A stretch of 64,000 nucleotides of DNA, taken from positions 62,001 through 126,000 of the forward strand of contig NZ_SMGI01000001.1 in assembly GCF_004346845.1 (NCBI RefSeq). The letters are read 5' to 3'. The stretch is from Winogradskyella wandonensis (lineage in GTDB: Bacteria; Bacteroidota; Bacteroidia; Flavobacteriales; Flavobacteriaceae). The position numbers and the translations under genes were made by a program. Position 1 is the stretch's first letter; every line of letters begins with the position of its first letter. Below are positions 1 to 64,000 of this stretch, piece after piece. The notes below the pieces were generated by a model. The model was given only the letters and a program-made list of their open reading frames with translations. It was not told the DNA's origin and did no database searches.

Positions 1-996
1 ACTGTCTTCACTAGCATTTGCATGGTATTTAAGAGCGAGTTTATTTAGCTGATTGGCTATCTCAAAACTGTATAAACTAGAATTTATAGTATTAGAAATG
101 CCTTCTAATTCCTGAGTGTAAGTTTCGATTAACTTAGTTTCGGTATCGTTAAAAGTTGCATTTTGTTTTACAAAATCTAAACGCTTAATATTAGTCGAGA
201 TGTAAGCTTTTGACGTCTTATCTTTTTGATGAAAACGTAAAATATTTTGAAAGATTTTTAAGGCATTTAATTGAAGGCTTACCGAATCTTTTGAGCTAAT
301 ATTTAAACCCATAAATATCTCTGACGGTGCAATAAATTCGGGCTGACTTATAGTAAATTTATAAGCGGGTTGATTAATGCCGTTTTCCGTAGTTTGGTAA
401 AACTCTAAAGCATTATGACTTAAAAAATCAAAGAGTGTCGGCCGGTAGGTTTTAGAATCCTCAACCTCGTTTAAAAGCGCACTGTATTTTTCTAAAGGTT
501 CTTGCTGAAGTATTAAGCCATTCTGTAAAGAAAACTGATAATATTTATGAATTTCGGCAAATAACGTTTGCAAATCCCAGGTTCTAAAATCCTCTCCAAT
601 CTGTACATCGGTTTTAGAGCGGTTATAAAATTTATAACGGTTGTTTTGGTAGTATTGCCAATAGAGTTTTGCCAATAAATTTTCTAAAATGTGTGTTGTT
701 AAAACATCTTGAGATTCAATTTCGGTTTTAAAATTTTCAATAATTTTAAGTTGTGAATCTTCTTCAAGGATTTGCAAATACTTGCTTTGGTACAATAAAG
801 ATTTTACAATTTGAATACTGTTCTTTTCTGACTTCGCTTTTTTAAATATATTATCTACAGCTTCAGAAGCCGATTTGGTTAAGCCTTCAGTTTCTAACTT
901 CTCTACAGCAGCCCAATCAGAATCGTAATTAGTGTTCTGAGCTGTTGAAAATGAAGAAAAGCAGATGATTATCAAGGCAATAATATTATATTTCAT
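1..996 (-). CDS. Alpha-2-macroglobulin-like large secreted protein, N-terminal part (cut by window edge)
   Basis: An open frame runs leftward from an ATG at 996-994 to the window edge without a stop, giving 332 residues. It begins with a Sec signal peptide (MKYNIIALIIICFSSFSTAQ). The following region (WAAVEKLETEGLTKSA, then DFRTWDLQTLF and RPTLFDFLSHNALEFY) matches what I remember of the helical N-terminal region of the roughly 1900-residue alpha-2-macroglobulin family proteins common in Bacteroidota. These are periplasmic or surface proteins with MG domains, thought to trap proteases or act in envelope defence. The MG and thioester regions would lie outside the window, so the family call rests on the N-terminus only. 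It is divergent from the TPR gene at 1172. Confidence 0.72.
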   Translation of the reverse strand, partial: MKYNIIALIIICFSSFSTAQNTNYDSDWAAVEKLETEGLTKSASEAVDNIFKKAKSEKNSIQIVKSLLYQSKYLQILEEDSQLKIIENFKTEIESQDVLTTHILENLLAKLYWQYYQNNRYKFYNRSKTDVQIGEDFRTWDLQTLFAEIHKYYQFSLQNGLILQQEPLEKYSALLNEVEDSKTYRPTLFDFLSHNALEFYQTTENGINQPAYKFTISQPEFIAPSEIFMGLNISSKDSVSLQLNALKIFQNILRFHQKDKTSKAYISTNIKRLDFVKQNATFNDTETKLIETYTQELEGISNTINSSLYSFEIANQLNKLALKYHANASEDS

Positions 997-1016
997 GAGT
1001 GTTGTATTTTCAGCAA

Positions 1017-1035
1017 AATACCTTCAAAAGGTATT
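1017..1035. promoter_or_regulatory. Inverted repeat in a divergent promoter region
   Basis: AATACCTT and AAGGTATT form an 8-bp inverted repeat around a 3-nt centre (CAA), 21 nt upstream of the leftward gene's ATG. A third half-site, AAGGTATT, lies at 1058-1065. The arrangement between two divergent genes suits an operator or a short hairpin, but no regulator is known. Confidence 0.3.
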
Positions 1036-1171
1036 CCAAAAAAAGACATAATACGTAAAGGTATTATTTGGCTGAGTTAAGTTAGTAATTTTCTGAGGGA
1101 ATACGTCTGTAAGAAAAATAAATATTTACGACTTTATATTATATGCTGCTATTTGTATTTTAGTACACGTA

Positions 1172-2125
1172 ATGAGATACCTTATCCTTTTATTATTTTT
1201 TTCTAATGTGCTTTTAGGGCAATCGCCTAAAGAAAAGGCGGCACAATGCATTACGGAAAAAGCTTACATAAAGGCAGAAAAGTTGATGTTGGATTACGTT
1301 AAAAATCACCAAACGGATAAAGAGGCAATAGAATTACTAGGTGATAGCTATGGTTACCAAAAAAAATGGGATAACGCGATTGAACAGTATAGAAAATTAA
1401 AAGATATAGACGATAGCAATGCCAATTACCACTATAAATATGGAGGTGCTTTAGGTATGAAAGCACAACAGGTTAGTACGCTAAAGGCATTAACACTTAT
1501 TGGCGATATTAAAGAAGCGTTTCTTAAAGCAGCAGCGCTAGATGCTAAGCACATAGACGCACGTTGGGCGCTAGTAGAATTGTACATTAGTTTACCTGGG
1601 ATTGTAGGCGGAAGTACAAAGAAATCTTTAAAATATGCCAATGAGTTAGAGAAATTATCTAAAGTTGATGGTTATTTGGCTAAAGGTTATGTTTACGAAT
1701 ATGATAATCAACCAAAGCTTGCTGAAAAGTATTACAAGCTAGCAGTTAAGGTTGGTGGGTCGTTAAATTGCTATGAAAAACTCTCTAATTTATACGAAGC
1801 CTACAATGAGCCAGACAAGGCGATAGCCACAATAGAGGCATCTCAAGATAAACACAATCGTAACGCACTGCATTATCAACTTGGCAAAGTATCAGCCGAT
1901 TATAACATTCAATTAGATAAGGGCGAACAATGTTTACTTCAATATATAAAGCATTACACCGCAGCTGATGGTGTGCCCTTAGAATGGGCCTATTATCGAT
2001 TGGCTCAGATATACAAACACAAAAACAACACTAAAAAAGCCCTTAATTTTATCGACAAAGCACTATCACTTCGGGCAGATTTTAAGCAAGCTTTAAAAGA
2101 GAAGCGGGTAATTTCTACTAAATAA
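1172..2125 (+). CDS. Secreted tetratricopeptide repeat protein
   Basis: The 317-residue product starts with a signal peptide (MRYLILLLFFSNVLLGQ) and is then almost entirely helical TPR-like repeats. Recognisable units include the stretch around residues 35-70 (AEKLMLDYVKNHQTDKEAIE), the unit with DDSNANYHYKYGGALG and the C-terminal unit KKALNFIDKALSLRADFKQA. TPR arrays bind other proteins, and the signal peptide puts this one in the periplasm or anchored at the envelope. A glycine-rich interruption (LPGIVGGS) near residue 145 is typical of a flavobacterial TPR family whose partner is unknown. It stands alone between the divergent macroglobulin-like gene and the tetR-led exporter operon. No catalytic motif is visible. 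Confidence 0.75.
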   Translation: MRYLILLLFFSNVLLGQSPKEKAAQCITEKAYIKAEKLMLDYVKNHQTDKEAIELLGDSYGYQKKWDNAIEQYRKLKDIDDSNANYHYKYGGALGMKAQQVSTLKALTLIGDIKEAFLKAAALDAKHIDARWALVELYISLPGIVGGSTKKSLKYANELEKLSKVDGYLAKGYVYEYDNQPKLAEKYYKLAVKVGGSLNCYEKLSNLYEAYNEPDKAIATIEASQDKHNRNALHYQLGKVSADYNIQLDKGEQCLLQYIKHYTAADGVPLEWAYYRLAQIYKHKNNTKKALNFIDKALSLRADFKQALKEKRVISTK

Positions 2126-2201
2126 GCAGCGTTTTTAAGTAAATTATGATTTTGGGTTATAGCTAATTAACCTAAAAATATGTTAATAATTCGCAAATAT
2201 G

Positions 2202-2214
2202 ATAGTAATACTAT
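2202..2214. promoter_or_regulatory. Candidate TetR operator (13-nt perfect palindrome)
   Basis: ATAGTAATACTAT is a perfect odd-length palindrome centred on 2208 and ending 23 nt before the tetR start codon. TetR-family repressors usually bind such sites in their own promoter, so this is the natural candidate for autoregulation of the exporter operon. The assignment is by position and symmetry only. Confidence 0.45.
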
Positions 2215-2237
2215 TAAATTAGCGGTTTAAATTATTA

Positions 2238-2915
2238 ATGATGAAAAATTTACTTTCAAATATTAAGATTTCGGTACCAGAAAAAATTTTTCTGAAAGAT
2301 CCAGAATCTTCAGATTTAGGTAAGCGTATTATCGAGCACAGTATATTATTGATTGATGAAATAGGCTTTGATAATTTCACATTTAAAAAGTTGGGTGCAA
2401 AAATTGGCTCTAACGAGAGTTCTATTTATCGCTATTTCGAAAGTAAGCATAAGCTATTACTATATCTTACTTCATGGTACTGGGCTTGGATAGAATATCA
2501 GTTGGTTTTTTCTACATCTAATATTCCAAATCCAGAAAAACGACTTCTAAAAGCAATAGAAGTTGTAACGCAAACAATTAAGGAGGATTTTGATTTCTCT
2601 CACGTCAATGAAGTAAAGCTTAATCAAATTATCATTAATGAATACTCAAAATCCTATCTTACAAAAGAAGTGGATAGCGAAAATAAAGAAGGCTATTTTG
2701 TGGTGTATAAGCGTCTTATAGCTAGACTTAGAGATATGATTTTGAATGTTAATTCGGAGTATAAATATGCCTCTAGTATCTCTAGTACTATTGTCGAGGG
2801 AGCTTTACATCAACATTTTTTAAAAGATCATTTTAAATCTATAACAGATTGTAACGAGACAGTTACGCCAACACAATTCTTTCAAGAATTAACTATCAAC
2901 GCCATTAAATCCTAA
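2238..2915 (+). CDS. TetR/AcrR family transcriptional regulator
   Basis: The 225-residue protein has a TetR-type helix-turn-helix near residues 28-75: a first helix (GKRIIEHSILLIDEIGFDNF), then FTFKKLGAKIGSNESSIYRYF, which matches the usual recognition-helix pattern ending in YxYF. The C-terminal 150 residues are a helical ligand-binding and dimerisation region with no recognisable family, so the inducer is unknown. It is the first gene of a tight operon, with 7 nt to the ABC gene, and so probably controls the exporter that follows. A palindrome at 2202-2214 is a plausible operator. ATG 2238 is followed at once by a second Met; either could be used. Confidence 0.88.
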   Translation: MMKNLLSNIKISVPEKIFLKDPESSDLGKRIIEHSILLIDEIGFDNFTFKKLGAKIGSNESSIYRYFESKHKLLLYLTSWYWAWIEYQLVFSTSNIPNPEKRLLKAIEVVTQTIKEDFDFSHVNEVKLNQIIINEYSKSYLTKEVDSENKEGYFVVYKRLIARLRDMILNVNSEYKYASSISSTIVEGALHQHFLKDHFKSITDCNETVTPTQFFQELTINAIKS

Positions 2916-2922
2916 TTAATCG

Positions 2923-4584
2923 ATGAATACAGAAAAACCAATGTTAACGCCGTGGCAGCGTTTTGTAGGCTTATTAAAATTAGAGAAAAGGGATTTAACG
3001 CAGGTTATCTACTATGCTGTTTTTTCGGGTATAATAAGTCTAACGCTTCCTTTGGGAATCCAGGCGATAATAAATTTAATTCAAGGTGCACAAGTTAGTA
3101 CATCGTGGATAGTATTAGTAAGTTTAGTTACAATAGGCGTTGCATTTGTAGGCGTATTACAGTTGATGCAAATGCGTATAATTGAGACGATTCAGCAACG
3201 TCTTTTCATGCGAGCGTCTTTTGAGTTTACGTATCGCTTTCCAAAAATTAGGATGGACGAATTACACAATTATTATCCGCCAGAGTTGGCTAACCGATTT
3301 TTCGATGTTCTTACCGTCCAAAAAGGACTGGCAAAGCTATTGATAGATGTGCCAACAGCTGTGCTACAGATAATTTTTGCACTAGTTTTATTATCATTTT
3401 ATCATCCATTTTTTATAGCTTTTGGTGTATTGCTTATAGCATTGATATATATCGTTTTTAAATACACAATTCAAAGAGGAATGGAAACCAGTCTTAAAGA
3501 GTCTAAGAAAAAATATATAGTTGCACATTGGATTCAAGAAGTTGCTCGCGCTATTATGAGCTTTAAGATTTCAGGAAAAACCTCTTTAGCCATCGATAAA
3601 AATGATAAGCTTGTCGAGAACTATTTAATTGCTCGCGAAAGCCACTTTAAGATTTTAATCATCCAATTCATTCAAATGATTGGATTTAAGGTTTTAGTAA
3701 CCGCAGGTTTACTAATTATTGGTGGTTTACTCGTTCTTAGTCAAGAAATGAACATAGGGCAATTTGTTGCGGCAGAAATTATTATTCTTCTGGTCATTGG
3801 TTCTGTAGAAAAACTCATCTTAGGCCTAGAATCTTTCTATGATGTATTAACGTCGCTGGAAAAAATGGGACAGGTTGTAGATAAGAAAATAGAGTCGCAA
3901 GAAGGCGAAGAGGTTGTTGTAGACAAAGATTTTGATATCGAATTAGATAAAGTGTCATACGTTGTGCCGGATAGAAGTTTGCCTATCCTTAATAACGTGT
4001 CATTGAAAATTAATTCTAAAAGTAGAATTTTGGTCACAGGAGAGAGTGGCTCTGGAAAATCAACGTTAATTCGAATATTATCAGGCATATTCAGACCTAC
4101 TACGGGCCGTATTTTCTTAAATGATACAGCTGTAAATAACTTAAAGTTAAATAGCTATAGAGCACATTTAGGATTGGTTTTAAGTGATGAAACACCGTTC
4201 GAGGGAACAATAAGAGAAAACCTTACACTTGGCGATACATCAATAACCCAGCAAAAAATAGAGGAAATATTATCTGTTGTTGGTTTAATCGAATTTCTAA
4301 AAGAAACAGAGTTTGGTCTAAATACGGTTATTTATCCGGAAGGACGACAAATTCCGTTTACGGTTACCAAAAAAATAATGTTAGCAAGAGCAATTCTAAA
4401 ACGACCAAATATGATGATTTTAGAAGAGCCTCTAGAACATTTTGAAGCCGAAGAAACAAAGCGAATTATTAAATACCTGACCGATGAAAGTCATCCTTGG
4501 TCTTTAGTTGTAGTTAGTTTTAATTCAGAGTGGTCAAATGGCTGTTCTCAAATAATTAACCTTAGCAAAGGTCAAATCGTTTAA
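2923..4584 (+). CDS. ABC half-transporter (permease plus ATPase) of a type I-like export system, with eroded ATPase motifs
   Basis: The 553-residue protein joins an N-terminal six-helix ABC exporter membrane domain (about residues 25-310) to a nucleotide-binding domain (about 335-553). There is no C39 peptidase domain. Walker A is intact (GESGSGKST, 373-381). Other ATPase motifs are abnormal. The Q-loop position reads LVLSDE instead of VLQ. The LSGGQ signature is replaced by QIPFTV near 476-481. Walker B reads MMILEEPLE, with Glu in place of the usual Asp. The expected switch His is absent (VVVSFNSEW). The protein may bind ATP without normal hydrolysis, or belong to a divergent but working family. 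It sits between tetR (7 nt) and the HlyD-type adaptor (11 nt), so it should energise or gate export through that adaptor and the TolC-type channel. The cargo is unknown. Confidence 0.85.
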   Translation: MNTEKPMLTPWQRFVGLLKLEKRDLTQVIYYAVFSGIISLTLPLGIQAIINLIQGAQVSTSWIVLVSLVTIGVAFVGVLQLMQMRIIETIQQRLFMRASFEFTYRFPKIRMDELHNYYPPELANRFFDVLTVQKGLAKLLIDVPTAVLQIIFALVLLSFYHPFFIAFGVLLIALIYIVFKYTIQRGMETSLKESKKKYIVAHWIQEVARAIMSFKISGKTSLAIDKNDKLVENYLIARESHFKILIIQFIQMIGFKVLVTAGLLIIGGLLVLSQEMNIGQFVAAEIIILLVIGSVEKLILGLESFYDVLTSLEKMGQVVDKKIESQEGEEVVVDKDFDIELDKVSYVVPDRSLPILNNVSLKINSKSRILVTGESGSGKSTLIRILSGIFRPTTGRIFLNDTAVNNLKLNSYRAHLGLVLSDETPFEGTIRENLTLGDTSITQQKIEEILSVVGLIEFLKETEFGLNTVIYPEGRQIPFTVTKKIMLARAILKRPNMMILEEPLEHFEAEETKRIIKYLTDESHPWSLVVVSFNSEWSNGCSQIINLSKGQIV

Positions 4585-4595
4585 ACTAAAGTATT

Positions 4596-5948
4596 ATGTT
4601 AAATATATCTCGTAACCCATTAAATAAGAATGTCGACCTTAGTCACTTTAGGTCTGCAAGTCATGTATTTAATAAAGATTATTACAAATACTGGAGGCGT
4701 TTTCTCGGTGGGTTTGCAATAGTCTGTTTTATAATACTGTTTCTGCCATGGACACAGAACATTTCTGGCAGAGGTGAAGTAACAACCTTAACACCTGGAC
4801 AGCGACCACAGACCGTGCAATCCCCAATTCCGGGTAGTATACAAGAATGGTATGTAAGAGAAGGAGATTATGTAAGTAAGGGCGATACCATCATGAAAAT
4901 TGCCGAAATTAAAAGTGAATACTTTGACCCCAATCTTGTAGAGCGCACACAAAAGCAAAAGTTAGCTAAAGAATTCTCGGTAGAATCTTATCAAGGAAAG
5001 GTAAAGGCACAAGATGTTAGAATTTCTGCATTAATAAGGGAAAGAAGGTTAAATTTAGAAATGGCTGAGAATAAAATCTTACAAGCGCTTCAAAAAGTAA
5101 AAGCAGATAGCATAGATTTAGTGGCTGCAAGAACCAACTTAAGTATTGCACAAACAAAATATAACCGAGCAGATTCTTTATACAAAGATGGATTTACGGC
5201 ATTAAAACGTGTAGAAGATGCTAGAGTAAAGTTACAAGAAACTCAGGCCAAAGAGACATCGCAAGAGGCTAAACTTTTAGTTAGTAAAAACGAAGTCATT
5301 AATGCCAAGTTAGATATTGCTCGTATTCAAGCAGAATATGCAGATAAGATATCTAAAGCAGAGAGCGAAAAATTTTCGGCACTATCTAGTCAAGCAAGCT
5401 CGGAAGCCGATGTGCAGAAATTAGAAAACGAAGTAACAAATTACACCATAAGAAATGGACTTATGTATGTAACAGCACCATATAATGGGTACATACAGAC
5501 AGCGCTACGCGGTGGTATTGGGCAAACTTTTAAAGAAGGCGAGGAATTGGTTGGTATTATCCCTGCTGAGGTCGATTTGGCGGTAGAAACATTTGTAGAA
5601 CCAATTGATTTACCATTAATCCATGTGGGCGAAAAAGTAAGAGTAGAATTCGATGGATGGCCTGCTATAGTTTTCAGTGGGTGGCCAAATGTATCTTACG
5701 GAACTTACGGTGCAGAAGTAGTGGCAGTAGAACGCTTTATTACCAAAAAGAATGGAAAGTTTAGAATTTTACTAAAACCTGATACAGATGATAATCCATG
5801 GCCAAAAGAAATTAGACCTGGGTCTGGGGCTAGAACTATAGCACTTCTAGAAGATGTACCTATTTGGTTCGAGCTATGGAGACAACTTAATGGTTTCCCG
5901 CCAAATTATTATCAGCCGATTGAGGCATCAAATACCAAAAAGAAATAA
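4596..5948 (+). CDS. HlyD-family periplasmic adaptor (membrane fusion protein)
   Basis: The 450-residue protein has a single membrane segment near residues 36-52 (GGFAIVCFIILFLPW). A lipoyl-like half-motif follows (QSPIPGSIQEWYVREGDYV, about 75-93), then a long alpha-helical hairpin rich in Lys, Glu and Ala (about 115-285). The second lipoyl half and beta-barrel follow (VTAPYNGYIQTALRGGIGQ and onward). This is the HlyD layout: it links an inner membrane ABC transporter to an outer membrane TolC channel. It lies 11 nt after the ABC gene and 3 nt before the TolC-like gene, so the three are surely cotranscribed. The C-terminal part (WFELWRQLNGFPPNYYQPI) is typical of flavobacterial members. Confidence 0.9.
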   Translation: MLNISRNPLNKNVDLSHFRSASHVFNKDYYKYWRRFLGGFAIVCFIILFLPWTQNISGRGEVTTLTPGQRPQTVQSPIPGSIQEWYVREGDYVSKGDTIMKIAEIKSEYFDPNLVERTQKQKLAKEFSVESYQGKVKAQDVRISALIRERRLNLEMAENKILQALQKVKADSIDLVAARTNLSIAQTKYNRADSLYKDGFTALKRVEDARVKLQETQAKETSQEAKLLVSKNEVINAKLDIARIQAEYADKISKAESEKFSALSSQASSEADVQKLENEVTNYTIRNGLMYVTAPYNGYIQTALRGGIGQTFKEGEELVGIIPAEVDLAVETFVEPIDLPLIHVGEKVRVEFDGWPAIVFSGWPNVSYGTYGAEVVAVERFITKKNGKFRILLKPDTDDNPWPKEIRPGSGARTIALLEDVPIWFELWRQLNGFPPNYYQPIEASNTKKK

Positions 5949-5951
5949 CGC

Positions 5952-7355
5952 ATGAGATTTCTAAAAGTTGTTGTTTTTTCAATCTTAGGTTTTGTAGGTT
6001 TTTCACAGGAAGAGGAATTGCCTAACGTGCTTAGGTTCGATGAATATTTGGGGTATGTCAAGAAATTTCATCCTATTGTTAAGCAAGCCGAATTAGTTAT
6101 AGACGAGAGTCAAGCAAAACTTATGAAGTCCCGAGGCGCTTTCGATCCTAAAATTGATATTGATTACGACCGAAAAAAGTTAAAAGGCACAGAGTATTTC
6201 GATAAGCTTAATGGCACATTTAAAATTCCGACATGGTTTGGTGTAGAATTAAAAGCCAATTTCGAAGAAAATACGGGCGATTTTTTAAATCCAGAAAACT
6301 TTATTAGTGACGGAGGCTTATATTCTGCGGGAGTTTCAGTTCCAGTGGCGAGAGGACTTTTCATTAATGACAGGATGGCCTCATTAAAACAAGCACGTTT
6401 ATTTAGAGAGCAGGCTAAGGCAGATAGAGATATTTTTGTAAACAACATTTTGTTCGAAGCCTCTAAAGTCTATTTTAAATGGCTAAGAGCTTATAACGAG
6501 CTGAAGCTTTTCGAAAACTTTTTAACCAACGCCGAGTTGCGTTATCGAGGTATTCTAAGAGGTGTAGAACTGGGCGAAAATGCGCAAATAGATGCGACAG
6601 AAGCGAGAATTGCGTTGAATAATAGAAAGCTGAGTTTGGAGCAGTCTCGTGTAAAAATGATAAAGGCAACTTTAGAATTATCGACGTTTTTATGGCTAGA
6701 AAATAATATACCAGTAGAACTGCAACCAAATGTCATTCCAGATGTAGATACAGAGCCTATTGTAGATGCTACTTTTGATATTAGTCAGCTACGTAGTGAA
6801 GAATTCATCATAGATGCGCATCCAAAGATGAGGTCTTTAGATTTTAAACGTCAAAGTCTTGATGTAGAGCGACGCCTCAAAGCAAATATGTTATTACCTC
6901 GAGTAGATGTAGAATATAATTTCTTAACAGATACACCAGATATCGCGAGGTCTTTTAATACGGCAGATTACAAAGGCGGTTTAAATATAAGTATGCCTTT
7001 ATTTCTTAGGAAAGAAAGAGGAGATTTAAAGTTAGCCAAGATTAAACTTAATGATACTGAATTCGAAATTAACGCCACACGTGTTAATCTGCAGAATAAG
7101 ATTAATGGCTTAAAACAAGAGTTAGATTCTTACGTGACTCAAAATGCAATTACGCTTCAGATGATAGAGGATTATCAGCAAATGCTTAGAGCCGAAGAAC
7201 GCAAATTTCAATTAGGTGAAAGTTCTCTATTCTTGGTAAATTCTCGTGAATCCAAACTCATCGAAGGGCAATTAAAGGCTATCGAAATTCAGAATAAATT
7301 CTTCGATACAAAAGCGAAACTCTTTAATAGCTTAGCTATTAATCCGGAGTTTTAG
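5952..7355 (+). CDS. TolC-family outer membrane efflux or secretion channel
   Basis: The 467-residue protein has a signal peptide (MRFLKVVVFSILGFVGFSQ) and two similar halves of long helices with intervening strands, as in TolC-type outer membrane factors. In each half a conserved region precedes the long coiled coil (EYLGYVKKFHPIVKQAE in the first, FIIDAHPKMRSLDFKRQSL in the second). It would form the outer membrane exit duct for the ABC-HlyD pair immediately upstream, with only 3 nt between the genes. It ends the operon; no strong terminator hairpin follows, and the next 98 nt carry a short repeat and the mpl promoter. The substrate cannot be inferred. Confidence 0.88.
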   Translation: MRFLKVVVFSILGFVGFSQEEELPNVLRFDEYLGYVKKFHPIVKQAELVIDESQAKLMKSRGAFDPKIDIDYDRKKLKGTEYFDKLNGTFKIPTWFGVELKANFEENTGDFLNPENFISDGGLYSAGVSVPVARGLFINDRMASLKQARLFREQAKADRDIFVNNILFEASKVYFKWLRAYNELKLFENFLTNAELRYRGILRGVELGENAQIDATEARIALNNRKLSLEQSRVKMIKATLELSTFLWLENNIPVELQPNVIPDVDTEPIVDATFDISQLRSEEFIIDAHPKMRSLDFKRQSLDVERRLKANMLLPRVDVEYNFLTDTPDIARSFNTADYKGGLNISMPLFLRKERGDLKLAKIKLNDTEFEINATRVNLQNKINGLKQELDSYVTQNAITLQMIEDYQQMLRAEERKFQLGESSLFLVNSRESKLIEGQLKAIEIQNKFFDTKAKLFNSLAINPEF

Positions 7356-7380
7356 TGATGAGTATTAAGCGAAAATTTCT

Positions 7381-7409
7381 GTCATTTCGAGCGTTAGTCG
7401 AGAAATCTT
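7381..7409. repeat. Short dispersed spacer repeat, copy 1 (imperfect palindrome)
   Basis: The spacer contains GTCATTTCGAGCGTTAG followed by TCGAGAAATCT, an imperfect inverted repeat (ATTTCGA against TCGAGAAAT). Its core GAGCGTTAGTCGA (7389-7401) resembles cores at 40851-40861 and 45874-45885. From memory, closely similar sequences are frequent in intergenic regions of Flavobacteriaceae genomes. It is non-coding and of unknown function. Confidence 0.55.
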
Positions 7410-7441
7410 ATGTCTTGACTTCTTTTTAGAAGACTAAATTT

Positions 7442-7449
7442 TATCTTTG
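7442..7449 (+). promoter_or_regulatory. Bacteroidota-type -7 element before mpl
   Basis: TATCTTTG fits TAnnTTTG exactly. It ends only 4 nt before the mpl ATG at 7454, so transcription from it would give an mRNA with almost no leader. No TTTG sits at the ideal upstream distance; the nearest TTG is at 7415-7417. Confidence 0.5.
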
Positions 7450-7453
7450 TTAA

Positions 7454-8806
7454 ATGAACGTACATTTTATAGCTATCGGTGGCGCTGCAATGCACAATTT
7501 GGCCATCGCTCTTCATAATAAAGGTTATAACGTCACCGGAAGTGATGATACTATTTTCGACCCTTCAAAATCACGATTAGAAGCCAAAGGTTTATTGCCT
7601 GAGGAGTTTGGTTGGTTTCCAGAAAAAATTATAGCAGATTTAGATGCAATTGTTTTGGGAATGCATGCCAAAGCCGATAATCCTGAGCTATTAAAAGCCC
7701 AAGAACTAGGCTTAAAAATTTATAGTTATCCCGAATTTTTATACGAGCAATCCAAAGATAAAACGCGTGTGGTTATTGGAGGAAGTCACGGAAAAACAAC
7801 TATAACGTCCATGATTTTGCACGTGATGCATTACCACGATAGAGATGTCGATTATATGGTTGGTGCCCAATTGGAAGGATTTGACGTTATGGTAAAACTC
7901 ACTGAAGACAATGATTTTATTGTTTTAGAAGGTGATGAGTATTTAAGTTCACCGATAGATAGGCGACCAAAATTTCATTTGTACAAACCCAATATTGCCT
8001 TGTTAAGTGGCATTGCTTGGGACCATATTAACGTATTTCCAACTTATGAAAATTATGTTGAGCAGTTTAGCATTTTTGTAGATAGCATAGTACGTGGTGG
8101 AAGCATAAATTACAATGAAGAAGATGCAGAAGTAAAACGTGTTGTTGAAGCGTCTGAAAACCAAATTAGAAAACTGCCTTACCAAACGCCTGAGTACACT
8201 GTGGAAGATGGTGAAACACTTTTAGAAACTCCCGAAGGTCCGATGCCAATTGAAGTCTTTGGTGCACATAACCTTAATAATTTAGCTGGTGCCAAATGGA
8301 TTTGCCAGCATATGGGCATTGATGAGGATGATTTTTATGAAGCCATATCTACCTTTAAAGGTGCAAGTAAACGTTTAGAAAAAATAGCGGAATCTAGAAC
8401 TTCTGTAGCTTATAAAGATTTTGCGCATTCGCCAAGTAAAGTAAAAGCCACAACCGAAGCTGTAAAAGTACAATACCAGAACAAGGAATTACTAGCTTGC
8501 CTAGAATTGCACACCTATTCTAGCCTTAATGCAGAGTTTTTAAAAGAATACAAAGGCGCATTAGATGCAGCCGATAAAGCGGTAGTGTTTTACTCGCCAC
8601 ACGCGGTAGAAATTAAAAAACTCGAGGAAGTCTCACACCAACAAATTGCGGATGCTTTTGAGCGTGATGATTTAATTATCTATACCAATCCACAAGATTT
8701 TAAAGACTTTTTATTCTCACAGAATTTTGAAAATAAAGCCTTATTGTTAATGAGTTCAGGTAATTATGGTGGTTTGGATTTTGATGAGGTGAAAGGGTTG
8801 TTTTAA
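7454..8806 (+). CDS. mpl: UDP-N-acetylmuramate:L-alanyl-gamma-D-glutamyl-meso-diaminopimelate ligase-like Mur ligase
   Basis: The 450-residue product has the three-domain Mur ligase plan. The N-terminal domain opens with MNVHFIAIGGAAMHNLAIAL, which distinguishes Mpl and MurC-like ligases from other Mur enzymes. The central ATPase has GGSHGKTT at 109-116 and the Mur-type sequence LEGDEYLSSPIDRRPKF, where Mpl proteins have a comparable Glu-Gly-Asp-Glu-Tyr motif. The C-terminal domain includes YKDFAHSPSKVKAT. Mpl recycles the murein tripeptide by joining it to UDP-MurNAc in the cytoplasm. The usual Mpl length is about 450. The gene is monocistronic and converges on the hydrolase gene, with 10 nt between stop codons. 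An alternative reading is a generic 'peptidoglycan synthetase' Mur paralogue. Confidence 0.85.
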   Translation: MNVHFIAIGGAAMHNLAIALHNKGYNVTGSDDTIFDPSKSRLEAKGLLPEEFGWFPEKIIADLDAIVLGMHAKADNPELLKAQELGLKIYSYPEFLYEQSKDKTRVVIGGSHGKTTITSMILHVMHYHDRDVDYMVGAQLEGFDVMVKLTEDNDFIVLEGDEYLSSPIDRRPKFHLYKPNIALLSGIAWDHINVFPTYENYVEQFSIFVDSIVRGGSINYNEEDAEVKRVVEASENQIRKLPYQTPEYTVEDGETLLETPEGPMPIEVFGAHNLNNLAGAKWICQHMGIDEDDFYEAISTFKGASKRLEKIAESRTSVAYKDFAHSPSKVKATTEAVKVQYQNKELLACLELHTYSSLNAEFLKEYKGALDAADKAVVFYSPHAVEIKKLEEVSHQQIADAFERDDLIIYTNPQDFKDFLFSQNFENKALLLMSSGNYGGLDFDEVKGLF

Positions 8807-8816
8807 TGTTTTGTCA

Positions 8817-9701
8817 TTATTTCAAATGCTCCTTAAAAAAAACAATAGTACGTTCCCAAGATAAATTCGCAGCTTCTTTGTCGTAACGCGGTGTTGTATT
8901 GTTATGAAAACCGTGGTTGACCTCTGGATAAATGTAAGCTGTGTATTCAATATTATTTTCTTTCAAAACTTTTTCAAAATCTGGCCAGCCCGCATTAACA
9001 CGCTTGTCTAACTCACCATATTGGAGTAGAAGCGGTGCTTTAATTTTCTTAGCATCTTCAGCTTCGGGTTGTCTGCCGTAATAAGGTACTGCAGCGCCTA
9101 AGTCCGGTAAGCGTACAGCCATCATATTAGAAATATAACCGCCAAAACAAAAACCTACAACGCCGACTTTGCCTGTACAGTTTTCATGATTTTTCAAATG
9201 ATGATACGCAGCGATAAAATCTTCGAGCATTTCGTTTCGGTCACGTTTTTTTTGCATGGCTCTACCATCGTCATCATTTCCTGGGTAACCACCCAAAGGT
9301 GATAAAGCGTCTGGGGCTAAACTTATAAAGCCTTCTTTAGCGGTTCGTCTTCCAACATCTTCAATGTATGGATTAAGTCCTCGGTTTTCGTGAACAACAA
9401 TAACACCTGGTAATTTTTTAGCGCCTTTTGGTTTAGATAACAAACCTTTTATTGTTCCGCCTCCTTTTGGAGAATCGTAAGTGATATAATCAGAATCTAA
9501 AGTTGGGTCATCTGGTTTTACAAGTAAAGCGTCCACATAATTAGGAGACATAAAACTGAGCAAGGATGATACGGTTAAGCCACCAACGGCATAGATGCCA
9601 AGTTTTTCAATGAATTGTTTGCGGTTTAATTTGTTATGCGCATAGTCGTCATACAAATCAAATACGTCTTGGTTGATGTCTTCTTTTTTTAGGTCTTTCA
9701 T
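8817..9701 (-). CDS. Dienelactone hydrolase family protein
   Basis: The 294-residue alpha/beta hydrolase has the dienelactone hydrolase triad: a cysteine nucleophile in GFCFGG, an aspartate in GELDKRVN and a histidine in VNHGFHN. An oxyanion-side motif (VVHENRGL) lies upstream. The first 60 residues form a leader whose hydrophobic stretch ([20 protein letters not shown]) resembles a Tat- or anchor-like segment without a twin arginine, so the enzyme may be exported or membrane-tethered. Family members cleave lactones or esters, but the natural substrate is usually unknown. It shares the minus strand with the PLP enzyme gene, 42 nt away. Confidence 0.85.
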
Positions 9702-9743
9702 CTTTAGAGTAAGTTTTAAACTGCTTTCTAAAGTTACGGATTT

Positions 9744-11588
9744 TTAAATACTTTCAACAAACTCTAAAAACACGGCTTTATGACGTTCTAAATCCATATT
9801 GCCAGAAAGTGCCACACGAGCAATGTAATCTTTATGACCTTCTTTGGTGGTACCTTGTGTTGAGGTTGCAGGAATCGTCCAATAACAGCCTTTTAATTGT
9901 CCATAGCTTACACAGTATTTACTTTCATTAGGGATTTTGGTAATCATCATATTGATGAGTTTGTGATTAAGTTGTCGTTTGTAAGCTTCTCTTTCTTCTT
10001 CTGTATCGCCTTTTGTAGGTAAGTCTAAAGAAAAAACAGATGGTGTAAAACCGCGTGCAGCCAGTTCTTCAGACACAAAATTGATTTTGGCTTCAGGAAG
10101 TTTTTCACTTATATAGTCTACAAATTCGCGTGTATTCTTGTAGGCATCATCAATTCTTTGATTCATTGATGGCATTTGTTCTGCCAAAACCTCATACTGA
10201 AAATCGGTAGCTTCATTATCGCAAAGTGACAAATGAATGGCAATTTTCTCCATAAGTTGTTCAGAATTTTTATTGCCAACGCAATAACCAGCGGTGCATT
10301 TTCCACCACTAGGAAACTTAGAGCCACTAGCATACGATAATGCTTTACCAGATGCTAAGATTTCGTCTTCAGCTAGAAACTGAATATTCGGGCAAAACGT
10401 TTGGTCTAAAATAAAAACAGGTTGAGTAGCATTAGCACCAGCGTCTGTTTTTCGGTCTTTGGCTAAGACCGCTTTTAATTCTTCTAAATCTGGAACTTCA
10501 ACTCTTGGGTTAGTCGGAATTTCTGCAATGATATATGGTATAGCATCTTGTTTGGCAATAGCATCTAAAACCGTTTTTAGGCTGCTTACCATATCGTTAT
10601 CGCCATCGACTTCTAAGTCTACAATTTCAACATTTTCATTACAAGCCGCAACACGTCTAGCTTGGTCGTTTGTACCGCCGTAGCAATTTGTTGGTACTAT
10701 AAATTTTATGGCTTTGCCTTGGTGGTTTTGTTGGGCATCGTCAATCAAACCCATCATAATCGCATATTGTATTGATAATCCGCTTGAACCAACTAAAGGT
10801 TGTCCTGTTGTTGCAGTAATGGTTTTGATAGATTCTAAAACACGTTGTTTATTCGCTTCGCGATTATTGTTTGGCCTTTTTATAGTAGAATTTTCAACTA
10901 AAGCATTCAAAGCAACCAAGGTATTTTGTGGTGTCATGGCAATGCTTTCTCTACGTCTCACATGCTGAATTTCCGAAACGTAGTTTTTGTTTTGTTCGCC
11001 ATTAATTAAAATAACACTACCTAAATTTTCATAAAGATTTATATAAAAATCAATATTTGGGTTGAGATGATTTGTACTGATTTTTTCTTCATTTGAAATA
11101 AATACAACACTACCATTAAATTCAGGTATAGCATCTATGTTCTCTGTCTGTTTTATTTCAAAATTATAACCGTAAACGCGTTTTAAAAGCTCAGTAGTGA
11201 AGTTTTTAGGTAACTCGTCTTTGTAGACGATTAATGTCTTTTTATTGTCTAGTAAATTCTTTCTAAGCACCGCGAGAATTGGCATAGCTTGAGACGAAAA
11301 ACTAATGACATGACTTGGGTGAATATTATAAATTTTGGCAATGGCCCATTCAAAAACAGAAGACAACGGATGACCTAACCTAATATAGTCGTAAGCTGTT
11401 GGTAGCGCTTTGAGTGCTGATGCTTGAGAGTTGTTATTATTGAACAATATTTCAAATTGATTAATAAAATCGGTTTTTGCCAATTTTTCATTGTAGATAT
11501 CTAACCTATGCGTGGTTAAATTCAGCCAATCTGAGGGCATATTTTTTAATACGCCTTTTATATAATTCTGGATATTTTGGTCTTGCAT
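9744..11588 (-). CDS. Cys/Met metabolism PLP-dependent enzyme, unusually long (614 residues)
   Basis: Residues from about 250 on carry a full cystathionine gamma-synthase/lyase-type core: VGSSGLSIQYAIMMG for cofactor phosphate binding, AEIPTNPRVEVPDLEEL, FILDQTFCPN, and a likely Schiff-base lysine in YASGSKFPSGGK. Family members are normally about 390 residues. The extra 240-residue N-terminal part itself looks like a weakened copy of the first half of such an enzyme (YDYIRLGHPLSSVFEWAIA, then HVISFSSQAMPILAVL), suggesting an internal duplication or an ancient fusion. The reaction is probably elimination or replacement at the beta or gamma carbon of a sulfur amino acid; the exact substrate is not evident. 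The gene is transcribed alone or with the hydrolase gene. Confidence 0.78.
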   Translation of the reverse strand: MQDQNIQNYIKGVLKNMPSDWLNLTTHRLDIYNEKLAKTDFINQFEILFNNNNSQASALKALPTAYDYIRLGHPLSSVFEWAIAKIYNIHPSHVISFSSQAMPILAVLRKNLLDNKKTLIVYKDELPKNFTTELLKRVYGYNFEIKQTENIDAIPEFNGSVVFISNEEKISTNHLNPNIDFYINLYENLGSVILINGEQNKNYVSEIQHVRRRESIAMTPQNTLVALNALVENSTIKRPNNNREANKQRVLESIKTITATTGQPLVGSSGLSIQYAIMMGLIDDAQQNHQGKAIKFIVPTNCYGGTNDQARRVAACNENVEIVDLEVDGDNDMVSSLKTVLDAIAKQDAIPYIIAEIPTNPRVEVPDLEELKAVLAKDRKTDAGANATQPVFILDQTFCPNIQFLAEDEILASGKALSYASGSKFPSGGKCTAGYCVGNKNSEQLMEKIAIHLSLCDNEATDFQYEVLAEQMPSMNQRIDDAYKNTREFVDYISEKLPEAKINFVSEELAARGFTPSVFSLDLPTKGDTEEEREAYKRQLNHKLINMMITKIPNESKYCVSYGQLKGCYWTIPATSTQGTTKEGHKDYIARVALSGNMDLERHKAVFLEFVESI

Positions 11589-11611
11589 TACTTTGGATTT
11601 CTTATGGTTTT

Positions 11612-11619
11612 CAAATATA
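11612..11619 (-). promoter_or_regulatory. Bacteroidota-type -7 element before the PLP enzyme gene
   Basis: On the minus strand 11619-11612 reads TATATTTG, an exact TAnnTTTG. It lies 23 nt upstream of the ATG at 11588, a normal distance. No clear -33 TTTG was found. Confidence 0.45.
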
Positions 11620-11754
11620 TAATTTTAGGACTTTCTATTATTCTAGATGATAATCTATTTGTCGCCTTATTAAGAATTCAATTACGTTTTTAATATGGTT
11701 TGTTAAAAGACTTATCATATTTGTATATTTAGGAGAATTCTAAATCTTTTAAAA

Positions 11755-12168
11755 ATGAAAAAACTACTATTAATCGCTATTCTATTTACTTCATTGAGCT
11801 ATACAAATGAAGCCTCTGCTCAAGACGCTATGTTAGGTGAAATAAAACTTTTTGCGGGAAATTTTGCGCCAAGAGGTTGGGCATTTTGTCATGGTCAGCT
11901 TTTGCCAATATCTAAATATTCTGCAGTATTTTCCTTATTAGGCACCACTTATGGTGGCGATGGCCGAACGACCTTTGCTTTACCAGATTTAAGAGGTCGT
12001 GTGCCGGTATCACCAGGTACTGGACCTGGACATTCGCCAGTGAAGCTTGGTCAAATAAGTAATGGTAAATCCGTCAATGAGAGTGATTCTGGAAATGCAA
12101 AAACGCAATCTACGTTAGGTCTTAATTATATTATATGCATTCAAGGTTTTTATCCTTCGCGGAGTTGA
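11755..12168 (+). CDS. Secreted phage tail-collar-domain protein (microcystin-dependent-protein type)
   Basis: The 137-residue product has a signal peptide (MKKLLLIAILFTSLSYTNEASAQ) followed by a tail-collar domain. Characteristic motifs are LGEIKLFAGNFAPRGWAFCH, GQLLPI, LLGTTYGGDGRTTFALPDL, RGRVP, and the terminal LGLNYIICIQGFYPSR. Such domains occur in phage tail fibres and in stand-alone bacterial proteins of unknown role. This copy is short: the usual middle loop with histidine-rich repeats is reduced to about 35 residues. No phage genes surround it, so it is not a prophage remnant. The signal peptide argues for export to the periplasm or surface. It converges on the PaiB-like gene, with a shared terminator. 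Confidence 0.85.
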   Translation: MKKLLLIAILFTSLSYTNEASAQDAMLGEIKLFAGNFAPRGWAFCHGQLLPISKYSAVFSLLGTTYGGDGRTTFALPDLRGRVPVSPGTGPGHSPVKLGQISNGKSVNESDSGNAKTQSTLGLNYIICIQGFYPSRS

Positions 12169-12187
12169 TAAAGTAAATATTTAAATT

Positions 12188-12215
12188 AAAAGCAACCTAC
12201 TTAGGTTGCTTTTTT
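12188..12215. terminator. Bidirectional terminator between convergent genes
   Basis: AAAAGCAACCT pairs with AGGTTGCTTTT around a 4-nt loop (ACTT), with A-rich sequence on the left and TTTTTTATT on the right, so it can work on both strands. It overlaps the last codons of the minus-strand PaiB-like gene (stop at 12197). Confidence 0.85.
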
Positions 12216-12808
12216 ATTAAAAACACTTTATCCAAAAACTGTTTTATGCTTTCTTGATTGGCTCTAACTAATTCTGCTCTAGCGGCTCTCATGTCTTTAG
12301 GATTTTTGTCTTGTGAGAGTTTAAATTTACCTTCCCAATGGGTGATTTCAATCTCAAACATCTCGATATAGTTTAGATTTCTGTCTAAGCGAGGATTGTC
12401 TGGTTCTAAAACGTATTTGTGGTCTGGAGCTTCTAAGAACTCAGTCATAGTAATTAATGACTGTTTTAAAGCGGTTTTACTTTCAATGCCTTTTACTTTA
12501 CCCTTAAGATGTACCTTAATGTAGTTCCAAGTAGGTAGCTGAGTCGTTCTATAAATACTAGGAGAAATGTAACATTCTGGTCCAGAAAATAAGATGGTTA
12601 CATCATTGTTGTTCTTTAACAATTCGGCTTGAGGGTTATAGATATCGATATGCCCAATGAGTTGGTCTTTTTCGTAAACTAATGGTAAATGTGTTATTAG
12701 CGGTTGATTATCTTTTACTGATATTACAGTAGCCAACGGATAGGTTTTAATGACCTCAATCATGTGATTGATGTCATTATCTTGGTGATGTTTTGGAGGA
12801 TACTTCAT
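12197..12808 (-). CDS. PaiB-like FMN-binding negative transcriptional regulator
   Basis: The 203-residue protein begins MKYPPKHHQDNDINHMIEVI, closely matching PaiB family N-termini. The family fold is a flavin-reductase-like split barrel; visible pieces are YPLATVISVKDNQPLITHLPL and YISPSIYRTTQLPTWNY. In Bacillus, PaiB is tied to repression of sporulation and protease genes; in other bacteria the family is better regarded as FMN- or haem-binding split-barrel proteins of uncertain role. Its ATG overlaps the stop codon of the upstream DUF1569 gene (TAATG), so the two are translationally coupled. Confidence 0.85.
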   Translation of the reverse strand: MKYPPKHHQDNDINHMIEVIKTYPLATVISVKDNQPLITHLPLVYEKDQLIGHIDIYNPQAELLKNNNDVTILFSGPECYISPSIYRTTQLPTWNYIKVHLKGKVKGIESKTALKQSLITMTEFLEAPDHKYVLEPDNPRLDRNLNYIEMFEIEITHWEGKFKLSQDKNPKDMRAARAELVRANQESIKQFLDKVFLIKKQPK

Positions 12809-13251
12809 TATACTCCAAATTGTCTTAAGTGATGATCTAAGTGCTTATATTGCATTTTGCCCCATTGGTCTTTGGTTAGTTTTCCAAAAGCAGGATGTGG
12901 TTGCCAGTCTTTTCTTTCGCGTTGCGCATTTAATTCGTTAATAAGGGAAATGATTTTTGTTTTCTCAGCTTCAAAATTCTTGTCTTCCGTAATTTTAAAA
13001 CCCGGAGCAGTTGGCATATTTTTTCGCCACGGCTTATCGCTATACATTGATTTTTTAAACAATAGATTAATCAACCAATTTGGTTTTACACCATAATCCT
13101 CTTTTTCTAAAATAATGTTCAATGGCATCTGGCAATGATGAAGCATTTGCCCTGGATTCATCTTTCCCCATTGTGCTTTTGTGTCTTTGTTTAGATTGTT
13201 TATTCGTGTTGAGATTTCCTCATAAACACCATCTTCAAAAAATGATTTCAT
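12808..13251 (-). CDS. DUF1569 family protein
   Basis: The 147-residue protein has the DUF1569 pattern: WGKMNPGQMLHHCQMPL in the first third and HPAFGKLTKDQWGKMQYKHL with DHHLRQFG at the end. The repeated His residues and helical character resemble DinB-like four-helix bundles that bind a metal, but its reaction is unknown. It is the first gene of a two-gene unit with the PaiB-like gene (1-nt overlap). Nothing in the neighbourhood defines its role further. Confidence 0.8.
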   Translation of the reverse strand: MKSFFEDGVYEEISTRINNLNKDTKAQWGKMNPGQMLHHCQMPLNIILEKEDYGVKPNWLINLLFKKSMYSDKPWRKNMPTAPGFKITEDKNFEAEKTKIISLINELNAQRERKDWQPHPAFGKLTKDQWGKMQYKHLDHHLRQFGV

Positions 13252-13300
13252 GTTGAGTAGAATTAATTGATTTAAATTGACATCGGAATTTACAATTTTT

Positions 13301-13308
13301 TATCTTTA
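13301..13308 (+). promoter_or_regulatory. Probable radC promoter (-7 element, one mismatch)
   Basis: TATCTTTA differs from TAnnTTTG at one base. A TTG at 13277-13279 lies 21 nt upstream, close to the usual Bacteroidota -33 spacing. The element ends 4 nt before the radC ATG at 13313, so the transcript would have little or no leader. Confidence 0.35.
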
Positions 13309-13312
13309 GAGC

Positions 13313-14014
13313 ATGTCAGAATCTTCAAATTCATTTTCTATAAAGCAATGGTCGCAAGACGATCAGCCTAGAGAAAAATTAAGAGATAAAGGTAAGTCTT
13401 CACTAAGCGATGCAGAACTAGTAGCTATACTTATTGGCTCTGGTAGCAGAGATGAAAGTGCGGTAGATTTGAGTAAACGAATTTTGGCAAGTGCAGGAAA
13501 TAACTTAAACGCTTTAGGCAAACTGTCCTTAAAGCAATTACAAGAATTTAAAGGTATTGGTGAAGCAAAGGCAATTACTATTGCTGCGGCATTAGAATTA
13601 GGGCGTCGACGAAAATTAGAAGAAGCGTTAAAGCAAGAAAAAATAACAAGTAGTCGAGATGTGTATGATATCATGCAACCCGTTATTGGCGAATTGCCTC
13701 ATGAAGAATTTTGGATACTTTACCTTAATAATTCTAATAAAGTTTTACAAAAGCAACAATTGAGCAAAGGTGGCATTACCGGGACAATGGTAGATGTACG
13801 TTTGGTACTTAAATATGCCTTAGAAGTTGGAGCAGTAGCTCTAGTTTTGTGCCATAATCATCCTTCAGGGACATTAAAACCAAGTGAGGCAGACCGTCTA
13901 ATTACTAAAAAGCTAAGTGCTGCGGCATTGAGTCTAGATATTAAAGTTTTAGACCATTTGATTATAACCGAAACTGCATACTTTAGCTTTGCAGACGAAA
14001 CTATAATGCCATAA
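13313..14014 (+). CDS. radC: RadC family JAB-domain protein
   Basis: The 233-residue protein has an N-terminal helical region with a helix-hairpin-helix-like segment (LQEFKGIGEAKAITIAAALE) and a C-terminal JAB/MPN metalloprotease-like domain with HNHPSGTLKPSEAD, which supplies the metal-binding His, Ser and Asp residues. This is the full RadC length. The family was named from a mistaken DNA repair mutant and its real role is unsettled. Its stop overlaps the start of the deacetylase-like gene (TAATG at 14012-14016), which begins a three-gene plus-strand run with overlapping ends. Confidence 0.92.
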   Translation: MSESSNSFSIKQWSQDDQPREKLRDKGKSSLSDAELVAILIGSGSRDESAVDLSKRILASAGNNLNALGKLSLKQLQEFKGIGEAKAITIAAALELGRRRKLEEALKQEKITSSRDVYDIMQPVIGELPHEEFWILYLNNSNKVLQKQQLSKGGITGTMVDVRLVLKYALEVGAVALVLCHNHPSGTLKPSEADRLITKKLSAAALSLDIKVLDHLIITETAYFSFADETIMP

Positions 14015-15312
14015 TGCTTTTAGTTTATACACATAAAATTACGCCGAGGCTTACCTATGTTTTTAAGCATATTTGTAAGCGTATTTTGGGATTAGAAGTG
14101 TCTTTTACATCAAAAATCGAGGACTTTATTGCGCATGATTCTCTGAAAATGTCTTATGCAAAACAACCTTTAAGTAAAGAGATTTTCGTGAGAAGTCATA
14201 GCTTACTTTTCGAACAGGGCCTTTCGGATTTAGACATTGGTGTTAATCAATGGGACGACACCAAAGGCTTTTTTGCGACAGGAGAACGCAGCGATTTACC
14301 TTATGATATTTTTGCAGCTTCGTTTTATTTGTTAAGTCGTTATGAAGAGTATTTACCTCATGTAAATGATGATTATGGACGATTTTTAGCATCAGAAAGT
14401 TTAGCTTATAAATCTGGATTTCTAGAAGAACCCATCATAGATATATGGGCCTATAAATTAAAAGCGGTTTTACAAAAGCGTTTTCCAGAGTATCAATTCT
14501 CTGAACGAAAATACAATGTTGTACCTGTAATAGATGTTCCTAGCGCTTATAAGTATCTGCAAAGGGGCTTATTAAGAACTTTAGGCGGTCTTTTTGGAGA
14601 CATACTAAGATTAAAATTTCGACAGTTTTATCAGAGACTGTCGGTGCTTCTTGGTTTTCAAAAAGACCCATTTGATATTTATAATTGGCTTATAAATCGT
14701 CAGAAAACTGTAGAATTTAAGTTTTATGTCTTTTTTTTAATTGGGGCTTATTCCACCTACGATAAGAATATTAGCATTAATAAGAAAGACTTTATATCTC
14801 TAATAAAATCTATTGGAGATTATTGCAACATAGGACTTAAAGCATCCTATTTTGCAATAGATGACGTTTCTGTTCTAAAAAAAGAGAAACAAAACCTAGA
14901 ATCTGTTACCAATTTCAATCTTTTAGCCGTTAGAAACTCTCATGCAAAAATTAATTTACCATTTGCATACAGAAATGCTGTTGAATTAGAGATACCGAAT
15001 GATTATACAATGGGTTATTTTAATGAGATTGGCTTTAGAGCAGGGACTTGTACGCCTTTTCTTTTTTATGACTTAGACTACGAAGTGCAAACACCATTAC
15101 AAATTCATCCTTACCATATGATGGATTTTGCAATGTTAAAGTATGAGTCACAGCTGGATAAAAAGGAGTATCTTCAACGTTTTATTTCAAAAATCAAAAT
15201 CGTCCAAGGCACCTTCTGCCCAGTTTTTCATAATTATTCTTTAGCAGATGATGGCGAATGGGAAGGCTTCAAAGAACTTTTTAATCTTATTTTAAAATCT
15301 GTAGATGACTGA
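14014..15312 (+). CDS. Polysaccharide deacetylase-like protein with altered catalytic motifs
   Basis: The 432-residue protein belongs to a Bacteroidota family in which a helical N-terminal domain (LPYDIFAASFYLLSRYEEYL) precedes a NodB-like deacetylase barrel. Later landmarks are FQKDPFDIYNWLINRQK, FYVFFLIGAYSTYDKNIS and GFRAGTCTPFLFYDLD. From memory of the family, the first metal motif is normally an Asp-x-Asp and a later segment is GIHPSY or similar. Here they read VIDVPSAYKY and IGLKASYFAI, so one Asp and a likely metal His are missing. It may be a non-catalytic or differently acting homologue. Its start overlaps radC and its end overlaps the nucleotidase gene by 8 nt. Confidence 0.72.
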   Translation: MLLVYTHKITPRLTYVFKHICKRILGLEVSFTSKIEDFIAHDSLKMSYAKQPLSKEIFVRSHSLLFEQGLSDLDIGVNQWDDTKGFFATGERSDLPYDIFAASFYLLSRYEEYLPHVNDDYGRFLASESLAYKSGFLEEPIIDIWAYKLKAVLQKRFPEYQFSERKYNVVPVIDVPSAYKYLQRGLLRTLGGLFGDILRLKFRQFYQRLSVLLGFQKDPFDIYNWLINRQKTVEFKFYVFFLIGAYSTYDKNISINKKDFISLIKSIGDYCNIGLKASYFAIDDVSVLKKEKQNLESVTNFNLLAVRNSHAKINLPFAYRNAVELEIPNDYTMGYFNEIGFRAGTCTPFLFYDLDYEVQTPLQIHPYHMMDFAMLKYESQLDKKEYLQRFISKIKIVQGTFCPVFHNYSLADDGEWEGFKELFNLILKSVDD

Positions 15313-15988
15313 CATTAAACACATATTTTTCGATTTAGACCATACGCTGTGGGATTTTGATAAAAATTCAGCTTTAACCTTTAGAAAGATTTTCGATATT
15401 CATAATGTCAATGTAGAGCTTGATACATTTTTAAATACATACGAGCCAATTAACTTTAAATACTGGAAACTTTACAGAGAAGAAAAGGTTACAAAATCTG
15501 AACTTCGATACGGTAGACTAAACGAGGCATTTAATGGGATTAATGTTAGCGTTTCAGATAAACTTATACATCAGCTATCAGAAGACTATATAAATTACCT
15601 AACCACGTTTAATCACGTTTTCGATAACACTCACGAAATTTTAGATTACTTAAGTCATAACTACGAATTACACATTATTACTAACGGATTCGAGGAAGCA
15701 CAAGAAAAAAAATTAAAGGCTTCAAAATTAAACCACTACTTTAAAACTGTAACAAATTCTGAGATGGCTGGTGTAAAAAAGCCTAATCCAAAAATCTTTA
15801 AATTAGCTCTAGATTTGGCCAATGCTAGACCAGAAGAAAGTTTAATGATTGGTGATAGTTTGGAGGCAGATGTCCAAGGTTCGATTAATGTTGGCATGAA
15901 ATCTGTTTACTTCGATTATAAAGACGCTAATTATGTAAAAAATCATACAAGAATTACAAGTCTTATACAGCTTAAAGATTTTCTATAG
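15305..15988 (+). CDS. yjjG: YjjG-type noncanonical pyrimidine nucleotidase (HAD family)
   Basis: The 227-residue HAD hydrolase has motif I FFDLDHTLWDFD, motif II in IITNGF, motif III lysine in GVKKPNPKIF and motif IV MIGDSLEADV, all in the usual order. The cap helices between motifs I and II match the YjjG/YfnB subgroup. YjjG removes phosphate from noncanonical pyrimidine nucleotides such as 5-halo-dUMP, cleaning the nucleotide pool in the cytoplasm. The gene overlaps the upstream gene by 8 nt, so it is probably the last gene of a radC-led unit. Confidence 0.87.
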   Translation: MTDIKHIFFDLDHTLWDFDKNSALTFRKIFDIHNVNVELDTFLNTYEPINFKYWKLYREEKVTKSELRYGRLNEAFNGINVSVSDKLIHQLSEDYINYLTTFNHVFDNTHEILDYLSHNYELHIITNGFEEAQEKKLKASKLNHYFKTVTNSEMAGVKKPNPKIFKLALDLANARPEESLMIGDSLEADVQGSINVGMKSVYFDYKDANYVKNHTRITSLIQLKDFL

Positions 15989-16036
15989 TTAGCTTAGATA
16001 AACAATACTTATATTTACTCAAATTAATTACAAGAC

Positions 16037-16915
16037 ATGTCAAAAAAACTAATTCTTTTCGTCGTTGCTATTGGCATAGGAATATCGTCCTTTTCTCAGA
16101 CGACTATCAACGATTATAAATATGTTGTGGTGCCATTGAAGGCTGATTTTTTTAAGGGGAAAGACGCATATAGAACAAGTACTCTCCTTAGATATTTATT
16201 TAAGAAAGAAGGTTTTGAAGTCTATTTTGATGAAGAAGAACTTCCGGAGGAATTATTTAATGACAGATGTTTGGGTCTTTATGCGAATCTTGCTAAAATA
16301 TCTAGTTTTTTAAAAACGAAGGTTCAAATAGAACTTAAAGATTGTAGAGGCAGAGAAGTTTTTGTCAGTGACATCGGATCAACAAAGATAAAGGAATATA
16401 TAAAGGCTTATCCAGAAGCCATAAGAGAGGCTTTTAAAAGTATTGAATTTTTAAATTACGAATATAATCCTTCAGCAAATGTGGGCTCTAAACCAAAGCA
16501 AAACATTTCTAAAGCTGAAAATGAATTACAAAAGATTGAAGAAACGAAAGCGGCAGAAGCTGAAGTCGTGCGTTTAAAGAAAGAGGTTGAAGATTTAAAC
16601 AAGCAGAAAGAACTTGCAAAGGCTAAAGCAGATTTAGAAAAAGAAAAGCAACTTCAAGCAGAGAAACTTGAACAGCGTGCTGAGAAGAAAAGCTTAAATT
16701 CTGAAGTTTCGAGTTCAGATACATTATATGCTCAAGCTATTGATGTAGGTTTTCAGGTGGTCGATGCTACTCCTAAAGTAGTTATGGTTCTACTAAAAAC
16801 GGCGGCTCCAAATGTATATGCAGTTAAAGGAAAAGATGCTATCGTTTTTAAAGAAAATGATAAATGGATATATTCTGAAGGTAACCAGAAAAAAGAACTA
16901 AAAATTAAGTTTTAA
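16037..16915 (+). CDS. Secreted coiled-coil protein of unknown function
   Basis: I do not recognise a named family. The 292-residue product has a signal peptide (MSKKLILFVVAIGIGISSFSQ), a globular N-terminal region of about 130 residues (starting NDYKYVVVPLKADFFKGKDA), a charged coiled coil at about 160-220 (repeats of Glu, Lys and Ala), and a C-terminal 65-residue strand-rich region. The N-terminal part resembles flavobacterial proteins seen by me only as hypothetical. It is separate from the nucleotidase by 48 nt and converges on rarA with a 4-nt overlap of stop codons. Confidence 0.65.
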   Translation: MSKKLILFVVAIGIGISSFSQTTINDYKYVVVPLKADFFKGKDAYRTSTLLRYLFKKEGFEVYFDEEELPEELFNDRCLGLYANLAKISSFLKTKVQIELKDCRGREVFVSDIGSTKIKEYIKAYPEAIREAFKSIEFLNYEYNPSANVGSKPKQNISKAENELQKIEETKAAEAEVVRLKKEVEDLNKQKELAKAKADLEKEKQLQAEKLEQRAEKKSLNSEVSSSDTLYAQAIDVGFQVVDATPKVVMVLLKTAAPNVYAVKGKDAIVFKENDKWIYSEGNQKKELKIKF

Positions 16916-18189
16916 TAGCCGTACTTCTCTTTCCAAAGTTGTTTTAATTTTTGGCGTTGTGCATCTTCTCGAGCGTTTTTCCCTGGGTTGTATAATTTTG
17001 TGTTTATTATCTCAGTTGGCATAAACTCTTGGGTGACAAAATTATTCTCATAGTTATGGGCGTACTTATAGTTTTCGCCATAGCCAATATCTTTCATTAA
17101 TTTTGTTGGAGCGTTTCTTACAGGCAACGGAACAGATAAATCCCCAGTTTCTTTAACAAGTTGTTGTGCTTTGTTTATTGCTTCGTATGCCGCATTACTT
17201 TTCGGGGAACAGGCCAAGTACGTAGCACATTGGCTTAAAATTATTCTAGATTCGGGGTTGCCAATCACTGACACAGCTTGGAACGTGCTGTTGGCAATAA
17301 CCAAAGCCGTAGGGTTGGCATTACCTATATCTTCACTTGCTAAAATTAGTAAGCGTCTAGCAATAAATTTTACATCTTCACCACCTTCAATCATTCGAGC
17401 TAAATAATATACAGCCGCATTAGGGTCGCTACCTCTAATTGATTTTATAAAAGCCGAAATAATATCGTAATGTTGTTCTCCAGTCTTGTCATATCGAGCC
17501 GTGTTATTCTGTACTTGATTTAAAACTGCGTCATTTGTAATAATGATTTTGTCATCTCCAAAGGAAGCAACTATAAGTTCAAAAATATTTAATAGTTTTC
17601 TGGCATCACCTCCAGAAAGGCGCAATAGCTGTTCCGTTTCTTTTAGAGTGATTTTCTTTTTGGAAAGAACGTCGTCTTTGGTTATTGCACGCTGCAAGAG
17701 TTGTTCTAAATCTTCTTTGCTAAATGAATTTAAAATATAGACTTGGCAACGTGATAGCAGTGCGGGAATTACCTCAAAACTCGGATTTTCAGTAGTAGCA
17801 CCAATTAAAGTGACCCATCCTTTTTCTACGGCTTCAAGTAAAGAATCTTGTTGAGATTTGCTAAAGCGATGAATCTCATCTATAAAAAGTATAGGATTTT
17901 TGGTCGTAAACAAACCGCCACTTTTTTTAGCCTTATCTATGACTTCTCTTATATCTTTTACGCCAGAATTTATAGCACTGAGTTTAAAGAAAGGTCGTGC
18001 AGATTCATTAGCAATAATATTAGCTAAGGTGGTTTTTCCAATACCTGGTGGTCCCCATAAAATTAGGGAAGGCAAAACACCACTTTTTATGTGTTGATAG
18101 AGTGGTCCATCTTTTCCGACCAAATGTGTCTGACTTATGTAGTCATTTAAAGTTTTTGGGCGAAGACGTTCAGCTAATGGTGTATTCAT
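16912..18189 (-). CDS. rarA: Replication-associated recombination protein A (AAA+ ATPase)
   Basis: The 425-residue protein starts [20 protein letters not shown], the standard RarA/MgsA/WRNIP1 opening. Walker A is [11 protein letters not shown], Walker B is [11 protein letters not shown], sensor 1 lies in [12 protein letters not shown], and the tetramerisation region follows with [21 protein letters not shown] and [13 protein letters not shown]. RarA acts at stalled replication forks in the cytoplasm, where it opens or remodels DNA ends with SSB. Length and motifs are complete. It lies downstream of the SusCD operon but is separated from it by a strong terminator. Confidence 0.95.
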
Positions 18190-18194
18190 AAATT

Positions 18195-18240
18195 AAAATT
18201 AAATAAAAAAACTAGAGACTAAGCATTTAGTCTCTAGTTT
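18195..18240 (-). terminator. Rho-independent terminator of the SusC-SusD operon
   Basis: AAACTAGAGACTAA (18209-18222) pairs perfectly over 14 bp with the sequence at 18227-18240 around a 4-nt loop. On the minus strand the stem is followed by a run of T residues (TTTTTTATTT). It lies 32 nt after the last gene of the operon and just before rarA. Confidence 0.9.
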
Positions 18241-18271
18241 CTAATTAACAATTGTTCTTAATTGATTTCTA

Positions 18272-18796
18272 TTAATCGTTTATATTGATTGTTAATGTAT
18301 CATCAATTATAATATAACCCAGAGCGATAGGATAAAATTGTAGTTCAATGGTTTCTGTGCCTTCAGCAATACCATCGTCAATTATATCTATAATTCCAGA
18401 TATATTATGTTCTAGGCTAGTGCTGGCGTCATATCCAAGATAGTAACCATCTTGAAGCAAAAAAGGACTAAAATCTTGAATGGTAAAAAGGTTAAAAGTG
18501 TAATCCTCACCCTCTGTGGCTGTACCTCCAACAACTCTTACACCAACTTGTCCTGAAACTTCAGGAAAAACAAAAATTGCTTCCCAATTATCTACTACAT
18601 TTTGAACTAAATCTTCTTGGATTAAGTTAAATGTAGGTATTTCTCCTTCGCTAACAGTAATTGATTCTTCTACAATTTCTGCTTTTGTTGTATTTTCTAA
18701 TGGTGTGTCTTCAAGGCTATCATCTTGGTCGCAAGAGATAAAAACAAATCCGAAGAGTAAGCACACTATTAATTTTGAATAATATATATTTTTCAT
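18272..18796 (-). CDS. Lipoprotein with Calx-beta-like domain, third gene of the SusCD operon
   Basis: The 174-residue product has a lipoprotein signal (MKNIYYSKLIVCLLFGFVFISC, lipobox ending at Cys22). The rest is strand-rich: SEGEIPTFNLI, VRVVGGTATEGEDYTFNL and the terminal DDGIAEGTETIELQFYP. The GTATxGxDY and GxETIELQ patterns are the hallmarks of Calx-beta domains, which bind calcium or mediate adhesion. Its place 13 nt after susD suggests a surface lipoprotein that helps bind the operon's ligand. No enzyme motif is present. Confidence 0.72.
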   Translation of the reverse strand: MKNIYYSKLIVCLLFGFVFISCDQDDSLEDTPLENTTKAEIVEESITVSEGEIPTFNLIQEDLVQNVVDNWEAIFVFPEVSGQVGVRVVGGTATEGEDYTFNLFTIQDFSPFLLQDGYYLGYDASTSLEHNISGIIDIIDDGIAEGTETIELQFYPIALGYIIIDDTLTININD

Positions 18797-18809
18797 GATT
18801 TCTTAAATT

Positions 18810-20279
18810 TTAGTTGACATCCCAAAAGATTTTAGAAGTAAATGCATCGCTTCTAGTTTGGTTTATTACGTTATTAGAATTTCCAGAGTATTCAGATGCA
18901 GGATATAATAATCTTAAAGGAATATTAGTGTCAGTTGAATTTTCAGGTAAAGGCAAATTACTTGGATAGCCAGTTCTGTTGTACTCAATCCATAATTCAG
19001 CTCCAGAAACACTTGTAAGTGCTATCCATTTTTGAGTTAAAATTGCTCTAAGAGGATTACCTCCATTAAATCCTAAATCAATGTCCGTGTCATTATCAGA
19101 AATATAGCTTGACGCATCTCCAGCACCTAAGAAGTCATATGAAGATTGTATACCCATATTAAACATACTTTGGGCATTGCCATTTAGATAGCCCCTTTGT
19201 ATAGCTTCAGCTTGTAAAAAATAGCTTTCAGAAGAAAGCATGATTGGTAAATCAGCATCGGGACCTTTTAATATTCCATCTCCAATAGCTGCAGAATTTC
19301 CATTGCCATTTTGCGGTGTTCCTGCAAAGACACCACTATCTGGATTGGTCTTCCATATACGATTTAATCTTTCGTCATTAGAATTGGTTAGTAAATTAAA
19401 GGCAAAAAGTGATGGCCCTGTTTGTCTTCCTTGATTTGTTAGTACTCCAACAGGATTAGCACCATAGACTTCCCAAAAAGGATTTTGCCTATCATCGGAA
19501 TTGGTATAGCCTGGATTAATTACTACATCTTCATCGATGAATGTTGCAGTGTTTAAATCGGTAAATTTAGAATTCACAAACGTTAATAATTCAGAATCAG
19601 TTTCGGCCTTCAGAATTAGCCTTACGAGTAGTCTTAACTTTACTGTATTAGCAAAAGCTAGCCATTTATCCATATCTCCATTAAACGTGATGTCTGAACT
19701 GCCAAAAGGTTCTAAGTCAGTACCACTATTAATAAGTGCTATGGCTTCGTCTAATGTATTAATCAAATCTATATAGATGTCTTGCGCATCATCGTAAGTT
19801 GGAAACAAAAAATCTGATCCTTGAAATGCTTCAGTATATGGTGCGTCTCCATACAAATCTACTATGTATTGAAAGTAGAAGGTTTTAAGGATTTTTGCTG
19901 CTGCTTTTTGGTTATTCCAATTTCTTCCATCTTCATAATTTTCTATTGTTGCAAAATTTGAAGTAAAACGGTAGAGATTATCCCATACATCATTGTAGAA
20001 TGTTGTAGAGAATTGATACCTGCTTTCTGGTCCGTAAGCATCATTAAAAGCTAAATAGTTACCTGACCAAGCTACTCCCATCCAATTTCCAATGCGATTA
20101 ACTCTATTAGTGTATGTCTCTGCACTTCGAGACTGAGCACCTACAATTAATTGATTGGGGTTAAGTTCGCTCAGGTTAGGATTATCTATGCTATCATTAA
20201 CATCTAAATAATCATCACATGAGGTGAAGCATATACTTGTTACCAGTATGAGTACTAGTATGTTCTTAATTTTTTTCAT
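18810..20279 (-). CDS. SusD/RagB-like outer membrane lipoprotein
   Basis: I start the gene at the ATG at 20279-20277, giving 489 residues beginning MKKIKNILVLILVTSICFTSC, a clean lipoprotein signal with the lipid-bearing cysteine followed by DDYLD. An ATG 30 nt further upstream would add a hydrophilic decapeptide before the signal and overlap susC, which is unlikely. The body is the SusD-like helical fold (SusD-like family 2): LSELNPNQLIVGAQSRSAET at the start, then RNWNNQKAAAKILKTFYFQ for the TPR-like helices and the terminal ALTSVSGAELWIEYNRTGYP. SusD proteins sit on the cell surface as a lid over SusC and bind glycan or peptide ligands. Only 10 nt separate it from susC. Confidence 0.92.
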   Translation of the reverse strand: MKKIKNILVLILVTSICFTSCDDYLDVNDSIDNPNLSELNPNQLIVGAQSRSAETYTNRVNRIGNWMGVAWSGNYLAFNDAYGPESRYQFSTTFYNDVWDNLYRFTSNFATIENYEDGRNWNNQKAAAKILKTFYFQYIVDLYGDAPYTEAFQGSDFLFPTYDDAQDIYIDLINTLDEAIALINSGTDLEPFGSSDITFNGDMDKWLAFANTVKLRLLVRLILKAETDSELLTFVNSKFTDLNTATFIDEDVVINPGYTNSDDRQNPFWEVYGANPVGVLTNQGRQTGPSLFAFNLLTNSNDERLNRIWKTNPDSGVFAGTPQNGNGNSAAIGDGILKGPDADLPIMLSSESYFLQAEAIQRGYLNGNAQSMFNMGIQSSYDFLGAGDASSYISDNDTDIDLGFNGGNPLRAILTQKWIALTSVSGAELWIEYNRTGYPSNLPLPENSTDTNIPLRLLYPASEYSGNSNNVINQTRSDAFTSKIFWDVN

Positions 20280-20289
20280 AGTTTCTTTT

Positions 20290-23200
20290 TTAGAATGATA
20301 AGTTAACATTAAATGTATAGTATCTAGTAGGAGGTGTTATGCCATAAGTGGCTAATCCAAATCTACCAGCAAATTCAGGGTCGTTATAATCTAGGTTAGA
20401 TTTAGGTAGAATAGTTAATAAATTTCTACCACTAACTCCAACACTTAAGCGAGATAGATTTAAAGACTCTACTATTTTAGTAGAAAAATCATACGTTAAA
20501 CTCACCTCTCTTAATTTAAATGCAGTGGCGTCTACAATAAAGTTTTCATCAATATTGTTATGATCGCCAGTGTAATACGCGTAGGCTTCACCTAGTGGTT
20601 GTAAGTTGCCGCCACCAGCAGTAAGTACAGTTGTATTAGTAACGCCGCTTCCTTCTACTGTAGAGTTAGGGAAAACAAATGGCTGTCTGTCATTAAAGGT
20701 TGTGTCAAAGGTTCTTCCCTGGCCAGATAATTGTCTTTTTATTCCAGAGAAAAATTGATGACCAGTTCTGTAATCTCCTACAGCCGCAAGTCTAAAACCT
20801 TTGTATCTAAAGTTAAACCCAAAATTTAAAATGTAATCAGGGGTTGCTTGTCCTAAAATCTTTAACTCAGAGTCAATTAAAGGGTTACCATTTGCATCTA
20901 TAACAACACGACCTTGCTCATCCCTTTGGTAAGCAGTCCCTAATATCTGCGGAAATTCTTGCCCCTCTATGGCAAATGCTCCTGCAGTTCCTAAATTTGC
21001 TACCTGTACTCTATCTGATTGGTCTGTAACTTTCTCAACGGTAGTCCTAAATGTGCTAAAACCAATACGTCCGTTAAATTCAAAATCTTCAGTTTTTAAA
21101 GGTGTAAACCCTAAGTCAATTTCCAAGGATTTAGATCTTGTTTCACCTACATTAATTAATGTGTTGAAAAAACCAGTAGGAGATGAACTTGAGATTGCTA
21201 ATATCTGGTCTGTATTTTTACTAAGCGAAGCAGATATATCTAAAGTAAGTCTAGGACCTTGTCTATTTAAAAATTCTAAATTGGCATTGGCTTCAAAAGA
21301 ATTAATAAACTCAGGTTTTATATTTTGATCTACTAATGTAGTTTGCGCTACTATTGGTACTAAACCAGTGCCAGGGAAAAATGTATCATTTACACCAACT
21401 GTAGATAATTGTTGAGGACCTAGTGCAGTGGCATTACCTGTTTTTACGTAACTAGCAGATAATTTAGCTTTGTACAAGATGTCACTTTTAAGATTTTCAA
21501 AAGCTCTTGTTGGTATAAAAGAGACACCCAATGAAGGATAGAAAAAGCTTCTGTTTTGTTTTGGTAACACAGAGTTCCAATCATTTCTACCAGTAATATT
21601 TAAGAATAAGTAATCTTTATATCCTAAATCAACCTGACCAAATATTGCTGAGGTTCTTTGTCTAATATTAGATTCATCGAACTCGGGAATTGATGTTATG
21701 TTAGATAGCTGAAACAATCCAGGTACAGCAAGATCAAACCCGCCAATAAATTCTCTATTGTATTTTCTATCAGTGGCATTAAAACCTATATTACTTTTAA
21801 AGGTGATATCTTCAGTAAGATTATAATCGAAATTCACCAAGAAATCTGTATATATAAATTGTTCTCTATCATTATCTACCTGATAGAAAGAACGGATACT
21901 TCTATCTCCAAATACAAAGTTTAAGTTATCCTCAAAAGCATTTCTCCGTATTTCTGTTTCGTTAGTTGTTGTTCTCACAGAAGATCTTAAAACAGAACTT
22001 ATGTGGTCATTGAATTCATAACTTAGTTCCGCAGAGAGATCAAAAATATTTCTATTTCCAAACCCTCTATTGTTTCTAAGTGTCCAGTAAGGGCTAGTTT
22101 CATAAATTGTCCAGTGATCATTGTTGTCTCCGCTACTAAAAGCTTCAATAGGTACATTACCTGGTGTATTCATTAACTGTCTGTACATATTTGCATTAAC
22201 GTCTTCGGTTTTCTGAGAAGTGTATCTCGCAATACCTTGTACCGAAAATTTACCAAGCTTCTTACCTGTTGTTAGCGAGAAGTTGTTTTTAGTAAGCTTA
22301 CTGTCTGGTATTATACCATCTAAATCTTGATTTAAATAACTAAAATTTAAATAACCATTATCAACATCTCCGGCAGATATAGATATAGCGTTTTGCAAAT
22401 TAACTCCAGTGTTAAAAAACGGTAAAATATTATCTTCTATATGCATATAAGGGAAGTATCTAAAGTTTCCATTGGCATCCGGAGTACCAATAGGAATATC
22501 AATACCATTGTAAGGTACACCCCATGATCCTTGGTCTACTGTTTCTATATTTCCGCCCCAACCTTGTCCAAAACGATTTTGAGTTTCAGGTAAAAACGCT
22601 ATCTCTTCAAAAGTGGCAGAAGAAATTATGTTTATATTGAATTTACTGGCGTTTTTGCTACCTTTTTTCGTAGTTACAATTATTACACCAGCAGCACCCT
22701 GTTCTCCATAAAGTGCAGCGCCGTTTGGGCCTTTTAGCACGTTTAAAGATTCTATGGTGTTTGGATCCAAGCTCGACAGAGTTTGTGCTGTTGAGACAAC
22801 ATTATCTATTACAATTAAAGCGTTGTTATTACCTGAGATAGAGCGGTTACCTCTTAAAGTAATTTGGGTATTTGGTGCTAAACCAGCAGATGTAGTGTTT
22901 ATTTGAAGACCTGAAACTTTACCAGCTAGCGCTTGTACTGCATCAGGGTTATTGGCTTGGTTTAATTCTTCAGATTTTACGACTTGATTAGCGGTTGTAA
23001 TTTCGTCAGGCTTTCTTTTAATACCTACAGCAGTGATAATAATTTCATCTAACGACTCACTATCTTCCTCCATAGAGATATTAATTGTATTAGACTCTGC
23101 AACAATTATCTCTTGAGTTTTTAAGCCTACATAGCTAAAGACTAAAACATCACCAGACTTAGCACTTAAAGAGTATTTACCATCAAAATCAGTTTGGGTT

Positions 23201-23355
23201 CCCGTCGTGGTCCCTTTGATTAATACATTTACGCCAGGTAAAGGAAGGTTATTAACATCATTGACGATGCCAGTGATTATCCTTTCCTGAGCATTGGAAA
23301 ATTGGAATACTAGTAAAGTGAATATTAATAGTATTCCGTTAAGTTTTGTTTTCAT
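20290..23355 (-). CDS. SusC/RagA-family TonB-linked outer membrane transporter
   Basis: The 1021-residue protein has a signal peptide (MKTKLNGILLIFTLLVFQFSNAQ) and a carboxypeptidase-regulatory-like beta-sandwich (about 27-100: ITGIVNDVNNLPLPGVNVLI, then VFSYVGLKTQEI). A plug domain follows, including VDNVVSTAQTLSSLDPNTIE and GAALYGEQGAAGVIIVTTKK, and then a 22-strand barrel ending in an aromatic-rich RYYTFNVNLSF. SusC proteins take up oligosaccharides or peptides across the outer membrane using TonB energy, with SusD as partner. The cargo cannot be told. There is no glycosidase, sensor or anti-sigma factor next to the operon, so it is not a classical polysaccharide utilisation locus. Confidence 0.95.
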   Translation of the reverse strand: MKTKLNGILLIFTLLVFQFSNAQERIITGIVNDVNNLPLPGVNVLIKGTTTGTQTDFDGKYSLSAKSGDVLVFSYVGLKTQEIIVAESNTINISMEEDSESLDEIIITAVGIKRKPDEITTANQVVKSEELNQANNPDAVQALAGKVSGLQINTTSAGLAPNTQITLRGNRSISGNNNALIVIDNVVSTAQTLSSLDPNTIESLNVLKGPNGAALYGEQGAAGVIIVTTKKGSKNASKFNINIISSATFEEIAFLPETQNRFGQGWGGNIETVDQGSWGVPYNGIDIPIGTPDANGNFRYFPYMHIEDNILPFFNTGVNLQNAISISAGDVDNGYLNFSYLNQDLDGIIPDSKLTKNNFSLTTGKKLGKFSVQGIARYTSQKTEDVNANMYRQLMNTPGNVPIEAFSSGDNNDHWTIYETSPYWTLRNNRGFGNRNIFDLSAELSYEFNDHISSVLRSSVRTTTNETEIRRNAFEDNLNFVFGDRSIRSFYQVDNDREQFIYTDFLVNFDYNLTEDITFKSNIGFNATDRKYNREFIGGFDLAVPGLFQLSNITSIPEFDESNIRQRTSAIFGQVDLGYKDYLFLNITGRNDWNSVLPKQNRSFFYPSLGVSFIPTRAFENLKSDILYKAKLSASYVKTGNATALGPQQLSTVGVNDTFFPGTGLVPIVAQTTLVDQNIKPEFINSFEANANLEFLNRQGPRLTLDISASLSKNTDQILAISSSSPTGFFNTLINVGETRSKSLEIDLGFTPLKTEDFEFNGRIGFSTFRTTVEKVTDQSDRVQVANLGTAGAFAIEGQEFPQILGTAYQRDEQGRVVIDANGNPLIDSELKILGQATPDYILNFGFNFRYKGFRLAAVGDYRTGHQFFSGIKRQLSGQGRTFDTTFNDRQPFVFPNSTVEGSGVTNTTVLTAGGGNLQPLGEAYAYYTGDHNNIDENFIVDATAFKLREVSLTYDFSTKIVESLNLSRLSVGVSGRNLLTILPKSNLDYNDPEFAGRFGLATYGITPPTRYYTFNVNLSF

Positions 23356-23539
23356 AAAGTGATTGATTAATTTATATTCACCAAATTTTGTAATTTTTTA
23401 TTTTTTATGCAAAGAAAAAGATGATTTATTGATTATTTTTTACTAAAAATATGTTAAAGACAGATATAGAACATACTATTTTTTAATCATTAGTTTTAAA
23501 ATCAGCGTGACAATATTTCATATTAAAGCCTATTGGCTC

Positions 23540-23567
23540 TAAATTTGAAATGTATCTCCTAAATTTG
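23540..23567 (+). promoter_or_regulatory. Tandem -7 elements before the rhomboid gene
   Basis: TAAATTTG occurs twice, at 23540-23547 and 23560-23567, both exact TAnnTTTG matches on the plus strand. The second ends 3 nt before the preferred ATG at 23571 and lies inside the alternative longer reading frame. Either could drive rhomboid transcription; the second would make a leaderless or internally starting mRNA. Confidence 0.4.
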
Positions 23568-23570
23568 AAC

Positions 23571-24305
23571 ATGGCGCAACAACAGTTTAGATATTCAAAC
23601 GCCATAATAGTCTATCCACTATTGTTGGTGTTTTCGATTTGGTTGGTCTTTTGGTATCAAGTTAGGATTGATTCAGGGATTAGGCATTTTGGTATTTATC
23701 CTCAAAAGATAGAAGGGCTTTTAGGGATATTTACAAGCCCGTTTCTTCATTCTGGCTTAAGTCATTTATACAACAATTCTATTCCTTTGCTAATACTCTC
23801 AATGGCGTTGTTTTATTTCTATAATAAAATAGCTTGGCGTGTATTGTTTTTTGGGATGTTAATTTCTGGATTACTCACATGGGTCATAGGTAAATCTGGA
23901 AATCATATCGGAGCAAGTGGTGTTATTTACATGTTGGTAAGCTTTATTTTTTTTAAAGGTATTATTGCTAAGCATTATAGATTAATAGCATTATCTCTAA
24001 TTATTATCTTTTTATACGGAAGTATGATTTGGTATGTTTTTCCTATAAAAGATGGGATGTCTTGGGAAGGACACTTAGGTGGTTTGATAACTGGTTTTTT
24101 ATTGGCTTTATTCTTTAAGAGCAAAGTCGCTAAGCCTGAAAAATATTTATGGGAAACAGAAGCTTATAATGAAGAAGATGACCCCTTCATGAAGCATTTT
24201 GATGAGGATGGAAATTTTATTGAAATTCTACCAGAAGATGAAATTGAAGATGAAAGTACTACCCAAAGAGAAATGAATTATATCTATAAAGAATCTGAAG
24301 AGTAA
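23571..24305 (+). CDS. Rhomboid family intramembrane serine protease
   Basis: The 244-residue protein starts MAQQQFRYSNAIIVYPLLLV; an ATG at 23550 would add seven residues. It has six hydrophobic segments. The rhomboid signature residues are present: HSGLSHLYNN in the second membrane helix, the serine nucleophile in GASGVIYMLVSF and the histidine in GHLGGLITGFL. Rhomboids cut transmembrane helices of substrate proteins within the inner membrane. A charged C-terminal tail (about 55 residues, rich in Asp and Glu) extends into the cytoplasm. Substrates are unknown. It converges on the methyltransferase gene with 3 nt between the stop codons. Confidence 0.9.
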   Translation: MAQQQFRYSNAIIVYPLLLVFSIWLVFWYQVRIDSGIRHFGIYPQKIEGLLGIFTSPFLHSGLSHLYNNSIPLLILSMALFYFYNKIAWRVLFFGMLISGLLTWVIGKSGNHIGASGVIYMLVSFIFFKGIIAKHYRLIALSLIIIFLYGSMIWYVFPIKDGMSWEGHLGGLITGFLLALFFKSKVAKPEKYLWETEAYNEEDDPFMKHFDEDGNFIEILPEDEIEDESTTQREMNYIYKESEE

Positions 24306-24308
24306 ATG

Positions 24309-25043
24309 CTACACTCTTTGTCTTACAGCTTCATATAAAAAAGCACCACAAGCAACCGAAACATTTAAAGATTCAATTTCACCCAGAATAGGTAATTTGG
24401 CATGCTCATCTACAGCCTTTAAGACGGAAGGATTTATACCTCGACCCTCAGAGCCCATTATTATTGCGCAAGGCACATTGAAGTCGATGTCGTAAACTAA
24501 TTGCTTTGCTTTTTCAGTTGCTGCTATAACTTTAATACCTGAGGCTTGCATATGAAAAACGGCATCTTTAATGTGGTCAACTTTACAAATGGGAATTTTA
24601 AAAATCGCACCAGCACTTGTTTTAATGGCATCTCCATTAATTGGTGCACCACCTTTTTTCTGAATTATAATCCCTGAAACACCTGTACATTCTGCAGTAC
24701 GAACAATAGCCCCAAAATTTCTAACATCACTTAATTGGTCAAGAAGAAGAAACAACGGCGTCTTTCCAGATTCTATGACAGACATTACTAAATCCTCAAT
24801 GTCATGAAAAGTAACAGGAGAGATTTGTGCAACTGCGCCTTGATGATTTCCTTTAGATAAACGATTAAGTTTTTCTACAGGCACATAAGAACTATTAATT
24901 TTTGCTTGTTTCAAAGCGTGTTCTAATTCAGTAAAAAGTTCGCCTTTAAGTCCTTTTTGCAAAAAAACTTTATCGATTTGTTCTCCAGAATTTACAGCTT
25001 CTATAATAGCTCTTAATCCAAATATTGTGGTTTCATCTTTCAT
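24309..25043 (-). CDS. rlmB: 23S rRNA (guanosine-2'-O-)-methyltransferase, TrmH/RlmB family
   Basis: The 244-residue SPOUT methyltransferase starts with the substrate-binding domain (TTIFGLRAIIEAVNSGEQID, KVFLQKGL). The three TrmH motifs follow: LLLDQLSDVRNFGAIVRTAE, IIMGSEGRGINPSVLKAVDE and ILGEIESLNVSVACGAFLYE. This is the RlmB arrangement; RlmB methylates a guanosine ribose in domain V of 23S rRNA (G2251 in E. coli). A tRNA-modifying TrmH paralogue is the main alternative. It follows the Omp85-like gene by 23 nt on the same strand and is probably cotranscribed with it. Confidence 0.88.
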   Translation of the reverse strand: MKDETTIFGLRAIIEAVNSGEQIDKVFLQKGLKGELFTELEHALKQAKINSSYVPVEKLNRLSKGNHQGAVAQISPVTFHDIEDLVMSVIESGKTPLFLLLDQLSDVRNFGAIVRTAECTGVSGIIIQKKGGAPINGDAIKTSAGAIFKIPICKVDHIKDAVFHMQASGIKVIAATEKAKQLVYDIDFNVPCAIIMGSEGRGINPSVLKAVDEHAKLPILGEIESLNVSVACGAFLYEAVRQRV

Positions 25044-25066
25044 ATTGTAAAAATATTAATCAAAAT

Positions 25067-26752
25067 TTAAAACGTAGAAGTTAAACTCACATGAATTTTA
25101 GAATCGGATAATTTAAAAGGTACATTTTCTGTTTTTCCACTAGAATAGTTCAATTTAAATAGCCCTGCTTTGGTAAGAAGACCTAGTCCAAAACCAAAAC
25201 CAAAAAGTTTATTTTTTACATCATTAATATCATTATCAAAATAAGCTGCGTCTATTACAGAGTGTACATATATCGTGTTACTAAGTCTATACCTGTACTC
25301 TGTATTTATTACACCATAAAGGTTTGCGACTAAGCTATTTTCCTCAAAACCTCGAATAGAATTTATACCGCCAAACCGAAATAACTCGTTATCAAGATAG
25401 TTGTCTGAGGTCAACGCTGCTCCTGTGAGTCTTATAAATAAACTATTCTTATTATTCAGATTAAAAATTTTATATGCCTCAAGGGATAGAGTGTTTTGTT
25501 GTGTTTCAAGACCGTTCTGTTTTCTATTCCCAAGACCAGCAGAAATATCGAGCCAAAAATTTATGGGGAACAACGTATCATAGTATTGAGGTTTAATAAA
25601 ATTATAACCTATCTGGTAGTAATTAGACTTAAAGTCATCGATTAAATTAGAGTTGGAGTCGAGTAAGTCGCTAGAAACAGAGTTTTTTATACCTGCACTT
25701 AAAATGTGATTTGGCTTTACCTGATAATTGAGTTTTAGCTGTTGTGTGGTGGTGGAAAAGGTTGAATCTTTTCTAAAAATAGTTAGGCCAATGTCAAGCC
25801 CAATGGGAGAGCTAAACAAATAGGGTGCATTTAATCTTATATCAAAGGTTTGTTGGTCAATCTCATCGCTTTTGTAAAATAGGCGAAGTGATTCGCCAAA
25901 GTTCAGGTTATTAACTAATCTTAAATCAACGTAGCCGTCAAACTCAAGACGATTCGTGTTCTCATTAGTGCCGAAGCCTAAATATCCGTCAAAGTTGTTG
26001 CTTTGTGTTTTTTCTGTGTAAAGATAAAGTGTTGTAGAGTCATTGGTAAACAAAACTTCTGGTGATTTAATTTCTTTGGCGAATCTAAGATTTTGTAATT
26101 GTTCATTCCGTTTTTGGATTTCTGGTAAATTAAAGGATTGTCCTTTTTTTAACTTTAAAAACCGTTTAATAAAAGATTTTGGAAACCTCTCATAACCTTT
26201 AACTACAATTTTATCTATTTGTCTTTTTAAGTTGTTTTCAGTAAATAATTCTGCAGCTATTAAATTAGATTTTTCTTTTTTGATATTTATAAGCTGAAGC
26301 GTAGAAAAGGGGTCGCCTTGTTCTGCTATTCTTTTGTTAAGTAATTCTAAGACGGCTTCAAGATTCTCAACAGAGACTTCAAAATAATTAGACTGAACTA
26401 AAGTGTTCGAAAATTCAAGTAGTTTTTTATCAAATTCAGAATCTAGATAAACTCTTACTGTTTTTATTTTTTTGCCTACATGTAAGTATGCATTAAATAA
26501 AGAATCGTTCTGCTTTTTAATTTCTCTGACTGCTGTGTCAATAAAACCTTTTTTAATGAGTTTATTTTTTACAGTATAAACTTCTTTTTCAAGCTCTAGG
26601 TAATTAGAGAAGAGTTTCTTGTAGTCAAGAGAATCGATTTCCTTTAGAGCCAGTTCAGACTCAGCTTCAATTTGCAGCAAGACTTTCTGTCCATACATGT
26701 ATGGAAAAATAAAAAATCCGAATATTAAGACAAACCAAAGTTTTTTCTTCAT
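25067..26752 (-). CDS. Omp85-superfamily outer membrane protein (BamA/TamA-like, short form)
   Basis: The 561-residue protein has a signal peptide (MKKKLWFVLIFGFFIFPYMYG), a helical or coiled region, and one clear POTRA-like domain (IDKIVVKGYERFPKSFIKRF, then LKLKKGQSFNLPEIQKRNEQ). The rest, from about residue 240, is a C-terminal beta-barrel. The barrel carries the lid-loop motif FGGINSIRGFEEN, equivalent to the conserved VRGF/Y of Omp85 proteins, and ends in an alternating strand finishing with Phe. It is shorter than BamA (about 800-870 residues), with fewer POTRA domains, so it is likely an accessory Omp85, possibly of the TamA or surface-lipoprotein export type. It is transcribed away from the ribosomal cluster. 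Confidence 0.8.
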   Translation of the reverse strand: MKKKLWFVLIFGFFIFPYMYGQKVLLQIEAESELALKEIDSLDYKKLFSNYLELEKEVYTVKNKLIKKGFIDTAVREIKKQNDSLFNAYLHVGKKIKTVRVYLDSEFDKKLLEFSNTLVQSNYFEVSVENLEAVLELLNKRIAEQGDPFSTLQLINIKKEKSNLIAAELFTENNLKRQIDKIVVKGYERFPKSFIKRFLKLKKGQSFNLPEIQKRNEQLQNLRFAKEIKSPEVLFTNDSTTLYLYTEKTQSNNFDGYLGFGTNENTNRLEFDGYVDLRLVNNLNFGESLRLFYKSDEIDQQTFDIRLNAPYLFSSPIGLDIGLTIFRKDSTFSTTTQQLKLNYQVKPNHILSAGIKNSVSSDLLDSNSNLIDDFKSNYYQIGYNFIKPQYYDTLFPINFWLDISAGLGNRKQNGLETQQNTLSLEAYKIFNLNNKNSLFIRLTGAALTSDNYLDNELFRFGGINSIRGFEENSLVANLYGVINTEYRYRLSNTIYVHSVIDAAYFDNDINDVKNKLFGFGFGLGLLTKAGLFKLNYSSGKTENVPFKLSDSKIHVSLTSTF

Positions 26753-26856
26753 AAAAAGTAGAAGTGAATAATACCACTAAACAACGTAAAAATATAGTAT
26801 TATGTATAGTTGTATATGCAAGAATTAATATTCTTTGCAAAATTAATTGTCAAGTA

Positions 26857-26887
26857 TTTGAATTATAAAGATATATTTCTACCTTTG
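26857..26887 (+). promoter_or_regulatory. Promoter of the ribosomal protein supercluster
   Basis: TTTG at 26857-26860 and TACCTTTG at 26880-26887 are separated by 19 nt, an exact Bacteroidota promoter (TTTG, 19-nt spacer, TAnnTTTG). Transcription should begin around 26890-26895, giving a leader of about 40 nt before rpsL. Confidence 0.8.
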
Positions 26888-26890
26888 CAG

Positions 26891-26906
26891 CCCTCAAAAG
26901 TGAGGG
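26891..26906 (+). promoter_or_regulatory. Hairpin at the 5' end of the rpsL leader
   Basis: CCCTC and GAGGG pair around AAAAGT, starting 3 nt after the -7 element. The stem would therefore be at or next to the very 5' end of the mRNA, where it could stabilise the transcript or regulate initiation. Confidence 0.5.
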
Positions 26907-26931
26907 TTAACAAAAATTTATATAGAAATAT

Positions 26932-27306
26932 ATGCCAACAATTTCACAATTAGTACGAAAAGGAAGAGCCAAAATAACCAAGAAGAGTAAATCGGCTGCT
27001 TTAGATTCGTGTCCTCAAAGACGTGGTGTATGTACTCGTGTTTATACAACGACACCTAAAAAACCAAACTCAGCAATGCGTAAGGTAGCAAGGGTTCGTT
27101 TAACAAACGGAAACGAGGTCAATGCATACATTGGTGGAGAAGGTCACAACCTACAAGAGCACTCGATAGTATTGGTTAGAGGTGGAAGGGTAAAAGATTT
27201 ACCAGGTGTTAGATATCACATCGTTCGTGGTGCCTTAGATACAGCAGGTGTTGCTGGAAGGACTCAACGTAGATCTAAGTATGGTGCAAAACGCCCTAAA
27301 AAGTAA
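26932..27306 (+). CDS. rpsL: 30S ribosomal protein S12
   Basis: The 124-residue protein carries the conserved decoding-centre segments [15 protein letters not shown] and [10 protein letters not shown]. The two lysines where streptomycin-resistance changes typically arise (K43 and K88) are both wild type. S12 monitors codon-anticodon pairing in the small subunit. It heads the 17-kb supercluster, directly behind the best promoter in the window; the start codon is preceded by A-rich sequence with no Shine-Dalgarno site. Confidence 0.98.
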
Positions 27307-27328
27307 TTTAAAACTTTAAAAAGAAGAC

Positions 27329-27805
27329 ATGAGAAAAAGACAAGCGAAAAAAAGGCCTCTTTTACCAGACCCAAGATTTAATGATCAGTTAGTAACACGT
27401 TTTGTTAACATGATGATGTGGGACGGAAAGAAGTCTGTGGCGTTTAAAGTGTTTTACGATGCTATCGATATCGTAGAAGAAAAGAAAACAGATGACGAAA
27501 AAACAGCATTAGAACTTTGGAAAGATGCGTTATCTAACGTTATGCCTCACGTAGAAGTACGTAGTCGTAGAGTTGGTGGTGCTACGTTTCAGATACCAAT
27601 GCAAATTCGTCCAGACCGAAAAGTTTCTACTGCAATGAAGTGGTTAATAGGTTATGCTCGTAAAAGAAACGAGAAATCTATGGCACAACGTTTAGCATCA
27701 GAAATTTTAGCGGCTGCTAAAGAAGAAGGTGCTGCTGTAAAGAAAAGAGTTGATACTCATAAGATGGCAGAGGCAAACAAAGCATTCTCACACTTTAGAT
27801 TTTAA
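27329..27805 (+). CDS. rpsG: 30S ribosomal protein S7
   Basis: The 158-residue protein begins [20 protein letters not shown] and includes [20 protein letters not shown] and the C-terminal [14 protein letters not shown], all standard for S7. S7 nucleates folding of the 16S rRNA 3' domain and touches the E-site tRNA. In E. coli it represses the str operon through the rpsL-rpsG spacer; here that spacer is only 22 nt, too small for the E. coli type of site. Confidence 0.98.
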
Positions 27806-27811
27806 TTAGAA

Positions 27812-29938
27812 ATGGCAAGAGATTTAAAATTTACAAGAAATATTGGTATTGCAGCACATATTGATGCTGGAAAAACTACCACAACAGAGCGTATACTTTA
27901 TTATACAGGTGTTTCTCATAAAATTGGTGAGGTTCATGATGGTGCAGCAACAATGGACTGGATGGAGCAAGAGCAAGAAAGAGGTATTACAATTACTTCT
28001 GCTGCTACAACTTGTACATGGAACTTCCCGTTGGAGAATGGTCAGCCTACTGACGAAACTAAAGGATATCATTTCAATATTATAGATACTCCTGGTCACG
28101 TTGATTTTACGGTTGAAGTAAATCGTTCTTTACGTGTATTGGATGGATTAGTTTTCTTGTTTAGTGCAGTTGATGGTGTTGAGCCACAATCCGAAACTAA
28201 CTGGAGACTTGCAGATAATTACAAAGTGCCACGTATTGGTTTCGTGAACAAGATGGACCGCCAAGGTGCTAACTTTATGGCAGTTTGTCAGCAAGTTAAA
28301 GATATGTTAGGTTCTAATGCAGTACCTATCGTAATGAATATTGGTGATGAGATAGACTTTAAAGGTATTGTTGATTTAGTGAAGAACCGTGCTATAGTGT
28401 GGCACGATGAAACACAAGGTTCGACCTTTGATGTTATCGATATTCCAGAAGAACTAAAAGCAGAAGCTGCAGAATTAAGAGGTAAACTTATTGAAGAGGT
28501 TGCTGCTTATGATGAGAATCTGTTAGAAAAATATATGGAAGATGAAGATTCTATTACAGAAGACGAAGTGCACGCTGCACTTAGAGCTGCTGTTATGGAT
28601 ATGTCTATTATTCCTATGATTTGTGGTTCTGCCTTTAAAAACAAGGGCGTACAGTTTTTATTAGACGCTGTATGTCGTTACTTACCATCTCCAGTAGATA
28701 AGGAAGGTATTAAGGGTATCAATCCTCAAACAGAGCAAGAAGAAATTCGTAGACCAGATGTAAAAGAGCCATTTTCTGCTTTAGCATTTAAGATTGCGAC
28801 GGACCCTTTCGTAGGTCGTTTAGCATTCTTTAGAGCCTATTCTGGTCGTTTAGACGCAGGTTCTTATATTTTAAATAATCGTTCAGGTAAGAAAGAGCGT
28901 ATTTCACGTATCTACCAAATGCACTCTAATAAACAAAATGCTATCGATTTCATCGAAGCTGGTGATATTGGAGCTGCTGTAGGTTTTAAAGATATTAAGA
29001 CTGGTGATACCATGTCTGACGAAAAACATCCTATTGTTTTAGAATCTATGGACTTCCCTGATCCAGTAATTGGTATAGCGGTTGAGCCTAAGACTAAGGC
29101 AGATGTAGATAAGTTAGGTATGGCATTGTCTAAGTTAGCTGAAGAGGATCCAACATTCACAGTTCGTACAGACGAAGCTTCTGGTCAGACTATTATTTCT
29201 GGTATGGGTGAGCTTCACTTGGATATTATTGTAGACCGTTTAAAGCGTGAGTTTAAAGTTGAAGTTAATCAAGGTCAACCTCAAGTAGAGTACAAAGAAG
29301 CAATTACAAGACGTGCGGAGCATAGAGAAGTTTACAAGAAACAATCTGGTGGACGTGGTAAGTTTGCTGATATCGTATTTACGCTTGAACCAGCCGAAGA
29401 AGGAAAAGTAGGTTTAGAATTTGTTTCTGAGATTAAAGGTGGTAATGTTCCAAAAGAATTTATCCCGTCTGTAGAAAAAGGATTTAAAATGGCTATGGTA
29501 AATGGACCATTAGCGGGATACGAGGTTGATGCTATGAAAGTAACGTTAACCGATGGATCTTATCACGATGTAGATTCTGATCAGTTATCTTTCGAATTAG
29601 CTGCAAAATTAGGATTCAAGGCTGCTGCAAAAGCTGCAAAGGCAGTTATTATGGAGCCAATCATGAAGCTTGAGGTAATTACTCCAGAAGAAAACATGGG
29701 TGATATAGTAGGTGACTTAAATCGTCGTCGTGGTCAAGTGAGTGACATGGGTGATAGAGCAGGTGCTAAGACTGTAAAAGCTACAGTGCCATTATCTGAG
29801 ATGTTTGGTTATGTAACAACGTTACGTACACTATCTTCAGGTAGAGCAACATCTACAATGGAATTCTCTCACTATGCAGAAACTCCTCAGAATATATCAG
29901 AAGAAGTAATTAAAGCAGCAAAAGGCGTAGAAGCTTAA
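27812..29938 (+). CDS. fusA: Elongation factor G
   Basis: The 708-residue GTPase has G1 [15 protein letters not shown], the switch I region ending [11 protein letters not shown]3 DTPGHVDF and G4 NKMDRQG, followed by domains II to V (for example [19 protein letters not shown] and the C-terminal [20 protein letters not shown]). It drives tRNA and mRNA translocation on the ribosome. It follows rpsG by 6 nt. The tuf gene that often follows fusA is missing here; rpsJ comes next. Confidence 0.98.
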
Positions 29939-29950
29939 AACTAAAAGAAA

Positions 29951-30256
29951 ATGAGTCAAAAAATTAGAATAAAATTAAAGTCTTACGATCATAATTTAGT
30001 TGACAAGTCTGCTGATAAGATTGTAAAAACAGTTAAAAGTACAGGTGCTGTTGTAACGGGTCCAATCCCATTACCAACGCACAAGAAAATTTTCACTGTG
30101 TTACGTTCACCGCACGTAAACAAGAAGTCTAGAGAACAATTTCAATTAAGCTCTTACAAGAGATTATTAGATATTTACTCTTCATCTTCTAAGACGATTG
30201 ATGCATTAATGAAGCTTGAATTACCAAGCGGAGTTGAAGTTGAAATCAAAGTGTAA
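29951..30256 (+). CDS. rpsJ: 30S ribosomal protein S10
   Basis: The 101-residue protein includes [20 protein letters not shown] and [20 protein letters not shown], the standard S10 signature. S10 belongs to the 30S head and, as NusE, to the antitermination complex with NusB. It lies 12 nt after fusA, so the str and S10 gene sets are fused. The following 124-nt spacer carries a strong hairpin. Confidence 0.98.
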
Positions 30257-30309
30257 TTTGAACTAAACATGTCCTAAGCTGCGGGCGAGGGAAAGACGGA
30301 TAAAAATAC

Positions 30310-30345
30310 AATTCAAGGCTGAAACGTATTTTTCAGCCTTGAATT
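30310..30345 (+). promoter_or_regulatory. Strong hairpin in the rpsJ-rplC spacer (attenuator or processing site)
   Basis: A perfect 15-bp stem (AATTCAAGGCTGAAA against its complement at 30331-30345) closes a 6-nt loop. It is followed by TTAAAAAAG, not a long T run, so it is a weak terminator at most. It lies inside the operon, 36 nt before rplC, in a 124-nt spacer where most spacers are under 25 nt. It is a candidate site for attenuation, feedback by a ribosomal protein, or mRNA processing. Confidence 0.6.
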
Positions 30346-30380
30346 TTAAAAAAGAATTAATAATTAAATAAATAATAAAT

Positions 30381-30998
30381 ATGTCTGGGTTAATTGGAAA
30401 AAAAATCGGTATGACCAGCATCTTCGACGAAAATGGAAAAAATATTCCATGTACAGTAATCGAAGCTGGACCATGTATCGTTACCCAAGTCAGAACTGAA
30501 GAAGTGGACGGTTATAGTGCACTGCAATTAGGTTTCGATGACGCGACAGAAAAAAGCGCTACAAAAGCAGACTTAGGTCATGCTAAAAAAGCGGGTACTT
30601 CTGTAAAGCGCAAAGTTGCTGAGTTCAAAGGTTTTGATGCGGAGTACAAATTAGGTGATGCCATCACTGTAGAGCACTTTATGGAAGGTGAGTTCGTGGA
30701 TATTTCAGGAACTTCTAAAGGTAAAGGTTTTCAAGGTGTTGTAAAGCGTCACAATTTTGGAGGTGTAGGTCAAGCAACGCATGGTCAACACAACCGTTTA
30801 AGAGCTCCTGGTTCTATTGGTGCAGCATCTTATCCTGCGAGAGTTTTCAAAGGAATGAAGATGGCCGGAAGAATGGGTGGAGATACAGTAAAAGTTCAAA
30901 ATTTAAGAGTTTACAAAGTGGTTCCTGAAAAGAACTTATTAGTTGTTAAAGGATGTGTCCCAGGACACAAAAACTCTTATGTAATTATTCAGAAGTAA
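30381..30998 (+). CDS. rplC: 50S ribosomal protein L3
   Basis: The 205-residue protein starts [20 protein letters not shown] and holds the [19 protein letters not shown] loop that reaches toward the peptidyl transferase centre. Its final TAA overlaps the rplD start codon (TAATG at 30996-31000), so L3 and L4 are translationally coupled. It follows the hairpin-containing spacer after rpsJ. Confidence 0.98.
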
Positions 30999-31627
30999 TG
31001 AAGGTAGCAGTTTTAGATATAAACGGAAAAGATACGGGTAGAAAAGCTGAGCTTTCTAAAGACGTATTCGCTATTGAACCAAATAATCACGCTGTTTATT
31101 TAGATGTTAAGCAATACTTGGCTAATCAGAGACAAGGAACGCATAAATCTAAAGAGCGTGCAGAAATTACAGGTAGTACACGTAAGATTAAGAAACAAAA
31201 AGGAACAGGTACGGCTCGTGCGGGTTCTATCAAGTCTGGTGTATTTAAAGGTGGTGGACGTATGTTTGGCCCAAGACCAAGAAATTATGGGTTTAAACTT
31301 AACAAAAATGTTAAGCGTTTAGCTCGTAAATCGGCTTTATCAATTAAAGCAAATGACAAGTCAATAATGGTATTAGAGGATTTTAACTTCGACTCTCCAA
31401 AGACTAAGAATTTTGTTAATGTATTGAAAGCCTTAGAGGTAGAAAACAAAAAAACACTGTTTGTGTTGGGTGACTCGAATAATAATGTATATTTGTCGTC
31501 GCGCAATTTAAAACGCTCTGAAGTTGTAACTTCTTCAGAATTAAGCACTTATAAAATAATGAACGCAAATAAAGTTGTTCTTTTAGAAGGTGCATTAGAA
31601 GGAATTGAATCGAATTTAAGTAAATAG
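30998..31627 (+). CDS. rplD: 50S ribosomal protein L4
   Basis: I start at ATG 30998 ([14 protein letters not shown]), overlapping the rplC stop by 1 nt. An ATG at 30953 would lie inside rplC and add 15 non-homologous residues. The 209-residue product has the exit-tunnel loop ([39 protein letters not shown]). In E. coli L4 also represses the S10 operon; whether it does so here is unknown, but the hairpin before rplC would be a natural site to test. Confidence 0.97.
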
Positions 31628-31635
31628 TACACCAA

Positions 31636-31926
31636 ATGAGTATCTTAATTAAACCAATAATCACTGAAAAAGCGACCATGCAAAGCGAGGTGCTTAACGC
31701 ATATGCGTTCGAAGTGAATACTAAGGCGAACAAGGTAGAAATCAAAAAAGCTGTTGAGGCGGCTTATGGTGTTTCTGTTGAAAAAGTTCGTACAATAAAT
31801 GTCCGTCCAGATAGAAGAACACGTTATACAAAAACGGGTATTCAACATGGTAAAACAAATGCTGTTAAAAAAGCAATTGTACAACTGGCGGAAGGTGAGA
31901 CAATAGATTTATACGCTAACATGTAA
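31636..31926 (+). CDS. rplW: 50S ribosomal protein L23
   Basis: The 96-residue protein begins MSILIKPIITEKATMQSEVL and has the L23 core VNTKANKVEIKKAVEAAYGV. L23 sits at the exit of the peptide tunnel and docks trigger factor and the signal recognition particle. It lies 8 nt after rplD. Confidence 0.97.
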   Translation: MSILIKPIITEKATMQSEVLNAYAFEVNTKANKVEIKKAVEAAYGVSVEKVRTINVRPDRRTRYTKTGIQHGKTNAVKKAIVQLAEGETIDLYANM

Positions 31927-31936
31927 TTAGACATCA

Positions 31937-32764
31937 ATGTCAGTAAGAAAATTAAAACCAATCACATCAGCCCAGCGTTTTAGAGTAGTTAATGGATTTG
32001 ACGCCATTACTACTGATAAGCCGGAGAAAAGCTTGCTTGCTCCGAAAAAAAGGTCTGGTGGTAGAAACAGTCAAGGAAAAATGACCATGCGCTATATAGG
32101 TGGTGGTCATAAGAAAAAGTATCGTATTATCGATTTTAAACGTAACAAAACTGGTATTCCAGCAGAGGTTAAGTCAATTGAGTACGATCCAAACAGAACA
32201 GCATTTATCGCATTACTTAATTATCAGGATGGTGAAAAACGATACATTATCGCACAGAATGGTTTACAAGTAGGACAAAATGTTGTTTCTGGTGAAAACG
32301 GTGTAGCTCCTGAAATAGGAAACGCAATGCCTTTAAGTGAAATACCTTTAGGTACAATAATCTCTTGTATAGAGTTGCGTCCAGGTCAAGGTGCTGTTAT
32401 GGCGCGTAGTGCTGGTGCTTTTGCTCAATTAATGGCAAGAGATGGTAAATTCGCTACTGTTAAGCTCCCTTCTGGAGAAACTAGAATGATATTGGCAAGT
32501 TGTATGGCAACTATAGGAGTTGTTTCTAACTCTGACCATCAATTATTAGTATCAGGTAAAGCAGGTAGAAGTAGATGGTTAGGAAGACGTCCAAGAACAA
32601 GACCAGTAGTAATGAACCCTGTTGATCATCCAATGGGAGGTGGTGAAGGTAAATCTTCTGGTGGACACCCAAGATCTAGAAATGGTATTCCTGCTAAAGG
32701 TTATAGAACACGTTCTAAGACTAAAGCGAGTAATAAGTACATTGTAGAACGTAGAAAGAAATAA
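31937..32764 (+). CDS. rplB: 50S ribosomal protein L2
   Basis: The 275-residue protein has the conserved C-terminal segment [18 protein letters not shown], containing the histidine important for peptidyl transfer, plus [17 protein letters not shown] and [17 protein letters not shown]2 joins the subunits and supports the catalytic centre. It lies 10 nt after rplW. Confidence 0.98.
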
Positions 32765-32777
32765 TTAAGAAAGTAGT

Positions 32778-33056
32778 ATGGCACGTTCATTAAAAAAAGG
32801 ACCTTACATCCATTATAAATTAGAAAAGAAAGTTGCAGAGAATGTAGCTTCAAACAAAAAGACAGTTATCAAAACTTGGTCTAGAGCATCTATGATTTCC
32901 CCAGATTTCGTAGGTCAGACTATAGCTGTTCATAATGGTCGTCAATTCGTTCCAGTATATGTAACTGAGAACATGGTAGGTCATAAGTTAGGAGAATTTT
33001 CACCAACAAGGTCATTCCGTGGTCACGCTGGTGCTAAAAATAAAGGTAAAAAATAA
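32778..33056 (+). CDS. rpsS: 30S ribosomal protein S19
   Basis: The 92-residue protein starts [19 protein letters not shown] and ends with [18 protein letters not shown] and a lysine tail. S19 lies in the 30S head next to the A site. It follows rplB by 13 nt in the usual S10-operon order. Confidence 0.98.
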
Positions 33057-33061
33057 GAATC

Positions 33062-33469
33062 ATGGGAAGTCGTAAAAAACAAATGGCAGAAGCCATTAAG
33101 GCTGAGAAGAAGCAAGTTGCTTTCGCTAAGCTAAATAACTGTCCTACATCTCCGCGTAAAATGCGTTTAGTTGCAGATTTAGTTAGAGGTGAAAAGGCTG
33201 ATAAAGCGCTGCAGATTCTTAGATTTAGCCAAAAAGAAGCATCTCGTCGTTTAGAGAAATTATTATTGTCTGCTATTGCAAACTGGCAAGCTAAAAACGA
33301 AGATGCAGATATCGAGGAAGCTAATTTATTTGTAAAAGAAATTAGAGTAGACGGTGGCTCAATGTTAAAGAGACTACGTCCGGCACCTCAAGGTAGAGCA
33401 CATAGAATTAGAAAAAGATCTAACCACGTTACTGTTGTGGTAGATTCATTAAACAAAACACAAAGCTAA
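33062..33469 (+). CDS. rplV: 50S ribosomal protein L22
   Basis: The 135-residue protein has the L22 core [20 protein letters not shown] and the tunnel hairpin ending [20 protein letters not shown]. It carries an N-terminal extension of about 20 residues (rich in Lys, Glu and Ala) compared with the 110-residue E. coli protein, as is usual in Bacteroidota. L22 lines the exit tunnel, and changes in its hairpin give macrolide resistance. Confidence 0.97.
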
Positions 33470-33478
33470 GATAGAGAT

Positions 33479-34201
33479 ATGGGACAAAAAACAAATCCAA
33501 TCGGAAATCGTTTAGGTATTATCAGAGGATGGGAATCTAACTGGTACGGTGGTAATGACTATGGAGATAAGTTAGCCGAAGACGATAAGATTAGAAAGTA
33601 TGTTCACGCTCGTTTATCTAAAGCAAGTGTGTCAAGAGTGATTATTGAGCGTACGCTTAAGCTTGTAACCGTTACTATCACTACTGCAAGACCTGGTATT
33701 ATTATCGGTAAAGGCGGTCAAGAGGTAGACAAGTTAAAAGAAGAGCTTAAAAAAATTACTGGTAAAGAAGTTCAGTTGAACATCTTTGAAATTAAGAGAC
33801 CTGAGTTAGATGCGTATTTAGTGGCAGCCAGTGTTGCTCGTCAAATCGAAAGTAGAATTTCGTACAGACGTGCAATTAAAATGGCTATTGCAGCGGCAAT
33901 GCGTATGAATGCTGAAGGAATCAAAATCCAAATTAGTGGTCGTCTTAACGGAGCTGAGATGGCACGTTCTGAGCACTACAAAGAGGGTCGTATTCCGTTA
34001 TCTACGTTTAGAGCAGATATCGATTACGCTTTAGTAGAAGCACATACGACTTACGGTCGTTTAGGTGTAAAAGTTTGGATTATGAAAGGTGAGGTTTATG
34101 GAAAAAGAGAACTTTCTCCATTAGTAGGCCTTTCTAAACAAAAAGGAAAAGGTGGACGTGTAGGTGCCAAAAAAGGCGGAAACCAACGTCGTAGAAAGTA
34201 A
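33479..34201 (+). CDS. rpsC: 30S ribosomal protein S3
   Basis: The 240-residue protein begins [20 protein letters not shown], has the KH motif [18 protein letters not shown] and ends with a basic tail. S3 helps form the mRNA entry channel and its helicase activity. It lies 9 nt after rplV. Confidence 0.98.
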
Positions 34202-34224
34202 TTTTTTAAAGTAAAGAAAAGAAA

Positions 34225-34644
34225 ATGTTACAGCCTAAAAGAACAAAATTTCGTAAGCAGCAAAAAGGACGTATGAAAGGTAATTCTGGAAGAGGTCATT
34301 TGTTATCAAATGGAACTTTCGGTATTAAGTCGCTTGATTCATCGTTCATTACTGCACGTCAAATAGAAGCAGCGCGTATCGCCGCTACTCGTTACATGAA
34401 AAGAGAAGGGTCGTTATGGATTAAGATATTTCCAGACAAGCCTATCACTAAAAAGCCTCTTGAAGTACGTATGGGTAAAGGTAAAGGTGCTGTAGAATAT
34501 TGGGCAGCAGTTGTAAAGCCAGGTCGCGTTTTATTTGAAATTAGTGGAGTGCCATTAGACGTAGCTCAAGAAGCATTGCGTTTAGCAGCACAAAAACTTC
34601 CAGTTAAAACTAAGTTTATCATAGCTAGAGATTACGAAGCTTAA
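34225..34644 (+). CDS. rplP: 50S ribosomal protein L16
   Basis: The 139-residue protein starts [20 protein letters not shown] and contains [20 protein letters not shown] and [20 protein letters not shown]16 helps position A-site tRNA and is a late assembly protein. It follows rpsC by 23 nt. Confidence 0.98.
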
Positions 34645-34655
34645 TAAAAAGTATT

Positions 34656-34847
34656 ATGAAGCAATCAGAAATTAAACAGCTATCTACAGCTGAGTTACAA
34701 GAAAAACTTGGTGAAACTAAAAAGAGTTATACAGACCTTAAAATGGCTCATGCTATATCTCCATTAGAAAATCCTATCCAGTTACGTAACGTAAGACGTA
34801 CCGTAGCTAGATTAGCGACCGAGTTAACAAATAGAGACAATCAATAA
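34656..34847 (+). CDS. rpmC: 50S ribosomal protein L29
   Basis: The 63-residue, two-helix protein (MKQSEIKQLSTAELQEKLGE, then NPIQLRNVRRTVARLATEL) matches L29, which lies beside L23 at the tunnel exit. It follows rplP by 11 nt and precedes rpsQ. Confidence 0.96.
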   Translation: MKQSEIKQLSTAELQEKLGETKKSYTDLKMAHAISPLENPIQLRNVRRTVARLATELTNRDNQ

Positions 34848-34864
34848 TTGTATTCTGCTGAAAG

Positions 34865-35122
34865 ATGGAAAAAAGAAACTTAAGAAAAGAACGTATAGGA
34901 GTTGTTACAAGTAACAAGATGCAAAAATCAATTGTTGTGTCTGAGGTAAAAAAAGTAAAACACCCTATGTATGGAAAATTCGTTTTGAAAACAAAGAAAT
35001 ATGTTGCTCATGACGAAACAAATGACTGCAATATTGGAGATACTGTAAAGATTATGGAAACAAGACCTTTAAGTAAATCTAAGTGTTGGAGATTAGTAGA
35101 AATAATTGAAAGAGCGAAGTAA
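34865..35122 (+). CDS. rpsQ: 30S ribosomal protein S17
   Basis: The 85-residue OB-fold protein contains [20 protein letters not shown] and [20 protein letters not shown], the S17 signatures. It binds 16S rRNA early in assembly. It is 17 nt after rpmC and 2 nt before rplN. Confidence 0.97.
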
Positions 35123-35124
35123 TT

Positions 35125-35493
35125 ATGGTACAACAAGAATCAAGATTAAAAGTAGCTGATAACACAGGAGCAAAGGAAGTATTAACTATCCGTGTTCTTG
35201 GTGGCACAAAGAGACGTTACGCATCAGTTGGTGATAAGATTGTAGTTTCAGTAAAAACTGCTACACCAAACGGTAACATTAAAAAAGGAGCTGTGTCTAC
35301 AGCCGTTGTTGTGCGTACTGCAAAAGAGGTAAGACGTCCAGACGGATCTTACATCCGTTTCGATGATAACGCATGTGTATTATTAAACCCGCAAGGTGAG
35401 ATGAGAGGTACGCGTGTTTTTGGACCAGTAGCAAGAGAGCTTCGTGATAAACAATTCATGAAAATTGTATCATTAGCACCAGAGGTGCTTTAA
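35125..35493 (+). CDS. rplN: 50S ribosomal protein L14
   Basis: The 122-residue protein starts [20 protein letters not shown] and has [20 protein letters not shown] with a terminal [13 protein letters not shown]14 forms an inter-subunit bridge and is the target of the silencing factor RsfS, whose gene is also in this window at 54130. It begins the spc gene set, here without its own promoter. Confidence 0.98.
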
Positions 35494-35507
35494 TACATCA
35501 AGAAAAA

Positions 35508-35819
35508 ATGACAAAGCTTAAAATAAAAACTGGAGATACTGTAAAAGTTATTGCTGGAGACCATAAAGGTTCAGAAGGTAAAGTGCTTAGAGTATTTAAA
35601 GAAAAGAATAAAGCCATCGTAGAAGGCGTGAACATGGTTAAGAAACATACTAAGCCAAGTGCACAAAGTCCTCAAGGTGGTATAGTAGAGAAGGAAGCAG
35701 CTATCCATATTTCAAATTTATCTTTACTTACAGGTAAAGGCGAGGCTACAAGAGTAGGTTTTAGAATGGATGGTGATAATAAAGTGAGATTTTCTAAAAA
35801 ATCTAATGAAGTAATTTAG
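35508..35819 (+). CDS. rplX: 50S ribosomal protein L24
   Basis: The 103-residue protein has the KOW motif ([20 protein letters not shown]) and [21 protein letters not shown]24 is an assembly initiator for the 50S subunit. It lies 14 nt after rplN and 2 nt before rplE. Confidence 0.97.
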
Positions 35820-35821
35820 TT

Positions 35822-36373
35822 ATGGCTTACGTTGCAAGATTAAAACAAGAGTATAAGGACAGAATCGTTACTGCTCTTACAGAAGAATTTGGTTATAAAA
35901 ACGTAATGCAGGTGCCTAAGCTTACAAAGATTGTTATATCTAGAGGAGTTGGTGCTGCTGTTGCAGATAAGAAGTTAGTTGACCATGCTGTGGACGAGTT
36001 AACGAAGATATCTGGGCAAAAGGCTGTTGCTACTTTATCTAAGAAAGATGTTGCTTCTTTTAAGTTACGTAAAGGGATGCCTATTGGTGCTATGGTAACT
36101 TTAAGAGGAGAGCAGATGTACGAATTTTTAGATCGTTTAGTGACTTCAGCTTTACCACGAGTTAGAGACTTCAATGGTATCAAAGCCACTGGTTTTGATG
36201 GACGTGGAAACTATAATCTTGGTGTTACAGAACAAATTATCTTTCCAGAGATAGATATTGATAAAATCAATAGAATTTCAGGTATGGATATTACGTTTGT
36301 AACGACAGCTGAGACTGATAAAGAAGCAAAATCACTTTTAACAGAACTAGGATTACCTTTTAAAAAGAACTAA
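35822..36373 (+). CDS. rplE: 50S ribosomal protein L5
   Basis: The 183-residue protein includes [40 protein letters not shown] and [20 protein letters not shown], standard for L5. L5 binds 5S rRNA and contacts P-site tRNA. It lies 2 nt after rplX and 2 nt before rpsN. Confidence 0.98.
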
Positions 36374-36375
36374 TT

Positions 36376-36645
36376 ATGGCTAAAGAATCAATGAAAGCCC
36401 GCGAGGTAAAGCGTGCAAAAATGGTAGCAAAGTATGCAGAGAAACGTAAAGCTTTAAAAGAAGCAGGTGATTACGAAGCATTACAAAAACTACCAAAGAA
36501 CGCCTCGCCAATTCGTCAACATAACCGCTGTAAACTTACGGGAAGACCAAAAGGTTACATGAGACAGTTTGGGATTTCGCGTGTTATGTTTAGAGAGATG
36601 GCTAACCAAGGGTTAATCCCTGGTGTTAAAAAAGCCAGCTGGTAA
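36376..36645 (+). CDS. rpsN: 30S ribosomal protein S14 (zinc-free form)
   Basis: The 89-residue protein has the S14 core [20 protein letters not shown] followed by [20 protein letters not shown]. Only one cysteine is present and the paired CxxC motifs of the zinc form are absent, so it is the zinc-independent type. It is followed by an unusually long 76-nt spacer with a hairpin before rpsH. Confidence 0.97.
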
Positions 36646-36670
36646 AAAAGAATTATAAATTGGTTTCAGG

Positions 36671-36697
36671 TTTGGCATTTAAGAGTTAAAAGCCGAA
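36671..36697 (+). promoter_or_regulatory. Hairpin in the rpsH leader (candidate ribosomal-protein site)
   Basis: TTTGGC (36671-36676) pairs with GCCGAA (36692-36697, one G-T wobble). After a 2x2 internal loop (AT/AA), TTAA pairs with TTAA around a GAG loop. It ends 24 nt before the rpsH ATG. In E. coli S8 regulates the spc operon by binding an internally looped mRNA helix; location alone suggests a similar role here. Confidence 0.4.
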
Positions 36698-36721
36698 TAC
36701 CGTTACCGCAAATTAATAACT

Positions 36722-37120
36722 ATGTATACAGATCCAATAGCGGATTATCTTACTAGAGTTAGAAATGCTGTGAAAGCTAACCATAGAGTGGTTGAAATTC
36801 CAGCCTCTAACCTCAAGAAAGAGATAACTAAAATATTATTCGACCAAGGATATATTTTAAGTTACAAATTCGATGACTCAACAGCTCAAGGCACAATTAA
36901 AATCGCCCTTAAGTACAACAAAGACACAAAAGAGTCTGTCATCAAAAAAATTCAAAGAATCAGTAAACCAGGTTTACGTAAGTATGCCGGTGCTAACGAA
37001 ATGCCAAGAATCTTAAATGGTCTTGGTATTGCAATCGTTTCTACCTCTCATGGAGTTATGACAGGGAAACAAGCGCAAAGAGAAAACGTTGGTGGCGAGG
37101 TATTATGTTACGTATACTAA
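36722..37120 (+). CDS. rpsH: 30S ribosomal protein S8
   Basis: The 132-residue protein begins MYTDPIADYLTRVRNAVKAN and ends GVMTGKQAQRENVGGEVLCY, matching S8. S8 binds the central domain of 16S rRNA and in E. coli represses the spc operon. A hairpin lies just upstream. The next gene, rplF, starts 13 nt downstream. Confidence 0.98.
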   Translation: MYTDPIADYLTRVRNAVKANHRVVEIPASNLKKEITKILFDQGYILSYKFDDSTAQGTIKIALKYNKDTKESVIKKIQRISKPGLRKYAGANEMPRILNGLGIAIVSTSHGVMTGKQAQRENVGGEVLCYVY

Positions 37121-37133
37121 AAACAGGAATATT

Positions 37134-37676
37134 ATGTCAAGAATAGGTAAAAATCCAATCTCAATTCCTGAAGGTGTAACTGTAGAAGTTAAAGACAACG
37201 TTGTAACTGCCAAAGGTAAGTTAGGCGAATTAACTCAAGAGTTTTCAGGTGTTGACATTAAAGTTGAAGATGCTACTATTACATTAGAGCGTCATTCAGA
37301 GAAGAAAGAACACAAATCTAAGCATGGTCTTTATAGAGCCTTAATCGCTAACATGATAGAAGGCGTATCTAAAGGATGGACTAAAGAATTAGAATTGGTG
37401 GGTGTAGGTTATAGAGCATCAAACCAAGGACAAAAACTTGACTTAGCTTTAGGTTTTTCGCACAATATAATAATGGATATTGCTCCAGAAATCAAAATAG
37501 AAACTGTTTCTGAAAAAGGTAAAAATCCAATCGTAAAATTAACTTCTCATGACAAGCAACTGGTGGGGCAAGTAGCGGCTAAAATCCGTGGTTTCCGTAA
37601 GCCAGAGCCTTACAAAGGAAAAGGTGTTAAGTTTGTTGGTGAAGAAATTAGAAGAAAAGCAGGTAAATCAGCTTAA
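37134..37676 (+). CDS. rplF: 50S ribosomal protein L6
   Basis: I start at ATG 37134 ([20 protein letters not shown]), giving 180 residues, the normal length; an in-frame ATG at 37089 lies inside rpsH and adds unrelated residues. The C-terminal signature [20 protein letters not shown] is present. L6 lies near the factor-binding site. It follows rpsH by 13 nt. Confidence 0.97.
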
Positions 37677-37686
37677 TAGTAAGGTT

Positions 37687-38043
37687 ATGGCATTAACAAA
37701 GAACGAAAGAAGACAACGAATTAAAAACAGAATACGTAAGATTGTATCTGGTACTGAAGCTAGACCAAGATTATCTGTTTTTAGAAGTAATAAAGAAATT
37801 TATGCTCAAATCGTGGATGACGTGACTGGTAAAACTATCGTTGCTGCATCTTCAAGAGATAAAGACGTAAGTGGTGCAAAAGGTAATAAAACCGAAGTTG
37901 CTGCTTTAGTTGGTAAAGCAATCGCAGAAAAAGCATTAAAAGCTGGTGTTGAAACCATCTCTTTTGATAGAGGAGGTTACTTATATCATGGTAGAGTAAA
38001 ATCATTAGCAGAAGGTGCAAGAGAAGCAGGACTTAAATTTTAA
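37687..38043 (+). CDS. rplR: 50S ribosomal protein L18
   Basis: The start is ATG 37687 ([20 protein letters not shown]); an earlier in-frame ATG at 37588 is inside rplF. The 118-residue protein has [20 protein letters not shown] and the terminal [21 protein letters not shown]18 binds 5S rRNA together with L5. It follows rplF by 10 nt. Confidence 0.97.
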
Positions 38044-38049
38044 GACATT

Positions 38050-38574
38050 ATGTATCAAAAATATAAAAACGCAGAGCTAGTAAAACCAGGAGGTTTAGAT
38101 TTAAAGGATCGCTTGGTAGGCGTACAACGTGTTACTAAAGTAACAAAAGGTGGTAGAGCATTTGGTTTTTCTGCTATCGTAGTAGTCGGTGACGAAGCTG
38201 GTGTAGTAGGACATGGTTTAGGTAAGTCTAAGGATGTAGCAACTGCTATTGCTAAGGCTGTCGAAGATGCTAAGAAAAACTTAGTTAGAATTCCTATCAT
38301 TAAAGGAACCTTACCTCACGAACAAAAGGGTAAGTTTGGTGGAGCAAGAGTAAATATTATACCTGCTGCTCCTGGTACAGGAGTTATCGCTGGTGGTGCT
38401 GTTAGAACAGTTCTCGAAGCAGTAGGAGTGCATGATGTACTTTCCAAGTCTCAAGGATCATCAAACCCTCATAATGTAGTGAAAGCAACATTTGATGCTT
38501 TATTACAACTAAGAGATGCTGGTGCTATCGCTAGAGAGAGAGGTATTTCACTTGAAAAAGTATTTAACGGATAA
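38050..38574 (+). CDS. rpsE: 30S ribosomal protein S5
   Basis: The 174-residue protein has the double-stranded RNA-binding segment [20 protein letters not shown] and the C-terminal [21 protein letters not shown]5 supports decoding accuracy and the mRNA entry tunnel. It lies 6 nt after rplR. Confidence 0.98.
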
Positions 38575-38587
38575 TCATTAGGATAAG

Positions 38588-38767
38588 ATGGCAAAGATTA
38601 AAGTAAAAAAAGTTAAGAGTGCAATCAACCGTACAAAAAGACAAAAGCTTACATTAGAAGCTTTAGGCCTTAAGAGAATCGGTCAAGTTGTAGAGCACGA
38701 TGCCACACCAAACATCCTTGGTATGGTTAAAAAAGTTGAACATTTAGTTTCTGTAGAGGAAGCTTAA
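38588..38767 (+). CDS. rpmD: 50S ribosomal protein L30
   Basis: This short gene, ATG 38588 to TAA 38767, encodes 59 residues: it begins MAKIKVKKVKSAINRTKRQK, then has TLEALGLKRIGQVVEHDAT and ends MVKKVEHLVSVEEA. The core and its place between rpsE (13 nt) and rplO (17 nt) identify L30. Confidence 0.95.
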   Translation: MAKIKVKKVKSAINRTKRQKLTLEALGLKRIGQVVEHDATPNILGMVKKVEHLVSVEEA

Positions 38768-38784
38768 AAAATATAACTTAACAG

Positions 38785-39237
38785 ATGGATTTAAGTAATT
38801 TAAAACCTGCAGAAGGTTCAGTAAAAAATCAAGGGAAACGCGTTGGTCGTGGTCAAGGTTCTGGTAAAGGCGGAACTGCAACACGTGGTCATAAAGGTGC
38901 TAAGTCACGTTCTGGTTATTCTAAGAAATTAGGATTTGAAGGTGGTCAAATGCCATTACAACGTCGTGTACCTAAGTTTGGTTTTACTAACATCAATAGA
39001 GTAGAGTATCAAGGTGTAAACTTAGACACATTACAAGAGTTGGTAGAGGCTAAAAAAATTAAAGATACTGTAGATTTTGAGACACTAGTGGAATTGAGAT
39101 TAGCTCGAAAAAATGAGTTAGTTAAAATCCTAGGACGTGGAGAATTAAAAGCAAAATTAACAGTAAAAGCTCATAAATTTACTGCGTCGGCAAAAGCTGC
39201 TATCGAAGCTGCTGGTGGTGAAGCTGTAACTTTATAA
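38785..39237 (+). CDS. rplO: 50S ribosomal protein L15
   Basis: The 150-residue protein has the glycine-rich start KRVGRGQGSGKGGTATRGHK, GGQMPLQRRVPKFGFTNINR and the C-terminal TVKAHKFTASAKAAIEAAGG, all typical of L15, a late assembly protein of the 50S subunit. It lies 10 nt before secY, the usual order. Confidence 0.97.
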   Translation: MDLSNLKPAEGSVKNQGKRVGRGQGSGKGGTATRGHKGAKSRSGYSKKLGFEGGQMPLQRRVPKFGFTNINRVEYQGVNLDTLQELVEAKKIKDTVDFETLVELRLARKNELVKILGRGELKAKLTVKAHKFTASAKAAIEAAGGEAVTL

Positions 39238-39247
39238 GATAGATATA

Positions 39248-40597
39248 ATGAAGATAATAGATACATTAAAAAACGTCTGGAAGATTACCGAACTTAAGGA
39301 TAGAATAATTTTAACCCTTGGGCTATTATTAGTTTATCGATTTGGAGCGCAAGTCGTTTTACCAGGTATTGATGCAACGCAATTAGGTGGATTACAAGAT
39401 ACAGCTGATGGTGGAATATTAGGTTTGTTAAATGCCTTTACAGGTGGTGCTTTTGCAAACGCATCAGTATTCGCATTAGGTATTATGCCTTACATTTCGG
39501 CTTCTATTGTTGTTCAGCTAATGGGAATTGCAATTCCTTACTTACAGAAACTTCAAAAGGAAGGTGAAAGTGGTCGTAAAAAAATTAACCAAATCACACG
39601 TTGGTTAACTATTGCCATCTGTTTAGTTCAAGCACCAGGATATTTAGTAAGCTTGCCAAGTTTAGGGATTCCATCAAGTGCTTTCTTATTAGGTACAGGA
39701 GGTATCTTCTATTTCTCTTCAATTGTAATTCTTGTAACGGGTTGTATTTTTGCAATGTGGTTGGGAGAAAAAATTACCGACAAAGGAATAGGAAATGGTA
39801 TTTCTTTACTTATTATGGTTGGTATCATTGCAACTTTACCACAGTCATGGCTGCTTAACACAGCATCTAGAACTGAAGGTAATGGTGGAATTATGTTAGT
39901 TCTAATAGAATTAGTTATTTGGTTCGTAATCATATTAGCTTCTGTCCTATTAGTAATGGCGGTTCGTAAAGTACAAGTTCAGTATGCAAGAAGAACGGCT
40001 AGCGGAGGATACGAAAAGAATGTGTTTGGGTCACGTCAATTTTTACCATTAAAGCTTAACGCTTCTGGTGTAATGCCAATTATCTTTGCTCAAGCTATAA
40101 TGTTTGTTCCTGGTTTAATTGGTGGTTCATCTTGGTTAAAGGATACTGACGCAGGTCAATGGATGCAAGCTAATTTTTCTGATATCTTTGGATTTTGGTA
40201 TAATTTAGTATTTGCACTCCTAATCATTGTATTCACATATTTCTACACTGCTATTACCGTTCCTACCAATAAAATGGCGGATGACTTAAAACGTAGTGGT
40301 GGTTTTATTCCAGGAATTCGTCCAGGTACTGAAACATCGGAATATCTGGATAAAATTATGTCTCAGATTACATTACCAGGCTCTATATTCTTAGCATTAA
40401 TTGCAATATTTCCTGCGTTTGTTGTAAAACTAATGGGAGTTCAGCAAGGATGGGCATTATTTTTTGGTGGCACATCCCTTTTAATTATGGTAGGTGTTGC
40501 TATAGATACAATGCAACAAGTAAACTCTTACTTGTTAAACAAGCACTATGATGGTTTGATGAAATCAGGTAAAAATAGAAAAGCAGTAGCTCAATAA
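39248..40597 (+). CDS. secY: Protein translocase subunit SecY
   Basis: The 449-residue membrane protein has ten hydrophobic segments. Signatures include [20 protein letters not shown] with [10 protein letters not shown] in helix 2 and the plug, and [20 protein letters not shown] with [20 protein letters not shown] at the end. SecY is the channel of the Sec system, through which the many signal-peptide proteins of this window would pass. It sits between rplO and infA as in most bacteria and shares their transcript. Confidence 0.98.
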
Positions 40598-40607
40598 TAT
40601 TTTAGAC

Positions 40608-40823
40608 ATGGCAAAACAAGCAGCAATAGAGCAAGACGGTACAATTATAGAGGCATTATCTAATGCCATGTTCCGTGTAGAATTAGAAAATGGTCATATT
40701 GTGACTGCGCATATTTCTGGTAAAATGAGAATGCATTACATTAAATTATTACCAGGAGACAAAGTAAAATTAGAAATGAGTCCTTACGATTTAACTAAGG
40801 CTCGCATAACATACAGATACTAA
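40608..40823 (+). CDS. infA: Translation initiation factor IF-1
   Basis: The 71-residue OB-fold protein contains [17 protein letters not shown]-like sequence (here [19 protein letters not shown]), [20 protein letters not shown] and [10 protein letters not shown], the IF-1 signature. IF-1 occupies the A site during initiation. It lies 10 nt after secY, and a spacer containing a repeat element separates it from rpmJ. Confidence 0.97.
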
Positions 40824-40831
40824 TCTGATTG

Positions 40832-40878
40832 GTGACTGAGGTGTCATGCTGAGCATGTCGAAGCACTCTCGAAGTCAC
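40832..40878. repeat. Short dispersed spacer repeat, copy 2, inside the ribosomal cluster
   Basis: Between infA and rpmJ, GTGACT (40832-40837) and AGTCAC (40873-40878) form outer arms. Inside them CATGC-TGA-GCATG forms a hairpin, and the core GAGCATGTCGA (40851-40861) resembles cores at 7389-7401 and 45874-45885. Phrases such as TCATGCTGAGCATGTCGAAG recur, from memory, in intergenic regions of Flavobacteriaceae. It is non-coding and ends 24 nt before rpmJ. Confidence 0.55.
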
Positions 40879-40902
40879 TGATAGTAAATTAAATCATTTA
40901 AG

Positions 40903-41019
40903 ATGAAAGTAAGAGCATCAGTTAAAAAGAGAAGTGCCGATTGTAAATTGGTACGTCGTAAAGGAAGACTTTACGTAATTAACAAAAAGAATCCTAGATT
41001 CAAACAAAGACAAGGATAA
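40903..41019 (+). CDS. rpmJ: 50S ribosomal protein L36 (zinc-free form)
   Basis: This 38-residue gene, ATG 40903 to TAA 41019, encodes [20 protein letters not shown] followed by [18 protein letters not shown]. The L36 frame is clear, but three of the four zinc ligands are replaced: position 11 is Ser, 27 is Asn and 33 is Phe, leaving only Cys14. It is therefore the zinc-independent type, common in Bacteroidota. It lies between infA and rpsM. Confidence 0.95.
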
Positions 41020-41032
41020 ACACTAAAAAGTA

Positions 41033-41093
41033 TTAGTTATTAGACTGAAATGAATCTGTTCGAAATCGAAAGGTTTAGGATTCTAACAACTAA
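41033..41093 (+). promoter_or_regulatory. Structured leader before rpsM (copy A of a paired element)
   Basis: A 34-nt block (41052-41085) starting GAATCTGTTCGAAATCG and ending GGTTTAGGATTCTA is nearly identical to a block before rpsK. Its ends pair (GAATC with GATTC). An outer stem TTAGTT (41033-41038) with AACTAA (41088-41093) covaries with the other copy. It ends 18 nt before rpsM. Function unknown; an RNA site for ribosomal protein feedback is the obvious guess. Confidence 0.55.
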
Positions 41094-41111
41094 TTAAAAA
41101 CTAAAACAAAT

Positions 41112-41486
41112 ATGGCAAGAATTGCAGGTGTAGATATACCAAAACAAAAAAGAGGCGTTGTTTCTCTAACTTATATCTATGGAATAGGTAGAAGTCGTGC
41201 TAAAGAAATTTTAGAAACTGCTAAAGTAGACGAGAGCACTAAAGTACAAGACTGGACAGATGATCAAATCGGAGCTATCCGTGAGGCTGTAGGGTCTTTT
41301 AAGATTGAAGGTGAATTACGTTCTGAAACTCAGTTAAACATTAAGCGTTTAATGGATATCGGATGCTATAGAGGAATCCGTCATAGAGCAGGGCTTCCTT
41401 TAAGAGGGCAGCGTACTAAGAACAACTCACGTACAAGAAAAGGTAGAAGAAAAACAGTTGCTAACAAAAAGAAGGTAACTAAATAA
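41112..41486 (+). CDS. rpsM: 30S ribosomal protein S13
   Basis: The 124-residue protein starts [20 protein letters not shown] and ends with [20 protein letters not shown] and a basic tail, as expected for S13. It bridges to the 50S subunit through L5. It opens the alpha gene set, after a 92-nt spacer holding a structured element. Confidence 0.98.
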
Positions 41487-41496
41487 AACTAGTCTT

Positions 41497-41558
41497 TAGT
41501 CTATAGACGTTGGAAAGAATCTGTTTGAAATTTTAAAGGTTTAGGATTCTAGCGACTA
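41497..41558 (+). promoter_or_regulatory. Structured leader before rpsK (copy B of a paired element)
   Basis: A 35-nt block at 41517-41551 (GAATCTGTTTGAAATTTT, then AAAGGTTTAGGATTCTA) matches the block before rpsM with few changes. The inner stem GAATC/GATTC is kept. The outer stem is TAGTC (41497-41501) with GACTA (41554-41558); relative to copy A a T-A pair has become C-G. The A-rich sequence before the ATG (ACTAAAAACTAAAA) is also shared. Confidence 0.55.
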
Positions 41559-41585
41559 TTCACTATTTACTAAAAACTAAAAAAT

Positions 41586-41969
41586 ATGGCAAAGTCAAGT
41601 ACAAAAAAACGTAAAGTAATTGTTGATGCAATCGGAGAAGCTCACGTAACAGCATCTTTCAATAATATCATTATTTCTTTAACAAATAAAAAAGGTGACG
41701 TTATTTCTTGGTCATCAGCTGGTAAAATGGGATTTAGAGGTTCTAAAAAGAACACACCTTACGCTGCTCAATTAGCTGCAGAAGATGCTGCTGGAGTTGC
41801 TAAAGAAGCTGGACTAAAGAAAGTAAAAGTTTATGTAAAGGGTCCTGGTAATGGTAGAGAATCTGCAATTAGATCTATCCACAACGCTGGTATCGAAGTT
41901 ACAGAAATCATTGACGTAACACCACAACCACATAACGGATGTCGTCCTCCAAAGAGACGTCGCGTTTAA
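41586..41969 (+). CDS. rpsK: 30S ribosomal protein S11
   Basis: The 127-residue protein contains [40 protein letters not shown] and the terminal [17 protein letters not shown], all S11 hallmarks. S11 forms part of the platform near the E site and the mRNA exit. It is followed by a terminator rather than directly by rpsD. Confidence 0.98.
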
Positions 41970-41983
41970 TTTATTTAAATGCT

Positions 41984-42026
41984 AAAAGTTAATATCAAAC
42001 TTTAATCAGTTTGGTATTAACTTTTT
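41984..42026 (+). terminator. Terminator between rpsK and rpsD
   Basis: An 18-bp stem with one G-T pair (41984-42001 against 42008-42025) closes a 6-nt loop and runs into TTTTT. It follows rpsK by 15 nt and should end most transcription from upstream. Confidence 0.8.
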
Positions 42027-42037
42027 ATGTATTTTTG
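42010..42037 (+). promoter_or_regulatory. Promoter of rpsD-rpoA-rplQ
   Basis: TATTTTTG (42030-42037) is an exact -7 element, with TTTG at 42010-42013 and a somewhat short 16-nt spacer. The -33 element lies within the 3' arm of the terminator. Transcription would begin near 42044, leaving a leader of about 90 nt before rpsD. Confidence 0.6.
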
Positions 42038-42136
42038 CAAACCGAAAATAATAACAAGTATCAACGAGAGGCAAACGATATAGAAGGATAAGATTAAGAC
42101 CTTAATTCTACAATCACTCTCAAAATAATTTAAAAA

Positions 42137-42742
42137 ATGGCAAGATATACTGGTCCTAAAACTAAAATAGCTAGAAAATTTGGTCAAGCTATCTTCGGAG
42201 ACGATAAAGCCTTCGAAAAAAGAAATTACCCACCAGGGCAACATGGTAACAACCGACGTCGTGGAAAGAAATCTGAGTACGCAATCCAATTAGCAGAAAA
42301 GCAAAAAGCAAAGTACACTTACGGAATCTTAGAGCGTCAGTTCAGAAACATGTTTAAAAAAGCAACGGCTGCTCAAGGTATTACTGGTGAGGTGTTATTA
42401 CAATTATGTGAGTCTCGTTTAGATAATGTGGTTTACAGAATGGGTATTGCTCCTACACGTAGTGCAGCACGTCAGTTAGTTTCTCACAGACATATCACAG
42501 TTAACGGAGAAAAAGTAAACATTCCTTCTTACCAATTAAAAGCAGGTGATGTTGTTGCAGTTAGAGAAAAATCTAAATCCCTTGAGGCGATTACTAATTC
42601 TTTAGCGAATTCTAGTAATGTTTACGAGTGGATTACATGGAATAATGATACAAAAGAAGGTACTTACGTTTCTGTACCAGCACGTATCCAAATCCCAGAG
42701 CAAATCAACGAGCAATTTATCGTTGAACTTTACTCTAAATAA
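42137..42742 (+). CDS. rpsD: 30S ribosomal protein S4
   Basis: The 201-residue protein has an S4 RNA-binding domain ([40 protein letters not shown]) and an N-terminal [21 protein letters not shown]4 starts 30S assembly and in E. coli represses the alpha operon by binding a pseudoknot leader. Here rpsD has its own promoter and a leader of about 90 nt, which would fit S4 feedback, though no pseudoknot was proven. Confidence 0.98.
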
Positions 42743-42758
42743 TTAATTAATAATCATA

Positions 42759-42816
42759 TTGGTATTTGGCCAAAGGGTTTATTAGTCTTCTTCAAACTTA
42801 TAAACCGCGCAACCAA
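42759..42816 (+). promoter_or_regulatory. Nested stem in the rpsD-rpoA spacer
   Basis: GGTTTAT (42776-42782) pairs with ATAAACC (42800-42806), and TTGGT (42759-42763) with ACCAA (42812-42816) outside it. The 97-nt spacer is long for this cluster. The fold is weak and could be chance in AT-rich sequence. Confidence 0.25.
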
Positions 42817-42839
42817 AGAACAATTAAAACGAAGAAAAT

Positions 42840-43832
42840 ATGGCAATTTTAAATTTTCAGAAACCAGATAAAGTAATCATGATTGATTCTAATGAGTTCG
42901 AAGGTAAATTCGAATTTAGACCATTAGAACCGGGTTATGGATTAACAGTTGGTAATGCATTAAGACGTGTATTATTATCTTCTTTAGAAGGTTTCGCAAT
43001 CACTTCAGTAAGAATAGAAGGTGTGGATCACGAATTCTCTACAATTTCTGGGGTAGTAGAAGATGTAACTGAAATGATTCTGAATTTAAAGCAAGTAAAC
43101 TTTAAGCGTCAGATAGATGAAGTTGATAACGAAACTGTTACAATTTCTATTTCAGGACAAGAGCAAATTACAGCAGGAGATTTTCAAAAGTTTATTTCTG
43201 GATTCCAAGTATTAAATACAGATTTAGTTATCTGTAACTTAGATCCAAAAGTTAACATTAATATGGAGATTACAATTGAAAAAGGTAGAGGTTATGTGCC
43301 AGCCGAAGAAAACAAAAAAGCTTCAGCACCAATAGGAACAATCTTTACTGATTCAATTTATACGCCAATAAAAAATGTAAAATACGGAATCGAAAATTTT
43401 CGTGTTGAGCAAAAGACGGATTACGAAAAATTAGTTTTCGAAATTCAAACTGACGGATCAATACATCCTAAAGATGCATTGACTGAAGCAGCAAAAATAT
43501 TAATTCACCACTTCATGTTATTCTCTGATGAGCGTATTACCTTAGAAGCGGATGAAATAGCGCAGACTGAGACTTATGATGAAGAATCACTTCACATGCG
43601 TCAACTATTAAAAACAAAGTTAGTTGATATGGATCTTTCTGTACGTGCGCTTAACTGTTTAAAAGCTGCTGAAGTAGATACTCTAGGTGACTTAGTATCT
43701 TTCAATAAAAACGATTTAATGAAATTCAGAAACTTTGGTAAAAAGTCTTTGACTGAGCTTGAAGAGCTTGTAAATGTTAAAGGTCTTAACTTCGGAATGG
43801 ATTTAAGTAAATACAAATTAGATAAAGATTAA
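42840..43832 (+). CDS. rpoA: DNA-directed RNA polymerase subunit alpha
   Basis: The 330-residue protein has the N-terminal assembly domain ([40 protein letters not shown]) and the C-terminal DNA-contact domain ([20 protein letters not shown], then [16 protein letters not shown]) after a linker near residue 240. It is the scaffold of RNA polymerase. The neighbours rpsD and rplQ are the usual alpha-operon partners. Confidence 0.98.
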
Positions 43833-43901
43833 TTATAAACTCCTTTATAATTTGCTCCTCAAAAGAGTGTTGTAGCAAGATAGAGGTTTAAAACAAAAGT
43901 C

Positions 43902-44375
43902 ATGAGACACGGAAAAAAATTCAATCATTTAGGTCGCAAGACGGCGCATAGAAAAGCAATGTTGGCTAATATGGCTTGTTCTTTAATAGAGCACAAGCGT
44001 ATTAATACAACTGTGGCTAAAGCAAAAGCTCTAAAGCAATATGTAGAGCCAATGATTACTAAGTCCAAGGAAGATACAACGCACAACAGACGTTTAGTAT
44101 TTGCAAAGCTTAGACAAAAAGAGGCTGTTGCAGAGTTATTTAGAGATGTAGCTGCTAAGGTAGGTGACCGTCCAGGTGGTTATACAAGAATCATCAAATT
44201 GGGCAACCGTCTTGGTGATAACGCTGATATGGCAATGATTGAGTTAGTAGATTACAACGAGATTTACAATGCTGGTAAAACAGCTAAGAAAACAACTCGT
44301 AGAAGTAGAAGAGGTGGTAAAAAAGCTGGTGCAGCTGCTCCAGTAGAAACTAAAGCTACTAACGAAGAAGAATAA
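43902..44375 (+). CDS. rplQ: 50S ribosomal protein L17
   Basis: The 157-residue protein begins [20 protein letters not shown] and has [20 protein letters not shown], standard for L17. A C-terminal extension of about 35 residues rich in Lys, Arg and Ala goes beyond the E. coli length. L17 lies near the tunnel exit. It is the last gene of the supercluster. Confidence 0.97.
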
Positions 44376-44490
44376 AAATGCAAGTAAGAAAGCAAATAGA
44401 TTTAAAATTCAATATTGATATTTTATCTAAACGGCTTTCTTCATTTTACAAACCTCGATTATCGAGTGTTAATAAGCATTGATAACTATA

Positions 44491-44528
44491 AAGGATAAAC
44501 TGTTTCAGTTTATCCTTTTTTTTTGGAA
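44491..44528 (+). terminator. Terminator at the end of the ribosomal supercluster
   Basis: AAGGATAAACTG (44491-44502) pairs perfectly with CAGTTTATCCTT (44506-44517) around TTT, followed by a run of T residues. It lies 115 nt after rplQ. The 226-nt spacer up to carA holds no gene that I can see. Confidence 0.92.
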
Positions 44529-44600
44529 TTTTGCAATGCACTGAGTTTGCCGAGGTGTAAAACTAAAGTTATCTAAAGAGAAACTAACACAGCACAATAA

Positions 44601-45701
44601 ATGAAATATAAACAAAGACAAAAAGCATTAATCCTTCTTGCAGACGGTACAATCTTTTATGGTAAATCCATAGGAAAAGAAGGCACTGCCTTTGGAGAAG
44701 TGTGTTTTAATACTGGTACAACTGGTTACCAAGAGATTTTTACTGATCCATCTTACTTTGGGCAGCTAATGGTAACAACCAATGCACATATTGGTAATTA
44801 TGGGACAAAAGATTCCGAAGTAGAATCAGATTCTGTAAAAATAGCTGGATTAATATGTAAAAATTTTAGCTTTGAATATTCTAGACCTGGTGCTGATAGA
44901 TCTTTAGAAGAATTTTTCGAGATGAATGATACATTAGCTATATCTGACGTAGATACAAGGGCACTCGTAAGCTATATACGCGATAATGGTGCTATGAATG
45001 CCGTTATCACTACAGATGTGGATAACATTGAAAGCCTAAAAAAGCAATTGGCTGAACAGCCAAGCATGAATGGGCTAGAATTAGCATCAAAAGTATCTAC
45101 TAAAGAACCCTATTTTTATGGCAACGAAAATGCAACCTACAGGATTTCTGCTTTAGATATAGGTATAAAGAAAAATATTCTTAGAAATTTAGCACAGCGC
45201 GACGCTTACATAAAAGTATTCCCTTATAATGCTAAGTTCGAAGATTTAGAAGCTTTTAATCCAGATGGCTACTTTTTGTCTAATGGTCCTGGCGATCCAG
45301 AACCATTAGTCGAAGCGCAGGAAGTAGCAAAACAAATAATTGCTAAGAATAAGCCATTATTTGGAATTTGCTTAGGGCATCAAGTTATTGCCTTAGCTAA
45401 CGGCATTTCTACTTATAAAATGCACAATGGGCATAGAGGCATCAATCACCCAGTTAAAAACTTATTAACCGGTAAAGGTGAAATTACATCTCAGAATCAT
45501 GGGTTTGCAATTAATAGAGAAGAAACAGAAGCACATCCAGATATAGAAATAACGCATGTACATCTTAATGATAATACAGTTGCAGGAATTAGAATGAAAG
45601 ATAGAAATGTGTTCTCAGTCCAATACCATCCAGAAGCAAGTCCGGGACCAAATGATTCCACCTATTTGTTCGACGAATTTATAGAGCGATTAAAAAAATA
45701 A
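44601..45701 (+). CDS. carA: Carbamoyl-phosphate synthase small (glutaminase) subunit
   Basis: The 366-residue protein has the CarA N-terminal domain (LILLADGTIFYGKSIGKEGT, EVCFNTGTTGYQEIFTDPSY) and a class I glutamine amidotransferase domain with the cysteine in FGICLGHQVIALANG and the histidine and glutamate in YHPEASPGP. It feeds ammonia from glutamine to CarB for arginine and pyrimidine synthesis. carB is not next to it. It is monocistronic, with a terminator just downstream. Confidence 0.97.
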   Translation: MKYKQRQKALILLADGTIFYGKSIGKEGTAFGEVCFNTGTTGYQEIFTDPSYFGQLMVTTNAHIGNYGTKDSEVESDSVKIAGLICKNFSFEYSRPGADRSLEEFFEMNDTLAISDVDTRALVSYIRDNGAMNAVITTDVDNIESLKKQLAEQPSMNGLELASKVSTKEPYFYGNENATYRISALDIGIKKNILRNLAQRDAYIKVFPYNAKFEDLEAFNPDGYFLSNGPGDPEPLVEAQEVAKQIIAKNKPLFGICLGHQVIALANGISTYKMHNGHRGINHPVKNLLTGKGEITSQNHGFAINREETEAHPDIEITHVHLNDNTVAGIRMKDRNVFSVQYHPEASPGPNDSTYLFDEFIERLKK

Positions 45702-45706
45702 ACCTA

Positions 45707-45746
45707 AAAAAATGGCAACAAAATCGATATTCTGTTGCCATTTTTT
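45707..45746 (+). terminator. Terminator of carA
   Basis: AAAAAATGGCAACA (45707-45720) pairs over 14 bp with TGTTGCCATTTTTT (45733-45746), loop of 12 nt. It starts 5 nt after the carA stop. The A and T tails would let it work on both strands. Confidence 0.88.
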
Positions 45747-45847
45747 AGTTGCGAAAACATTTTCGTAAATATTAATCGTAATACTTACGTTTGTCAGAAA
45801 AATAGCCTACTTTTTTCGTAAATTTACAAATGAGTTTATCATGTTTA

Positions 45848-47231
<1,384 letters not shown>

Positions 47232-47256
47232 GTTTCTACTTCTTATAAAGACAAAT

Positions 47257-47295
47257 AAAGCGATTACCCAATTAAGGTAGTCGCTTTTATTTTTG
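47257..47295 (+). terminator. Terminator of eno
   Basis: AAAGCGATTACC (47257-47268) pairs over 12 bp (one G-T) with GGTAGTCGCTTT (47276-47287) around a 7-nt loop, followed by TATTTTTG. Confidence 0.9.
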
Positions 47296-47364
47296 TTATA
47301 ATACCAGATGTTTACAAATGTTAAAACGATTGTAAATACAGTTCCGAAATCGATGTAGATTTTG

Positions 47365-47372
47365 TAATTTTG
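47365..47372 (+). promoter_or_regulatory. Bacteroidota-type -7 element before gltA
   Basis: TAATTTTG is an exact TAnnTTTG match, 35 nt upstream of the gltA ATG, a typical leader length. No TTTG is seen at the ideal -33 position. Confidence 0.5.
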
Positions 47373-47407
47373 TAATCCTTAAAAGTTCTAGTAAAACCAC
47401 ACGATAT

Positions 47408-48694
47408 ATGTCAGACAAAGCGATTTTAGAAATTGATGGAGAGAAATACGAATTTCCTTTAGTAAGAGGAACAGAAAATGAAGTAGCTATAGATGTAAAA
47501 GCTCTTAGAGGCGCTACAAATGGTGTTATAACGTTAGATCCAGGTTATAAAAATACCGGCAGTTGCCAAAGTGCAATTACATTTCTTGATGGTGAAAAAG
47601 GTATTCTGAGATATCGTGGTTACGCTATAGAAGAACTCGCTGAAAAAGCAGACTTTTTAGAAGTAGCATATTTATTGATTTTTGGAGAACTACCAAATAA
47701 AGAACAATTAGAGAAGTTCCATGCAGATATAAAATCCCATTCAGTTGTAGATGACGATGTTAAGAAAATTATAGACGCTTTTCCTAAGTCGGCACATCCA
47801 ATGGGAGTTTTATCATCATTAACAAGTGCCTTAACAGCATTTAATCCTTCTTCGGTTAACGTGGATTCTGAAGAAGAGATGTACAATGCTATTGTTCGTA
47901 TTTTAGGTAAATTCCCAGTATTAGTCGCATGGACAATGCGTAAAAAGCGTGGTTTACCTTTAGAGTATGGCGATGATAATTTGGGGTATGTAGAGAATGT
48001 CTTAAAAATGATGTTTAAAAGTCCAAATCATGATTATGTACAGAATGAAGTTTTGGTTAACGCCCTAGATAAATTACTTATCCTACATGCAGATCATGAG
48101 CAGAATTGTTCTACATCTACGGTAAGAATTACTGGTTCTTCTCACGCAGGGTTATTTGTATCACTTTCCGCTGGTATTTCTGCACTTTGGGGACCACTCC
48201 ACGGCGGTGCTAATCAAGCTGTTTTAGAGATGCTTGAAGCTATTAAAGAAGACGGTGGCGATACAAAGAAATATATGGCTAAAGCTAAGGATAAGAACGA
48301 CCCGTTCCGTTTAATGGGCTTTGGTCACCGAGTTTACAAGAACTTTGACCCAAGAGCAAAAATTATTAAAGTTGCAGCTGACGAAGTGCTTAGCGACTTA
48401 GGTGTAGAAGACCCAATTTTAGACATTGCAAAAGGTCTAGAGAAAGAGGCTTTAGAAGACCAATATTTTGTAGACCGTAAACTATATCCAAATGTTGATT
48501 TCTATTCTGGTATTATTTATCGAGCTATGGGTATTCCTGTAGAAATGTTTACAGTAATGTTTGCCTTAGGGCGTTTGCCAGGTTGGATTGCCCAATGGCG
48601 TGAAATGCGTTTACGTAAAGAACCGATTGGCCGTCCTCGACAATTATACACAGGAGAAACTTTAAGGTCGTTTACGCCGATAGAAAAAAGATAA
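47408..48694 (+). CDS. gltA: Citrate synthase
   Basis: The 428-residue protein is a type II (Gram-negative-like) citrate synthase. It has an N-terminal strand domain (AILEIDGEKYEFPLVRGTEN) and conserved catalytic segments: ILHADHEQNCSTSTVRITGS, GPLHGGANQAVLEMLEAI and GFGHRVYKNFDPRAKIIK. The His residues of these segments and an Asp in the C-terminal DFYSGIIYRAMGIP region form the active site. It condenses acetyl-CoA and oxaloacetate at the entry to the TCA cycle. It has its own promoter and terminator. Confidence 0.98.
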   Translation: MSDKAILEIDGEKYEFPLVRGTENEVAIDVKALRGATNGVITLDPGYKNTGSCQSAITFLDGEKGILRYRGYAIEELAEKADFLEVAYLLIFGELPNKEQLEKFHADIKSHSVVDDDVKKIIDAFPKSAHPMGVLSSLTSALTAFNPSSVNVDSEEEMYNAIVRILGKFPVLVAWTMRKKRGLPLEYGDDNLGYVENVLKMMFKSPNHDYVQNEVLVNALDKLLILHADHEQNCSTSTVRITGSSHAGLFVSLSAGISALWGPLHGGANQAVLEMLEAIKEDGGDTKKYMAKAKDKNDPFRLMGFGHRVYKNFDPRAKIIKVAADEVLSDLGVEDPILDIAKGLEKEALEDQYFVDRKLYPNVDFYSGIIYRAMGIPVEMFTVMFALGRLPGWIAQWREMRLRKEPIGRPRQLYTGETLRSFTPIEKR

Positions 48695-48700
48695 AACAAG

Positions 48701-48740
48701 AAAAAAAAAGGGCTTCATAAGAAATTATGAAGCTTTTTTG
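48701..48740 (+). terminator. Terminator of gltA
   Basis: GCTTCATAA (48712-48720) pairs with TTATGAAGC (48725-48733) around GAAA, with A residues before and TTTTTTG after. It starts 6 nt after the stop codon. Confidence 0.88.
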
Positions 48741-48767
48741 TGTCTTTACGTGATTATTTTTATTACA

Positions 48768-49679
48768 ATGAAACTTAATATTCAAAACGAAACTTCAAGG
48801 CTAAAAGCGGTTATTCTCGGAACGGCAGAAAGTAATGGTCCAACGCCAAAGCTAGAAGACTGCTATGATCCTAAAAGTAGACAACATGTATTAGCAGGCA
48901 CGTACCCAAAGGAAGAAGATATGATTTCCGAAATGGAAGCTGTTGCTGCTGTTTTAAAAAAATACGGAGTTACTGTTTATCGTCCAGAAGTTATAGAGAA
49001 TTACAATCAAATTTTTGCGCGGGACATTTCTTTTGTTATTGAAGACAAAATAATTATTGCTAATATTTTACCAGATCGTAAGTTTGAGGTTGAAGCTACC
49101 GAATACGTTTGGAGTACCGTGGCTAAAAAAAATAGAATAATTTTACCAGACGAATGTCATGTCGAAGGTGGAGATGTTATGCCCTGGAACGACTATATTT
49201 TTATTGGCACTTATACAGGAAAAGATTACGCAGACTACATCACTGCACGTACCAATATACATGCAGTCAATGCCATACAAGCGCTGTTTCCTCACAAAAA
49301 AGTAAAGTCTTTTGAGTTACGTAAATCTAACACAGACCCAAAAGAAAATGCATTACATCTAGATTGCTGTTTTCAACCTATTGGTAAAGACAAGGCTATT
49401 ATACATAAAAACGGTTTTTTGAATGAAGAGGAATATCAATGGCTTGTTGATTTTTTTGGTAAAGACAATGTTTTTGAAATTACCAAAGATGAAATGTATG
49501 ATATGAATAGTAATATCTTTTCCATTTCTGAGGATGTTATTATCTCAGAGAAAAACTTTACGCGTTTAAATACGTGGTTGCGCGAACAAGGCTTTACAGT
49601 TGAAGAAGTGCCTTATGCCGAAATTGCCAAACAAGAAGGCTTATTAAGATGCAGTACAATGCCTTTAATTAGAGAGTAA
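48768..49679 (+). CDS. Dimethylarginine dimethylaminohydrolase/amidinotransferase-family protein
   Basis: I start at ATG 48768 (MKLNIQNETSRLKAVILGTA), giving 303 residues; the ATG at 48738 lies next to the gltA terminator and adds ten unlikely residues. It belongs to the guanidino-group-modifying (arginine deiminase) superfamily: FARDISFVIEDKIIIAN, the catalytic Glu-His region HVEGGDVMPWNDYIFIG, ALHLDCCFQPIGKDKAIIH with the catalytic histidine, and the cysteine in GLLRCSTMPLIR. Such enzymes hydrolyse or transfer from the guanidino carbon of arginine, methylarginines or related compounds. The exact substrate is uncertain. It converges on the ACBP gene with 8 nt between stops. Confidence 0.8.
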   Translation: MKLNIQNETSRLKAVILGTAESNGPTPKLEDCYDPKSRQHVLAGTYPKEEDMISEMEAVAAVLKKYGVTVYRPEVIENYNQIFARDISFVIEDKIIIANILPDRKFEVEATEYVWSTVAKKNRIILPDECHVEGGDVMPWNDYIFIGTYTGKDYADYITARTNIHAVNAIQALFPHKKVKSFELRKSNTDPKENALHLDCCFQPIGKDKAIIHKNGFLNEEEYQWLVDFFGKDNVFEITKDEMYDMNSNIFSISEDVIISEKNFTRLNTWLREQGFTVEEVPYAEIAKQEGLLRCSTMPLIRE

Positions 49680-49687
49680 CTATATTA

Positions 49688-49954
49688 TTATTTTCTATAC
49701 AAAAAATACTGCTTTACCAGTTTAATGTACTCGCGCTTTGCTTCCTCTTCAGAGATATCTTTTACTTGAAAAAGAGCATTAGTTTTAAACGCATTAATAA
49801 TTTGCTTACGGCTGCTTGGTCTGCCGTAGTCATTAGTAGCCTTTTTGTAGTAGGCGTATAGGCGTAATAAAAAATCTGCTGGGAATGGGTCAGTATAGTC
49901 GTTTACACGCTTTACAGCGTTTTCAAATTCTATGTCCAACTCATTTTTGCTCAT
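49688..49954 (-). CDS. Acyl-CoA-binding protein
   Basis: The 88-residue, all-helical protein has the ACBP pattern: FENAVKRVNDYTDPFPADFL, LRLYAYYKKATNDYGRPSSR and VKQYFLYRK. The conserved Tyr and Lys of YAYYKKAT contact the acyl-CoA. It would carry long-chain acyl-CoA in the cytoplasm. It is the last gene of the lipid cluster; its start overlaps the stop of psd by 4 nt, linking it to phospholipid synthesis. Confidence 0.88.
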   Translation of the reverse strand: MSKNELDIEFENAVKRVNDYTDPFPADFLLRLYAYYKKATNDYGRPSSRKQIINAFKTNALFQVKDISEEEAKREYIKLVKQYFLYRK

Positions 49955-50604
49955 GTCATTTCGGCAATCACAGATTCACCACCTTTAACTTTTTGATTTA
50001 GCGAAACTTTAATTTCTGCATCTAAAGGTAAAAATAAATCAACTCTCGACCCAAATTTTATAAAACCAGAGTCTGCTCCTTGTTTTACATTTTGGTCAAC
50101 TACCGCATAATTAACAATACGTTTTGCAAGCGCTCCAGCTATCTGACGATAAAGGACTTTACCAAACCCTTCATTTTCTACAACGACTGTCGTACGCTCA
50201 TTTTCTTCGCTAGCTTTTGGATGCCAAGCTACTAAATATTTGCCTGGATGGTATTTGCTATAAGTTACTTTACCAGAAATAGGATGCCTTGTTACATGTA
50301 CATTAATGGGAGACATAAATACCGAGACTTGGATGCGCTTATCATTAAAAACTTCTTTTTCAAAAACTTCTTCAATCACTACAACTTTGCCATCTACTGG
50401 TGATATCGCTTGTTTATCGTCAGGGTTTGTAAAGCGTTTAGGATTTCTAAAGAATTGTAGAATAAGCACAAAAAACACTAATACAAGTAGCATAAGCGTT
50501 TTTCTAAGCCACTCGGTAGATACAAAGTAATCGATAGCAAAAATGGTTGCAACAACTAAAACTAGTGTAATTAGTATAATTTTATGACCTTCTTTATGAA
50601 ACAT
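49951..50604 (-). CDS. psd: Phosphatidylserine decarboxylase family protein
   Basis: The 217-residue protein is the short (PSD-B related) form. It has an N-terminal membrane segment pair (IILITLVLVVATIFAIDYFV, TLMLLVLVFFVLILQFF), then the catalytic part with VFMSPINVHVTRHPISGKVT and the self-cleavage site in FIKFGSRVDLFLP, where the serine of GS would become the pyruvoyl cofactor. It converts phosphatidylserine to phosphatidylethanolamine at the inner membrane. It overlaps the cdsA gene by 11 nt, so synthesis of CDP-diacylglycerol and of PE are coupled. Confidence 0.92.
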   Translation of the reverse strand: MFHKEGHKIILITLVLVVATIFAIDYFVSTEWLRKTLMLLVLVFFVLILQFFRNPKRFTNPDDKQAISPVDGKVVVIEEVFEKEVFNDKRIQVSVFMSPINVHVTRHPISGKVTYSKYHPGKYLVAWHPKASEENERTTVVVENEGFGKVLYRQIAGALAKRIVNYAVVDQNVKQGADSGFIKFGSRVDLFLPLDAEIKVSLNQKVKGGESVIAEMT

Positions 50605-51418
50605 AACTTAAAATTCTTAGGAATAAATATATAAATGGTGCTGCAAAGATAATACTATCTAATCGGTCTAGAAGTCCACCATGACCAGGCATAATTACAC
50701 CGCTATCTTTAACCTCAGCCTGACGTTTAAATTTAGATTCTATTAAATCACCAAGTGTACCAAAAACGCTAACAATAATAGCTAATATTAGCCAACTTGT
50801 AAAGCCTAACGTTTCTGTATAGGTAGCTATAAAATAACTAGAGATACATGCAAAAAATAAACCGCCCAAAAAACCTTCTACTGTTTTTTTAGGGGATACA
50901 CTAGGAAATAATTTCTGTCTTCCAAAATTTTTCCCCGTGATGTAGGCAAAACTATCGTTTATCCAAACTAAAATAAAGCTTCCTAATAATAAAAGAGGTG
51001 TAAATATATTAAGGTAATTGGCTATTAGTAACATAAAAACAAAACCACTAGACAAATAAAATGTTGTGGCAATGTAACGTTTAGACTCAAACAACGGTAT
51101 GTTACTAAAAGTAAAAAGATCTTTGATTAAAAAAAGATTGACAAAAATGGTAATTACCAATAAAATCTGTATCGCTTCATTTGTGCCTGTGTTAGATGTA
51201 TGAATCATACTCCAGTACCAAAATCCAAAGTATAAGACCGAAAAGATAATTGCAGGAACGACAAAAGAATTTAGTTTAATAAGCCTATTAAATTCCGCTA
51301 AAGAGACTAAGCCAAAGATAAAAAGCACAATAACTAGAGCATTTTCCCAATACATGGAAACGATAAGAAGAGTGACGTACAGAAGGCCAGATATGGCACG
51401 CGTTAAAAGTTCCTTCAT
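50594..51418 (-). CDS. cdsA: Phosphatidate cytidylyltransferase
   Basis: The 274-residue membrane protein has about eight hydrophobic segments. The C-terminal signature includes SPKKTVEGFLGGLFFACISS and VFGTLGDLIESKFKRQAEVK, then DSGVIMPGHGGLLDRLDSII, which matches the CDP-diacylglycerol synthase signature with conserved Asp residues. It makes CDP-diacylglycerol from phosphatidate and CTP, the precursor of all phospholipids. It abuts the LUD-protein gene upstream and overlaps psd downstream. Confidence 0.95.
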   Translation of the reverse strand: MKELLTRAISGLLYVTLLIVSMYWENALVIVLFIFGLVSLAEFNRLIKLNSFVVPAIIFSVLYFGFWYWSMIHTSNTGTNEAIQILLVITIFVNLFLIKDLFTFSNIPLFESKRYIATTFYLSSGFVFMLLIANYLNIFTPLLLLGSFILVWINDSFAYITGKNFGRQKLFPSVSPKKTVEGFLGGLFFACISSYFIATYTETLGFTSWLILAIIVSVFGTLGDLIESKFKRQAEVKDSGVIMPGHGGLLDRLDSIIFAAPFIYLFLRILSYVS

Positions 51419-52027
51419 TTATAAATCTTCTAAAAGCAATAAATATAAATTCTTAGCACTACTTCCGTAGGTTAAAAAGTCTTTATCTTCAGTCGTTTTA
51501 AAATGCTTTATGGTTGTAATGTTTGTCGGAATTTTAGATTTGTTTTTGTTTTTTATGCCTTTAAGACCTTCACCGATATTCTCAACTAACTGGCTTGTTG
51601 TTGCATAAACGACGAAGTTGGTCGGTAATTCCTTTAATTTTTTTTCTGCGATTTGATTTGATGAAATTAGAAGTGAGCCGTCATCGGAAATTAGGTGTTC
51701 GCAAGTGGTTAAAAAATAACTGCTTTCCGAAGTGTTTTTAGTCGACTTTAGGTCAAAGCCTTTAAACAAATCTTTTAACCTGTCATCCAACAAAAAAACA
51801 TTTTTGTCTTCCCATGCATTTTCAGCAATTATGTTTTCTAAACTATCGTAAACTTCCTCAATATTTTCGCAGTATAAGAATTTACCGCCGTTTGCTTTAA
51901 AGTTAATGGTAAAACGCTCATCTACAGGAAGTTTAATGTCTGGCATGTATTTGCTTCGTTCTTCATTCGGAACTTTTTCTTCGGGACTCTCAGTTTTTCC
52001 TCCAAAGATTTTTCTAAATAAACTCAT
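51419..52027 (-). CDS. LUD-domain (LutC/YkgG-like) protein
   Basis: The 202-residue protein starts MSLFRKIFGGKTESPEEK. Later sections (DGSLLISSNQIAEKKLKELP, VVYATTSQLVENIGEGLKGI) match the LUD domain of lactate-utilisation subunits LutC and YkgG. The domain alone here, without LutA or LutB genes, does not indicate lactate oxidation. The stop codon is immediately next to the cdsA start (1 nt), and ftsH lies 106 nt upstream, so it belongs to the same transcription unit and may serve membrane or lipid metabolism. Its function is unknown. Confidence 0.65.
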   Translation of the reverse strand: MSLFRKIFGGKTESPEEKVPNEERSKYMPDIKLPVDERFTINFKANGGKFLYCENIEEVYDSLENIIAENAWEDKNVFLLDDRLKDLFKGFDLKSTKNTSESSYFLTTCEHLISDDGSLLISSNQIAEKKLKELPTNFVVYATTSQLVENIGEGLKGIKNKNKSKIPTNITTIKHFKTTEDKDFLTYGSSAKNLYLLLLEDL

Positions 52028-52133
52028 TTACAAATACAGTTAATACGCGTCTTTCACCAATTGTATCAAATATAAAAAAACTTAAACTAACTATTGGTTA
52101 ATTTAAGTTTTTTCGTTGAAATGGAAATTTAAT

Positions 52134-54095
52134 CTATTCTTCCTCTTCTGTAGAGGTTGGTGTTTTTTCAATTAAAGGAACGGTCTCTTTTTCGAAAGGA
52201 CGTTTTCCAAAAATCTTTTCAAGATTATCTTTAAAAATAACTTCTTTTTCCAGAAGAACTTCGGCAAGCTCTGTTAGCTTATCTTTATTTTCTTCAAGGA
52301 TTTTAATAGCGCGTTGATACTGCTTTTCTATAATTTCGGAAATTTCTCTATCAATAAGTTCCGCAGTTTCTTCGCTATATGGTTTTGTAAACCCAGTTTG
52401 CTGTCCAGAAGAATCGTAATAAGTAACGTTTCCTACTTTATCGCTAAGTCCATAAACCGTAACCATAGCTCTAGCCTGTTTTGTTACTTTTTCTAAATCG
52501 CTTAATGCACCTGTTGATATTTTATTAAAAATTACTTTCTCGGCTGCGCGACCACCCATCGTTGCACACATCTCGTCAAGCATTTGTTCAGGTCTTACAA
52601 TAAGGCGCTCTTCTGGTAAATACCAAGCCGCACCAAGCGATTGTCCACGAGGAACAATAGTTACTTTAACCAATGGCGCAGCATGTTCTAACATCCAGCT
52701 TACTGTGGCATGACCTGCTTCGTGGTAGGCTATAGCTTTCTTTTCGTCTGGCGTAATAATTTTATTTTTCTTTTCTAAACCACCAACAATACGATCAACG
52801 GCATCTAGGAAATCTTGTTTATTAACGGCTTTTTTGCCTTTCCTTGCAGCAATTAAAGCAGCTTCGTTACAAACGTTTGCGATATCTGCACCAGAGAATC
52901 CAGGTGTTTGTTTTGCTAAGAAATCTACATCTAAGGTTTCTTCTTTTTTAAGCGGACGTAGATGTACCTCAAAAATTTCTTTACGCTCACGTACATCAGG
53001 AAGGTCTACATAAATTTGTCTATCAAAACGTCCAGCTCTCATTAAGGCACTATCTAATACATCGGCACGGTTTGTAGCCGCTAAGACAATTACATTTGTG
53101 TTTGTGCCAAAACCATCCATTTCTGTTAAAAGTTGGTTAAGTGTATTTTCGCGCTCGTCGTTAGAGCCAGAGAAATTATTCTTTCCTCTTGCTCGTCCAA
53201 TAGCATCAATCTCGTCGATGAAAATAATTGAAGGCGATTTTTCTTTGGCTTGTTTAAATAAATCTCTAACTCTAGAGGCACCAACACCGACAAACATTTC
53301 GACAAAATCAGAACCTGAAAGCGAGAAAAATGGAACTTTTGCTTCACCAGCAACGGCTTTGGCTAATAAGGTTTTACCAGTTCCTGGAGGTCCTACTAAT
53401 AACGCACCTTTAGGAATTTTACCACCAAGAGACGTATATTTTTCTGGATACTTCAAGAAATCTACGATTTCTTGTACTTCTTCTTTTGCTCCTTCTAAGC
53501 CAGCAACATCTTTAAAAGACGTTTTAGTATCTGTTTTCTCGTCAAATAATTTTGCCTTAGATTTTCCGATATTAAATATTTGACCGCCAGCGCCACCACC
53601 GCCACCGGCAGACATTCTGCGCATGATGAAAATCCAAACACCTATAATTAAAATGAAAGGCAGAAGCGAAATAAGAAAATCTCCAAAAGCATTATTCTCT
53701 ATGTCTGCATTTCTGGAGGTATCTAAGTTATTTTCTGCAATAATTTCGTCTATTCGGTCTTCAAAATTACCTAAATCACCAAATTTTAAAGTGTAGTTAG
53801 GTATATTTCCCGATGGTAAAAAACCTTTAGAACGGGCTGGTTTATGAACATCCTTTTTAAGTGCTTCTTCTGTTAGGTAAACACGAGCTGTTTTAGTATT
53901 ACTAATTATTACAACTTCTTTGACATCACCTTGCTTTAAATAATCAATAAACTCGGATGTTTTTATCTCTCTTGCGCTTTGGAAAGCACTGCCACCAAAT
54001 AATTGTAAACCTATAAATACGGCTATAATAATTCCGTAAATCCAGTACGGGCTTACTTTAGGTTTCTTGTTTAAATTTTTATTGTCTTTTGCCAT
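52134..54095 (-). CDS. ftsH: ATP-dependent zinc metalloprotease FtsH
   Basis: The 653-residue protein has two N-terminal membrane helices (about 18-36 and 139-158) flanking a periplasmic domain, a glycine-rich hinge (AGGGGGAGG), an AAA ATPase (Walker A GPPGTGKT at 235-242, Walker B IIFIDEIDAIG, second region of homology RPGRFDRQ-like RAGRFDRQIYVDLP), and the zinc protease with HEAGH at 458-462. FtsH degrades membrane and regulatory proteins, in E. coli including LpxC. It lies 34 nt after rsfS and upstream of the lipid genes. Confidence 0.97.
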   Translation of the reverse strand: MAKDNKNLNKKPKVSPYWIYGIIIAVFIGLQLFGGSAFQSAREIKTSEFIDYLKQGDVKEVVIISNTKTARVYLTEEALKKDVHKPARSKGFLPSGNIPNYTLKFGDLGNFEDRIDEIIAENNLDTSRNADIENNAFGDFLISLLPFILIIGVWIFIMRRMSAGGGGGAGGQIFNIGKSKAKLFDEKTDTKTSFKDVAGLEGAKEEVQEIVDFLKYPEKYTSLGGKIPKGALLVGPPGTGKTLLAKAVAGEAKVPFFSLSGSDFVEMFVGVGASRVRDLFKQAKEKSPSIIFIDEIDAIGRARGKNNFSGSNDERENTLNQLLTEMDGFGTNTNVIVLAATNRADVLDSALMRAGRFDRQIYVDLPDVRERKEIFEVHLRPLKKEETLDVDFLAKQTPGFSGADIANVCNEAALIAARKGKKAVNKQDFLDAVDRIVGGLEKKNKIITPDEKKAIAYHEAGHATVSWMLEHAAPLVKVTIVPRGQSLGAAWYLPEERLIVRPEQMLDEMCATMGGRAAEKVIFNKISTGALSDLEKVTKQARAMVTVYGLSDKVGNVTYYDSSGQQTGFTKPYSEETAELIDREISEIIEKQYQRAIKILEENKDKLTELAEVLLEKEVIFKDNLEKIFGKRPFEKETVPLIEKTPTSTEEEE

Positions 54096-54129
54096 ATCGC
54101 TGCCGCAAATGCGGTTATATTTTGTCTAT

Positions 54130-54501
54130 TTAAAAACTTGTTTCGATTTGTGTGGTTTTTGCGTCACCCCATAAGCTCTCTATATCATAATACTCTCTGA
54201 TATGCTTTTGGAAAACATGTACCACAACATTTACATAATCCATTAAAACCCATTCTGCATTATCTGTACCTTCGACATGCCAAGGTTTATCTTTGGTTGT
54301 TTTACTTACTTGTTTTTGTATGGAATTTACTATTGCGTTAACTTGGGTATTAGAAGTTCCCTCGCAAATAATAAAGTAATCGCAAACTGTATTTTCTATT
54401 TCTCTTAAATCTAAAAGTGTAATTTCTTTTCCTTTAACGTCTTCGATTCCGCTAATTATCGTTGTAATAAGCTCGTCGGCATTGCTATTTCTTTCCGTCA
54501 T
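54130..54501 (-). CDS. rsfS: Ribosomal silencing factor RsfS
   Basis: The 123-residue protein contains IIEGTSNTQVNAIV-like sequence (here FIICEGTSNTQVNAIVNSIQ), HVEGTDNAEWVLMDYVNVVV and VFQKHIREYYDIESLWGDAK, characteristic of RsfS/Iojap. It binds L14 (its gene is at 35125) and stops subunit joining in starved cells. It heads the ftsH-lipid gene run and has a -7 element 20 nt upstream. Confidence 0.95.
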   Translation of the reverse strand: MTERNSNADELITTIISGIEDVKGKEITLLDLREIENTVCDYFIICEGTSNTQVNAIVNSIQKQVSKTTKDKPWHVEGTDNAEWVLMDYVNVVVHVFQKHIREYYDIESLWGDAKTTQIETSF

Positions 54502-54521
54502 TAAAATGTTTTAAATTTATG

Positions 54522-54529
54522 CAAAGTTA
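54522..54529 (-). promoter_or_regulatory. Bacteroidota-type -7 element before rsfS
   Basis: On the minus strand 54529-54522 reads TAACTTTG, an exact TAnnTTTG match, 20 nt upstream of the rsfS start. It probably drives rsfS-ftsH and the lipid genes. Confidence 0.5.
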
Positions 54530-54596
54530 TTACTTTTTTAGTTCTCGCTTAATCAAATTGTCATAAGAAAACTATAAAAAAATTGCCCTAATATCT

Positions 54597-55328
54597 ATGT
54601 ACATAATCAAACTTAATGCCATTGACTCTACAAATACTTATCTAAAAGCACTGAGTGTAAAAAAGATGCCTAAGGATTATACCGTTGTTGTTGCAGAAGA
54701 GCAGACCAATGGTCGCGGTCAATTAGGAACAAAATGGCAATCGGAAACCTCTAAAAACCTTACGTTTAGCGTCTTTAAAGAAGTAAGATGTTTAAATGTA
54801 AACGAGCAATTTTTTATCAGTATTGCGGTGGCATTGGGTATCGTTAAAGCTTTGCGAGAGCTTCAAATCCCTAAAATAAAAATTAAATGGCCTAACGACA
54901 TTTTGTCAGAGAATAAGAAAATTGTTGGTATTCTTATTGAAAATGTGATAAAAAATAATCGGTTAGAAGGTTCTGTAATTGGTGTAGGACTCAATGTAAA
55001 CCAGAAATTTTTTGACAATCTGCCTAATGCATCATCACTTCATCTGCTTACTGGTATTGTTTATAGTAAAGATGAAGTTTTGCATGTTCTGCTAAAGCAT
55101 ATTCAAGACTATTTAAACACATTGACATCCAGTAATTTTAAAGACTTAAAATCTGAATACGAAGCCATGCTATTTCGTATAAAAAAACCCTCAACGTTTA
55201 AATCCTTTAATGGTGAAACATTCTCAGGTTTTATTGAAGGTATTAATGATGATGGTAAACTAAAACTACTGCTAGAGGATGATATTCGGAAAGAATATGA
55301 CCTTAAAGAAGTACAACTGCTCTATTAA
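54597..55328 (+). CDS. birA: Biotin-[acetyl-CoA-carboxylase] ligase (no DNA-binding domain)
   Basis: The 243-residue protein has the biotin ligase domain: LNAIDSTNTYLKAL, NGRGQLGTKWQSETSKNL (the biotinyl-adenylate loop), IKWPNDILSENKKIVGILIE and VIGVGLNVNQKFF. The N-terminal helix-turn-helix of E. coli BirA is lacking, so it attaches biotin but does not act as a repressor. A short C-terminal SH3-like part follows. It is divergent from rsfS and its stop interlocks with the SRPBCC gene (4-nt overlap). Confidence 0.93.
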   Translation: MYIIKLNAIDSTNTYLKALSVKKMPKDYTVVVAEEQTNGRGQLGTKWQSETSKNLTFSVFKEVRCLNVNEQFFISIAVALGIVKALRELQIPKIKIKWPNDILSENKKIVGILIENVIKNNRLEGSVIGVGLNVNQKFFDNLPNASSLHLLTGIVYSKDEVLHVLLKHIQDYLNTLTSSNFKDLKSEYEAMLFRIKKPSTFKSFNGETFSGFIEGINDDGKLKLLLEDDIRKEYDLKEVQLLY

Positions 55329-55720
55329 ACTGCAGTAGGCATATTTGTAGCTAAGGTTTCTAAAAATTTATTTATTGGGCCTTTAATCATCATAGCCATC
55401 ATGGCATTAAATTCTCCAGAAAAGTTGAGTCTTACCTCGCTTTTGGCGGACTCAATTTCTGTAATATTAGCAATTAAAGAAAAGTCTAATTTTCCGCCAG
55501 CAGCTCCTAGAACAATCTTACTATTTGGTATAGCTTCTTTCTTTTTTAATACGATTTCTGGCATACCCTTTAATGCAAATAAAAATTTATCTGTATCTAA
55601 AACTTCAAATTTGCTAATGTTTTCTGGCATTAACTTTTCGAAGTTTTTTACATCAGATAAAAAATTAAAAGTATCTTCTGCGGATTTGTCTATAGTTACT
55701 TTGGGTGATTCTAAGTTCAT
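55325..55720 (-). CDS. SRPBCC-fold (START/polyketide cyclase-like) protein
   Basis: The 131-residue protein has the SRPBCC pattern: VTIDKSAEDTFNFLSDVKNF and FEKLMPENI at the start, a run of beta strands, and a long C-terminal helix with FNAMMAMMIKGPINKFLETL. These folds bind hydrophobic ligands. It has no signal peptide, so it is cytoplasmic. It follows pyrE by 109 nt on the same strand, and its function is not known. Confidence 0.75.
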   Translation of the reverse strand: MNLESPKVTIDKSAEDTFNFLSDVKNFEKLMPENISKFEVLDTDKFLFALKGMPEIVLKKKEAIPNSKIVLGAAGGKLDFSLIANITEIESAKSEVRLNFSGEFNAMMAMMIKGPINKFLETLATNMPTAV

Positions 55721-55829
55721 TTGTTTTTTGTTTAATTGTTTATTCGTTAAGTCGTTTAGTCTTTAAGTGAAGTTTTCCTGATAAAATCAAATAAACAAAT
55801 CCACTACAAAACGAATTAACATTTTTATA

Positions 55830-56474
55830 TCAATTAGCGTTCCAATCACTGGGATTTGCATTCCATAGTGCTAAAATGTCTTGTTCTTTTTTAGTGATAT
55901 ATTTCGTGTCTAAAGCTTGTTCAAGGAGATTTTCGTAGTTTCCTAGGGTGTGAAGTTCGACATTGGCCTTTTCAAAATTTTCCTTAGCAACATCAAAGCC
56001 ATAAGAGAAAATAGCGACCATACCTTTAATGTTTAGTTCGGCAGCTCTCAAAGCATCAACAGCGTTAAGACTACTTTTTCCGGTACTTATTAAGTCTTCG
56101 ACAACGACTACTGTTTGTCCTTTTTCGGCATAACCTTCTACTTGATTTTGTCGACCATGTTTCTTGGCCTCGGGACGTACATAAACAAAAGGTAGATTTA
56201 AGTACTCTGCAACCAAAGCACCGATACCAATGGCTCCAGTAGCAACACCAGCTATAACATCTGGTTTACCGTATTTTTCTTCAATTTGCTTTGCTATAGT
56301 CTCTCTTACGTAATTTCGAATCTGTGGATAAGACAATACGATACGGTTGTCGCAATAAATAGGAGACTTCCATCCAGAAGCCCAAGTAAATGGGTTATTT
56401 GGTTGCAACTTTATAGCATTAATCTGAAGTAATAATTCAGCGGTTTTCTTAGCAATATCTTTATTAAAAATCAT
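55830..56474 (-). CDS. pyrE: Orotate phosphoribosyltransferase
   Basis: The 214-residue protein has the PRPP-binding motif VVVVEDLISTGKSS, the flexible loop region YVRPEAKKHGRQNQVEG and the N-terminal IKLQPNNPFTWASGWKSPIY. It converts orotate and PRPP to orotidine 5'-phosphate in pyrimidine synthesis. Length and motifs are complete. It is divergent from the Nudix gene. Confidence 0.95.
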   Translation of the reverse strand: MIFNKDIAKKTAELLLQINAIKLQPNNPFTWASGWKSPIYCDNRIVLSYPQIRNYVRETIAKQIEEKYGKPDVIAGVATGAIGIGALVAEYLNLPFVYVRPEAKKHGRQNQVEGYAEKGQTVVVVEDLISTGKSSLNAVDALRAAELNIKGMVAIFSYGFDVAKENFEKANVELHTLGNYENLLEQALDTKYITKKEQDILALWNANPSDWNAN

Positions 56475-56595
56475 AGCGTAAAATTAATGAAATTTGAAGT
56501 CAGTTAAATTTTAAATTAAAATATTTTTTAATTCAAAAAGGTATAATCTAAAAAAGAATACTTTTACAATACAAAACTAAAAGTCCAAAAGACTA

Positions 56596-57177
56596 ATGCA
56601 TACAATTTTTGTTGGTGATAAGCCTATTTACTTAACAACCAAAGTTGATAAAGAAGATGACGCAAAGGTTTTTTTGCTAAAGTCTGTGGACTTGGGTAAG
56701 GTTATTAGATTACTAAATAAAACAGATATCAAAGCGGTTTATCTAGTAGGGAAGTCTGAAGAAAAATTATTAAAAAAGTTTTTAAAAAAACTCCCAAATG
56801 TTATCGCTGGTGGCGGAAAGGTCTATAATAATGAAGGAAAAGTATTGTTTATTTACAGGAATGATAAATGGGATTTACCAAAAGGCAAAACCGAGAAAAA
56901 AGAATCTATAGAGGAAACTGCACTGCGCGAAGTAGAAGAAGAGACAAAGGTTAGTAATTTAAAAATTACAAAGCCATTACCTACAACGTATCACATCTTT
57001 AAGCGTAATGGACGCTATAAGATCAAGATTACCTACTGGTTTGAAATGAAAACCGATTACGACGGTAAATTAGAGCCACAAAAAAATGAAGGTATAACAA
57101 AAGTGAAATGGCTTAGCGAAAAGAAAATTAAAAAAGCCATGGAGAACAGTTATGCGAACATTAAGCTCCTTGTTTAA
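56596..57177 (+). CDS. Nudix hydrolase
   Basis: The 193-residue protein has a Nudix box from about residue 99 (GKTEKKESIEETALREV then EEETKV), with all consensus positions G, E, R, E, E and E present. It sits in the usual frame of strands (NEGKVLFIYRNDKWDLPKGK before, TYHIFKRNGRYKIKITYWFE after). The first 70 residues form an extra domain with several lysines. It hydrolyses a nucleoside diphosphate linked to some moiety; the exact substrate is not evident. The usual partner pyrE is divergent from it. Confidence 0.87.
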   Translation: MHTIFVGDKPIYLTTKVDKEDDAKVFLLKSVDLGKVIRLLNKTDIKAVYLVGKSEEKLLKKFLKKLPNVIAGGGKVYNNEGKVLFIYRNDKWDLPKGKTEKKESIEETALREVEEETKVSNLKITKPLPTTYHIFKRNGRYKIKITYWFEMKTDYDGKLEPQKNEGITKVKWLSEKKIKKAMENSYANIKLLV

Positions 57178-57230
57178 TTTTTCGATTTTTCACGCAACGT
57201 TTTTGAGTTTTTTGCATCTATATAGAAACA

Positions 57231-57629
57231 ATGATTATGAAAAACGTTGGCCTAATTCTAATTTTTTGTATTCTTTTTTTGTCCTGCGACAACGACGACG
57301 CCAATAATGCTGAACTTATAGGAGATTGGCAACTCATCGAAGTATTGGCCGACCCTGGTGATGGCAGTGGTGTTTTTATGCCAGTGACTAGTAACAAAAT
57401 ACTAAGCTTCAATTCAGATGGAACCGTAACGTCTAATGGTATAATTTGTAGCATTTCTACCGATACAGATACACCTAGCTCAGGAACTTTTTCCGAAGAG
57501 GATATGTCTATTACTACAAGTGCTTGTAGCTTAGCGGATTTCGATTATACTTTTGAAATTAATGGAGATACATTAACCTTTTTCGTTGTATGTATCGAAG
57601 CATGTGGTGTAAAATATCAAAAACTTTAG
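57231..57629 (+). CDS. Lipocalin-like lipoprotein
   Basis: The 132-residue product has a lipoprotein signal (MIMKNVGLILIFCILFLSC, with Asp and Asn following the Cys); a second ATG two codons on is possible. The mature part has the lipocalin-like pattern of Bacteroidota proteins: ELIGDWQLIEVLADPGDGSG, MPVTSNKILSFNSDGTVTSN and the terminal FEINGDTLTFFVVCIEAC. It is predicted to be an outer membrane or periplasmic ligand-binding protein of unknown ligand. Its stop interlocks with that of the M14 peptidase gene. Confidence 0.72.
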   Translation: MIMKNVGLILIFCILFLSCDNDDANNAELIGDWQLIEVLADPGDGSGVFMPVTSNKILSFNSDGTVTSNGIICSISTDTDTPSSGTFSEEDMSITTSACSLADFDYTFEINGDTLTFFVVCIEACGVKYQKL

Positions 57630-59362
57630 TTTATTCTATAAATAGGATATTGCATATGCGCCTTTTCGTAATGTTCAGATTGTTTGTGTAGCCAATCTAA
57701 TTGCGCATACCAATTATTTGCAAAATCTGGTTCTAAGCTTTTCTTAAGATTGAATTGTATCTGTAACCTTGGATTTTGCCTTAATAATAATTGTGCTTTA
57801 TCTTCCCAAACGTATGGTGAAAATCCTTCTTTTTGTTGTAAAATAGTGTCAAAGAAATTCCAGTTAAAAAATGAGTCTGGAGCTTCTGGTTCAAGAGTTT
57901 CAAGAAGATATCGAATTCCTTTTTGGTTAGTTTTTACCAAATAATCACCAGCCATAAATTTTAATTCTATTTCTAAAGTTTCTACTGTTGTATTATAATG
58001 CAAATAGTGGCCCTCGTATGGAGATTGGCGTGTTTTGTAATCGGAAATCCTATAAGATTGAACTTTTAGTAAACTGTCTTTTTCAAGTGGAGTCATTTCA
58101 ATGTTGTTCAACTTTAAGCGCTCAATAACGTGATGCATACCTTGAGGAATAACATATGCTTTTGGAATTGTCACCTCTTTTGTTGGCTTGAAAAAGTTTT
58201 GATATTTTACGTCTTTTTCAAACGGTTGAGAGCGGTCGTATTTTAAACGTTTAGCACCAGTTAGTTCACTATCCACTCTATTGCCCTCAAAGCCTTTAAA
58301 ATTTAAAGTTGAATATTTTGATGTATCAATCTGCCACTCTAAAGGATAAGTGTCCCCAGCTGACCAAATTTTTTCATGTTTAGCGCGTAACTCTGAGATT
58401 TTATCACTATCGGTCTCTGTAATCTCAATCATACTTTTCATAAGCTCATAGGTACCTTCTACACGTTGCTTGTAAGGTTTTAGCATGTGTGTTTCTACCA
58501 TCATGCCTAAGGTGTTAAACAGCGTTGTGTAACCTGTAGAATATCTCGGCGAATCTTTAAACTGAGAAAAGCCACTTTCTGGTGTGCGATTAAATACATT
58601 AACGTAAGGTGTTATGTCCCACTGTTTAGCTTCAAGTTTTTCTTCGAGTTGAGGCATCATTTCGGTATGCAAATAATTGCCTAAAACGCCTCCAAGCTTA
58701 TTATGTTGTGTAAACAAATGTGTTAAAGTATACTGATAATCTGCTCCATTGCTTACATGATTATCTATAAAAACATCGGGTTGTACCAAGTGGTAAATTT
58801 TAGAAAATGTTTTGGCATTTTTTGTGTCTGTTTTTATAAAATCTCGATTAAGATCATAATTACGCGCGTTACCCCTAAAACCGTATTCTTTTGGACCATT
58901 TTGATTCGTACGTGTACCAGAATTTCTATTAAGACTTCCTCCTACATTATAAATAGGAATGGTGACCAAAACTGTGTGTTTTGGTGCTTCAATTGTTCCG
59001 TTGGCAATATCTCTAAAAAGTAGCATTGTTGCATCAATACCGTCTGACTCTCCAGGATGGATGCCATTATTAATAAGCATAATACGATTCTCCTTTCGTA
59101 GCGATTCAAAATCAAAGACATTGTCTCGAGGACTCAGTGTAACGATATGAAGTGGTTTTCCAGAATCGGTTTCGCCAATAGCTTCAATATTAATAGTATT
59201 ATAGTTATCAGCTAGAGCAGTATAGTATGCTATGGTTTCTTCGTAAGTGGCTGTTTCTAGTCCGTTACTTTTTTCGAAAGTTGTGGTAAAATCAAAATCT
59301 GTTTTTTTTGATTCTTGAGAACAAGAAACGATGATTATAAAGAGAATTAAGAGTTTTTTCAT
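57626..59362 (-). CDS. M14-family zinc carboxypeptidase, lipoprotein
   Basis: The preferred start is the ATG at 59362-59360 (MKKLLILFIIIVSCSQ), which gives a clean lipobox ending at Cys14; an ATG three codons upstream at 59371 is possible. The 578-residue protein has the M14 zinc motif HPGESDGIDATMLLFRD (His and Glu ligands) and a third ligand in FIDNHVSNGADYQY. RNYDLNRDFIKTDTKNAKTF supplies substrate-contacting Asn and Arg residues. Family members trim C-terminal residues from peptides or cut peptidoglycan peptides. The C-terminal 200 residues are an additional domain. The lipoprotein signal puts it in the envelope. Confidence 0.85.
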   Translation of the reverse strand: MKKLLILFIIIVSCSQESKKTDFDFTTTFEKSNGLETATYEETIAYYTALADNYNTINIEAIGETDSGKPLHIVTLSPRDNVFDFESLRKENRIMLINNGIHPGESDGIDATMLLFRDIANGTIEAPKHTVLVTIPIYNVGGSLNRNSGTRTNQNGPKEYGFRGNARNYDLNRDFIKTDTKNAKTFSKIYHLVQPDVFIDNHVSNGADYQYTLTHLFTQHNKLGGVLGNYLHTEMMPQLEEKLEAKQWDITPYVNVFNRTPESGFSQFKDSPRYSTGYTTLFNTLGMMVETHMLKPYKQRVEGTYELMKSMIEITETDSDKISELRAKHEKIWSAGDTYPLEWQIDTSKYSTLNFKGFEGNRVDSELTGAKRLKYDRSQPFEKDVKYQNFFKPTKEVTIPKAYVIPQGMHHVIERLKLNNIEMTPLEKDSLLKVQSYRISDYKTRQSPYEGHYLHYNTTVETLEIELKFMAGDYLVKTNQKGIRYLLETLEPEAPDSFFNWNFFDTILQQKEGFSPYVWEDKAQLLLRQNPRLQIQFNLKKSLEPDFANNWYAQLDWLHKQSEHYEKAHMQYPIYRIN

Positions 59363-59381
59363 GATGTACATTCTTGTTTTT

Positions 59382-59389
59382 CAAACTTA
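59382..59389 (-). promoter_or_regulatory. Bacteroidota-type -7 element before the M14 peptidase gene
   Basis: On the minus strand 59389-59382 reads TAAGTTTG, an exact TAnnTTTG. It is 19 nt upstream of the preferred start and 10 nt upstream of the alternative, which favours the shorter reading. Confidence 0.45.
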
Positions 59390-59445
59390 GGCATTTTGAA
59401 GCAGAAAAACTTTCTGTAGTCCAAATTTCAGATTATAAAAATGAC

Positions 59446-59453
59446 TAATTTTG
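59446..59453 (+). promoter_or_regulatory. Bacteroidota-type -7 element before ctlX
   Basis: TAATTTTG is an exact TAnnTTTG match, 21 nt before the preferred ctlX ATG at 59475. An in-frame ATG at 59451 lies inside it and is therefore unlikely to be the real start. Confidence 0.5.
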
Positions 59454-59474
59454 CATCACTTTATAAATATACTG

Positions 59475-60407
59475 ATGCAACAAACCACAGATACTATATT
59501 AATGATTCGTCCAGTAAATTTTAGGATGAATGAAGAAACTGCAGTAAATAATTACTTTCAGGAAGATTTAAATTTAAAAAATGCAGAAATTAATAAAAAA
59601 GCTCAGGAAGAGTTTGATGCCTTTGTATATAAGCTTAGATCTGTTGGTATTAATGTAATTGTAGAGCATGATGATGAGCTTATGGATACGCCAGACTCGA
59701 TTTTTCCTAATAACTGGGTGAGTTTTCATAGTAATGGTGATGTGGCTTTATATCCTATGTTTGCAGAAAATAGAAGAAAAGAGCGCCGAGACGAAGTGTT
59801 TATAAGATTAGAGCAAGAAGGTTTTAAGATTGAAAATATTGTAGATTATACCTCCGCAGAAAACGAAGGTATATTTCTAGAAGGTACGGGAAGTTTACTT
59901 TTAGACCGTGTAAATAGTAAGGCCTATTGTGCTTTATCGCCACGAGCAGACGAAGATTTGTTTATTGAGTTCTGCGAAGATTTTGAATATACTCCAGTCG
60001 TTTTTACCGCTAACCAAACTGTGGAAGGTAAACGATTACCAATTTATCATACAAACGTTATGATGTGTTTGGCCGAGACTTTTGCAGTTATTTGTTTGGA
60101 CACCATAGATGATAAAAAAGAACGTAAAAATGTAGTGAAGCATCTTAAGCAAGATGGAAAAGAAATCATATCGATTACCGAAGTACAAATGCATCAATTT
60201 GCAGGGAATATGTTACAACTAAGAGGCGAAAATAATCAGCGCTATTTAGTGATGAGTGAAGCTGCTCATAAGAGTTTAACAGCTCAGCAAGTAAATGCTA
60301 TAGAAAAACACTGTCCAATCTTGTCAAGTTCTCTAGAAACCATAGAAACTTGTGGTGGCGGTAGTGCACGTTGCATGATGGCTGAGGTGTTTCTACCAAA
60401 AACCTAA
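59475..60407 (+). CDS. ctlX: CtlX-type citrulline-utilisation hydrolase/amidinotransferase-family protein
   Basis: The 310-residue protein starts MQQTTDTILMIRPVNFRMNE; the ATG eight codons upstream is inside the -7 element. It has the arginine deiminase superfamily motifs of the CtlX group: DTPDSIFPNNWVSFH, the substrate-guanidino region GIFLEGTGSLLLDRVNSKAY, EVQMHQFAGNMLQLRGEN with the catalytic histidine, and CGGGSARCMMAEVFLP with the cysteine. CtlX is linked to citrulline use and, in Bacteroidota, generally sits near a DDAH-like gene; one such gene is 10 kb away here (48768). It converges on the CpcT-like gene with a 4-nt overlap. Confidence 0.85.
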   Translation: MQQTTDTILMIRPVNFRMNEETAVNNYFQEDLNLKNAEINKKAQEEFDAFVYKLRSVGINVIVEHDDELMDTPDSIFPNNWVSFHSNGDVALYPMFAENRRKERRDEVFIRLEQEGFKIENIVDYTSAENEGIFLEGTGSLLLDRVNSKAYCALSPRADEDLFIEFCEDFEYTPVVFTANQTVEGKRLPIYHTNVMMCLAETFAVICLDTIDDKKERKNVVKHLKQDGKEIISITEVQMHQFAGNMLQLRGENNQRYLVMSEAAHKSLTAQQVNAIEKHCPILSSSLETIETCGGGSARCMMAEVFLPKT

Positions 60408-61042
60408 TCTAGTTTGTTAAATATATAACCGCCCTTTTCAGCACCCCAAACGTAGTTTCCGATGCTGTCAAAACCTCGGTCCCATGAAATAATCTTATCT
60501 TCTAGAATTTCGACTTCACTCCTTGCAAAAGCTGCACCACGCAAGCTACTTCTACAAGTTGTATCTCCTGTTTTTCCACGATAATACTTCTCGGAAATAC
60601 GTTTTAAAATAACTTCGCACCCAGATTTTAACGATATTTCTTCGAGAGTCAGGCTATCAAAAGCTTTAGGATTTTTCCATTTACCAATCCATAACGAGTC
60701 ATTTTTCATTTCATATACTTCTGAAGAAAATACACTGTCGTTTATCTTATTTAATTTGTAGATACGTTGTCTGTATGGCTTGTCTTGCATACTATTAAGC
60801 GCTTGTTCTACATACAAATAATACCCTTGCTTTTCCCAAATCGGGTACATGTGTAGCGAAATGTTATAATACGAAGAATCTACTTTCGATTGGATTTCTG
60901 AATTGAAAGACCCTTGCATTAAAGCAAATAATTCCTCAATATTTTCTTGCTTATCCGTTTTAAGGGTGCTCTTAGATTCCTCATTTTTACATGCGCTAAA
61001 AATGATAAACACTGTTAGCAACTGCATAATTTTATTTTGCAT
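60404..61042 (-). CDS. CpcT/CpeT-like lipoprotein
   Basis: The 212-residue protein has a lipoprotein signal (MQNKIMQLLTVFIIFSAC) followed by ELFALMQGSFNSEIQ, LHMYPIWEKQGYYLYVEQAL, and CRSSLRGAAFARSEVEILED with the terminal WGAEKGGYIFNKLD. These match the CpcT/CpeT family, known from cyanobacteria as chromophore lyases that attach bilins to phycobiliproteins. A non-phototrophic flavobacterium has no such targets, so the family must do something else here, possibly binding a hydrophobic ligand. It lies alone, 40 nt from the histidine kinase gene. Confidence 0.78.
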   Translation of the reverse strand: MQNKIMQLLTVFIIFSACKNEESKSTLKTDKQENIEELFALMQGSFNSEIQSKVDSSYYNISLHMYPIWEKQGYYLYVEQALNSMQDKPYRQRIYKLNKINDSVFSSEVYEMKNDSLWIGKWKNPKAFDSLTLEEISLKSGCEVILKRISEKYYRGKTGDTTCRSSLRGAAFARSEVEILEDKIISWDRGFDSIGNYVWGAEKGGYIFNKLD

Positions 61043-61081
61043 GTGTTGTGGATATTAATTACGTGGGGAAAATAAAAAAAT

Positions 61082-63127
61082 TTATTCCGAAAGCGGTGCT
61101 TTAGGTAATTCTATAAAGAACTTACTACCAATGTTTGGTGTACTCTCCACCCAAATACGGCCATTATTAAGTTCTACTAAGTCTTTACAAATCGTTAATC
61201 CAAGTCCGGTACCTTTTTCGTTTTCTGTACCGATTGTAGTAAAGTTCTTTTTTGCATTAAAGAGTTTTTTCTGGTTTTCTTCAGAAATACCAATACCAGT
61301 ATCTTCAACGCAGATTAATACTTTTCCGTTGTAATCTTGGTTAGAAACAGTTATAACATCACCCTTTCCGGTAAATTTTACAGCATTTGTAATTAAATTC
61401 TGGATGACAATTTCTAGCATACTTCGGTCTGCATAAACAAACTCTCTTCTGGATTCGTCAATAAGAATAATGCCCTTATCGTTTACCTTTTTCTCTATTA
61501 AAGAGATTTTAATTTGAAAGATTTCTTGAATATTAAATAACTCTGGCTTAGGCTGAAGGTTTTGCATTTGCGACTTTGACCAATTCAATAAATTAAATAG
61601 CAAAGACGAAGCGTTGTTAGCATTTTCACTAAGTTCAGGAATTAGCTCATTAAACTCTTCTTTACTAATTCCGCCATCTTTCAGTAAATCCAAAAAGGCT
61701 TTTATTGACGAAATAGAATCTTTTAAATCATGCGATACAATAGAAAATAGTTTGTCTTTAACTTGGTTTACCTCTTCTAATTGCGCATTTTTTAGAGCAA
61801 GTTTTTTATTCTCTTTGGCAAACGCTTTATTGCTTTTTGCCTCCTTAGAACTTTTTAAATAACTGAATATGAGTAGAGCGGTTACAAAAACTAAAGCAGC
61901 AATAAGTCCATACATTAAAAGCAAATCTTGTTTACTCTTTTCTGGCGAAGCCGTTAAAGTATCTTCTACTTTTTCTAGTTTTTGAGGAATTATAATTTCT
62001 GTAGGTGTCTCAGAAATTTCTTCAATAGTGCTTTCTGGGATTTTCGCAGAGGCTTCTTTTTCTTTGTCTAATTTTTCTTTTAAACTGTAATATTGATTTT
62101 GCCAATTAAAAGCGTCTTCGTAAAAACCACGAGTAGAATCTAAATCTCTATTCAGTTTTAAATTGTAAAGTAATTCTTCCTCATTATCTAGTTTTCGGGC
62201 TAGTTTCAAAGCCTCAAGAAGTTGACCTTCTGCGAGTTTCAATCTTTTGTTTTTTATGCTCAGCTCACCAATTGCATTAAGAGATTTTAGAACGCCAAGC
62301 TCATCTTTCTGATTTCTACTATATTTAAGACCTTCTCTTAAATAGTCTGCAGCCTTGTCCAAATCTTCAATGGCCAAATAAGATTTTCCTAAACTTGGCA
62401 AAATTTCGCCTCGTATACTTTTGTCATCTTCTTTATCTAAAAGCATTAGCATACGTTCGTAACTATCGATTGACCGTCTATAATCATCTTTTTTTGCGTA
62501 CAGCTTACCCAAGTTTTTTAGTGAGTACATCATGCCTTCTAGGTCATCAAGTTCTTCCCTTACGCTTAAGGCCTTTTTATTGTACTGAAGTGCTTTATCT
62601 ACAAAGCCCGTATTGTAATAAGCGTCCGCTAAATTGTTATAAGCCTTACTTAGTTCGGATTTTAATCCTTTTTCTTCAAAAATTGAAATAGCAGAAAGCG
62701 AATTTTGTAACCCTTTTTTGTAGTTACCTCTTTGTATTTCTATTACACCAAGATTGTTATTCACTTTTGCAATACCTAGCGTGTCGCTAACAGAGGTGTA
62801 GTATGTTCTGGCAGTTTCAAAATTAGATACGGCTTCAACTTCGTTTTCTTGCTTGTTATTAATTAAAGCTTTAATAAATGTGGTTTCGGCAAGTCCTCTG
62901 TTATAATTTAAAGATTTTGATAATTCTGAGGTCTGGGCAATAAATAATAAGACTTTATTATAATCCTCTATTTTGTAAAGTTCGTTTATAAGCAACAGAG
63001 ATGTCTCTACTTTCGTCGAGTCTTGGTTCTGATAGGCCAAACGCACAGTAAGGCTATCTATCTTTGCATTTTGTGCAAAGCTTATCGCAGCAGACAGGCA
63101 GATGGCATAAAGTATAAGTTGCTTCAT
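61082..63127 (-). CDS. Orphan sensor histidine kinase with periplasmic TPR domain
   Basis: I start at ATG 63127 (MKQLILYAICLSAAISFAQ, a signal peptide), giving 681 residues; 15 upstream codons in frame do not resemble a signal. The periplasmic part is about eight TPR repeats (for example ELSKAYNNLADAYYNTGFVD and ALQYNKKALSVREELDDLEG). One membrane helix (about 402-424) and a coiled coil follow. The kinase core has H-box FSIVSHDLKDS (His near residue 466), N-box IVQNLITNAVKF, G1 VEDTGIGISEEN and G2 EKGTGLGLTICKDLVELNNG. It should sense an envelope signal via the TPRs. No response regulator gene is nearby, so its partner is elsewhere. Confidence 0.9.
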   Translation of the reverse strand: MKQLILYAICLSAAISFAQNAKIDSLTVRLAYQNQDSTKVETSLLLINELYKIEDYNKVLLFIAQTSELSKSLNYNRGLAETTFIKALINNKQENEVEAVSNFETARTYYTSVSDTLGIAKVNNNLGVIEIQRGNYKKGLQNSLSAISIFEEKGLKSELSKAYNNLADAYYNTGFVDKALQYNKKALSVREELDDLEGMMYSLKNLGKLYAKKDDYRRSIDSYERMLMLLDKEDDKSIRGEILPSLGKSYLAIEDLDKAADYLREGLKYSRNQKDELGVLKSLNAIGELSIKNKRLKLAEGQLLEALKLARKLDNEEELLYNLKLNRDLDSTRGFYEDAFNWQNQYYSLKEKLDKEKEASAKIPESTIEEISETPTEIIIPQKLEKVEDTLTASPEKSKQDLLLMYGLIAALVFVTALLIFSYLKSSKEAKSNKAFAKENKKLALKNAQLEEVNQVKDKLFSIVSHDLKDSISSIKAFLDLLKDGGISKEEFNELIPELSENANNASSLLFNLLNWSKSQMQNLQPKPELFNIQEIFQIKISLIEKKVNDKGIILIDESRREFVYADRSMLEIVIQNLITNAVKFTGKGDVITVSNQDYNGKVLICVEDTGIGISEENQKKLFNAKKNFTTIGTENEKGTGLGLTICKDLVELNNGRIWVESTPNIGSKFFIELPKAPLSE

Positions 63128-63557
63128 AAAGCAGTGTCTATAAGGCACAGTTTTATATTCTGTTTTGGCCAACTTTCTGAGAGGGATAGGAAAGGCGTCC
63201 TAGGATAATATCCTTTAGACTTTAATTAATAGCTGTTCAAAAATCACTAAATGCATTTTAATTTACTAATTTATAAGACTTATAACCAAAAAATCAGACG
63301 AAATGATAGTTGAAAATTAAAAAAAAATAGACCATTCGACTAAAGACAAAAATTTCCGTAGAACTACACTTTTATCGACGAAATGCACACTTATTTTAAG
63401 TGCTTGATTTTAAGACTTATATGTGGCTTTGGTGCTAAGAAACATGGGGCGTTAGATGCGCTTTACTTTGCATAATATTAACTTATCGACAAACTGATTT
63501 CAAAATAATAAAAGGTCTATCTTTGCAGGCATTAAAAAAGGAATAATAAGTTTTTTT
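63128..63557. other. 430-nt gene-free spacer before argS
   Basis: I find no convincing gene. It holds the argS promoter, a 6-bp hairpin (CACTTA-TTT-TAAGTG at 63388-63402) and AT-rich sequence. It separates the divergent kinase and argS genes and may hold the unidentified kinase promoter. Confidence 0.5.
63518..63525 (+). promoter_or_regulatory. Bacteroidota-type -7 element before argS
   Basis: TATCTTTG is an exact TAnnTTTG match, followed by GCAGG, and lies 32 nt upstream of the argS ATG. A good -33 TTTG is not evident. Confidence 0.55.
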
Positions 63558-64000
63558 ATGAGTCTTCAATTCACTTTAGAGAAAAATGTAAAAGCTGCTG
63601 CAAAGTCTATTTTCGGTGCAGATTTAGAGTCTGTCGAGTTTCAAGCAACACGTAAAGAGTTTGCAGGAGATACAACTGTTGTTGTTTTTCCAATGCTTCG
63701 TGTAATAAAGGGAAATCCCGTACTTATCGGCGAAAAAATTGGGCAGTATTTGGTTGATAATGTGGCTTTGGTTAAAGATTTTAATGTTGTAAAAGGCTTC
63801 CTTAATATAGAAATCAATGACTCTTACTACCTAGATTTTTTAAAGGAGATACAAAACGATATGGATTTTGGTTTTGTAAGCAAAAAAGATAACAAGGCTA
63901 TCATGGTGGAGTATTCTTCGCCAAATACGAATAAACCATTGCATCTAGGCCATGTAAGAAATGTACTGTTAGGTTATAGTGTTTCAGAAATTTTAAAGGC
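63558..64000 (+). CDS. argS: Arginyl-tRNA synthetase, N-terminal part (cut by window edge)
   Basis: The frame from ATG 63558 (MSLQFTLEKNVKAAAKSIFG) is open to the window end, 147 codons. It shows the ArgRS N-terminal additional domain (EFAGDTTVVVFPMLRVIKGN) and then the class I start VEYSSPNTNKPLHLGHVRNV with HLGH standing for the HIGH motif. It charges tRNA-Arg. The rest, including the KMSK-like loop, is beyond the window. Confidence 0.95.
   Translation, partial: MSLQFTLEKNVKAAAKSIFGADLESVEFQATRKEFAGDTTVVVFPMLRVIKGNPVLIGEKIGQYLVDNVALVKDFNVVKGFLNIEINDSYYLDFLKEIQNDMDFGFVSKKDNKAIMVEYSSPNTNKPLHLGHVRNVLLGYSVSEILK

Follow-up and report, generated by a model that had tools for sequence, protein, structure and literature searches.

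What powers an ABC exporter subunit that has kept its Walker A motif while its other ATPase motifs are eroded, and is such a protein maintained or decaying? This question is raised by a gene of Winogradskyella wandonensis (assembly GCF_004346845.1), which lies on contig NZ_SMGI01000001.1 within positions 62,001 to 126,000 of the forward strand. This whole stretch of 64,000 nt is referred to as the window, and all coordinates of the gene and its neighbours are those of the window.

The operon and the ATPase motifs of its permease

The gene belongs to an operon of four genes (Table 1) separated by 7, 11 and 3 bp, and its frame holds no internal stop, in agreement with the sequence-only reading, which had described an undamaged frame in a tightly packed operon. 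The encoded permease comprises a membrane domain (TMD, approximately residues 1–320) followed by a degenerate nucleotide-binding domain (pseudo-NBD, approximately residues 337–553). Its AlphaFold model adopts the ABC exporter fold (pLDDT 78.0, pTM 0.58); the first match of this model in the PDB was TM287/288 (TMq 0.85), and the HlyB/D complex 8dck was also among the fold matches. The operon is nearly invariant. Among the family loci with sufficient flanking sequence, the permease gene is followed in the same orientation by HlyD in 152 of 154 cases and by TolC in 151 of 154, and it is preceded, again in the same orientation, by a similar TetR gene in 104 of 150. Both HlyD and TolC are missing at two loci (L208 and L209), and TolC is missing at L185.

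Motifs and helices are given their customary names here. The motif positions of the window protein were read from an alignment with three further full-length exporters encoded in the genome of origin (L002, L003 and L004), and the PDB matches listed for the protein align these positions likewise. On this basis, the perfect Walker A motif, the replacement of the LSGGQ signature by QIPFTV, the Asp-to-Glu exchange in Walker B and the absence of both the Q-loop Gln and the switch His, all proposed from the sequence alone, were borne out (Table 1). The emphasis has to be shifted for Walker B, as the exchange concerns the Asp position (Glu501, 4423–4425), while the catalytic Glu itself (Glu502) is kept. 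The D-loop Asp position is occupied by Glu. With the Walker A motif kept and the signature and switch His gone, it is plausible that the window protein binds ATP but hardly hydrolyses it.

Table 1. Features of the locus in window coordinates. Fractions refer to the 213 family members with a nucleotide-binding domain.
Feature	Position	Strand	Description
tetR	2238..2915	+	TetR-family regulator, 225 aa, operon gene 1; Pfam TetR_N 4.3e-8
ABC-exporter-derived permease	2923..4584	+	553 aa; Pfam ABC_membrane 6.7e-8, ABC_tran 5.6e-22
ELANRFFDVLTVQKGLAKLL	3283..3342	+	residues 121–140; presumed coupling-helix-1 region; best conserved 20 residues in TMD-only relatives
Last predicted membrane helix with acidic Glu285 and Glu296, and Lys297	3775..3813	+	Glu285 nearly invariant in the family
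Walker A GESGSGKST, intact	4039..4065	+	residues 373–381; kept in 199/213
Q-loop Gln position, Ser421	4183..4185	+	from the L002/L003/L004 alignment; Gln in 8/213
Signature position, QIPFTV for xLSGGQ	4348..4365	+	residues 476–481; LSxG[QE] in 4/213
Walker B end, Glu501-Glu502 for Asp-Glu	4423..4428	+	first-position Asp in 23/213, DE in 17/213
Switch (H-loop) His position, Phe533	4519..4521	+	His in 13/213
hlyD	4596..5948	+	HlyD-type periplasmic adaptor, 450 aa; Pfam HlyD_3 2.8e-13
tolC	5952..7355	+	TolC-type outer-membrane factor, 467 aa; Pfam OEP 2.6e-37

Erosion of the nucleotide-binding domain across the family

Orthologues, one per genome, were found in 118 of 199 genomes of the same taxonomic family including the genome of origin (E ≤ 1e-60), with identities of 44–78% to the window protein, its own copy aside. 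Family members were present in 76 of 296 genomes of a phylum sample and in 197 of 395 genomes of a class sample. The proteins compared were drawn non-randomly from these sources: the closest 80 of 580 confirmed stretches from named genomes (including Winogradskyella, Polaribacter, Tenacibaculum, Maribacter and Aquimarina), the best 30 loci and 20 of the more divergent ones from the taxonomic family, the best 30 loci and 40 stretches from 39 of the 76 genomes of the phylum sample, and the best 30 loci together with 20 of the 197 genomes of the class sample. After removal of L306, of identical proteins and of members scoring below 200 bits with the TMD profile, 222 non-redundant members including the window protein were used for motif counts, 213 with and 9 without an NBD; L104, whose stretch holds a stop, was left out of one alignment. 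Sequence comparison thereby shows a family of ABC-exporter-like permeases encoded together with HlyD and TolC in Bacteroidota and, more distantly, in Sphingomonadales.

The motif losses are common to 50 aligned proteins of the taxonomic family. An alignment of orthologues had been suggested as a check of the sequence-only reading, and it revealed the same substitutions throughout; a lineage-specific lesion or a sequencing error is ruled out by this family-wide sharing of the losses. None of the aligned orthologues of the taxonomic family carries a near-canonical motif set. Walker A, the DE pair and the switch His occur together in just 11 members, all of which belong to one distant, near-canonical clade of 15, and the same clade holds all four members with an LSxG[QE] signature. 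Outside it, DE was read in L137, L315 and L317 and a His at the switch position in L032 and L058. The pair reads ED in most relatives, with Glu first in 144 and Asp second in 148 of the 213 members with an NBD. Walker A is unrecognisable in L045, L046, L048, L191 and L324, and with 60 rows of the TMD tree scored for the P-loop Lys, parsimony requires at least five changes of this residue.

At least nine members (L175–L178, L305 and L307–L310; 332–339 aa) consist of the TMD only; L306 would be the tenth, but its frame runs into a contig end and it was therefore not counted. Each of the nine genes is followed, in the same orientation, by HlyD and then TolC. In a tree of the membrane domain with 77 rows, they group as a single clade (SH-aLRT 99) that adjoins L204, itself a member with a degenerate NBD; this tree comes from a quick search and its root rests on very distant outgroups. 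A single change accounts for the loss of the NBD by parsimony over 74 rows. Judged from these alignments and trees, the NBD of the family was eroded repeatedly and, in one clade, disappeared, and we infer that the signature was lost early and Walker A and the whole domain last. The sequence-only reading was thus correct about the motif losses and missed the wider pattern of repeated erosion and loss of the domain.

Conservation is inverted compared to canonical exporters, as the TMD is conserved above the NBD. In the set of 50 proteins, the TMD averages a pairwise identity of 0.702 and the NBD one of 0.467, with the higher value for the TMD in 1225 of 1225 pairs, whereas two sets of canonical exporters from the same genome set (31 each) gave TMD/NBD values of 0.680/0.800 and 0.636/0.764, the TMD being the better conserved domain in just 26 and 25 of 465 pairs. 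The membrane domain is strongly conserved, and the NBD is largely freed from catalytic constraint. It does not drift freely, as purifying selection persists: dN/dS values of the NBD range from 0.028 to 0.189 in the six of nine close pairs with computable dS, and these values are rough, with dS at 1.4–2.5. In the remaining three NBD pairs and in eight of nine TMD pairs, dS was saturated and hence undefined. The loss of motifs goes beyond chance because the same positions are lost family-wide while the frame stays under purifying selection. Together, the shared losses and the dN/dS values, rough as they are, support the earlier claim that the protein is maintained rather than decaying.

Across 20 loci, mean identity decreases from the TMD (0.601) over HlyD (0.562) and TolC (0.409) to the NBD (0.351). 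By these sequence measures, the targets of selection are shown to be the membrane domain and the HlyD-TolC partners.

Plasmid records extend the family to Persicobacter, Aureibacter and Riemerella and to Sphingomonadales homologues with 25–28% identity. The Aureibacter protein has no recognisable Walker A and no ABC_tran match. All five Sphingomonadales homologues that were read lack Walker A as well as the acids of Walker B and the His of the switch, none of the four scanned gave an ABC_tran match, and one of the homologues, L337, reads LSVGE at the signature position; their TMD is conserved above the NBD in 10 of 10 pairs. The annotation of the 15 plasmid matches listed includes seven proteins named ABC transporter ATP-binding protein and three named transmembrane domain-containing protein. 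Annotation as an ATP-binding protein hides the decay of the NBD.

Some further features of individual relatives were observed. The NBD of Sphingomonadales homologues L337 and L341–L344, which Pfam did not recognise in the four scanned, still aligns across all five and has conserved stretches of its own, namely VIVLDRP-like and LSxLxDMxP-like segments. A degenerate-NBD member on a plasmid of the poultry pathogen Riemerella anatipestifer (L340, 3953–5605) lies in ABC-HlyD-TolC order and is annotated as an ATP-binding protein. On a Sphingopyxis plasmid, a homologous stretch (L345, 3501–4484) has no listed gene in an incomplete gene table and lies close to an IS3 transposase; this copy may be interrupted. 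Distant relatives (L181–L189, L193, L204–L206, L210, L213 and L313–L318) carry an additional N-terminal region of approximately 75–255 aa before the membrane domain, for which no Pfam match was found in the four scanned (L184, L187, L193 and L205). Genome G245 of the class sample holds two ABC copies, L205 and L206, each N-terminally extended and with a degenerate NBD.

Proposed mechanism and likeness to known transporters

We propose that the window protein is an ATPase-dead, ABC-derived permease that feeds HlyD and TolC and is probably driven by an ion-motive force in the manner of SbmA or of MsbA without its NBD, a proposal to which we assign about even chances of being correct. The permease would dimerise and would be incapable of canonical ATP hydrolysis; its ABC membrane domain would alternate access and hand the substrate to HlyD and then to TolC, with the energy coming from a proton- or ion-motive force or from the gradient of the substrate itself. 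In the window protein, the pseudo-NBD would act as a scaffold and perhaps still bind nucleotide. The neighbouring TetR gene suggests that the substrate is a small toxic or lipophilic compound.

By analogy, the energy source of the pump is probably an ion-motive force, which we regard as the likeliest driver because the membrane domain of MsbA (MsbA-MD) carries out ΔpH-dependent ethidium efflux in the absence of an NBD (available excerpt of PMC4979069) and because SbmA, for which an origin from a full ABC protein by removal of its NBD was proposed, is driven by protons (available excerpt of PMC13316013). Three acidic residues, Glu88, Glu285 and Glu296, are nearly invariant and are located in long helices predicted for the membrane domain. 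Glu285 is present in 99% of the 198 degenerate, 100% of the nine TMD-only and 93% of the 15 near-canonical members and is absent from the three other exporters of the same genome; the position of Glu88 is an Asp in most members of the near-canonical clade. Membrane acids gained together with the loss of the NBD, as a sign of proton coupling, were looked for and not found, since these acids already occur in the near-canonical clade. The acidic residues predate the loss of the NBD and therefore permit proton coupling without proving it.

Type I secretion exporters (HlyB-HlyD-TolC, LssB and PrtD) share with the family the ABC-HlyD-TolC order and the exporter fold. They differ from the family studied here, which has lost the ATPase motifs, sometimes lacks the NBD and often has a TetR gene in the operon. 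The best NCBIfam score of the window protein was obtained with TIGR03375 (type_I_sec_LssB), and its scores for LssB, HlyB and PrtD were 192, 145 and 132 bits, all below the respective cutoffs of 693, 726 and 510 bits; it fell below the curated cutoff of every one of the 25 models listed out of 168. The window protein thus shows the HlyD/TolC context and the exporter fold with TMD followed by NBD of type I secretion systems, the latter being absent from the nine TMD-only relatives, and it lacks the complete set of ATPase motifs. Its sequence suggests that the permease arose close to the ABC exporters of type I secretion, whose defining ATPase motifs it has nevertheless lost.

A hallmark of the SLiPTs, SbmA and BacA, is proton-driven transport through a glutamate ladder. 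As in the family described here, an ABC-type membrane domain is involved; that of the SLiPTs is proposed to have been stripped of its NBD and to use the proton gradient (excerpt of PMC13316013). SLiPTs import peptides and have no coupling helices, whereas the present family keeps coupling helix 1, is encoded with HlyD and TolC, and includes surviving intermediates with a decaying NBD. An NBD-free TMD is found in the nine short relatives but not in the window protein with its pseudo-NBD, and the coupling-helix-1 region is conserved. The window protein resembles SbmA in principle and is not a SLiPT member.

To our knowledge, pumping by the membrane domain of an ABC exporter without its ATPase is known mainly from truncations of MsbA and LmrA and from the importer SbmA. 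LmrA-MD is reportedly an exporter membrane domain from which the NBD was removed in the laboratory. MsbA-MD, too, is the membrane domain of an ABC exporter and functions on ΔpH with no NBD (PMC4979069, as excerpted), but it is an engineered truncation with no periplasmic adaptor, whereas the family described here consists of natural genes that lie alongside those for HlyD and TolC. Exporters with a single degenerate site, such as TM287/288, TmrAB, ABCC1 and CFTR/ABCC7, also have altered catalytic residues and retain the NBD (PMC7756269, as excerpted); they keep one catalytic site per dimer, whereas a homodimer of the window protein would have none. No paper describing this ABC-HlyD-TolC family was found in the open-licence PMC literature.

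Taken further, the family could represent a class of tripartite exporters in which the inner-membrane ABC pump was switched from ATP to an ion-motive force, passing from near-canonical members over a pseudo-NBD to NBD-free members, independently of SbmA and with transport directed outward via HlyD and TolC; we put forward this wider interpretation tentatively, with somewhat less than even confidence. Exporters of this kind, carried by many genomes, have in effect put pumping without the ATPase to the test, with the intermediates preserved. If the members do transport, they would show that a primary pump can turn into a secondary or passive exporter in nature, and they would provide a graded set of proteins for finding the residues that couple ion and substrate.

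Alternative explanations

Instead of being driven by an ion-motive force, the permease could be a gated conduit resembling CFTR or SUR, in which a pseudo-NBD dimer binds ATP without hydrolysing it and its occupancy gates a passive channel or one that follows the substrate gradient. The Walker A motif retained in most members (Table 1) and the common acidic Walker B pair suggest that most of them still benefit from binding nucleotide, which counts against the preferred reading. The NBD is also under purifying selection, and in ABCC1 and ABCC7 ATP stays bound at the degenerate sites for minutes with no turnover (PMC7756269, in the excerpt available). Several lineages with the same operon, however, have lost Walker A or the whole NBD, and ATP gating is therefore ruled out as the core function of the family; we consider this explanation unlikely for the window protein.

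Conservation of the TMD above HlyD or TolC and the near invariance of the operon would also be expected of an obligate partner, namely an inner-membrane anchor or assembly regulator for HlyD and TolC to which another inner-membrane pump supplies the substrate. The conserved polar residues in the predicted helices together with the predicted exporter fold nevertheless suggest a translocation path, which renders such a role improbable.

The preferred ion-motive-force-driven permease also has to be weighed against a separate ATPase that would dock at the conserved coupling-helix-1 region to energise the membrane domain. Residues 121–140, which we take to be this region from homology to exporters, show mean column conservation of 0.92 and 0.94 in the nine TMD-only members and of 0.91 and 0.80 in the 198 others, where they are surpassed by residues 41–50 and 281–290 (0.93 each). 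Their retention in TMD-only members, unlike in SbmA, which according to the excerpt of PMC13316013 is without coupling helices, would suit a cytoplasmic partner. The region may be in contact with the pseudo-NBD, keep the dimer together or have some other binding partner; the first of these roles is excluded in TMD-only members because their NBD is gone. The TMD and HlyD frames overlap in seven of the nine TMD-only operons (HlyD counted from its first start codon) and are separated by less than 80 bp in the other two, hence an NBD gene between them is impossible. A search of the nine genomes with a profile of the relatives' NBDs did not reveal a family-like, split-off NBD among the matches listed: the best matches were generic (2e-46 to 5e-43, frames of 583–636 aa) and the best free-standing ATPase frames listed reached approximately 1e-25, compared to 7e-58 for a fused NBD in an independent control genome (G745) and to 7e-108 and 1e-100 for those of G379 and G304, which are rows of the profile. 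Relocation of the NBD to a separate gene was not seen at this sensitivity, at which a strongly eroded free NBD could escape. Moreover, the fused pseudo-NBD of most members would presumably fill the docking site, and powering by a separate ATPase is accordingly judged decidedly improbable.

The sequence-only reading had suggested that the degenerate subunit might pair with an unlinked, catalytically active half-transporter, to be recognised as a canonical ABC gene that co-occurs with the operon. A single degenerate site is a common feature among ABC exporters (PMC7756269, excerpt), and the genome of W. wandonensis contains three other full-length exporters, of which L002 and L004 carry all the motifs and L003 all but the catalytic Glu, its position being taken by an Asp; four further frames of 563–644 aa match over the NBD only. 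No gene for a partner half-transporter lies between the genes of the operon. Among the operon-bearing genomes checked, L002 was present in 44 of 44, L003 in 20 of 20 and L004 in 44 of 44, but each of them also occurs in 16 of 16 genomes with no match to the operon. They look like housekeeping genes rather than partners that track the operon, and a dedicated canonical partner is rejected among these three. Nine relatives, moreover, are left without any NBD to pair. The suggestion found no support and is very unlikely to be correct. At Walker B, L003 (733–2484) reads Asp-Asp for Asp-Glu; its signature is unaltered, as is its switch His.

That an ordinary ABC exporter has become a pseudogene or suffered a lineage-specific lesion can practically be dismissed: the NBD does evolve faster than the TMD and 2 of the 118 orthologue matches (G122 and G180) contain one internal stop, but the same losses recur family-wide, NBD dN/dS is 0.03–0.19 where computable, and the remaining matches, which span 117 genera, have open frames, a few of them reaching contig ends.
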